This document shows positions 1 to 32,196 of a DNA stretch of 32,196 nt, piece after piece; the first letter of the stretch is position 1, and the number at the start of each line of letters is the position of its first letter. Source of the DNA: a bacterium. Its GTDB lineage: Bacteria; Patescibacteriota; Minisyncoccia; Phycocordibacterales; UBA10002. The DNA is taken from NCBI GenBank assembly GCA_030649775.1, contig JAUSFR010000065.1, positions 1 through 32,196 on the forward strand, written 5' to 3'. The notes under the pieces are model-generated. The model was not told where the DNA came from, ran no database searches, and saw only the letters and a list, made by a program, of their open reading frames with translations. Made by a program: the position numbers and the translations under genes.

Positions 1-34
1 TTCTTCATTCTTCATTCTTCATCCTTCATCCTTC

Positions 35-733
35 ATGCTCCATTCTCTTTCCCATCACGCATACGCTATTGCCGGTACCGCGGAAGATATGCTCCCCGAG
101 CTTTTGTGCATGCTTGAAACCAGTCTCAAGGTTCGTACCAAAGGCAATCCCGACTTTCTCCTGCAACAGTACGAAACAATGGGTATTGGTGAAGCGCACG
201 AACTCAAAAAATCGGCGGAGCGCAAATCCGTATCGGACGATAAAAAGGTATTTGTGGTTCTGGCTCGCGGTATTACTCGGGAAGCGCAGAACGCACTGCT
301 CAAAGTCTTTGAAGAGCCACCCGCTGATACGCACTTCTTTCTCGTGGTCCCGTCCTTCGCACTCTTGCTTCCCACCCTCCGCTCGCGTCTGGAGGTGCTT
401 GACCTACATCCCGATGGTGAAGGCGCGGATATAAAAATCGCTACCGAATTTCTAGCGGGGACCGTTCCCGCGCGACTTTCTTTTGTCCAGAAAATGCTCA
501 AGGAGCTTGAACAGGAAAAAAAGAAACAGGAGGATTCTTCGGAACTCCTGCTTGAGAAAACGCGAATACTCGCATTCTTGGACTCACTTGAGTATACGCT
601 TGCAAAGAGGGACCATGTTGCTGTCGCACCTGCGCTTCGGGAGGTGCTTGAAGTGAAAAAGTATAGCCGTGACCGAGCGCCGTCGCTCAAACTGTTATTG
701 GAGCATCTGGCGCTGGTGTTGCCAAGGCTTTAG
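35..733 (+). CDS. holB: DNA polymerase III delta'-like (HolB/clamp-loader) short protein
   Basis: ORF contains REAQNALLKVFEEPPADTHFFLVVPSFALLLPTLRSRLEVL, typical of delta'/DnaX-like clamp loader subunits; lies upstream of frr. Confidence 0.72.
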   Translation: MLHSLSHHAYAIAGTAEDMLPELLCMLETSLKVRTKGNPDFLLQQYETMGIGEAHELKKSAERKSVSDDKKVFVVLARGITREAQNALLKVFEEPPADTHFFLVVPSFALLLPTLRSRLEVLDLHPDGEGADIKIATEFLAGTVPARLSFVQKMLKELEQEKKKQEDSSELLLEKTRILAFLDSLEYTLAKRDHVAVAPALREVLEVKKYSRDRAPSLKLLLEHLALVLPRL

Positions 734-828
734 GCACTAGGCTCTAGGCTCTAGGAAAAAATGGCGATTGGATGGTATACTTTTCTTATTCGTAGTCATT
801 CGTATATTCGTTTAATTCGTATTTTCGT

Positions 829-1380
829 ATGCCCTACAACTTTTCAAAACTAAACGAAAAAGCAAAAGAAGTACACGACTGGCTCGGGAAGGAGCTCGGT
901 GGACTTCGCTCGGGACGAGCAACACCGGCGGTTCTTGATGCCGTGCTGGTGGAAAGCTATGGAGCCAAAATGCCCATCAAACATGTCGCAACCGTCGCTC
1001 TTGAAGACGCGCGTTCGCTTCGCATTGTGCCGTTTGATACGGCCATTTCAAAAGAAATAGAGAAGGCGATTACGCAAGCGAGTCTTGGACTTTCGGTTTC
1101 GGTTGATGATAACGGCGTGCGGGTGAGTTTTCCCGAACTTACCGCGGAACGCCGAACGGCGCTGATGAAGGTTGCCAAAGAAAAGCTGGAGGCCTCTCGC
1201 ATTCATATGCGAAAAATTCGCGATGAAATCATCAAAGATATTGAAGCCAAGGAAAAAGAGGGGGGTATGGGCGAAGACGAAAAATTCCGTCTCAAGAAAG
1301 AGCTGGACAAAATGAGCGAAGCGGAAAACAAAAAACTGCAGGAAGCTTTCGAGCGAAAAGAGAAAGAAATATCCAGCTAA
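829..1380 (+). CDS. frr: Ribosome recycling factor
   Basis: 183 aa; GLRSGRATPAVLDAVLVESYG and C-terminal coiled-coil (MRKIRDEIIKDIEAKEKEGGMGEDEKFRLKKELDK) match RRF. Confidence 0.96.
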   Translation: MPYNFSKLNEKAKEVHDWLGKELGGLRSGRATPAVLDAVLVESYGAKMPIKHVATVALEDARSLRIVPFDTAISKEIEKAITQASLGLSVSVDDNGVRVSFPELTAERRTALMKVAKEKLEASRIHMRKIRDEIIKDIEAKEKEGGMGEDEKFRLKKELDKMSEAENKKLQEAFERKEKEISS

Positions 1381-1442
1381 TAATCAATATCCAATATCCA
1401 ATAATCAAACCGAACTGACACCGTCTGATTGGTTATTGATGA

Positions 1443-2570
1443 TTGGTGTTTGGTTATTACACTATGACTATTGTTTTATTTTTCATCATCCTCGGTTCTC
1501 TCGTCTTCGTGCATGAGCTCGGGCATTTTCTTGCCGCCAAAAAGTCGGGTATCCGTGTGGATGAATTCGCACTCGGGTTCCCTCCGAAGGTGCTCGGGAA
1601 AAAAGTGGGGGAAACCGTCTACAATCTCAATCTCATCCCGTTTGGCGGGTATGTCAAAATCTTCGGGGATGACGCGGACGTGATGTCGGATATGGCCGTG
1701 AGTGAGGCCGACAAGGCGCGTAGTTTCATCGCGAAGCCCCGTTATATACAGGCGGTGGTGCTCGCTTCGGGCGTGCTCGGCAATATCGTCTTCGCGTGGC
1801 TTCTTATTTCCATAAGTTTTATGGCGGGTATTCCTTCGGCGATTGACGGAAGGTACGAAAATGAGGTACGTGACACCAAGCTTACCATCACGACGGTGCT
1901 CCCCGATTCTCCGGCCTACAAAGCGGGACTTCGTTCCGGTGACGCGATTGTGTCCATCACGGAGGGAGCAAAACAGTTTACGGACAGCGATTCGGAAAAA
2001 GCAGGGGATTTTATCGGCGCGAGCACCGGCGCTCTTGCTATCTCCTACACGCGCGGGAAAGAGGAGGGACGTATCACCGTAGAGCCGATTGCGGGTATCG
2101 TGGAGGGGAAACCCGCTATCGGAGTCAGTCTGGACACGATAGGAGTGGTGCGCTTCGGTTTTTTCAGGTCGTTTTTTGAGGGGGCGCTTATGACCTCCGA
2201 CCTCCTTCGTGAAGTGACCATTGGACTTTTTGGATTCCTACAGCAGGCCATCCTCGGCAAGGCAGACCTTGCATCCGTCACGGGGCCAGTGGGTATCGCC
2301 GGAATGGTGGGAGAGGCGCGTGTGCTCGGTATTGTGTACCTCCTCTCTTTCACCGCCTTTATTTCCATCAACCTTGCGGTCATCAACCTGCTCCCCATTC
2401 CAGCGCTTGACGGAGGACGCCTCCTCTTCCTCGCGATTGAAGGCATTATCCGTCGTCCCATCCCCGTAAAATTCACACGGGTCGTAAACACCACCGGCTT
2501 TGTCCTCCTTATTCTCTTTATGCTGTTCATTACCTATCGGGACGTCATCAAGTTAGTAAGTAGTTCGTAG
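1443..2570 (+). CDS. rseP: Site-2 membrane metalloprotease RseP (HExxH, PDZ). The start may be the ATG at 1464.
   Basis: VHELGHFLAAKKSGIRVDEFALGFPPK; NLLPIPALDGGRLLF; central PDZ-like region. Confidence 0.95.
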   Translation: MVFGYYTMTIVLFFIILGSLVFVHELGHFLAAKKSGIRVDEFALGFPPKVLGKKVGETVYNLNLIPFGGYVKIFGDDADVMSDMAVSEADKARSFIAKPRYIQAVVLASGVLGNIVFAWLLISISFMAGIPSAIDGRYENEVRDTKLTITTVLPDSPAYKAGLRSGDAIVSITEGAKQFTDSDSEKAGDFIGASTGALAISYTRGKEEGRITVEPIAGIVEGKPAIGVSLDTIGVVRFGFFRSFFEGALMTSDLLREVTIGLFGFLQQAILGKADLASVTGPVGIAGMVGEARVLGIVYLLSFTAFISINLAVINLLPIPALDGGRLLFLAIEGIIRRPIPVKFTRVVNTTGFVLLILFMLFITYRDVIKLVSSS

Positions 2571-2597
2571 TAAGTAGAAACAAACTGTTTATCTGCT

Positions 2598-2648
2598 ATG
2601 ATTAAGAAAATCAATGAGCAGAGCGACTATGATTTCTTAACCCCGTGA
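2598..2648 (+). CDS. Possible 16-aa uORF (MIKKINEQSDYDFLTP) upstream of the proS leader element
   Basis: ATG at 2598, in-frame TGA at 2646-2648 inside the outer stem of the three-way junction; no further support. Confidence 0.15.
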   Translation: MIKKINEQSDYDFLTP

Positions 2649-2740
2649 AGTATCCCGCCGAAGGCGGGATTTCCGCAAAGCGGAAATACTTCACATGGTG
2701 GCGATTTTTCTAAGTCGCGCCGCTCCTAAAAAATCAGCCA
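2645..2740 (+). promoter_or_regulatory. Structured leader: perfect three-way junction followed by start-codon-proximal hairpin (proS copy)
   Basis: GTGAAGTA(2645-2652)/TACTTCAC(2687-2694); TCCCGCC-gaa-GGCGGGA(2653-2669); TTTCCGC-aaa-GCGGAAA(2670-2686); TGGCGATTTTT(2699-2709)/AAAAAATC-a-GCCA(2728-2740). Confidence 0.75.
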
Positions 2741-3990
2741 TGAAGCAATCACACCTTTTCACCAAAACCCGCAAAGAAGCACCAACCGACGAAGTCGCAC
2801 AGAATGCGAAGCTCCTTATCCGTGCCGGCTATATTCACAAAGAGATGGCGGGGGTGTACGCGTACCTTCCTCTCGGTCTTCGTGTTCAAAACAAAATAAA
2901 GCAGATTGTGCGTGAGGAAATGGATGCCATTGGTGGACAGGAGCTCATCATGACGGCGTTGCAGAGCAAAGAGTTATGGGAGAAGACAAAACGTTGGAGC
3001 GACGAGGTGGTGGACGTGTGGTTCAAAACGAATCTCAAGACTGGTGGTGAAGTGGGCCTCGGTTGGTCCCATGAAGAACCGATAGCGGAGATGATGAAGG
3101 GCTATATCTCAAGTTTCCGTGACCTGCCGATTTTTGTGTATCAATTTCAGACGAAATTGCGCAATGAGGTTCGGGCAAAGAGCGGAATTCTTCGTGGGCG
3201 GGAATTCGTGATGAAAGATATGTACTCGTTTTGCCTTGATGAGGCGGACCACACCGCGTTTTACAATCGGACGATTGACGCCTACATGCGTGTGTACCAT
3301 CGGCTCGGTATCGGTGAAGACACCTTTGTTACCTTTGCCGCAGGCGGAGCCTTCACCAAATTCAGCCATGAGTTTCAGACCATCGCGGAAACGGGGGAGG
3401 ATGTGATTTATATTCACCGAGCGAAAAAGATAGCGGTCAATAAGGAAGTGCTGAATGACGAAACCCTGAAAAATCTCGGGGTGTCGCGCTCCGAATTGGA
3501 AGAGGTGAAAACAGCGGAAGTCGGGAACATCTTTAACTTTGGGACGCAAAAATCGGAAGACTTGGGTCTCTCTTACAAAAATGAAAAAGGGGAAGCCATC
3601 CCAGTCTGGATGGGCTCATATGGTATCGGCATTACGAGAGTTATGGGTCTGCTTGCCGAGAAATTCTCCGATGAAAAGGGAATTGTCTGGCCGGAAAGTG
3701 TGGCTCCGTTTAGAGTTCATCTGGTCTCAATTGTCGGCGCAAACGGTGAGGCGGTAAAAAAGGAAGCGGAAAAGCTCTACCAAACACTTACCGACAAGGG
3801 TATTGAAGTGCTCTACGACGACCGCGACCTTCGCCCGGGCGAAAAGTTTGCCGACTCCGACCTCATCGGCATCCCGACACGCGTCGTCATTAGTGAAAAG
3901 ACGATGAAAGAAGGCAAGCTGGAAATCAAAGACCGCAAAACCGGCACCGTTTCTATGCTCTCCGAATCTGACCTCTTCAAACTATTGTGA
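2740..3990 (+). CDS. proS: Prolyl-tRNA synthetase (ORF opens in frame at 2695; likely start 2740)
   Basis: MKQSHLFTKTRKEAPTDEVAQNAKLLIRAGYIHKEMAGVYAYLPLGLRV; class II aaRS motifs; C-terminal anticodon-binding domain. Confidence 0.95.
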   Translation: MKQSHLFTKTRKEAPTDEVAQNAKLLIRAGYIHKEMAGVYAYLPLGLRVQNKIKQIVREEMDAIGGQELIMTALQSKELWEKTKRWSDEVVDVWFKTNLKTGGEVGLGWSHEEPIAEMMKGYISSFRDLPIFVYQFQTKLRNEVRAKSGILRGREFVMKDMYSFCLDEADHTAFYNRTIDAYMRVYHRLGIGEDTFVTFAAGGAFTKFSHEFQTIAETGEDVIYIHRAKKIAVNKEVLNDETLKNLGVSRSELEEVKTAEVGNIFNFGTQKSEDLGLSYKNEKGEAIPVWMGSYGIGITRVMGLLAEKFSDEKGIVWPESVAPFRVHLVSIVGANGEAVKKEAEKLYQTLTDKGIEVLYDDRDLRPGEKFADSDLIGIPTRVVISEKTMKEGKLEIKDRKTGTVSMLSESDLFKLL

Positions 3991-4030
3991 ATAGTGCTCA
4001 ATACTAGGCCGGGTACCCTGCGGTCTCTGA

Positions 4031-4066
4031 TTTAGCACCAATCTACGACCGTAGATTGGTGCTAAA
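4031..4066. repeat. 36-bp palindrome, 3' flank of the PaaX/Cas2-like gene
   Basis: TTTAGCACCAATCTACG-AC-CGTAGATTGGTGCTAAA; perfect 17-bp arms, 1 nt after the stop codon of the minus-strand gene. Confidence 0.95.
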
Positions 4067-4067
4067 C

Positions 4068-4685
4068 TTATGGTTCAAGTCTAAACAAGCGTTTCCAGTG
4101 TGCCTCATTGTCAATATGTTCAGCTTCTATAACGCGAACATATTTTCGGACATCAAGTAGCTCCATAACGAAATCCAGTTCATTTTTGCACGGGAAAGGA
4201 TAAATACCTGCCGAGTTCTGAAGTTTGCGAAAGCCAAGTCTGGTGAGGTGGTCGCGAAAAGCATCTCGAGCCTCGCGCTCATCTTCGGGAATGTCATACA
4301 AAACAATCCACCATTTCTTGTTCCATGCGCCGGAATGGGCAATCCTGATGCGAGAGACTCGATAGGTGAGCGCCTTCTTTCTACCGTTTTCGCTTAAAAC
4401 TAAGGTTAGAGTCCCGTCGCTATTCTCCTTTGCCTCTATCAATTGAGATTCATAGAGCGCGCTTAGTGCCCGTTCGGCTGCCTGACGTTTTATATCTTGC
4501 CAGCCTGCATGGAGGCCCTTAATAATCTTCCATTGTTGTCCTGGGGAGCGGGTGCACGATAACGCCATCCCTCCGAGGAGCAACAAAAGTATCTTCTGTT
4601 GCGTTGGGCCGAATCGATGATACTGTCGGCGGAGCTGTGCTTTCCGATTTCGCGATGAGATATCCATGTACGTTAAGTTTAGCAT
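4068..4685 (-). CDS. PaaX-like regulator: winged-helix N-terminus plus Cas2-like ferredoxin-fold C-terminus. Start may be the ATG at 4667.
   Basis: C-terminal WNKKWWIVLYDIPEDEREARDAFRDHLTRLGFRKLQNSAGIYPFPCKNELDFVMELL resembles PaaX-C/Cas2-type domains; N-terminal HTH-like region. Confidence 0.72.
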   Translation of the reverse strand: MLNLTYMDISSRNRKAQLRRQYHRFGPTQQKILLLLLGGMALSCTRSPGQQWKIIKGLHAGWQDIKRQAAERALSALYESQLIEAKENSDGTLTLVLSENGRKKALTYRVSRIRIAHSGAWNKKWWIVLYDIPEDEREARDAFRDHLTRLGFRKLQNSAGIYPFPCKNELDFVMELLDVRKYVRVIEAEHIDNEAHWKRLFRLEP

Positions 4686-4713
4686 GAATCCACGATCGTG
4701 AATTCATGCTAAA
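4678..4713. repeat. 36-bp near-perfect palindrome, 5' flank of the PaaX/Cas2-like gene
   Basis: TTTAGCATGAATCCACGA/TCGTGAATTCATGCTAAA; 18-bp arms, 1 mismatch; shares TTTAGCA...TGCTAAA ends with 4031-4066. Confidence 0.95.
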
Positions 4714-4807
4714 TTGCGAAAGGGGTGGACATTTTATAACCTCTATTTCTATAACCTATATAAAGCCTTTGCGTTTATCGGTATTCGTATATAATGCGTA
4801 GGCACCT

Positions 4808-5872
4808 ATGTTCAAGAAGCAAAGGGAAAAACTTTCGGGGTATCTTTCGAATGATATCGGCATTGACCTCGGTACCGCGAATACCTTGGTGTATATGCGT
4901 GGACAGGGCATCGTCATCAACGAGCCGTCCGTCGTCGCCGTCAACCAAAAAACCGGACAGGTGGTTGCGGTCGGTGCGCAGGCTAAGGAGATGCTCGGAC
5001 GCACACCGGCGCACATTGTCGCGGTGCGGCCACTCGTCGGCGGAGTTGTTTCTGATTTTGAGGTTACCGAGGAAATGCTCGCGTATCTCATTCGTCGCGC
5101 CGAAGCGAATTCACGGAAGTTTTTGGGTCCCCGCGTCGTGGTCGGTGTGCCGTCGGGTATCACCAACGTGGAAACGCGCGCGGTGCGCGACGCGACCAAA
5201 AATAACGGCGCACGCGCGGTCTATATCGTGGAAGAGCCGATGGCGGCGGCCATCGGCATCAGACTTCCCGTCAACGACCCAGTCGGCACGATGATTGTGG
5301 ACATCGGCGGAGGCACCTCCGATATCGCTGTCATCTCGCTCGGGGGCATCGTGCGTTCCAAGAGTCTCAAAATCGCGGGAGATAAACTCAATCAAGATAT
5401 TATTTCCTACATCCGTGGCGAGTTCAAGGTGCTTATCGGAGAAAAAACCGCCGAAAATCTTAAGATGGCCATTGGTTCGGTACTTCCCCCGCAAACGACG
5501 CTGGAGGCTTCCATTAAAGGGCGCGACCTTATCACCGGTCTTCCGCGGGAACTCGTCGTGAGCGATACGGATGTGCGCGAAGCCATTGCGTTTTCCATAG
5601 ATAACCTCATTGAATCGGTGAAGGAGGTACTTGAAACGACTCCACCAGAGATTGTGTCCGATGTAATGAGTCGCGGGCTTCACCTTGTCGGGGGTGGGGC
5701 GCTCATCAAGGGTCTTCCCGAACTTCTCGCAGAGACGCTTAAGATTCCCGTGCACTCCGCGGATGACCCGATGACCGCGGTCGCGCGCGGAGCAGGCATT
5801 ATATTGGAGGATTTTGACCGTTATAAAGGTGTGCTTATTGAGAACGAAGATGAATTACCCCCTCATTCGTAA
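4808..5872 (+). CDS. mreB: Rod-shape-determining actin-like protein MreB
   Basis: DIGIDLGTANTLVYMRGQGIVINEPSVVAVN; MIVDIGGGTSDIAVISLGGIV. Confidence 0.97.
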   Translation: MFKKQREKLSGYLSNDIGIDLGTANTLVYMRGQGIVINEPSVVAVNQKTGQVVAVGAQAKEMLGRTPAHIVAVRPLVGGVVSDFEVTEEMLAYLIRRAEANSRKFLGPRVVVGVPSGITNVETRAVRDATKNNGARAVYIVEEPMAAAIGIRLPVNDPVGTMIVDIGGGTSDIAVISLGGIVRSKSLKIAGDKLNQDIISYIRGEFKVLIGEKTAENLKMAIGSVLPPQTTLEASIKGRDLITGLPRELVVSDTDVREAIAFSIDNLIESVKEVLETTPPEIVSDVMSRGLHLVGGGALIKGLPELLAETLKIPVHSADDPMTAVARGAGIILEDFDRYKGVLIENEDELPPHS

Positions 5873-6677
5873 CGTACGGTCAAAAAGTCGTTTCGGTTGG
5901 TTTAGCGCTCCGCTCTTCTTTTTGGTGGTGATTATTCTTTTTCATTTCCTCTATCCGAAAGCACTCGGAAACCTCGTGTCGGAAGTAGCCTTGCCCTTCT
6001 GGAATGCCGAGCATTCCGTGGTGGCGAGGGTGCGCACCGCTTTCGCGTACTTTTCCTCTAAGGCAACCCTAGAGGCGGAGGTTGAGAGACTGACGGGAGA
6101 GCTTCTGCGGGTAAACCGTCTGCTTCTTGACCGTGACCTCCTGCTTGAAGAAAATGCGTTACTCAAGAAAGTGGTTGGTCGTGATGCTACCGCGCAGAAA
6201 CGTATTCTTGGCGCGGTTCTTGTAGCGCCCCCGCGGTCACCGTATGACAGCGTTATGCTTGATGTCGGAAGCAGAGACGGTGTTATTTCTGGTGCGCGCG
6301 TGTTTGCCGGCTCGGTGGCGCTGGGCTCCGTGAGTGTGGTGTATTCGCGTACCTCCCTTGTGACATTGTTTTCAACGGCAGGGAGTAAAACCCCGGTGCT
6401 CATTCTGCATGAAGGACTCGCGCTCCCGGTGGAAAGCGTCGGGCAGGGAGGGGGAGAGTTTATCGCGACTCTTCCGAAAGAAACATCCGTGAGCGTGGGG
6501 GACGCGGTCGTTATTCCGGGGTTACCTCCAATTCCCTTCGCGAAAGTGGAAGCGATTGTAAGTAGCGCCACCGATTCATTTGAGGTCGTGCGTTTTAAAA
6601 ATCCCTTCTCCTTCTCCGAGCTCCGATTTCTGGAAGTTGAGCGGCCCGCGGAAGTGGGGCAGACACAGACATTATGA
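5850..6677 (+). CDS. mreC: Rod-shape-determining protein MreC (ORF opens at 5814, overlapping mreB)
   Basis: N-terminal TM, coiled coil, then LVAPPRSPYDSVMLDVGSRDGVISGARVFAG...; position after mreB. Confidence 0.9.
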   Translation: MNYPLIRNVRSKSRFGWFSAPLFFLVVIILFHFLYPKALGNLVSEVALPFWNAEHSVVARVRTAFAYFSSKATLEAEVERLTGELLRVNRLLLDRDLLLEENALLKKVVGRDATAQKRILGAVLVAPPRSPYDSVMLDVGSRDGVISGARVFAGSVALGSVSVVYSRTSLVTLFSTAGSKTPVLILHEGLALPVESVGQGGGEFIATLPKETSVSVGDAVVIPGLPPIPFAKVEAIVSSATDSFEVVRFKNPFSFSELRFLEVERPAEVGQTQTL

Positions 6678-6961
6678 GACGAGTGCACCCGATAATGGAA
6701 ATATTTTCGAGCAGAGTTTTTATTGATTTTTTGCTTGCCCTCCTCGCAATGCTCACTCCGTGGTGGTTTTCGCTTCTTGCCGGAGCGCTGTTCTTTTTTA
6801 TTTTTGACGGGTTCGTGGAGCTTCTGTTTCTCGCGCTTCTCATTGACCTTCTGTACGGAAGTCCGCTTCCTCGTTTCTTCGGCTCGCCGTTTGTGCTTTC
6901 GCTCGCAGTGGTGCCCCTCTACTTCCTTCTTTCCGCGCTTAAACAAAAGATGCGGTTTTAA
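6674..6961 (+). CDS. mreD: MreD-like small membrane protein
   Basis: 95-aa hydrophobic protein overlapping the mreC stop (ATGA), between mreC and a PBP2 gene; call is mainly positional. Confidence 0.55.
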   Translation: MRRVHPIMEIFSSRVFIDFLLALLAMLTPWWFSLLAGALFFFIFDGFVELLFLALLIDLLYGSPLPRFFGSPFVLSLAVVPLYFLLSALKQKMRF

Positions 6962-7017
6962 CCCACCGCGGAGGTCAAAAGTGTTTTTGCAAACGTTACC
7001 AAATATACCCGTTTCTT

Positions 7018-8733
7018 ATGCTAAGTTTTATTACGCGATTTTGGTACAAACTTCGGCATCCTCGCCACGAAGTGCGTGAGATAGACCCCGATGAGATATT
7101 TTTGGACTCCAGCAATCTGCCGGAGTTTAATCGGCATCAATTTGAAGGGCGTCTTGAGCGTCCTATTTCCCGAAAAACCATTTTGAGCGTCTCGGTCGTG
7201 TTTATACTCGTACTTCTTGTCGTGCTCGGAAAGAGTTTTACGCTTCAGGTTCGGGACGGCGCTCTCTATACGAAGCAAAGCACGCAGAATCGTTTACGTC
7301 ATACGCTGATGTTCGGCTCGCGTGGAGTCTTTTACGACCGTACGGGTGCGTTTCTCGCGTGGAACGTGATTGATAAGGATGAGCCTGCTTTTTCCAAACG
7401 GAAGTACGTGGATATTCCCGGACTCTCGTCTCTCCTCGGCTATCTGAAGTACCCGTCAAAAGATAAAGCGGGGTTTTACTATAAAGTGGATTTTGAACCG
7501 CAGGATGGTGTGGAAAAGTTCTACAACGAATTCGTCGCTCCGCAACACGGTATACGAATAGTGGAAACGGATGTGCACGGAGTCATCCAGTCGGAGAGTG
7601 TCACCAAACCCCCGAAGGACGGAACGAGCGTCACGCTTACGGTTGACGCGCGTCTTCAAGAGAAGCTGTACACGACGATGGAGGGGCTCGCCAAAGAAAA
7701 AGGATTTCAAGGTGGAGCGGCGGTTATTATGGATGTGGAAAACGGTGAGCTACTCTCATTCGTGAATTTTCCCGAATACGACTCGCAGGTACTTACCGAT
7801 GGCACGGACACATCTGCCATAAAAAAAGCCTTCGCCGATTCACGGAAGCCATTCTTGAACCGTGTCACCAAAGGCCTCTATACACCGGGCTCCGTCGTGA
7901 AGCCGTTTATGGCACTTGCCGCGCTGGAAGAGGGTATTATTACGCCCGAAAAGGAAATTGTCAGCACCGGTTCCATTTCCATACCGAATCCGTTCGACCC
8001 AAGTAAGCCAACGGTGTTCAAAGATTGGAAGGCGCACGGAGCGGTAGATATGCGCCGTGCACTCGCCGTCTCTTCCGACGTCTATTTTTACGAAATTGGA
8101 GGTGGCTTTGAGGGGCAGAAGGGGTTGGGTATCGCGAACATTGAAAAATACAGCCGAATGTTCGGATTCGGCACGCCACCTCCCGGCGATATTATCGGTG
8201 AGGCCGGAGTTATTCCGACTCCTGAGTGGAAACGCGAACAATTCAAGGGAGAGGCATGGAACATCGGAAATACGTACCACACCGCTATCGGACAATATGG
8301 ATTTCAGGTGACACCACTTCAGATGGTTCGAGCTGTTTCGGCTATCGCGAACGGGGGGAAACTTCTGGAACCTCGCCTTACGCGAGAGGAAGATGTTACT
8401 CCGTTGTACAGCGTCATTCCCATACAAACCTCTTCGTTTACGGTGGTGCGGGAAGGTATGCACGAAGCGGTCACAGCGGGCGGAACGGCCAGCGCACTCC
8501 TGTTGCCAGGAGTGAGTATCGCGGGTAAGACGGGAACCGCGGAACTCGGAACGCTGAAAAAATTGGTCAACTCGTGGGTTGTCGGTTTTTTCCCATACGA
8601 AAAGCCACGCTACGCATTCGCGATTGTTATGGAGAAAGGTTCTCACGACAACACCGTCGGCGCCGCGTTCGTCGGGCGGGAGTTTATGCAGTGGCTTCAG
8701 GCAAACGTGCCGGAATATCTCAAGGCAGAATAA
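7018..8733 (+). CDS. mrdA: Penicillin-binding protein 2 (class B transpeptidase)
   Basis: GSRGVFYDRTGAFLAWN; SSDVYFYEIGGGF; IAGKTGTAELG; elongasome context. Confidence 0.93.
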   Translation: MLSFITRFWYKLRHPRHEVREIDPDEIFLDSSNLPEFNRHQFEGRLERPISRKTILSVSVVFILVLLVVLGKSFTLQVRDGALYTKQSTQNRLRHTLMFGSRGVFYDRTGAFLAWNVIDKDEPAFSKRKYVDIPGLSSLLGYLKYPSKDKAGFYYKVDFEPQDGVEKFYNEFVAPQHGIRIVETDVHGVIQSESVTKPPKDGTSVTLTVDARLQEKLYTTMEGLAKEKGFQGGAAVIMDVENGELLSFVNFPEYDSQVLTDGTDTSAIKKAFADSRKPFLNRVTKGLYTPGSVVKPFMALAALEEGIITPEKEIVSTGSISIPNPFDPSKPTVFKDWKAHGAVDMRRALAVSSDVYFYEIGGGFEGQKGLGIANIEKYSRMFGFGTPPPGDIIGEAGVIPTPEWKREQFKGEAWNIGNTYHTAIGQYGFQVTPLQMVRAVSAIANGGKLLEPRLTREEDVTPLYSVIPIQTSSFTVVREGMHEAVTAGGTASALLLPGVSIAGKTGTAELGTLKKLVNSWVVGFFPYEKPRYAFAIVMEKGSHDNTVGAAFVGREFMQWLQANVPEYLKAE

Positions 8734-8889
8734 CCAATAATCAATCACCAATCACCAAACAAATCCGAAAATTCCTAACCTTTCCCTTTTTTTGATTATT
8801 GTTTCTTGGTTATTGGTGATTGTTTGCAATTGACTTTTTGCGCAAAAATCAATAGAATCACCTTGTTACTATAGCTTAATTGCAAACCA

Positions 8890-9357
8890 ATGCCCGATAC
8901 CCCCGAATATCTCACCCAGGAAAAATACAACGAACTTGTGAAGGAGCTTCTGCATCTCAAGACCGTTAAGCGCAAGGAAGTTGCCGAAAGTCTTGAGTAC
9001 GCGAAATCGCTCGGAGATTTGTCGGAAAACGCCGAATATCAGGAAGCGCGCGAACTTCAAGCGAACATTGAGGACCGCATTTCAAAACTTGAGACGATGC
9101 TTCAAACCACCGTCATTGTGAAGATGCATCACAGTGAGGTTATCGGTATTGGTTCCACCGTGACCATCCAAAAGGAAGGTGCATCTACCAAAGCGGTCTA
9201 CAAGATTGTCGGTTCCGAAGAAGCTGACCTTGCAAAGGGCAAGCTCTCCATCAACTCACCGCTCGGGCACGCGATGATTGGCAAGAAGGAGGGGGATACT
9301 TTTAGTGCAAAGACTCCCGGAGGATTGGTGAAGTATGAGGTGGTACATATTGAATAG
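8890..9357 (+). CDS. greA: Transcription elongation factor GreA
   Basis: YLTQEKYNELVKELLHLKTVKRKEVAESLEYAKSLGDLSENAEYQEARE; C-terminal FKBP-like region. Confidence 0.96.
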   Translation: MPDTPEYLTQEKYNELVKELLHLKTVKRKEVAESLEYAKSLGDLSENAEYQEARELQANIEDRISKLETMLQTTVIVKMHHSEVIGIGSTVTIQKEGASTKAVYKIVGSEEADLAKGKLSINSPLGHAMIGKKEGDTFSAKTPGGLVKYEVVHIE

Positions 9358-9470
9358 CACAACACGAATTACACGAATCCAGAGAACGAATGATACGAAT
9401 AAAATGAGATCTACTATTCGGAACATTCGTGTCATTCGAATCTTCTATTTGTAAATTCGCATTGAGTTAC

Positions 9471-10937
9471 ATGGCTTCTCTAGACGAAATCAGAGCCACT
9501 CGGCTCGCAAAACTAAAGCTTCTTCAGGACAAAGGCCTGAATCCCTATCCCGTTTCTGCGCGGATGGATGTGACCTTGCGGGAGGCGACCGAAGGGTTTC
9601 CGAAACTGCTCAAAAAGAAGGAGCTCTACCTAGTAGGGCGGGTAATGGCCCTTCGCGGGCAGGGAGGGCTTGTGTTTGCCGACCTCTTTGACGGCACGGG
9701 AAAATTTCAGGCACTTCTTAAAAAAGACGAAATAGGGGATGAGCTTTTTGACCTGTGGAGTACTACCGTGGACATAGGCGATTTCGTGGAAGTCGCTGGT
9801 ACGTTGTTCCTGACCAAGCGAAATGAAAAAACGCTCCAAGTAAAAAAGTGGCGAATGCTTTCAAAGTCGCTTCGCCCACTTCCCGAGAAATGGCACGGTC
9901 TCACGGATGTTGAAGAGCGATTTCGCAAGCGATACCTTGATACCCTGATGAACGAAGAGGTGCGCAACCGTTTTATCCTGCGCTCACGCATTATTTCGGC
10001 GCTTCGCGCCTCATTGGATAAGGAAGGATTTTTGGAGGTGGAAACGTCAATGCTTCAGTCTCTCGCGGGAGGAGCGAGTGCCGAGCCTTTTACTACTCAC
10101 CACAATGCGCTGGATATCAACCTCAATCTTCGTATCGCGCCGGAACTGGACCTCAAAAAGTTGCTCATTGGCGGATATCCAAAAATCTACGAAATCGGAA
10201 GAAGTTTTAGAAATGAAGGGATTGATGTCACCCACAATCCGGAGTTCACCACGATTGAGTGGTATGAAGCGTATAGCGACGCGGAGAGGGAGCGCGCTTT
10301 TATTGAGAAGATGTTTCGCGCGCTCGTGAAGCAGGTAAAGGGGGAGATGACCATTACCTTTGACGGAGCAACCGTTGATTTTGAAAAGCCGTTTTCGGTA
10401 CTGACGTACTTTGAGGCACTCCAGAGATACGCGCTTATTCCTACGCCCGAGAAAGCGACACTGGATGAACTTTCCCTTAAGGCAAAACAGCTCGGTGTTT
10501 CGGTCGCTCCGAGCGATTCCGCCCAAAAAATTATGGACAGTATCTTCAAAAAGGCGGTAAGACCCAAACTGCTTCAACCGACCTACGTCATCTCATACCC
10601 GAAGGGTATGATTCCGCTTGCGAAAGAGGAGGAGAAAGGGGGCGGTATAGATGCATTCCAGTTTTACGCTGGAGGATTGGAACTTATCAAGGCGTTTTCG
10701 GAACTGAACGACCCAATTGAGCAGGCACGTCGGTTTAACACCGAGGAAGGGAACCGAAAGGTGGGAGACAAAGAGGCCCAGCCGAATGACAAAGATTTTG
10801 TTGAGGCGCTGGAGTATGGAATGCCACCCGCGGGAGGGGTGGGTATGGGTATTGAACGCTTGATGATGCTTCTCTCCGACGTCAAAAACATCCGCGAGGT
10901 TATTTTCTTCCCGACACTACGGCCGAAGAGTGAATGA
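9471..10937 (+). CDS. lysS: Lysyl-tRNA synthetase, class II (ORF opens at 9429)
   Basis: OB-fold plus class II motifs (FRNEGIDVTHNPEFTTIEWYEAYSD; GMGIERLMMLLSD). Confidence 0.96.
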   Translation: MASLDEIRATRLAKLKLLQDKGLNPYPVSARMDVTLREATEGFPKLLKKKELYLVGRVMALRGQGGLVFADLFDGTGKFQALLKKDEIGDELFDLWSTTVDIGDFVEVAGTLFLTKRNEKTLQVKKWRMLSKSLRPLPEKWHGLTDVEERFRKRYLDTLMNEEVRNRFILRSRIISALRASLDKEGFLEVETSMLQSLAGGASAEPFTTHHNALDINLNLRIAPELDLKKLLIGGYPKIYEIGRSFRNEGIDVTHNPEFTTIEWYEAYSDAERERAFIEKMFRALVKQVKGEMTITFDGATVDFEKPFSVLTYFEALQRYALIPTPEKATLDELSLKAKQLGVSVAPSDSAQKIMDSIFKKAVRPKLLQPTYVISYPKGMIPLAKEEEKGGGIDAFQFYAGGLELIKAFSELNDPIEQARRFNTEEGNRKVGDKEAQPNDKDFVEALEYGMPPAGGVGMGIERLMMLLSDVKNIREVIFFPTLRPKSE

Positions 10938-10987
10938 TGAATAGGGAATAAAGAATTGGGAATAGGGAATAGGGAATAAAAAAAAGA

Positions 10988-11017
10988 ACGGCACGTCCCG
11001 AGGGCGCGCCGGTTTTT
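10988..11017. terminator. Hairpin terminator-like, probably bidirectional
   Basis: CGGCACGtcccgaggGCGCGCCGG followed by TTTTT; A-run on the other side. Confidence 0.65.
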
Positions 11018-11026
11018 GTGAATGCG

Positions 11027-11533
11027 TTAGGCTTTTGTTGTTGTGGCATTCTCTTCCTTGTACTCAAAGGAGCGAAAAGGCTCGACACCCATTTCTGCGC
11101 AATAGCGCTTGACATAGTTATACAGGTGTCTGTTGGCGGCAGCTAATCTCTCTTCGAATCCCAGGACATAACCACTTCCGAGGAAATCTCTCCTTTTCTT
11201 AAGAAGGAGAAGGGCTTCAAATCCTCCGTCCTCAAGCCAATCAACCGTATAGCCGGTGACAGCGCTGAACTCGGCTGGTTCAAGCGCAACTTCTGCTCTA
11301 ATAATCGGCTGAGAAAACTTTCCGTCAAATGCGGACGCTATTTCAGTGACAATGGCAAATCTCTTATCCGCCCCGTCACGAATAGTCATACCCGGCTGTA
11401 GGTGCTCAAGTGTTGGCACTGAAATTTGCTTATACCCAAGATAGCTTCTGATGGTTTCTTCCACATCAGGTCGTCGTTTTCCCGAGCGGTCACGAATCGC
11501 GAAGGTAATATTGAGGAGCAGTATCGCTTTCAT
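11027..11533 (-). CDS. Hypothetical protein (ORF opens at 11710; likely start MKAILLLN at 11533)
   Basis: Long minus ORF with terminator-like hairpin downstream and no overlapping plus-strand gene. Confidence 0.6.
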   Translation of the reverse strand: MKAILLLNITFAIRDRSGKRRPDVEETIRSYLGYKQISVPTLEHLQPGMTIRDGADKRFAIVTEIASAFDGKFSQPIIRAEVALEPAEFSAVTGYTVDWLEDGGFEALLLLKKRRDFLGSGYVLGFEERLAAANRHLYNYVKRYCAEMGVEPFRSFEYKEENATTTKA

Positions 11534-11811
11534 TGGTACTTTTCTTTCCGGTGGAGTTCTCAAAGCGCGCGTTGCGCCGTGCACGTGCATATGTCGATAT
11601 GCGTTTATCACTGTCCCGTTATAGGAAGAACTCCAGTCAAGATAGTAAATTACATAATAAGAGATGTCAAGATATATCCTCTCCCAAAATTGCGGGGCTG
11701 GAAAGGACACTTGTCTTGCTAAAATCTGAAATCCTGATAGTTTTTGGGGCAGATGTTACGCGACCGCTACTCACTCACGGGTAACAGCGCGTATGTTCAA
11801 AGGAAGAAGAT

Positions 11812-12258
11812 ATGAGTAAATTGAAATATTGCATTTTTGAGCGAGCGGAGGGCGGTGAAGATCCGATGCTCTTCGCGGTTGTGGGTGAGGACATTGAAGA
11901 CTGCCTTAAAGACAGAACGGTCAGATTTTCGGTGATGTTTGATCTCTCGGATGACCATGCGATTGCCGAAGGTTTCGTTTCGGCGCAGATAGCACTTGAC
12001 CCCTACGGAAACTTCCACATGTGGCTTACCGACAAGATTGCGGAAGCTTTTAGAAATGGCCAGCAGGCGACTCCCGAGGTTGAACCACCCGCATTCGGAC
12101 TCTCCGACAGTGGAGCTTCCCTTATCCTCGCGTATATCATTTGGCTTAACAAGATTGATACGGAGAATAAGTTTAGCAACTGGGCAATGGATCTTTTTGG
12201 GGAAGCCTATAAGTGCGGGAAAGCACACCCCATGGTCCCGAAGCAACGGTCTCCTTGA
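11812..12258 (+). CDS. Hypothetical protein
   Basis: 148 aa; AGGAAGAAG SD-like sequence before ATG; clear terminator after. Confidence 0.65.
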   Translation: MSKLKYCIFERAEGGEDPMLFAVVGEDIEDCLKDRTVRFSVMFDLSDDHAIAEGFVSAQIALDPYGNFHMWLTDKIAEAFRNGQQATPEVEPPAFGLSDSGASLILAYIIWLNKIDTENKFSNWAMDLFGEAYKCGKAHPMVPKQRSP

Positions 12259-12272
12259 GAGCTAATCTTTAT

Positions 12273-12299
12273 AGCCACGCATCTTTGCGTGGCTTTTTT
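12273..12299 (+). terminator. Rho-independent terminator
   Basis: AGCCACGCAtctTTGCGTGGCTTTTTT. Confidence 0.88.
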
Positions 12300-12312
12300 A
12301 TGCATAGCGGTT

Positions 12313-12350
12313 AAAAAAAACGGCGCGTCCCGAGGGGCGCGCCGGTTTTG
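12313..12350 (-). terminator. Hairpin terminator for the minus-strand gene at 12372
   Basis: CGGCGCGtcccgaggGGCGCGCCG with A8 on the + strand (T8 on minus). Confidence 0.75.
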
Positions 12351-12371
12351 CAATCCACATTCAATCTTTTT

Positions 12372-12695
12372 CTATTTCCAGCGTTCCTTTTGACGAAGGT
12401 CGATGATCCACTGGTATATAGGTTCGATATGGCCAAGCAACTCCCGCATGAACTCTGAAATTTTATCCGGCACGGCTACTTCATGACTATGGTCGCCGTG
12501 GTTAGCACAAAATAGGGAATACTGGTACGGCGTTCTTCTCCCTGTGATTTGTGTAAGAGGTTGAACACTGAGAATATTCGGTTCCCACGTTTTGGCAGAA
12601 ATCGCGATCTTCATATCGGGTATGAGGACCATAACATAGGCTTTTTCAAGAGGATTCTCGGAACTGAGTACACTGGTAATGACACGCATTTTCAT
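12372..12695 (-). CDS. Hypothetical protein
   Basis: 107-aa ORF followed by a terminator on the minus strand. Confidence 0.5.
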   Translation of the reverse strand: MKMRVITSVLSSENPLEKAYVMVLIPDMKIAISAKTWEPNILSVQPLTQITGRRTPYQYSLFCANHGDHSHEVAVPDKISEFMRELLGHIEPIYQWIIDLRQKERWK

Positions 12696-12864
12696 AGTTT
12701 TCTCAGTCTACCCTAACAAGGTAGACCTACTTTGTCTAACTTGGTCAGGGTGGCTTTTTTTGTGTACATCACTATCCACTCACTATGCACTTCTTATCCA
12801 CAGGTGGTGTGTAGAGTGGTGGTATAAAGTGTTATACAATATGCAGGAAGTGGGAAAAAGTGGT

Positions 12865-12999
12865 ATGACCAAAAGACTTCATTTAAAAACAGTAGAATAT
12901 AGGATTTTTTATAAGGGCAAACACTTTGTCTTTCCGATTTCTGTTTGTGTGGGGGTTACTCCGCGAGAAAGAGTTCTTGTACGGCTAAAAAGACGCTAG
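12865..12999 (+). CDS. Small hypothetical protein upstream of mraZ (MTKRLHLKTVEYRIFYKGKHFVFPISVCVGVTPRERVLVRLKRR)
   Basis: In-frame 44-aa ORF within the longer 12679-12999 ORF; non-repetitive composition, promoter-like region upstream. Confidence 0.35.
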   Translation: MTKRLHLKTVEYRIFYKGKHFVFPISVCVGVTPRERVLVRLKRR

Positions 13000-13008
13000 G
13001 TTACCCCG

Positions 13009-13104
13009 GTGAAATCCCGCCAAAGGCGGGGTCGGCCAAAGCGCCGACATATTTCACAGGGTGACGATTTTTAAAACTCTCAGAATCGTTAAAAAAATCA
13101 GTCA
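13009..13104 (+). promoter_or_regulatory. Structured leader: three-way junction plus start-proximal hairpin (mraZ copy)
   Basis: GTGAAAT(13009-13015)/ATTTCAC(13051-13057); CCCGCC-aaa-GGCGGG(13016-13030); GTCGGC/GCCGAC(13031-13048); TGACGATTTTT/AAAAATC-a-GTCA ending at 13104. Confidence 0.75.
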
Positions 13105-13205
13105 TGCTCATCGGCGAATACACACACACCATAGATGACCCCAGTAGTAGAAGCTCGAAGACTCGCTTCACTACGGGGCAAGCAAAAACAACACCATGCT
13201 TATAG
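13104..13205 (+). CDS. 33-aa leader ORF whose first 12 residues duplicate the MraZ N-terminus; its stop overlaps the mraZ start region
   Basis: MLIGEYTHTIDDPSSRSSKTRFTTGQAKTTPCL*; TAG at 13203-13205, mraZ ATG at 13196. Confidence 0.4.
   Translation: MLIGEYTHTIDDPSSRSSKTRFTTGQAKTTPCL
13139..13178. repeat. Hairpin/palindromic insert between the two mraZ start copies
   Basis: CCCC-a-GTAG-ta-GAAGC...GCTTC-a-CTAC-GGGG. Confidence 0.75.
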
Positions 13206-13630
13206 GAGAATACACACATACGATAGATGATAAAAATCGGTTATCCCTACCAGCGAAGTTTCGTGCCGAAATGGGAAAGAAGGTGGTGCTTACAAGAGGA
13301 CTGGACAAATGTGTGGCGATTTTTACCGAGAAGGAGTGGAAAAAGATTGCAGAGAAACTCTCCGAGTCAAGTATGCTCCAAGCCGACAGCCGAAGCTTCA
13401 ATCGTTTTATGTTCGGTGGAGCGGTGGAGACGGAGGTGGATACGATTGGACGCGTGCTTGTCCCCGACTTTTTGAAGACGTGGGGAGACTTGGGCGCCAA
13501 GGTGGCCGTAATTGGGGTTCAGAGCCGTGTTGAAATCTGGAACGACAAAGCGTGGGCGGCCAATAAGGACACGATAGAGAAGCAGGCCGATACGCTCGCG
13601 GAAAAATTGGGGAGTATAGGAGTCTTGTAA
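13196..13630 (+). CDS. mraZ: Transcriptional regulator MraZ
   Basis: MLIGEYTHTIDDKNRLSLPAKFRAEMGKKVVLTRGLDKCVAIF; second DGRVLVP-like half (DTIGRVLVPDFLK). Confidence 0.95.
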   Translation: MLIGEYTHTIDDKNRLSLPAKFRAEMGKKVVLTRGLDKCVAIFTEKEWKKIAEKLSESSMLQADSRSFNRFMFGGAVETEVDTIGRVLVPDFLKTWGDLGAKVAVIGVQSRVEIWNDKAWAANKDTIEKQADTLAEKLGSIGVL

Positions 13631-13633
13631 CAC

Positions 13634-13731
13634 AATGCGAATGACACAAATCACAGAGCGAATGACACGAATAGAATATAAGACTTACATTTTATTCGTG
13701 TCATTCGAATCGGGATTCGTAAATTCGCATT
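13634..13731. repeat. Self-complementary intergenic repeat (ATTCGT-word family) ending at the rsmH start
   Basis: AATGCGAAT.../...ATTCGCATT ends; CGAATGACACGAATA / TATTCGTGTCATTCG perfect 15-bp inner arms. Confidence 0.88.
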
Positions 13732-14623
13732 GAGTATGCATATTCCCGTTCTTTTACATGAAGTAGTAAATGGTCTCCAGGCGAAACCCGGAGAGACCGT
13801 CCTTGACGCCACGGTGGGTGGTGGAGGACACAGTGAAGCACTCTGTCAGGCGATGGGTGGAAACGCTCGGTTCGTCTGTTTGGATGCCGACGAGGACGCG
13901 ATAGAGCGAAGTCGTAAGAGGTTAGAAGTGTGCGGTTGTGAATTTCTGTTCTACCACACGAACTATCGGCATCTTGATGTGGCGCTCGCGAGTCTTGGCA
14001 TCACGGGTGTGAATCGCATTCTTTTTGACCTCGGACTTTCCAGTTTTCAGCTCGATGAGAGCGGACGAGGGTTCTCATTTATGCGCGACGAACCGCTTCA
14101 GATGACTTTCGTAAAGTTCCCGAAAGAGGGAAGCATTACGGCACAGACGATTGTGAACGAGTGGAGCAAGGAAACCATCGCGACACTACTTGAAAGTTAC
14201 GGAGAGGAGAAGCAGGCGTGGCGCATCGCGACAAAGATTGTGGAGGAGCGCGAGAAGGCACCCATCGTTACCACCTTACAGCTTGCGGGTATCGTGGAGT
14301 CGGTCGTCAAACGGAAAGGGAAAATTCACCCCGCGACCAAAACTTTCCAAGCACTGCGCATTGCGGTCAACGATGAGTTTCAGGGACTTCGAGACGGACT
14401 CGTGAAGGCGTGGGAAAAGCTTTTGCCCGAAGGTCGTATCGCCGTCATTTCGTTCCACAGTATGGAAGACCGCGTGGTGAAAGATTATTTTCGGGAACTC
14501 GGGACGACGGGAGCGGGAAAGGTACTCACCAAGAAACCGATAGTGCCGACTGAATCGGAGATAACGGCAAATCCTCGGTCCCGAAGCGCGAAACTCCGGA
14601 TTATTGAGAGAATAGGAGAATAA
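13730..14623 (+). CDS. rsmH: 16S rRNA (cytosine(1402)-N(4))-methyltransferase
   Basis: HIPVLLHEVVNGLQAKPGETVLDATVGGGGHSEAL; FDLGLSSFQLDESGRGFSF; VISFHSMEDRVVK. Confidence 0.96.
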   Translation: MSMHIPVLLHEVVNGLQAKPGETVLDATVGGGGHSEALCQAMGGNARFVCLDADEDAIERSRKRLEVCGCEFLFYHTNYRHLDVALASLGITGVNRILFDLGLSSFQLDESGRGFSFMRDEPLQMTFVKFPKEGSITAQTIVNEWSKETIATLLESYGEEKQAWRIATKIVEEREKAPIVTTLQLAGIVESVVKRKGKIHPATKTFQALRIAVNDEFQGLRDGLVKAWEKLLPEGRIAVISFHSMEDRVVKDYFRELGTTGAGKVLTKKPIVPTESEITANPRSRSAKLRIIERIGE

Positions 14624-14714
14624 TGAAAATAACAGAATAATAAAAATAAGAAAATAGCAGAATAATGAAAATAGGAAAATAGCAGAATAAGAAAATAACA
14701 AAATAGCAAAATAA

Positions 14715-15041
14715 ATGCACGGGATACAGAAAAACTTAAAATGGTTGGACAAGAACGGAAAAACACTATTCTGGTCTTTTTTCTGTATGGTACTTTTGAT
14801 GACCGCGGGGTATGTCTATTTGATACAAACGGCGACACAAAACGGCGTTCGCTGGGGGAAGGCCGAGCAGACTATCGCCTCGCTCGGAGCGACGGTGTCG
14901 GAGTTGGAATCAACCTATCTTTCGCTCAAGCAGTCCATAACCCTTTCGCTTGCGTACGCTAAGGGCTTTAAGGATGTAAAGGCGGTCCGATTTATTACCA
15001 CGGAGAAGGTGGGAACGGTGGCAAGCGCGAGCGCGATTTAG
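14715..15041 (+). CDS. ftsL: FtsL-like single-pass division protein
   Basis: One N-terminal TM then coiled-coil-like region; located between rsmH and a class B PBP. Confidence 0.55.
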   Translation: MHGIQKNLKWLDKNGKTLFWSFFCMVLLMTAGYVYLIQTATQNGVRWGKAEQTIASLGATVSELESTYLSLKQSITLSLAYAKGFKDVKAVRFITTEKVGTVASASAI

Positions 15042-15090
15042 TCTTCCAATCAATTTCGGCCTGCAGAGCTCGGTGCGTTATACTATACCT

Positions 15091-16803
15091 ATGAGAGCAA
15101 ACTCATCTTTTCTTTTTCGTGTTCGGCTCATCAGTATAGGCTGTTTTTTGGTGGGGCTTGTGCTCATTGGGAAGCTTTACTTGGTGCAAATCGTATCGGG
15201 GGAGGTCTATCGTGAAAAGGCCGAGCGACAGTACGCCCGCCCCAATCAGGACCTCTGGGACCGCGGGACCATTCTTTTCACCACTCGCGACGGAGAGAAA
15301 GTTTCGGCAGCCACGCTCAAAACCGGTTTTACACTCGCCCTCATTCCCAAAGACGTGCGTGACTCGGAAGCGGTCTGGAGCACACTCTCAAAGTATACGT
15401 CGCTGGACAAAGAGGCGTTTCTCGCCAAGGCAGAGAAGCGTGACGACCCATATGAGGAGGTCGCGAGGAGACTACCCGCGGATGCGGTAGAAACCATTGA
15501 GGCGCAAAAACTTAAAGGGGTCTCGCTGTATAAAGAACGGTGGCGTTTTTATCCCGGCGAGAAGCTTGCCGCGCACCTCCTCGGATTTGTCGGGTTTGAC
15601 GGGAACTTACTTCTCGGCAGAAGCGGACTGGAACGCTACTACAACGACGTGCTTTCGCGTACGACCTCGGAACTACGCAAAAACTTTTTCGCCGAGATTT
15701 TTTCGGACGTGAAGCATAGTTTGGGTGAGGAACGTTCGGAGGGAGACCTCATCACCTCCATAGAGCCAACGGCGCAAAACTTTCTTGAAACGACGCTTTC
15801 GGAATTGCAGAGCACCTTCACCGCGAAGCAGGTTGGCGGGATTGTCATGGACCCGCAGACCGGTCGTATTTACGCGATGGCGCTCGCCCCAACCTTTGAC
15901 CCGAACGACTATGGCAAGGAAACCGACCCTATGCGCTTCACCAATTCACTGGTTGAAAATGTCTACGAAATGGGCTCCATCATCAAGCCGATTACGATGG
16001 CTTCGGGACTTGACGCGGGCGTCGTGACCGCTTCAAGTACCTATACTGACGCTGGATTTCTGACGCTAAACGGTAAGACGATTTCCAACTTTGACGGGAA
16101 GGGCAGAGGGAAGGTGGATATGCAGGAGGTCTTGAGCCAGTCGCTCAATACCGGTGCGGCCACCGTGGCTCTCAAACTTGGCAAGGACAGATTTCGCGAA
16201 TACTTCAAACAGTTTGGTCTTGGTGAAGAGACTGGCATTGACCTTCCTTCCGAGGCGGCGGGACTTGTAGGCAATCTTAAAAGTGGTCGGGATATTGAGC
16301 TTGCTACCGCTTCCTATGGACAGGGCATCGCGCTTACTCCCATTCAAACCATCCGCGCGCTCTCAGCGCTCGGAAACGGAGGATACCTCGTCACTCCCCA
16401 TGTGGTGACCGATATCAAATACAGAATTGGACTGACCCGTTCGCTTGAGGGTGACGAGAAACGGCAGGTGATAAAGCCGGAGACGTCGGAAGAGATTACC
16501 CGTATGCTCGTGCGGGTGGTGGACACCGCGCTCCTTGAGGGAACCTACAAGATGACACAACACAGCATCGCCGCCAAAACCGGCACGGGGCTGATTGCCG
16601 ACTCAAAAGGAGGTGGGTACTACCCCGACAAATTTTTGCATTCGTTCTTCGGATACTTTCCCGCATACAACCCGCGCTTCATCGTCTTTTTATTCGCGGT
16701 AGAACCGCAAGGTGTAGCGTTTGCCTCCGCCTCGCTTACCTCGCCTTTTTTCAAAATTGCGACCTTCCTCATAAACTACTACGAAATCCCGCCCGATAGG
16801 TAA
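15091..16803 (+). CDS. ftsI: Class B penicillin-binding protein, FtsI/PBP3-like (ORF opens at 15073)
   Basis: RGTILFTTRDGEKVSAATL; GSIIKPITMASGLDAG; SQSLNTGAATVALKLG; AAKTGTG; division cluster position. Confidence 0.92.
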   Translation: MRANSSFLFRVRLISIGCFLVGLVLIGKLYLVQIVSGEVYREKAERQYARPNQDLWDRGTILFTTRDGEKVSAATLKTGFTLALIPKDVRDSEAVWSTLSKYTSLDKEAFLAKAEKRDDPYEEVARRLPADAVETIEAQKLKGVSLYKERWRFYPGEKLAAHLLGFVGFDGNLLLGRSGLERYYNDVLSRTTSELRKNFFAEIFSDVKHSLGEERSEGDLITSIEPTAQNFLETTLSELQSTFTAKQVGGIVMDPQTGRIYAMALAPTFDPNDYGKETDPMRFTNSLVENVYEMGSIIKPITMASGLDAGVVTASSTYTDAGFLTLNGKTISNFDGKGRGKVDMQEVLSQSLNTGAATVALKLGKDRFREYFKQFGLGEETGIDLPSEAAGLVGNLKSGRDIELATASYGQGIALTPIQTIRALSALGNGGYLVTPHVVTDIKYRIGLTRSLEGDEKRQVIKPETSEEITRMLVRVVDTALLEGTYKMTQHSIAAKTGTGLIADSKGGGYYPDKFLHSFFGYFPAYNPRFIVFLFAVEPQGVAFASASLTSPFFKIATFLINYYEIPPDR

Positions 16804-16900
16804 GAGCGGAGGTTTTAAAGCAACCGCCTCTGGCAAGGAGTGATTACGTCTCCCCAAAAAGCAATTTCTGCTATTCCCGCGAAAACTAAAATGACAAGAG

Positions 16901-18154
16901 CTATGCGAGATTCAAGGTGTCGCCAATCTCCATCAATCGGTTGTACTTGCAAACTCTCTCGCCCCGAACGAGTGAACCTGATTTTATGTAGTCGCAGGAA
17001 AGTCCCACCGCAAGGTCGGCAATGAATGTATCCGTCGTGTCTCCCGACCGGTGGGAGATAATAGGTAGCCAACCTTGTTTTTTGGTAAGGGCGATTGCCT
17101 CCAGCGTTTCGGTGAGCGTCCCTATCTGGTTGGGTTTTATAATGACCGAATTGACGGCGTTCTTTTCAATGGCGGTCTGGATTCTGCGAGAGTTGGTAAC
17201 GGTGAGGTCATCACCGACAATTTTTATTTTTTGCCCCAGCACCGAGAGCATCTTTCCGAAACCATCCCAATCTTCTTCGGCGTGTCCGTCTTCAATAGAT
17301 ATAATCGGATAGGTTGCAACCAATTTTTCATACCATTCTACCATTTCGGTACGGTCAAGATTGCTCGCCTTCCCATCAATTTTGAGATGATACGACGTGC
17401 CGTTGTAGAAGCTTGACGCTGCGACATCGATGCCGATTTTGACTGACTCGGCCGTGTACCCCGCACTCACGATAGCTTGCCCGATGAGTTCAAACGCTTC
17501 CTCGTTTGAGGAAAGTTTTGGCGCGAAACCTCCCTCATCTCCCACGGCGGTTGCGTACCCCTTTTCCGCGAGGAGCTTCTTCAGGGTGGGAATAATTTCG
17601 GCCACGACGCGGATGTTCTCACGAGCGGTAGGAAATCCAATCGGCACAACCATATACTCCTGGATATCAAGGCCACTTGTGGCATGTTTGCCCCCGTTTA
17701 TGATATTGAACATCGGTTGTGGCAATTTAAACGCACGGGTTCCCGCTAAGCTCCCCAGATGTTCGTAAAGCTCCACCTTTTTTTCTTTTGCGCTTGCCCG
17801 CGCAAAAGCCAAAGAAACACCAAGAATGGCGTTTGCTCCAAGTCGTGATTTATTCTCCGTGCCGTCAAGCTCCCGTAGGGAAGTATCAAGGCTTTGCTGG
17901 TCAAATTCTTTTTCGTGGATATGTCGGTTAATCTCGTCATTCACATTTCCGACGGCAACCTGCACACCGAGTCCGTTAAAGCGTTTCGGGTCTTTGTCTC
18001 GAAGTTCAATCGCCTCATGCACTCCCGTGCTTGCGCCGGACGGTACCGACGCTCGGGCAATCGTACCGCCCGAAAGTTCGCACAAAACTTCAATCGTGGG
18101 GTTGCCCCGTGAATCAATAATCTCGCGCGCGCGAACGGATGTTATTTTTGTCAT
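16901..18154 (-). CDS. eno: Enolase
   Basis: AREIIDSRGNPTIEVLCELSGG; VGDEGGFAPKLSSNEEA; SIEDGHAEEDWDGF; SHRSGDTTDTFIADLAVG. Confidence 0.97.
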   Translation of the reverse strand: MTKITSVRAREIIDSRGNPTIEVLCELSGGTIARASVPSGASTGVHEAIELRDKDPKRFNGLGVQVAVGNVNDEINRHIHEKEFDQQSLDTSLRELDGTENKSRLGANAILGVSLAFARASAKEKKVELYEHLGSLAGTRAFKLPQPMFNIINGGKHATSGLDIQEYMVVPIGFPTARENIRVVAEIIPTLKKLLAEKGYATAVGDEGGFAPKLSSNEEAFELIGQAIVSAGYTAESVKIGIDVAASSFYNGTSYHLKIDGKASNLDRTEMVEWYEKLVATYPIISIEDGHAEEDWDGFGKMLSVLGQKIKIVGDDLTVTNSRRIQTAIEKNAVNSVIIKPNQIGTLTETLEAIALTKKQGWLPIISHRSGDTTDTFIADLAVGLSCDYIKSGSLVRGERVCKYNRLMEIGDTLNLA

Positions 18155-18966
18155 ACGTGTATTGATACGAGAGGAGTAATGGTTTCCTTCCGGCCCATGT
18201 GGCGTTCGGCTTCAAGGACAATTTTTTCCATCATAGCGACGGTTTCTATCGGGTACTTACCGATTGCCGTCTCTTCGGAAAGCATCACGGCGTCGGAACC
18301 CTGCAGAATAGCGTAGGCGACGTCGGTAACCTCGGCTCGACTTGGCGCTTGCTCCTTGACCATTGAGAGGAGCATCTGCGTGGCGGTGATAACGGGTTTC
18401 CCCGCCGTTTTCGCGCTACGAATAATCTTTTCCTGAATGAAAGGAATTTGCTCAAGAGGCAGTTCACTCCCGAGGTCGCCACGCGCAACCATCACCGCGT
18501 CCGCGCTCGCGATAATTTCGTCAAGCGACTCAAGAGCTATCTTGCGTTCTATTTTCGCGATAATACGCTGTGTTCCTCCACAGGCGCGTATGACTTCTCG
18601 GCAACGTGCTATGTCGGTTGCATTCCCGACAAACGACTGTGCGATATAGTCGACGCGATGCTCCACTCCGAAGGCGATACTGCGCTTGTCTTCTTCCGTA
18701 AGAGAGGAGAGTGCGTGCGTATCATAGGTATGACTGCCGGTGTTTTGAATACGCGGGCCGGGCACATCAAGTATCACCACGATTTTTCTTCCCGAAACCT
18801 TTTCGGCTTCTCGTATCGCCCGAAGAGCCTTTGTGTGCTCGTCAACATCCCCCCACGCAAAATTAAGACGAGCGACATCCATCTCGTGGGCGATTAACGC
18901 CGAAAGGATGGAAACATCCATACACGCGGGACCGATGGTTGCAATAATTTGGGCTCGTGAATGCAT
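18151..18966 (-). CDS. Truncated pyruvate-kinase-like protein (A-domain only)
   Basis: ATIGPA; IIAKIE; DAVMVARGDLGSELP; ITATQMLLSM...SRAEVTDVAYAILQGSDAVMLSEETAIGKYP; B and C domains absent; overlaps eno by 4 nt. Confidence 0.85.
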   Translation of the reverse strand: MHSRAQIIATIGPACMDVSILSALIAHEMDVARLNFAWGDVDEHTKALRAIREAEKVSGRKIVVILDVPGPRIQNTGSHTYDTHALSSLTEEDKRSIAFGVEHRVDYIAQSFVGNATDIARCREVIRACGGTQRIIAKIERKIALESLDEIIASADAVMVARGDLGSELPLEQIPFIQEKIIRSAKTAGKPVITATQMLLSMVKEQAPSRAEVTDVAYAILQGSDAVMLSEETAIGKYPIETVAMMEKIVLEAERHMGRKETITPLVSIHV

Positions 18967-18981
18967 AGGCGTTTTGTTACG

Positions 18982-20520
18982 CTACTCGATAATTAAACTG
19001 TCGCCGGTCATCTCTTGTGGTTTGGCAATACCCAAAAGGGATAAAATGGTCGGAGCTATATTTACCAAACTGCCGTCCTTGATGCGCGTATGCTCACGGG
19101 TCAAAATAACCGGAACGGGGTTCAGAGTGTGCGACGTGTGCTTCTGACCATTTGCGGGGTCAACATTCATTTCCGCGTTTCCGTGGTCCGCGGTAATAAG
19201 CGCAACACCACCCTTCGCGAGAAGCGCTGGAACAATACGAGCGAGCGCTCGGTCAACCGCCTCAACCGCCCTCTTTGTGGCTTCCTCGTTACCCGTATGC
19301 CCGACCATATCGGCATTCGCAAAATTGACGAAAACAAAATCGGTACTCTTTTCAATGTGCTTCAAAGCTTCATCGGCAATTCCCTCAGCTCGCATCTCCG
19401 GTACTTCATCATTACTCCGTATCGGCTTGCCGTTCAGTTCCTTGATACTCTGCACCAGAATATCTTCTTCGCCTGCGTACGGCTCCTGTCGTCCGCCATT
19501 TAGAAAATAGGTTGCGTGGGCGAACTTTTCCGATTCGGCGATGTGCGCTTGGCGTAAACCACTGGCTGCAATCTCTTCTCCGAGCGTATGGGAAAGAGGC
19601 TCGGGGGAAAACACCACGTCGGTCTTGAGGTTCGCATCATACTCGGTCATCGTAACAAAATACACATTACTTTTGAGCGCGCGCTCCATCGTGAGACGTG
19701 AAAGCATGCGAGCTCTGTCGGGACGGAAATTAAAGAAAAAGACACCGTCGTTTTCCTGTATACCGCATGCGTTGTTTTTTTCGTCCAGACACACTATCGG
19801 CTCAATGAGATTATCGTCGGTCTCTTTGCCTTGGTACAGCTGGTCAATCAAGAGGTCGCCACTCTTGAGGTGACAGACGTTTCCCTTACATTCAAAAAGT
19901 GCTTCCTCGGCGCGTTTTACCCTGTCCCAATTGTCATCCCTATCCATCGCGAAGTATCTGCCCGTGATGGTCGCGATAAAACCGACACCAAGTTCATCCA
20001 AGAATTTTTGTAACTCAAGAATATAGCCACCCGCGGACTGTGGAGGGGTATCGTGTCCGTCCGTAAAAATATGAATGGCAATTCTCGGTATTCCCGCTTC
20101 TTTGGCAACGCGAAGAAACGCGTACAGATGGTCCGTGTGGCTGTGAATCCCGCCCGGACCAAGCATACCTTCCACGTGAAGCGTGGAGTGGTGTTTTTTG
20201 ATGTGGGCAAAAAGCTTGGCGAAACTTGGACTCTTTGCAAACTCACCGTTTTGTATCGCGAGCGATATGCGCGTAAGGTCGCTTTCGGGAACTCTGCCCG
20301 CACCCATCACATGATGTCCTATCTCGCTGTCTCCCATTTGACCCTTCGGCAACCCCACATATTCTCCGCTCGCATGGAGCAAGGCATGGGGGTATTTCTC
20401 CCACAGTGAATCAAAGAACGGTTTGTGGGCCGAGGCTATGGCGTTATGCAAAGACTCTTTTCGGTAACCCCACCCGTCAAGGACGATGAGGAAGACGGTT
20501 TTTTTGTCGGTTTGGTTCAT
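18982..20520 (-). CDS. gpmI: 2,3-bisphosphoglycerate-independent phosphoglycerate mutase
   Basis: VFLIVLDGWGYRKESLHNAI; LPKGQMGDSEIGHHVMGAGRV; FTDGHDTPP; ITADHGNAEMNVDP. Confidence 0.96.
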   Translation of the reverse strand: MNQTDKKTVFLIVLDGWGYRKESLHNAIASAHKPFFDSLWEKYPHALLHASGEYVGLPKGQMGDSEIGHHVMGAGRVPESDLTRISLAIQNGEFAKSPSFAKLFAHIKKHHSTLHVEGMLGPGGIHSHTDHLYAFLRVAKEAGIPRIAIHIFTDGHDTPPQSAGGYILELQKFLDELGVGFIATITGRYFAMDRDDNWDRVKRAEEALFECKGNVCHLKSGDLLIDQLYQGKETDDNLIEPIVCLDEKNNACGIQENDGVFFFNFRPDRARMLSRLTMERALKSNVYFVTMTEYDANLKTDVVFSPEPLSHTLGEEIAASGLRQAHIAESEKFAHATYFLNGGRQEPYAGEEDILVQSIKELNGKPIRSNDEVPEMRAEGIADEALKHIEKSTDFVFVNFANADMVGHTGNEEATKRAVEAVDRALARIVPALLAKGGVALITADHGNAEMNVDPANGQKHTSHTLNPVPVILTREHTRIKDGSLVNIAPTILSLLGIAKPQEMTGDSLIIE

Positions 20521-20537
20521 ACGGAGTGTATCGCCTA

Positions 20538-20763
20538 GAGCCTGCTCATAATCTAATGCCTGAATGAAATGTTCAAAATTCGTTGCGCGACTTGTTTTTG
20601 TTTACAAAAACAGAAGTACCCGTGTGGTGAAAATCGCGGATTTTGAGGAAGCGTATCGAGATACGCTGACGAAAAAGACGCGATTTGTAGCAGAATTTTG
20701 AACATTTCGGCAGGCAAGCTAAATCTTTTCCTCATATTTTGCGGTTAGATTATGAACAGGCTC
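20538..20763. mobile_element. MITE-like ~226-bp element with terminal and subterminal inverted repeats
   Basis: GAGCCTGCTCATAATCTAA (20538-20556) vs TTAGATTATGAACAGGCTC (20745-20763), 1 mismatch; TGCCTG..GAAATGTTCAAAATTC (20557-20581) vs GAATTTTGAACATTTCGGCAGGCA (20693-20716); internal hairpins. Confidence 0.75.
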
Positions 20764-21713
20764 TTACCCGTTTCAAAAAAACTAATCACATTGTTCACTG
20801 CGACTGTTGCCATTTCATCGCGCGCTTCTACGCTTGCCGAAGCGATATGTGGCGTCAGAATAACATTTTGGAGGTTGCGCAAACCCCGTGAAATTTTCGG
20901 TTCAAATTCAAAAACATCAAGCCCCGCCCCCGCAATAACCTTCTCGCGCAAAGCCATTTCCAGAGCACCCTCGTCAATGATGGGGCCACGGGAGGTATTT
21001 ATGAGAAAGCTCGTCGGCTTCATCAGTCGTAAGCGCGTGTCGTTTATGAGATGTCTCGTGGACGAAAGCAAAGGAATGTGGAGGCTCACCACGTCGGCTC
21101 TCGGTAAAAGCTCCTCAACCGAAGCAACATACACCGCGCCGTATTCTTTTTCCATCTTTTCGTTTCTCGCCACATCGGTATAGAGAAGGGCAAGGCCCAA
21201 TCCTTTTGCATAGTACGCGACTCGTTCACCTATTCGGCCGGCTCCGATAAGCCCAAGCGTCTTGCCGAGAATAGTGGTACCGATGAAGTGCGTCGGCGAC
21301 CAGCCGGTATACTTGCCTCGGCGGACAAATTCGTTCGCCTCCACAATTCGCGTGGATAAAGCGAGGATGAGCGCGATGGTATGTTCCGCGACCGCTTCGG
21401 TGGAGAGGGGAGCGGGGGCGTTCGCGACGGCAATACCGCGTTTCTTTGCTTCGGTGATATCTATATTGTCAAAACCGGTGGCGTAGTTGGCGTACAGTTT
21501 GACGGACGGCGACGCGTCAAAGACAGAACGGTCTATCGTATCCGTAAGAAGACAGAGAACGGCATCATATGAGCCTTTCTTCAGAGTGCGAATAAGTTCC
21601 TTTTGACCGATGATGGCGTCCTTCGGGTACACGTCAACCGTATACCCCTTGTCCTCAAGCATCTTCAACCCAACGTCAGGAATTCTCCTGGTTACAAAGA
21701 CTCTTTTTCCCAT
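20745..21713 (-). CDS. D-2-hydroxyacid dehydrogenase (glyoxylate/hydroxypyruvate reductase-like)
   Basis: YANYATGFDNIDITEAKKRGIAVANAPAPLSTEAVAEHTIALIL; LGLIGAGRIGERVA; LTPHIASASVEARDEMA. Confidence 0.93.
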   Translation of the reverse strand: MGKRVFVTRRIPDVGLKMLEDKGYTVDVYPKDAIIGQKELIRTLKKGSYDAVLCLLTDTIDRSVFDASPSVKLYANYATGFDNIDITEAKKRGIAVANAPAPLSTEAVAEHTIALILALSTRIVEANEFVRRGKYTGWSPTHFIGTTILGKTLGLIGAGRIGERVAYYAKGLGLALLYTDVARNEKMEKEYGAVYVASVEELLPRADVVSLHIPLLSSTRHLINDTRLRLMKPTSFLINTSRGPIIDEGALEMALREKVIAGAGLDVFEFEPKISRGLRNLQNVILTPHIASASVEARDEMATVAVNNVISFFETGKSLFII

Positions 21714-21780
21714 AGCTGTATTTTAGCAGTTTGTGGGGCACCAATGCAAAAGTAAGCCTTCGCGATGGGGTGAGAAGGTC

Positions 21781-21826
21781 TTCGATTCCCGGTCGCGAGC
21801 AAAGCAGTTTGCTCGCTTAGGGTCAT
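21781..21826 (+). pseudogene. Inverted partial copy of the tRNA-Glu 3' end interrupted by a 24-25 nt hairpin
   Basis: TTCGATTCCCGGT (21781-21793) + cGCGAGCAAA-gcag-TTTGCTCGCt + TAGGGTCAT (21818-21826), matching the tRNA 3' end TTCGATTCCCGGTAGGGTCAT on the other strand. Confidence 0.75.
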
Positions 21827-21829
21827 TCA

Positions 21830-21862
21830 ACAAAAAAGTCCACTGACGTGGCTCTTTTTTGT
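21830..21862 (-). terminator. Terminator downstream of tRNA-Glu
   Basis: ACAAAAAAGtccactgacgtggctCTTTTTTGT; CCAC/GTGG stem with T-run on the minus strand. Confidence 0.8.
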
Positions 21863-21867
21863 ACCGA

Positions 21868-21939
21868 TGACCCTACCGGGAATCGAACCCGGATTTAAAG
21901 CTTGAGAAGCTTCCGTCCTAACCGTTAGACGATAGGGCC
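21868..21939 (-). tRNA. tRNA-Glu (anticodon CTC), CCA not encoded
   Basis: GGCCCTA TC GTCTAACGGTTAGGAC G GAAGC TTCTCAA GCTTT AAAT CCGGG TTCGATT CCCGG TAGGGTC A folds as a cloverleaf. Confidence 0.94.
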
Positions 21940-22107
21940 ACAGACCAGCGAAGACGCTGGAATTTCTAAGTCTTAATTTCTAATTTCTAAAAAAGAGAAA
22001 AGAAGAAATAGCAGGAAAACTATAGCAGTAATTTTGTTTTCTGTCATTTTTTCAAGTTGACTTTATCGGGTGGGGGCGTAAGGTAGAAGAAGAAGGAGAA
22101 CTTACCA

Positions 22108-22761
22108 ATGAATAGACTTACGACGAGTAATGTTGTTCCTCGGATTGCCGAAAGCGCCTCACTTAGCGGGAAAAAGGTACTTGAGGTTGGATGCGGAAAA
22201 GGGTTTCGTACCGCCGAACTTTTGCGCTATTGTAGCTCCCTTGTCGCGATTGACCCCGATAAAGGGGCGATAGCGTGGGCCACAACAGGAAAGTGGCCTG
22301 AAACGGTTGCCTTTCAGGTGGGGTCAATCACCGACCCCATGTTTCCGAAAGCTTCCTTTGATGTCGTCATCTTTACGTTGTCTTTGCACCACATACCTGA
22401 AGCGCACATGGGACTCGCCATTCATAACGCCGTGAGCGTACTCAAACCGGAAGGAAAGATTGTCTTTCTTGAGCCAGGGTCCGAGGGGTCGCTCCTTGAG
22501 GCAGAGCTCCTTTTCGGGGCAGGTGATGGAGATGAACGCACTCAGCGGAACTTTGCGTACGAGGTTATGACGACGCATCCGCGCCTTTCATTCAGAAAGG
22601 AATTCTATGAAGAAGAACGGTTCCGCTATCCGAACATCAGACTCTTTAGGGAGCATTTGACTCCCAAGCTCGGCGGGATTGAGGAATGGTTGCGGTTTCT
22701 GGTGAAGCACAACCTTGAGCTCACCGCAAAACGAAGGGTGGATATCTTTGGTGTGAAGTGA
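22108..22761 (+). CDS. Class I SAM-dependent methyltransferase
   Basis: KKVLEVGCGKGFRTAELLRYCSSLVAIDPDKGAI; FDVVIFTLSLHHIPEAHM; SD AGAAGGAGA upstream. Confidence 0.87.
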   Translation: MNRLTTSNVVPRIAESASLSGKKVLEVGCGKGFRTAELLRYCSSLVAIDPDKGAIAWATTGKWPETVAFQVGSITDPMFPKASFDVVIFTLSLHHIPEAHMGLAIHNAVSVLKPEGKIVFLEPGSEGSLLEAELLFGAGDGDERTQRNFAYEVMTTHPRLSFRKEFYEEERFRYPNIRLFREHLTPKLGGIEEWLRFLVKHNLELTAKRRVDIFGVK

Positions 22762-22770
22762 ATTTTTAGA

Positions 22771-22797
22771 GGCGTGCTCCTTCGGCACGCCTTTTTT
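22771..22797 (+). terminator. Rho-independent terminator
   Basis: GGCGTGCtccttcgGCACGCCTTTTTT. Confidence 0.9.
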
Positions 22798-22999
22798 GCA
22801 CTTTTTGAGAGAGGTGGGTATACCCCCACACTCCCGGCGGAGACGCCGGAATTTCTAATTTCTAAGCAACAAAAGACGAAGGACAATGGTACAAAACCAT
22901 TGTAATGATTTTTTTGTGGCCATTTCATGTGGAGCTTTTGCAAAAAATGGGTGTGGGGGTATACTTTCCGTATTACCACCGTTTACTCTACCTAGGCTT

Positions 23000-24655
23000 A
23001 TGAAAAAGATTATCGCCGTTGGTTTTTTTGTATTGGTCGGGGCGTTCTCTTTCGCGCTTCAGGGGGGCGTCGCGTACGCCGAGTGGAGCACGCAGAACTC
23101 AAGCACCACCAATGAGTTTACCGGTATCTCGTGCCCCGACCCACGTACGTGCTACCTCGTTTCGGGTCTCTATCTTTCGGGAGGAACGGGCTCTATTTTC
23201 AAGACCACCGACGGGGGAGATACCTTTTCCCAGCTTCGATCACCCAGCCTAAATCCACTCCACGCCATCTCCTGCCCGTCGCAGAGCGTCTGCTACACGG
23301 TGGGCGATTTTGGTACGTTTCTCAAAACAACGAATGCGGGAGAGACCTGGTCGGGAATCCCGCTCGGAAGCAAATCAAATTCTCCTCGGTTGACGAATGT
23401 GCTCGCGCTTGATGAGCAGACCGTCATAGTTATCGGACGGGACGCCACGCTCTATCGAACGGAAGATGGGGGTGCGAGTTGGGGACGCCCAGGGGTACGG
23501 AGCGTAGCCGACTTTTACGCGCTGTATTTTCCCGACAGTAAGAACGGGTTTATCGGCGGAGATGACGGAGCACTTTTTGTCACCGACGATGGCGGAGCGA
23601 CATGGGCCTATCGTAGTACGCTTCGGCTTGCCGGAAAAATTCTCGGTATTCATGGTGATGGCGGACAAACGCTCTTTGCCGTGGGTGATGCCGTGCACAA
23701 AAGCACCGACGGGGGAAAGACGTGGACACGACAGACTACGCCTTCGAAAAGTAGTGTAGGCGTGGCGGTCGTTGACGCCAGCACCACCTATATTCTTGCC
23801 GACCTCAATACGGTCCAGAAGACCTCGGATGGGGGAGCGACGTGGAAAACCGATGCCTCATTTCTAAACGCGTTCTTGCAGGGAATCGTGTGTCATGGCG
23901 CGGGCTACTGTCTTACCGCCGGAAGTTTCGGAAAGGTGTTTCGACTTGGAACTCCTCCCGCAAAGGCCCTTCCTCCACCTCCACCGCCGGAGCCCACTCC
24001 TCCCGTTGTTGTTCCGGTAGTACCCACTCCGGCTCCCGTGATAGTAGCTCCACCCGTGGTGCCGAAGACTACCGCGCCGTCAATCGTAAAGGCGGTCAAG
24101 ACGGTGGTGCCGGGCGCCCTAACTCGGACTCTGAAAAAAGGCTCGAGCGGAAATGATGTGAAAAAGTTGCAAGAGCTTCTTGCGGGAGTCGCCGAAGTGT
24201 ACCCCGATGGCGAAATTACCGGCTACTTCGGTCCTGCGACCGCAAAGGCTGTCGGACGGTTCCAGGAAAAATATAATCTCGCGAATCCGGGTGACGCAGG
24301 CTATGGCGATGCCGGTCCAAAAACACGAGCCAAACTTTTAGAGACGGAGCAAGGCGAACCGACACCGAAGGCCGAAGTCGTTCCCGAAAAGACCGTGCCG
24401 ATGACCTCTGCCGTATTTACCCGCACCTTTAAGAAAGGCGCGAGTGGAAATGACGTCAAGAAGTTGCAGGAGATACTTTCTACCGACAAAGAGATTTATC
24501 CAGGTGGGGAGGTTACCGGCTATTTCGGACCCGCGACCGCGAAAGCGCTCGGACGGTTTCAGGAGAAGTACGACATTGCCGTTCCCGGGGACAGCGGATA
24601 CGGGGAAGTCGGTCCCAAAACTCGCGCGAAACTGGTTGAGCTAAGTTCACAGTAG
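23000..24655 (+). CDS. Secreted Ycf48-like beta-propeller protein with proline-rich linker and two C-terminal peptidoglycan-binding domains (ORF opens at 22886)
   Basis: Signal peptide MKKIIAVGFFVLVGAFSFALQGGVAYA; repeated KTTDGGDTF/RTEDGGASW/VTDDGGATW/KSTDGGKTW/KTSDGGATW; two GSSGNDVKKLQELL...GYFGPATAKAVGRFQEKY modules. Confidence 0.88.
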   Translation: MKKIIAVGFFVLVGAFSFALQGGVAYAEWSTQNSSTTNEFTGISCPDPRTCYLVSGLYLSGGTGSIFKTTDGGDTFSQLRSPSLNPLHAISCPSQSVCYTVGDFGTFLKTTNAGETWSGIPLGSKSNSPRLTNVLALDEQTVIVIGRDATLYRTEDGGASWGRPGVRSVADFYALYFPDSKNGFIGGDDGALFVTDDGGATWAYRSTLRLAGKILGIHGDGGQTLFAVGDAVHKSTDGGKTWTRQTTPSKSSVGVAVVDASTTYILADLNTVQKTSDGGATWKTDASFLNAFLQGIVCHGAGYCLTAGSFGKVFRLGTPPAKALPPPPPPEPTPPVVVPVVPTPAPVIVAPPVVPKTTAPSIVKAVKTVVPGALTRTLKKGSSGNDVKKLQELLAGVAEVYPDGEITGYFGPATAKAVGRFQEKYNLANPGDAGYGDAGPKTRAKLLETEQGEPTPKAEVVPEKTVPMTSAVFTRTFKKGASGNDVKKLQEILSTDKEIYPGGEVTGYFGPATAKALGRFQEKYDIAVPGDSGYGEVGPKTRAKLVELSSQ

Positions 24656-24703
24656 TCTTCTTTTTTCAACGCCAAGCGTTCGCTACTATAAGGCCAAAAA
24701 AAG

Positions 24704-24737
24704 ACTGGACCCGCGCGCGCACGCTGGTCCAGTTTTT
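24704..24737. terminator. Bidirectional hairpin terminator
   Basis: ACTGGACC...GGTCCAGTTTTT with A7 upstream. Confidence 0.8.
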
Positions 24738-24755
24738 GCTGTGTTGCCCGCAAAG

Positions 24756-25079
24756 TTAGGCGGGGGACTCGGAAGTTTTTCTTTTCCCAAAAATCGGGAC
24801 GATGTGCAGGGTAATGGGAATGGCGCTACTGTACGACTCCGTATGGCGGGGGTTCTTATAGCAAAAGCGTTCGCGGATGGCCTCCTTGACCATCGGGACT
24901 CCCGTAGAACGGAGCACCTTTCTTCTGTGGCACGCAAGCAGTTCCTGAAGCTCCGAAATGAGCGCCTTGGAACTCCAGCCATTTTGAGGGAGCTCCATTA
25001 CCGTCGCGTAAAGAGCTGTCTTTTCGTCCATCGTCTTGAGATTTTTCAGCAAAATCGGAAAGTAATCTGGTATGTTCAT
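24756..25079 (-). CDS. Hypothetical protein (ORF opens at 25238; likely start MNIPDYFP at 25079)
   Basis: Open frame downstream of a perfect hairpin; terminator on the minus strand after the stop. Confidence 0.5.
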   Translation of the reverse strand: MNIPDYFPILLKNLKTMDEKTALYATVMELPQNGWSSKALISELQELLACHRRKVLRSTGVPMVKEAIRERFCYKNPRHTESYSSAIPITLHIVPIFGKRKTSESPA

Positions 25080-25110
25080 AGGAAAATGTGTGACGTTGTG
25101 GAGGTTTGCT

Positions 25111-25145
25111 CCCACACCAATTCGCAAGAGGCGGATTGGTGTGGG
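25111..25145. repeat. Perfect hairpin upstream of 24756-25079
   Basis: CCCACACCAAT-t-CGC-aagag-GCG-g-ATTGGTGTGGG. Confidence 0.8.
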
Positions 25146-25203
25146 GGTGACTGCCACTATTGTAGCGGAGCGGTAGGAAATGTCCAAGAAAAAAAGAGAA
25201 CCA

Positions 25204-25404
25204 CTAGTTCTCCTTTTCCCATTTCCGTAACCAATCAAGTTGTGGATTTTCCTTAAGCGGAAGGCCGTCCGCCATACCTTTCTTTTCTTTCTCGGGGTGC
25301 TTTTTTTCTGGATTTTCAGCCGAACGGGAAAGCGACTCCTCCTCGGTATGCTCTACCGCCTCGTGCAATCCGAGAAATAACTTTTTAGCTCGTTCGGGGG
25401 GCAT
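25204..25404 (-). CDS. Small charged hypothetical protein
   Basis: 66 aa ORF immediately downstream of yqeY on the same strand. Confidence 0.5.
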   Translation of the reverse strand: MPPERAKKLFLGLHEAVEHTEEESLSRSAENPEKKHPEKEKKGMADGLPLKENPQLDWLRKWEKEN

Positions 25405-25407
25405 CGT

Positions 25408-25857
25408 TTAGGAAAGCAACTCCTCAACTATTTTCTTTATCATCACACCGTCGGCCTTGCCTTTTGTTTCCTTTACCACGGCGCCGATAAGCTGGCCGAG
25501 TTTGCTTTTATCGGCAATCCCCAATTTCTTCTTGGTTGCCTCGGCGATTTTGCGTACCTCCTTTTCGGACATCTGCGCGGGAAGAAAGGCTTCAAGTATT
25601 TTTGACTCGGCTTCCTCGGCCTTCGCGAGCTCTTTTCGTCCGCCCTTCAGAAACTGCTCGGCCGACTCCTTGCGCTGTTTGACCAAGCGTTTGATGACCA
25701 CAAAGGCTTCATCGTCGGTAAGGTCGCCCTTTTTCTTGAGCGCGATAGCTTCCGTGACCAATGCCGTTTTGAGATTGCGAAGAGCTGAAAGCCGTTCCGC
25801 GTCTTTTGCCCGCATCGCATCGGGGATTTGCGTGTTGATAGTTTCGGTTAGGGACAT
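25408..25857 (-). CDS. yqeY: GatB/YqeY domain protein
   Basis: DAMRAKDAERLSALRNLKTALVTEAI; EAFLPAQMSEKEVRKIAEATKKKLG; GKADGVMIKKIVEELL. Confidence 0.93.
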   Translation of the reverse strand: MSLTETINTQIPDAMRAKDAERLSALRNLKTALVTEAIALKKKGDLTDDEAFVVIKRLVKQRKESAEQFLKGGRKELAKAEEAESKILEAFLPAQMSEKEVRKIAEATKKKLGIADKSKLGQLIGAVVKETKGKADGVMIKKIVEELLS

Positions 25858-25880
25858 CCCGCTATTTTACCACCTGCCAA

Positions 25881-25915
25881 ATAAAAAGACAGCCCGAAGC
25901 GAGTACGCTTCGGGC
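25881..25915 (-). terminator. Terminator for 25936-26361
   Basis: GCCCGAAGCG-agta-CGCTTCGGGC, T-run on the minus strand. Confidence 0.85.
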
Positions 25916-25935
25916 AGAATGTGTAGATTTCCATT

Positions 25936-26361
25936 TCAGGCAATCTTGTGCGGATGGCCACGCATATGCGTCTGTAGGGCTACAGCATAGTGTCCTTGAA
26001 TAAGCTTTAGGTAGTACCCCGTGGTAAGCACGCTGTCCCCGATGATTTCCACCGCGACAAACTGTCCTTGGTGAAGGGAAAGACCATTTGTCTCCATCAG
26101 TATGACGAGAGGTTCATTTCGTTTCCAGAGGGCCATCAGCCCGAACAGCTTTTCCCCAAGCTTCAAAGAACGCTTGTGGGAATAGACGGCAAGAAGCCGG
26201 AGGAAAAGCTTCCAGCGCTTTTCCTCATTTTCCGCATGAGCAAGCGCCGTGTTCACCTCCACGACTGCCGTGGGGAGGTCATTGGTGTAGGGGAGGAAGC
26301 GAATGGAGCTCATGTGCTTTGACCGCTCCATTAAACGAGCAATTTCATTTTGTAGATTCAT
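25936..26361 (-). CDS. Hypothetical protein
   Basis: 141 aa ORF followed by a clear terminator. Confidence 0.6.
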   Translation of the reverse strand: MNLQNEIARLMERSKHMSSIRFLPYTNDLPTAVVEVNTALAHAENEEKRWKLFLRLLAVYSHKRSLKLGEKLFGLMALWKRNEPLVILMETNGLSLHQGQFVAVEIIGDSVLTTGYYLKLIQGHYAVALQTHMRGHPHKIA

Positions 26362-26444
26362 AGTTCAATACTCCGAGGTACATACTGCGGAAGAGGTGGT
26401 TTTCTGTCAAATGAAAGTACTCGGACTCGTGATATAATCTCCGA

Positions 26445-27542
26445 ATGCAAGAAACCGTTTCAATTATCAGTGTCGTCTTCGGCCTCATCTCAACGGTGGC
26501 TATTTTGTTTTTGCTATTCCGATTTTCAAGGCAAAAGGAGGCTCCGAAGAACGACGACACCGCCTTCAAACTTCTCTTTCAGCAGATGGGGGAGCAGACA
26601 CGCACCTTGGACCAGAAACTTCACAAGCTGACGGAAACGGTGGATGCCAAAATGGGCGAGACCACTAGGCAAATGGGGGAGACGATGCACCGCCAATTTA
26701 GCGAATCGTCCAAGCTCATCAAAGAAGTCACAGAAGGTCTTGTGAAGCTTGATGAGACGAACCGTCAGGTGGTGTCGTTTGCCGACCAACTTCAAAATCT
26801 ACAAGATATTTTGAAGAACCCGAAACAGCGGGGAATACTCGGTGAGTACTATCTTGAAACGCTTCTCAAAAATGTGCTTCCACCGAGCAACTATAAAATG
26901 CAGTACGCATTCGCCAATGGCGAAATCGTGGACGCGGCCGTGTTCGTGAAAGACAAAATTATTCCGATTGATTCAAAGTTCAGTCTGGAAAATTACAACA
27001 GGCTTGCCGAGGCGAAAGACCCGTCCGAAAAGGACCGACTTGAGAAGCTTTTTGTGGGTGACCTTAAGATGCGTATTCAGGAAACCTCAAAATACATTCG
27101 GCCGGGGGAGGGGACGATGGATTTTGCGTTTATGTTTATCCCCCACGAAGCGATTTACTACGACCTTCTGGTGAACAAAATCGGCCTCGTGACCGACGAT
27201 ACCGAAAACCTCATTCAGCGCGCCGCGAGCAAGTACAAAGTGCTGATTGTTTCTCCGACTTCGTTCCTCGCGTACCTCCAGACGGTTCTGCAAGGTCTTA
27301 AGGCGCTTCAAATTGAAGAAACCGCGAAGGATATCGTGAAGCGGGTAGACGACCTCGGAAAGCACCTCAAGAGCTATGAGGAGTACCATATGAAGCTCGG
27401 CAACGCGCTTACGACGACGGTTAATCACTACGTCGCCTCGGGTAAGGAGTTCAAAAAAATCGACAAGGACATTCTCAAGGTAACGGGCAATACCATCGGC
27501 TTTGAGCCCCTTCTCGTTGAAAAACCGATGCTTGAAGAGTAG
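26445..27542 (+). CDS. rmuC: DNA recombination protein RmuC
   Basis: N-terminal TM, coiled coil, KQRGILGEYYLETLLKNVLPPSNYKMQ; IPIDSKFSLENYNRL; TPTSFLAYL-like VSPTSFLAYLQTV; TATAAT at ~26433. Confidence 0.93.
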   Translation: MQETVSIISVVFGLISTVAILFLLFRFSRQKEAPKNDDTAFKLLFQQMGEQTRTLDQKLHKLTETVDAKMGETTRQMGETMHRQFSESSKLIKEVTEGLVKLDETNRQVVSFADQLQNLQDILKNPKQRGILGEYYLETLLKNVLPPSNYKMQYAFANGEIVDAAVFVKDKIIPIDSKFSLENYNRLAEAKDPSEKDRLEKLFVGDLKMRIQETSKYIRPGEGTMDFAFMFIPHEAIYYDLLVNKIGLVTDDTENLIQRAASKYKVLIVSPTSFLAYLQTVLQGLKALQIEETAKDIVKRVDDLGKHLKSYEEYHMKLGNALTTTVNHYVASGKEFKKIDKDILKVTGNTIGFEPLLVEKPMLEE

Positions 27543-27590
27543 TCGGAAGGCCTTGCAATTTATGGGGTTTACGGTAGAATGGCTGGCTAT

Positions 27591-27905
27591 ATGACATTCG
27601 TCGTTATTGAAACAGGCGGAAAGCAGTATAAGGTCGCGGAAGGGGACTCTATCAAGATAGAGAAGCTTTCGGGCGACTATAAAAAGGGAGATGTGGTTAC
27701 CTTTGACAAGGTGCTTCTTTCCGATGATGGCATAAGCACGACGATTGGCGCTCCTTACCTCGCGGGGGCCAAAGTAGAGGCCGAAATCGTGGATATCAGC
27801 CGATATCCCAAGGTTGAGGTGGTCAAATACAAAGCCAAGAGCCGATACTTCAAACTCCGCGGTCACCGCCAGCCGTATATGAAAGTGAAAATTGCAAAGG
27901 TGTAA
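27591..27905 (+). CDS. rplU: 50S ribosomal protein L21 (ORF opens at 27579)
   Basis: FVVIETGGKQYKVAEGDSIKIEKL; YKAKSRYFKLRGHRQPYMKVKIAKV. Confidence 0.96.
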   Translation: MTFVVIETGGKQYKVAEGDSIKIEKLSGDYKKGDVVTFDKVLLSDDGISTTIGAPYLAGAKVEAEIVDISRYPKVEVVKYKAKSRYFKLRGHRQPYMKVKIAKV

Positions 27906-27965
27906 CACTGGGCAATTTTCATCCCCGCGAAGGCGGGGATCCAGTTTTCAATAGCAAAGGTGTAG
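27906..27965. repeat. 60-bp palindromic insertion with duplicated rplU 3' end
   Basis: ATTGCAAAGGTGTAA (27891-27905) vs ATAGCAAAGGTGTAG (27951-27965) flanking ATCCCCGCgaaGGCGGGGAT. Confidence 0.8.
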
Positions 27966-28013
27966 CTGGTTCTTCTCCTCCTTTCTAAGGAGGAGTGCCG
28001 AAGGCGAGGTGGT

Positions 28014-28053
28014 AAAAAAAAGACGGCGCACTCGATTATCTCGAGTGCGCCGT
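28014..28053 (-). terminator. Terminator for recR
   Basis: ACGGCGCACTCGA-ttatc-TCGAGTGCGCCGT with T-run on the minus strand. Confidence 0.88.
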
Positions 28054-28093
28054 TTGCGTTGGATTATCTCATTTTCTAGACCCCTATCCCCAG

Positions 28094-28133
28094 AACTCAT
28101 CAATAACATGCTATAGCATGTTATTGATGAGTT
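28094..28133. repeat. Perfect 40-bp palindrome overlapping the recR stop codon
   Basis: AACTCATCAATAACATGCTA/TAGCATGTTATTGATGAGTT. Confidence 0.97.
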
Positions 28134-28740
28134 ACGAGGAGCGGTTTTTGAGCGCGTTTTTGAGAGTTTTTGCGTCGGCGTATTCGAGCTCACTGCCGGT
28201 TGAAAGGCCTCGGCCGAGCATACTTATGGTAACCCCGTACGGGGTAAGGAGTGCTCTAAGTTCGTCAGCCGTGTGCTCGCCATCGGGGTTTGCGGAGAGG
28301 GCGAGAATGACTTCTTTCACGGTCCCGTTTTTAACTTCTTTTTCCACGCGGGATGTGAGCTCTTTCAGACGGAGTGCATCCCCGTTTTTCCGTTCAATAA
28401 GCGCGATGGTTCCGCCAAGCACGAAATACTTTCCCTCATACGTTTTGCTTTTCTCCATCGCTTCAAGGTCGGTGTCTTTTGCTACCACCATAAGCTCCCC
28501 AGTCGCTCGGCTTTTATCGGAGCAGATGGGGCAGAGAGGTGCCGATGTTCGCTTTGCAAAGAAGCGGAAACAGTCGGTGCACTGCACGATGTCGTGCTTG
28601 AGTGTAGCAATGTGGTCGGTAAGTTCCTGTAGGAACGATGGCTCCCGCGAAAGCAAAAAAAAGACAAAACGTTTTGCTTGCCGTGGTCCAATGCCGGGAA
28701 AGGCACGGAAGAGTTCGGTTAGTTTATCAAAAGTAGACAT
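28132..28740 (-). CDS. recR: Recombination protein RecR (ORF opens at 28785)
   Basis: LFRAFPGIGPRQAKRFVFFLL; C-x2-C...C-x2-C zinc motif (CTDCFRFFAKRTSAPLCPIC); Toprim region. Confidence 0.95.
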   Translation of the reverse strand: MSTFDKLTELFRAFPGIGPRQAKRFVFFLLSREPSFLQELTDHIATLKHDIVQCTDCFRFFAKRTSAPLCPICSDKSRATGELMVVAKDTDLEAMEKSKTYEGKYFVLGGTIALIERKNGDALRLKELTSRVEKEVKNGTVKEVILALSANPDGEHTADELRALLTPYGVTISMLGRGLSTGSELEYADAKTLKNALKNRSS

Positions 28741-28834
28741 AAAAAAACACCAAACACCAAGATACAATAACCAAACAACAGTCAAAAAACAATAATCAAA
28801 TTCTGCTTGGAGCTTGTTTCTTGGTTATTGGTGA

Positions 28835-30226
28835 TTAAAAGGGTTCCGCTCCCGTCTTGGCCGTTCGTTCAAAATCGCTAAAATCGCTCTTCTCAAGCGA
28901 CTGGAACGTCGCTTTCTTTTCGTCAAAGTAGAGCTCAACTTTTCCCGTTGGACCGTTGCGGTGCTTCTCAATCAAAATCTCGGCGATGTTCGGGCGGTCG
29001 GAGTCTTCCTTGTATTTATCCTCGCGGTGAATGAACATCACGACGTCGGCGTCTTGTTCAATGGAACCCGAATCGCGCAGGTCGGAGAGGCGAGGACGGC
29101 CTCCGCGTTGTTCCACGGCGCGGGAAAGTTGCGAGAGCGCCAGTACCGGCACATCAAGTTCGCGGGCCAAGTGTTTGAGTGAGCGGGAAATTTCGGTGAC
29201 CTGCTGAACAAGATTGTCGCTATGCCTCGCTTGCGTGGGCGCCATAAGCTGGAGGTAGTCTACAATAATCATACCCAGACCCTTTTCGCTCTTGAGACGG
29301 CGCGCCACCGAACGCATCTTCAAAATATTGTTGGCGGGTTGGTCGTCAATGTAAATCGGAGCCTTGGAAAGACGGTCCAGCGAGTCGCGGATTTTCCCGA
29401 ATTCGTCGGCGGCATTCAGTTTCCCCGTGCGCAGTTTCCACGCGTCCACCTTTGATTCCGCCGCGAGCATACGGTCTACGAGTTGTTGCGAGCTCATTTC
29501 AAGGGAGAAGATACCGACGGGTACATTATGATTGGTCGCCGCCATACGAGCGATGTCCAGCGCGAGTGAGGTCTTTCCCATGCTCGGCCGTGCCGCGAGG
29601 ATGATGAGGTCGGACTTTTGAAATCCGGCAAGTTTGTTGTCCAGTTCCTTGAAGCCCGTCGGAACACCACGAAGCTCGTCTCCGGATTTATGTAGACGAT
29701 CCAAACGCTCCCACGCTTCACCGAGGGTGTCTTTGAGTTCAATAAACTTATGCACCCCCGAACGCTGGGTAATTTCAAAGATACGTTTTTCCGCGCGCTC
29801 CATAAGATTTTCCAAATCTTCCGCGTCCGCGTAGCCAAGCTCACCGAGGTACTCCGACGCCTCAATGAGATTGCGCATTAAATGCTTCTTCTGGATAATT
29901 TCGGCGTAGTGTTGAAGGTTGGTGGAGGAGGGAACACTCGCGGTAAGCTCCGCGAGATAGGACGCGCCACCGGACGCTTCAATTTCATTTTTTTCGGTGA
30001 GTCGCGAAGAAAGCGAGAGGAGGTCAATCGGGATATTTTTACTCCCCAGTTCGGTCATCGCCTTCCAGATGAGACGATGCCGTCCGGAATAAAAGGCAGT
30101 CTCAACAATAACGTCCTGTACATCCGAAAGACCGTCGGGCCGTAGCATAATGGAACCGAGGAGTGCCTTCTCGGCATCCAGGTTTTGGGGAGGAACGCGA
30201 AGTTTGGAGGATTTGTTGTCAGCCAT
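28835..30226 (-). CDS. dnaB: Replicative DNA helicase DnaB (ORF opens at 30241)
   Basis: PPQNLDAEKALLGSIMLRPDGL; LIILAARPSMGKTSLALDIA; IIVDYLQLM; DLRDSGSIEQDADVVMFIHRED. Confidence 0.97.
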   Translation of the reverse strand: MADNKSSKLRVPPQNLDAEKALLGSIMLRPDGLSDVQDVIVETAFYSGRHRLIWKAMTELGSKNIPIDLLSLSSRLTEKNEIEASGGASYLAELTASVPSSTNLQHYAEIIQKKHLMRNLIEASEYLGELGYADAEDLENLMERAEKRIFEITQRSGVHKFIELKDTLGEAWERLDRLHKSGDELRGVPTGFKELDNKLAGFQKSDLIILAARPSMGKTSLALDIARMAATNHNVPVGIFSLEMSSQQLVDRMLAAESKVDAWKLRTGKLNAADEFGKIRDSLDRLSKAPIYIDDQPANNILKMRSVARRLKSEKGLGMIIVDYLQLMAPTQARHSDNLVQQVTEISRSLKHLARELDVPVLALSQLSRAVEQRGGRPRLSDLRDSGSIEQDADVVMFIHREDKYKEDSDRPNIAEILIEKHRNGPTGKVELYFDEKKATFQSLEKSDFSDFERTAKTGAEPF

Positions 30227-30232
30227 AATGCT

Positions 30233-30418
30233 AGAACCCACCTTAAAATAAACCGTTTTGGTTATTTACCTTAAAAGACTTGGCTACTGCGAGCGTTTTT
30301 TCTCGGCTATGACTTGTCGCGGAGCCTTGCCATAGGTAAGCTATGACTCGGTTTCCGCGACAGCGTCTCGCTCGAGAAAAAACGCTCTCGTTACGCCATT
30401 TATTTTAAGGTGGGTTCT
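30233..30418. mobile_element. MITE-like nested inverted-repeat element upstream of dnaB
   Basis: AGAACCCACCTTAAAATAAA (30233-30252)/TTTATTTTAAGGTGGGTTCT (30399-30418) perfect 20 bp; GAGCGTTTTTTCTCG/CGAGAAAAAACGCTC perfect 15 bp; GTCGCGGA/TCCGCGAC. Confidence 0.78.
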
Positions 30419-30494
30419 CTGCATTCTAGCATGGCTCGGAAGTCCTCGGTCAATAAAGTTTTAGGACAAGCGGTGGGTAAGCTGTGAACAACCG

Positions 30495-30548
30495 CCGTAG
30501 GCGAGCAGTGGTCGTATGACCACAACCTCCGTAGGCGAGCAGTGGTCG
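30495..30548. repeat. Two-copy 20-bp direct repeat, period 34
   Basis: CCGTAGGCGAGCAGTGGTCG at 30495 and 30529. Confidence 0.9.
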
Positions 30549-30556
30549 CAGACCCA

Positions 30557-30589
30557 CAAAAATGCCCGACTCACATCAGCGAGTCGGGC
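30557..30589 (-). terminator. Terminator for 30613-30906
   Basis: GCCCGACTC-acatcagc-GAGTCGGGC, T-run on the minus strand. Confidence 0.82.
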
Positions 30590-30612
30590 AAGGGAAGACG
30601 GGGGGGGTAGCG

Positions 30613-30906
30613 TCAGGCGTGGAAGTGAGCGCCACTGGGGTGGCGAGAGTATGTATAGTTATCCTCCAAATCCGGACGATACGGCTTGTTTCCCGCTTTG
30701 GAGAGTCCAATAAGTACTATCCACGCTATCTGTAGAGCAATCCAAACGAGACCGCCCACGACCGTCATCAGAAAGACGATGAGTGGGGAAGTCTTGGGAA
30801 CAAACCACCAGCCGACTCCATACAGCAAGGCGGGAACGAGAAGAAGGACGATAAAAATACCACTGGACAAAAAGCCAGCCACTTTGAGAGACAGTTTCGT
30901 TTTCAT
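30613..30906 (-). CDS. Small membrane protein, paralogue of 31024-31353
   Basis: 97 aa, multiple hydrophobic helices; WWFVPKTSP...VWIALQI motif shared with neighbour. Confidence 0.65.
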   Translation of the reverse strand: MKTKLSLKVAGFLSSGIFIVLLLVPALLYGVGWWFVPKTSPLIVFLMTVVGGLVWIALQIAWIVLIGLSKAGNKPYRPDLEDNYTYSRHPSGAHFHA

Positions 30907-30964
30907 CTATCTCAAGTTTGCTACTTACTCTTATGCCCGTCAAGCTCGTTTTGGCGACTCGGTA

Positions 30965-30994
30965 CAAAAAAGCCGGCACATTACTGTGTCCGGC
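30965..30994 (-). terminator. Terminator for 31024-31353
   Basis: GCCGGCACAttacTGTGTCCGGC with T-run on the minus strand. Confidence 0.8.
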
Positions 30995-31023
30995 ACCTAC
31001 CCTTTCTTCTAGAGGCACAGAAT

Positions 31024-31353
31024 CTACAGGGTAAAAACATACATTCCCAAACCCGTAACCATTGAGATTAAAAGAACAGTCAATATCCATGAGACACGCC
31101 CAAGAATCGCGCACACTCGTTTGTCAAATTCCGCAGGCGTGTCCCACCAGAGGCAGACGAACATCCAGACGCATATTTGTAGCACCAGCCAGATAATTCC
31201 ACTCGCGATGAGGATATTGAATTTTCCTGGTGACGTGTTTGGTATATGCCACCACATGAGCAAATACATCCACGTGGGAATAAGGCCAAGAATTGTCGTA
31301 AATGTAACCGCATAGCCGACATTTAGCGAATCGATAAGGTATTGTTTTTTCAT
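31024..31353 (-). CDS. Small membrane protein, paralogue of 30613-30906
   Basis: 109 aa; WWHIPNTSP...IWLVLQI; multiple hydrophobic helices; terminator after. Confidence 0.65.
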   Translation of the reverse strand: MKKQYLIDSLNVGYAVTFTTILGLIPTWMYLLMWWHIPNTSPGKFNILIASGIIWLVLQICVWMFVCLWWDTPAEFDKRVCAILGRVSWILTVLLISMVTGLGMYVFTL

Positions 31354-31448
31354 AAGAAGAGCGAAGTTTCGGATACTATCCTGCCACTTTTTGTACCCCC
31401 CGTCAATCCATTCGTGTACGGCGGTAATGCGGTATAATCCTCGTTACT

Positions 31449-32126
31449 ATGCAAGCCGTTATTTTAGCCGCAGGACTCGGGACGCGAATGCGTCCCCTCA
31501 CAAACACGGTCGCAAAACCGCTTCTCAAGATAGGGAAGCGAGCGCTTTTGGACTACACCTTTGACGCGCTTCCCGATGAGGTGGATGAAGTGATTGTGGT
31601 GATTGGGTATTTAGGTGAGCAGATAAAATCGCATCTAGGGGAGTCATTCCGAGGAAGGAATATAAAATATGTTGTTCAGGAGAAACTTGAAGGTACGGCA
31701 AAAGCACTTTTCGAAGCGAAGCCACTGCTCAAAGGAAAGTTTCTGGTACTGATGGCCGACGATATTTATGTGCACGAGGATATCAGAAAGTGTCTGAAGC
31801 ACGACTACGCCATCCTTGTGATGCGCTCAACCGAGGAGGGACCCGGAGGGAAGGTAAAGCTTGATGAGAAGAATCAGCTCGTGAGTGTGGAAGAAGGGAA
31901 GGCACATCCCGCAGGTACGCTTATTAGCACCAATGTGTTTGTGCTTACTCCCGAAATCTTTACCTATGAGCCGGTAAAACTCACCGATAGAGAAGGGGAG
32001 TGGGGATTGCCCCAAACGGTGGTGGAGCTTTCTAAGGACTACTCGGTCGCCGTAGTAGAAGCCACTCGCTGGATAAAAATCACCACCCCCGAAGACCTAG
32101 AACTTGCCGAGAAGCTGTTAGTTTGA
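31449..32126 (+). CDS. Sugar nucleotidyltransferase (NTP_transferase family)
   Basis: MQAVILAAGLGTRMRPLTNTVAKPLLKIGKRALLDYTFDAL; TATAAT at 31433-31438. Confidence 0.92.
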   Translation: MQAVILAAGLGTRMRPLTNTVAKPLLKIGKRALLDYTFDALPDEVDEVIVVIGYLGEQIKSHLGESFRGRNIKYVVQEKLEGTAKALFEAKPLLKGKFLVLMADDIYVHEDIRKCLKHDYAILVMRSTEEGPGGKVKLDEKNQLVSVEEGKAHPAGTLISTNVFVLTPEIFTYEPVKLTDREGEWGLPQTVVELSKDYSVAVVEATRWIKITTPEDLELAEKLLV

Positions 32127-32158
32127 GTGCAAACGTACCGTGACTAGCCGAACAAGTC

Positions 32159-32196
32159 ATTCATTAATAACATGCTATAGCATGTTATTAATGAAT
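32159..32196. repeat. Perfect 38-bp palindrome at the window edge (may extend beyond)
   Basis: ATTCATTAATAACATGCTA/TAGCATGTTATTAATGAAT; 24-bp core AATAACATGCTATAGCATGTTATT identical to 28094-28133. Confidence 0.96.

Follow-up and report, generated by a model that had tools for sequence, protein, structure and literature searches.

Which kind of element occupies the bases directly upstream of the start codon at position 13104? In the 32,196-nt stretch of DNA analysed here (the window), a structured leader had been predicted at this site and, as another copy, before proS. The question is whether such a leader is a cis-regulatory RNA, a repeat that copies itself from gene to gene, or a repeat that has been put to use.

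Results

Architecture of the element

The element is about 100 bases long and built from covarying hairpins. Each copy has a stem, P1, closing off either two hairpins or a variable loop; next comes a start-proximal hairpin, P4, whose 3′ arm touches the ATG. The sequence and folds quoted in the original prediction for 13003–13106 were borne out by a sequence check and by folding. The 13003–13103 copy has a minimum free energy of −43.2 kcal/mol (z −5.4), which none of 200 dinucleotide shuffles equalled, and the proS copy gave a z of −4.9. The change at the base of the start-proximal stem from GGC/GCC in the proS copy to GAC/GTC in the 13003 copy is truly compensatory, as had been claimed. P1, a longer stem absent from the original list, encloses both upstream hairpins (P2 and P3), so that the three form a three-way junction (Table 1).

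Table 1. Features of the 13003–13103 copy, the adjoining mraZ start and the proS copy, in window coordinates
Feature	Position	Strand	Evidence
P0 hairpin of the proS copy; apex of GA type, orientation opposite to that of P4	2604–2638	+	
proS copy: P1 2640–2698, P4 2700–2739, flush with the proS ATG at 2740	2640–2739	+	
P1 5′ arm (ACCCCGGTGAAAT)	13003–13015	+	fold; covarying helix 1
P2 hairpin CCCGCC-AAA-GGCGGG, within P1	13016–13030	+	fold
P3 hairpin GTCGGC..GCCGAC, within P1	13031–13048	+	fold
P1 3′ arm (ATTTCACAGGGT)	13051–13062	+	fold; covariation
P4 5′ arm GACGATTTTT	13063–13072	+	fold; covariation
P4 3′ arm AAAAATC-a-GTC, flush with ATG 13104	13093–13103	+	fold; covariation; ATG-blind search
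33-aa ORF beginning at the ATG next to the element; the mraZ 5′ end is duplicated in its first 36 nt	13104–13205	+	
Second, partial element: class 3 P1-type hairpin CCCCAGTAGTAGAAGC..GCTTCACTACGGGG, as in L144 and L078	13139–13178	+	
mraZ ORF, true start	13196–13630	+	Pfam MraZ, E 4.9e-30

The interior of P1 can hold hypervariable loops of 50–110 nt with the flanking stems kept (L118, which covers three adjacent r-protein genes, and L143, L181, L176 and L124), and the P4 loop carries nested hairpin insertions in L008, L082, L024, L294 and L295, with sequence common to some copies.

Upstream of P1 lies a further hairpin, P0, which is the same GA-apex hairpin as P4 in inverted orientation (apex GA-RY-GNA-RY-GA in both, P0 on the top strand, P4 on the bottom strand). 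Of 104 copies, 53 have P0 upstream on the top strand and 5 have it on the bottom strand, and shuffles gave about 10; the P0 apex often starts 1–16 nt past the stop codon of the upstream gene. The inverted apexes, together with the position of P0 near the stop codon, show that the element is a pair of inverted hairpins, in many copies reaching from stop codon to start codon. Several r-protein copies (L018, L023, L029, L080, L081 and L098) have P0 replaced, upstream of P1, by another conserved hairpin, TAATGGCTCGGCCCGCAGTTTCGG..CGAAACTGCGG..GCCGAAC, which starts at the upstream stop codon. A long-range P0:P4 switch was also considered and rejected, as P0 and P4 of the same element did not covary (p = 0.29, in a set that includes some false P0 calls).

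The leader was originally placed upstream of mraZ and ending at ATG 13104. It is indeed flush with that ATG, but mraZ itself starts at 13196. The mraZ 5′ end is duplicated (13103–13138 and 13195–13230), the two stretches encoding the same 12 amino acids with six synonymous differences; the 33-aa ORF overlaps the real mraZ start, and the class 3 P1 hairpin sits between both mraZ 5′ copies. G003, a sister genome, has a single mraZ start, and the element there joins it directly. The element-attached mraZ 5′ copy looks, on our reading, like the ancestral start, because it is closer to G003 than the second copy is.

Copies are anchored at start codons of unrelated genes

The 917-kb genome was searched with a pattern that includes no ATG and allows up to 3 mismatches. 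This ATG-blind pattern gave 28 matches, versus 1 for the reversed control, and P4 was flush with the start codon of an ORF in 27 of them (25 at 0 nt), the 28th being a stray match; the search found no copy away from a start codon among the 27 real ones. A covariance model matched 48 times, many matches forming opposite-strand pairs because the element is nearly palindromic. The element at 13003–13103 is one of about 30 copies in the genome. The genes downstream include proS, rpsS, rplV, rpsD, rpsK, rpmA, rpmE, rpmG, rpmJ, nusA, nusG, serS, metK, glmS, nrdB, ftsX, ftsZ, rnpA, clpC and yebC (MraZ, ProS, L31, NusG, NusA, S19 and the RNR small chain were checked against Pfam; other targets were named from their N-termini). 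Where the region upstream of the gene is long (mraZ, clpC and serS), copies are equally flush with the ATG, and inspection revealed promoter-like boxes just upstream of several copies.

Target genes also recur between genomes, among them nusA, ftsX, rplN, rpmE, clpC and metK. Same-gene pairs across families numbered 57, against about 9 expected if 600 genes, an assumed figure, were equal targets.

Covariation is strong, without a preference for the mRNA strand

Over 18 copies from the genome itself, the structure was 90.6% paired versus 75.6% when shuffled, with covariation above all shuffles and slid controls; P4 was 98.8% paired, its covariation again above every shuffle and slid control. 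Among 76 distinct 45-nt P4 hairpins, each variable pair kept Watson–Crick pairing above all 5,000 shuffles, in tests that are not independent since the 76 sequences are related. The P4 apex reads UC-RY-NNN-RY-UC on the mRNA strand and GA-RY-GNA-RY-GA on the other, and its two-base apical stem covaries (GC/GC, GU/AC, AC/GU, AU/AU).

A structure selected in the mRNA should tolerate G.U pairs. Mismatches at paired P4 positions on the mRNA strand were, however, A.C in 23 cases versus G.U in 9, and at the variable P1 position A.C in 21 versus G.U in 1; selection specifically for mRNA structure is therefore doubtful. Of 104 P4 hairpins, 90 were stabler on the strand opposite the mRNA, and the upstream P0 was stabler on the mRNA strand. 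The original proposal that selection maintains the structure before two unrelated genes stands in so far as a conserved, covarying structure is kept where unrelated genes begin, some 30 of them in this genome and the same ones in other families. Selection for an mRNA structure as such is put in doubt by the excess of A.C over G.U, by the greater stability of P4 on the opposite strand, and by clean empty sites in close relatives.

The original prediction had further assigned the leader a two-state design, with a competing stem, ACGATT/AATCGT, using the 5′ arm of P4. The 13003 copy does have this stem, at −7.1 kcal/mol (the start stem has −9.3 kcal/mol), but it is not conserved: of 101 copies, only 6 carry in the loop a perfect complement of at least 5 nt to the P4 5′ arm, and G003 lacks the stem in its mraZ copy. 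Comparison of copies revealed that the start-proximal stem is kept in every copy and the competing stem lost in most (absent from 95 of 101). Competing folds as such average −6.2 versus −4.4 kcal/mol in shuffled loops, and those of 26 of the 101 copies beat 95% of shuffles.

Distribution among genomes

The P4 pattern was present in 41 of 299 genomes of the order, with 0 matches for the reversed control, and among 196 genomes across the phylum it was present in the source genome only. Of 61 genomes drawn from the genus and order, the covariance model matched 27. Carriers among the matches listed were Nomurabacteria, Zambryskibacteria, Taylorbacteria and Yonathbacteria, plus one Uhrbacteria contig with clpC. 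Within the same genus, the element is absent from G005, G006 and G011, whose listed sizes are 500–600 kb versus 800–1000 kb for element-rich genomes. Matches in unrelated phyla (Bacillota, Bacteroidota and others), among those listed, look like chance hits lacking the hairpin; 4 pattern matches in viral contigs were of atypical length and probably chance.

No mobilising enzyme was found in a presence/absence comparison of Y1 transposases (PF01797), carried by 17 of 20 genomes with the element and by 16 of 20 in which the pattern is missing; RAYT/IS200 (PF01797) was rejected as mobiliser, being present without correlation to the element. Rfam gave no gathering-level match and nothing plausible at E ≤ 1, and literature searches returned no description of the element.

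Empty sites, copying and inheritance

The rpsS–rplV junction reads TAA-TC-ATG in G003 and TAA, 165 nt and ATG in G000, where the 165-nt spacer folds with a z of −10.6. Comparison of the empty site, TAATCATG, with the occupied TAATGGC...AATCATG at rplV gave no clear target-site duplication (the RplV query, exact over its first ~45 residues and approximate over the remainder, served only for fetching junctions). Sampled r-protein junctions in G005, G006 and G011 measured 1–9 nt. The same junctions in element-bearing relatives were mostly filled by longer spacers of several unrelated families, many of them significantly palindromic.

Copies at different genes within one genome reached identities of 0.91–0.94, and orthologous rpsK, glmS, metK and nusA copies between species were at the level of random pairs (~0.6). 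Orthologous copies of high identity were found at mraZ (0.88), rpmA (0.92), rpmE (0.85) and rplN (0.86), and these look vertically inherited. Copying and inheritance both occur. The type of P1 differs between species at the same gene.

Other palindromic spacer families in the window precede rsmH, lysS, rseP and recR. One (CGAATGACACGAAT..ATTCGTGTCATTCG..AAATTCGCATTGAGT) lies at 13631–13735 and 9358–9470, 0–5 nt from the rsmH and lysS starts (z −8.2 and −5.7). Another (CAATAATCAATCACCAAT / TTGGTTATTGGTGATT) lies at 1380–1463, 8734–8889 and 28741–28834, before rseP, greA and recR (z −5.2 to −7.5). Two near-identical 34-nt perfect palindromes (TCATCAATAACATGCTATAGCATGTTATTGATGA) are found 4 kb apart, at 28097–28130 and 32161–32194, and the rsmH–ftsL junction (14611–14714) is filled by an A-rich near-tandem repeat with ~8-nt steps of AAAATAGC-like units and no predicted structure.

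Discussion

A copy-spreading element at start codons

The reading we prefer, with confidence that is evenly balanced, is that the family spreads by copying, as a REPIN/BIME-like pair of inverted hairpins tied to start codons, and is no ordinary riboswitch. In its favour stand the anatomy, the covariation, the copy number, the anchoring at start codons, the same target genes in different genomes, the empty sites of relatives and the near-identical copies inside single genomes, all of them observed, together with the other palindrome families at these junctions in sister species and the missing G.U excess on the mRNA strand. Inverted-pair palindromic elements, each running from P0 through P1 (its stem enclosing two hairpins or a variable loop) and P4 to the ATG, would copy themselves within Parcubacterial (Paceibacteria) genomes, presumably through a single-stranded hairpin intermediate and an enzyme supplied in trans. 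Copies would be fixed at housekeeping genes, between the stop codon of the gene upstream (or a promoter) and the start codon, and retained only where the start codon stays usable. In a transcribed 5′ UTR, P4 probably influences the initiation of translation and would lower or uncouple it, because it extends over the A and U of the AUG. Counted against copy-spreading are the recurrence of the same genes, the orthologues that look vertically inherited, the failure of the Y1 comparison to yield a mobilising enzyme and the rplV site with no evident target-site duplication; the absence of copies away from start codons likewise argues against random insertion.

It is possible, and we suggest it only tentatively, that a miniature hairpin element, whose insertions are specific to the gap from stop codon to start codon, has been domesticated in one Parcubacteria order, where it serves dozens of core genes as their standard translation-initiation region. 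If so, these genomes would have a transposable 5′-UTR system. Repeats like these usually lie dispersed between genes and keep clear of translation signals. The present ones are anchored at the start codons of genes for ribosomal proteins, tRNA synthetases, division and transcription, in genomes of less than 1 Mb, and sister genomes keep junctions of 1–9 nt, a natural experiment in the growth of operon junctions and the rewiring of core-gene translation.

We consider it rather unlikely that the family is a cis-regulatory RNA class in which P4 is an AUG-hiding translational operator and one trans factor controls a housekeeping regulon. Such an operator would account for the constant position of P4 at the ATG, the strong covariation, the recurrent target genes and the promoter-like boxes that place several copies in a 5′ UTR, yet it sits poorly with the lack of a G.U preference on the mRNA strand and the greater stability of P4 on the other strand, with P1 types that switch between species at the same gene, and with presence or absence within one genus at clean empty sites. 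Neither candidate for a conserved alternative structure, the competing stem or P0:P4 pairing, was conserved. The strict ATG anchoring and the recurrent targets nonetheless give an mRNA-operator role some probability.

A purely selfish repeat of the REPIN/BIME/MITE type, without a role and flush with the ATG only because stop–start junctions of 1–9 nt leave no alternative, is improbable. Ancestral junctions are tight, other palindrome families occupy the same sites, and the inverted-pair architecture with compensatory changes is as in REPINs (PMC3116915); however, copies are just as flush at the long-upstream genes mraZ, clpC and serS, all 27 real copies lie at start codons, and the P4 sequence is conserved across families. 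A switch in which the P4 5′ arm alternates between the start-codon arm and a competing loop stem is very improbable: competing folds are on average stronger than in shuffled loops, but the quoted stem is missing from nearly all copies, the G003 mraZ orthologue included.

Comparison with known systems

Like T-box leaders, the element precedes a tRNA synthetase gene (proS), and its GGGTGG resemblance is superficial; unlike them, most of its downstream genes are unrelated to aminoacylation, and the Rfam T-box covariance model gave no match. Like the element, ribosomal-protein leaders and translational operators put RNA structure across the site where translation of r-protein genes begins. In contrast to these, one structure stands at r-protein, tRNA synthetase, cell-division, nusA, clpC and metK genes, which makes a single autoregulator implausible, and it has no Rfam match.

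Neisserial Correia elements (CREE/NEMIS) and other MITE-like small repeats are short, palindromic, located next to genes and co-transcribed. The element is likewise a short palindrome beside genes, but it is without a clear terminal inverted repeat plus target duplication, and its P4 is anchored on the ATG.

REPINs, or BIMEs, are inverted REP doublets moved by RAYT transposases; they have an inverted-pair layout with compensatory changes, lie at random in extragenic space and are linked to Y1 transposases (PMC3116915). The element is REPIN-like in layout and a candidate member of the class at most. Like REPINs and BIMEs, it has two inverted conserved hairpins around a variable spacer, many extragenic copies, compensatory hairpin changes and near-identical copies within one genome. 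Unlike REPINs, which are random in extragenic space, it is always flush with a start codon; it showed no link to RAYT in the Y1 presence/absence comparison, and it carries the extra three-way junction of P1.

Follow-up and report, generated by a model that had tools for sequence, protein, structure and literature searches.

Rickettsia palindromic elements are short palindromes located inside coding genes, some of them kept in frame, in a phylum different from that of the bacteria considered here. To our knowledge, no report describes such an element bringing a replaced gene end. Helitrons have a target preference of A^T, and integrative islands that enter gene ends restore the end they enter. 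Insertion of such islands and of prophages at gene or tRNA ends, for example at the 5' end of dusA, has been described (PMC4482086). GTAG REPs, which occur with RAYT transposases, are short hairpins with a GTAG motif, some of them in genes; this tag lies unpaired at one of the two ends (PMC3733652). Mobile ORF elements of fungal mitochondria replace the C-termini of genes, including atp6 in Allomyces and atp6, atp9, cox2 and nad3 in Glomus (PMC3630166).

A second start of the gene mraZ, interrupted by a short hairpin (H), was identified in a stretch of 32,196 nucleotides of Patescibacteriota DNA (contig JAUSFR010000065.1 of assembly GCA_030649775.1), referred to here as the window. Similar arrangements at dozens of gene and tRNA ends in related ultra-small bacteria suggest a mobile insertion of a type not yet described, one that provides a new copy of the end it breaks into.

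The mraZ locus

Twelve codons of mraZ are present twice, as 36-nt copies at 13104-13139 and 13196-13231, which agrees with the initial annotation; the repeat search paired 13103-13138 with 13195-13230 (spacing 92, 86% identity). All six differences between the copies are synonymous third-position changes, as had also been claimed, and the chance of six third positions in six if the differences were random over 36 nucleotides is C(12,6)/C(36,6), about 5e-4 (direct calculation). The features of the locus are as follows.

12848 to 12865, forward strand: repeats resembling MraZ boxes (AAGTGGGAAAAAGTGGTA), part of the native promoter of mraZ (sequence)
12865 to 12999, forward strand: small ORF of about 44 amino acids between promoter and mraZ, beginning MTKRLHLKTVEYRIFYKGKHFVFPISV; related small ORFs lie at the same place before mraZ in several genus members (by eye: G001, G007 and others)
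13000 to 13103, forward strand: structured leader ending AAAAAATCAGTC right before the upstream ATG (fold -43.3 kcal/mol, z -6.4)
13104 to 13138, forward strand: orphan mraZ 5' end on the left side of the hairpin (sequence, repeat search)
13104 to 13205, forward strand: ORF of 33 codons that begins at the orphaned start, crosses the hairpin and ends in the live start (ORF translation)
13139 to 13182, forward strand: hairpin element H, 44 nt (CCCCAGTAGTAGAAGCTCGAAGACTCGCTTCACTACGGGG plus CAAG; covariance model match E 1e-15; fold -18.7 kcal/mol, z -3.8; covariation; repeats in the same genome and in the order)
13183 to 13189, forward strand: seven bases (CAAAAAC) with which the orphan continues past the hairpin (DDKN across the junction; resumption typical of CAAG/CAGG-tailed hairpins)
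13190 to 13195, forward strand: short 5' UTR of the live mraZ (AACACC), like the TACACC-ATG of mraZ in G001
13196 to 13630, forward strand: intact mraZ (PF02381, E 4.9e-30, 103.8 bits)

The 33-codon ORF (MLIGEYTHTIDDPSSRSSKTRFTTGQAKTTPCL) stops at TAG 13203-13205 and overlaps the start of mraZ. The structured leader ends at 13103 and adjoins the upstream ATG, and a similar element adjoins the ATG at 2740 (proS); both ORF and leader had been described in this way before. The base C13139 is at once the 36th base of the upstream copy and the first base of the 44-nt hairpin. When the hairpin is taken out, the upstream copy reads GAT-GAC-AAA-AAC (DDKN), as MraZ continues, for 7 nt, after which the similarity to mraZ ends. 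Since removal restores the D-D-K-N reading of MraZ, H is a clean insertion into a second mraZ start (GATGA^CAAAAAC).

The downstream neighbour of mraZ is rsmH/mraW (PF01795). The far-left context is native, since 12793-12863 shares 86% identity with the sequence upstream of mraZ in a sister species (G001). The orphaned start matches that of G001 at 35/36 nt and the live start at 29/36, and the live gene matches at 78-80%. From these comparisons the live mraZ looks vertical rather than foreign. Tandem repeats of 7 bp lie before mraZ in several relatives.

The leader (GGTGRYGATTTT...AAAATCARYC) at 2590-2742 and 13000-13106 adjoins the starts of proS and the orphaned mraZ, respectively, and before proS the motif itself occupies 2697-2742. 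It points to the ATG at 2740 as the likely proS start; a longer ORF from 2695 runs through the leader. Similar leaders adjoin atpB, glmS and other genes in related genomes, and also the intact mraZ of G044 and G052, so that an mraZ starting directly after such a leader, as envisaged in the initial annotation, does exist in other families. In several related leaders the central hairpin is H itself. Dispersed intergenic repeats made of short units like ATTCGTGTCATTCG or TTCGTAATTCG are present at 782-831, 8727-8822, 9352-9470 and 13628-13735, and repeats of this type have many copies in this genome, G001 and G007.

The hairpin family

A DNA search of the same genome with 12900-13700 found several other contigs that match at about 13135-13186 only. 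Related hairpins share the frame CCCC-A-GTAG-N-A-(variable stem and loop)-N'-CTAC-GGGG-CRAG. Among aligned copies, the 5' arm carries two conserved unpaired A's and the stem shows compensatory changes. H was detected by covariance model search in 49 of 299 genomes of the order and by a stricter pattern search in 46 of 399 genomes, with no hit of the reversed-pattern control among the matches listed; the survey covers these searches and selected sequence stretches. Few further loci came from the family searches centred on G282 and G094. A search of the window against Rfam 15 returned no family matching H above the curated threshold, a tRNA being the sole match, and no description of H hairpins in Parcubacteria or Patescibacteria was found in a literature search.

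Several other settings of H have been observed. Hairpins of the family lie seemingly in frame within coding genes at L053, L054 and L040 (yraN-like, DUF192-like and glycosyltransferase-like), without a second gene end. At L041 (1500-1680), a tRNA gene is located between two inverted H hairpins whose CARG-like sides both face the tRNA. One pattern hairpin lies between two genes of a phage contig (L266, 8971-9005), without gene-end duplication; a phage origin of H was considered and set aside, this single viral-contig match being uninformative.

Duplicated gene ends across the order

A truncated copy of a gene end touches the CCCC side of the hairpin, with the intact gene on the other side, at 42 of 137 distinct hairpin sites (left copy ending at the hairpin, anchored score of at least 12), the sites from related genomes being not fully independent. 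The 137 sites were gathered through hairpin searches and not through duplications, save a few from searches for mraZ or other genes. Among the controls, mismatched (shuffled) pairs gave 0.9% and pseudo-junctions in the same loci 2/267, and the mirror geometry was found at only 5 sites. About two thirds of the hairpin sites are without detectable duplication. The duplicated ends are those of mraZ, uvrA, uvrB, lepA, fusA, gatB, ychF, clpP, clpC, V-PPase, htpX and tRNAs, all gene names except mraZ being taken from reading of translations and not from profile searches. The genome studied here contains two further arrangements like that of mraZ, at the C-terminus of V-PPase and the N-terminus of uvrA. 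Elsewhere the arrangement is present in fusA (G010), in mraZ with a related hairpin (G058), at the 5' and 3' ends of tRNAs, in lepA of about 10 genomes and at both ends of ychF. In gatB of G060 (L072), two nested, successive rounds are visible.

The insertion site is CA^YA-like, with A at position -1 in 31/38 and C or T at position 0 in 36/38; that of mraZ is GATGA^C. Most CGAG-tailed hairpins have a motif like AAGTGGTA after them, and in all 12 duplicated cases of this class the live gene takes up the match 72-78 nt away. After CAGG/CAAG-tailed hairpins, the class to which the mraZ hairpin belongs, the interrupted gene resumes briefly (a mean of 4.85 of 7 nt matching, versus 1.58 in the CGAG class) and the spacing is variable (28-96 nt). 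Full-length duplicates of 72-73 nt, identical over one continuous stretch, lie beside H at L114 and L130. L217 and L173 are recent cases of the CGAG class; their copies agree fully in the coding part, and their upstream regions are unrelated.

Divergence of the copies

Among the codons changed between copies at loci read as coding, 141 of 177 are synonymous and 36 non-synonymous, a count that includes a few RNA-gene loci misread as coding; the neutral expectation for single-base changes without selection is about 22% synonymous. Because the codon changes are overwhelmingly synonymous, the orphaned ends must have evolved as working ends until recently. By this codon evidence both copies were working until recently, and mraZ is typical and no exception.

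The orphaned start of uvrA reads MSKEHEHHHEAG-KIIVKGARTH, a genus-typical N-terminus (MSKE...GAG-KIIVKGARTH in sister genomes), and the live start reads MKNSE-KIIVKGARTH, which is different and shorter. In this genome, collinearity with G001 holds for the uvrA orphan together with its upstream region and, taken by itself, for the gene body; over its first 750 nt, the live gene is also most similar to G001. At the V-PPase C-terminus, the relic with its outer flank and the gene body are likewise both collinear with G001. The extra DNA at uvrA and V-PPase comprises only about 100 nt (hairpin, spacer and replacement end).

Origin of the duplicated ends

Insertion of a compact mobile hairpin at a gene end, carrying or repaired with a diverged copy of that end, is the preferred explanation, with a probability of roughly 0.58. 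An insertion of about 80-130 nt built around H would enter a CA^YA-like site near the 5' end of mraZ, and the old mraZ end would stay upstream as an orphan. A complete replacement end from a diverged allele would be supplied beyond H, leaving mraZ intact. The same element family would have done likewise at numerous conserved gene and tRNA ends within this Patescibacteria order, and a trans-acting nuclease or transposase would perform the insertion step. We infer the mobility of H, the derivation of the replacement end from another lineage and this trans-acting step, whereas the family, its polarity, site preference and geometry and the synonymous divergence are observed.

For none of the replacement ends did a donor allele turn up, and no enzyme has been linked to H. 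The vertical look of the live mraZ and the many hairpin sites without a duplication also speak against the insertion model. Among HUH-type proteins the profile searched was that of the Y1 transposase (PF01797), which was counted in 39 of the 49 genomes with H and in 145 of the 250 remaining ones, a hand count that may only reflect genome size, and none was shown beside H; the co-occurrence is weak, which makes this enzyme a doubtful candidate for the mover.

The strongest rival, although clearly less probable than hairpin insertion, is a junction of alleles, in which DNA of a sister lineage is joined illegitimately at or near a hairpin that is fragile or recombinogenic and not self-moving. A left allele (upstream region and gene end) would thus meet a right allele (5' UTR and whole gene). 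The initial annotation had placed such a junction at 13140-13195. That proposal comes close, the copies differing as functional alleles do, but the junction consists of a repeated, structured, mobile-looking hairpin, which had gone unrecognised, as had the recurrence of the pattern at many gene ends. That the orphaned mraZ start is nearer to G001 than the live start would fit import of the left part instead, and the unrelated 5' UTRs of the recent cases also favour an allele junction, although the pattern at L217 and L173 is predicted by neither simple target duplication nor simple import. The strict polarity, the CA^YA site and the fixed spacing of 72-78 nt argue against it, and at uvrA and V-PPase the collinearity of both body and outer flank with the sister species restricts any import to the extra segment. 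Because neither donor nor enzyme was found, the orphan is closer to G001 and the upstream regions of L217 and L173 are unrelated, the allele junction is kept as a serious rival.

A more speculative and rather unlikely extension of hairpin insertion is that H units are homing micro-elements, in which a gene-specific tail (about 30-75 nt of the gene end) directs the unit to the same gene in other lineages and restores that gene. If this were true, a gene-less element of about 100 nt could enter tRNAs and essential genes while its host survives.

A long target-site duplication made as H inserted, after which the two copies diverged in the ordinary way, is improbable. The full-length duplicates beside H at L114 and L130 are consistent with it, but an unselected orphan should gain mostly non-synonymous changes, which make up just 36 of 177 codons, and the upstream parts at L217 and L173 are unrelated though the coding parts are identical. 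Simple duplication with later decay is disfavoured on both counts.

Still less probable is a selected leader peptide or attenuator of mraZ, formed by the orphaned N-terminus and the hairpin and coupled to mraZ through the overlapping stop (TAG 13203-13205). The ORF overlap and the position of the hairpin within the likely 5' UTR are in its favour, but the arrangement was not seen at the other mraZ loci read in the genus, and the same anatomy is found beyond the stop codon at C-termini, as well as at either end of tRNAs. The selected decoy N-terminus and the translational coupling proposed in the initial annotation fail, as a general cause, for the same C-terminal and tRNA cases. Ribosome bypass over the hairpin was also rejected, as the live V-PPase gene stops before the hairpin.

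An assembly chimera of two strains at a repeat is the least probable account, for although the draft genome is fragmented (88 contigs), the recurrence of the same geometry in many independent genomes from several studies and deep within long contigs (L102, 323 kb; L198, 256 kb; L208, 133 kb) makes it unlikely from the sequence data.

Significance

If hairpin insertion is right, few known insertions that can enter essential genes without harm would be as small as H units, since the insertion leaves a working gene end, and this in streamlined bacteria. It would also explain the puzzling orphan start codons and tRNA fragments that lie beside intact genes in Patescibacteria and can lead the annotation of start sites astray. 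With the orphaned ends come allele pairs that make the history of gene exchange directly testable in these organisms.

Comparison with known systems

As in the IS200/IS605 or Helitron-like single-strand transposons, the hairpin of H has a polarity and unpaired bases, and its target preference is very short (A^Y); no transposase was linked to H and no second element end was found. In every aligned copy, the GTAG of H forms part of the stem, where CTAC is its partner. It is flanked by unpaired A's, and H lacks the unpaired GTAG tag that GTAG REPs have at the palindrome end. The in-gene hairpins at L053 and L054 resemble Rickettsia palindromic elements in lying within genes in frame. Like the gene-end islands (PMC4482086), H enters conserved genes and tRNAs at an end, but the H insertions are without integrase or cargo and have many different target genes.

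The mobile ORFs of fungal mitochondrial DNA are the closest precedent. In both systems a relic of the native gene end persists on the far side of the insertion, and the gene is completed by a diverged end that the insertion brings (PMC3630166), and relic native ends together with diverged replacement ends are found at the H insertions. The fungal elements carry homing-endonuclease genes and act at C-termini (PMC3630166), whereas the H insertions, at about 80-130 nt, are too small for a gene. Compared with the fungal type, they are about 100 nt long, without an ORF and with the hairpin first, and they occupy N-termini, C-termini and tRNA ends.
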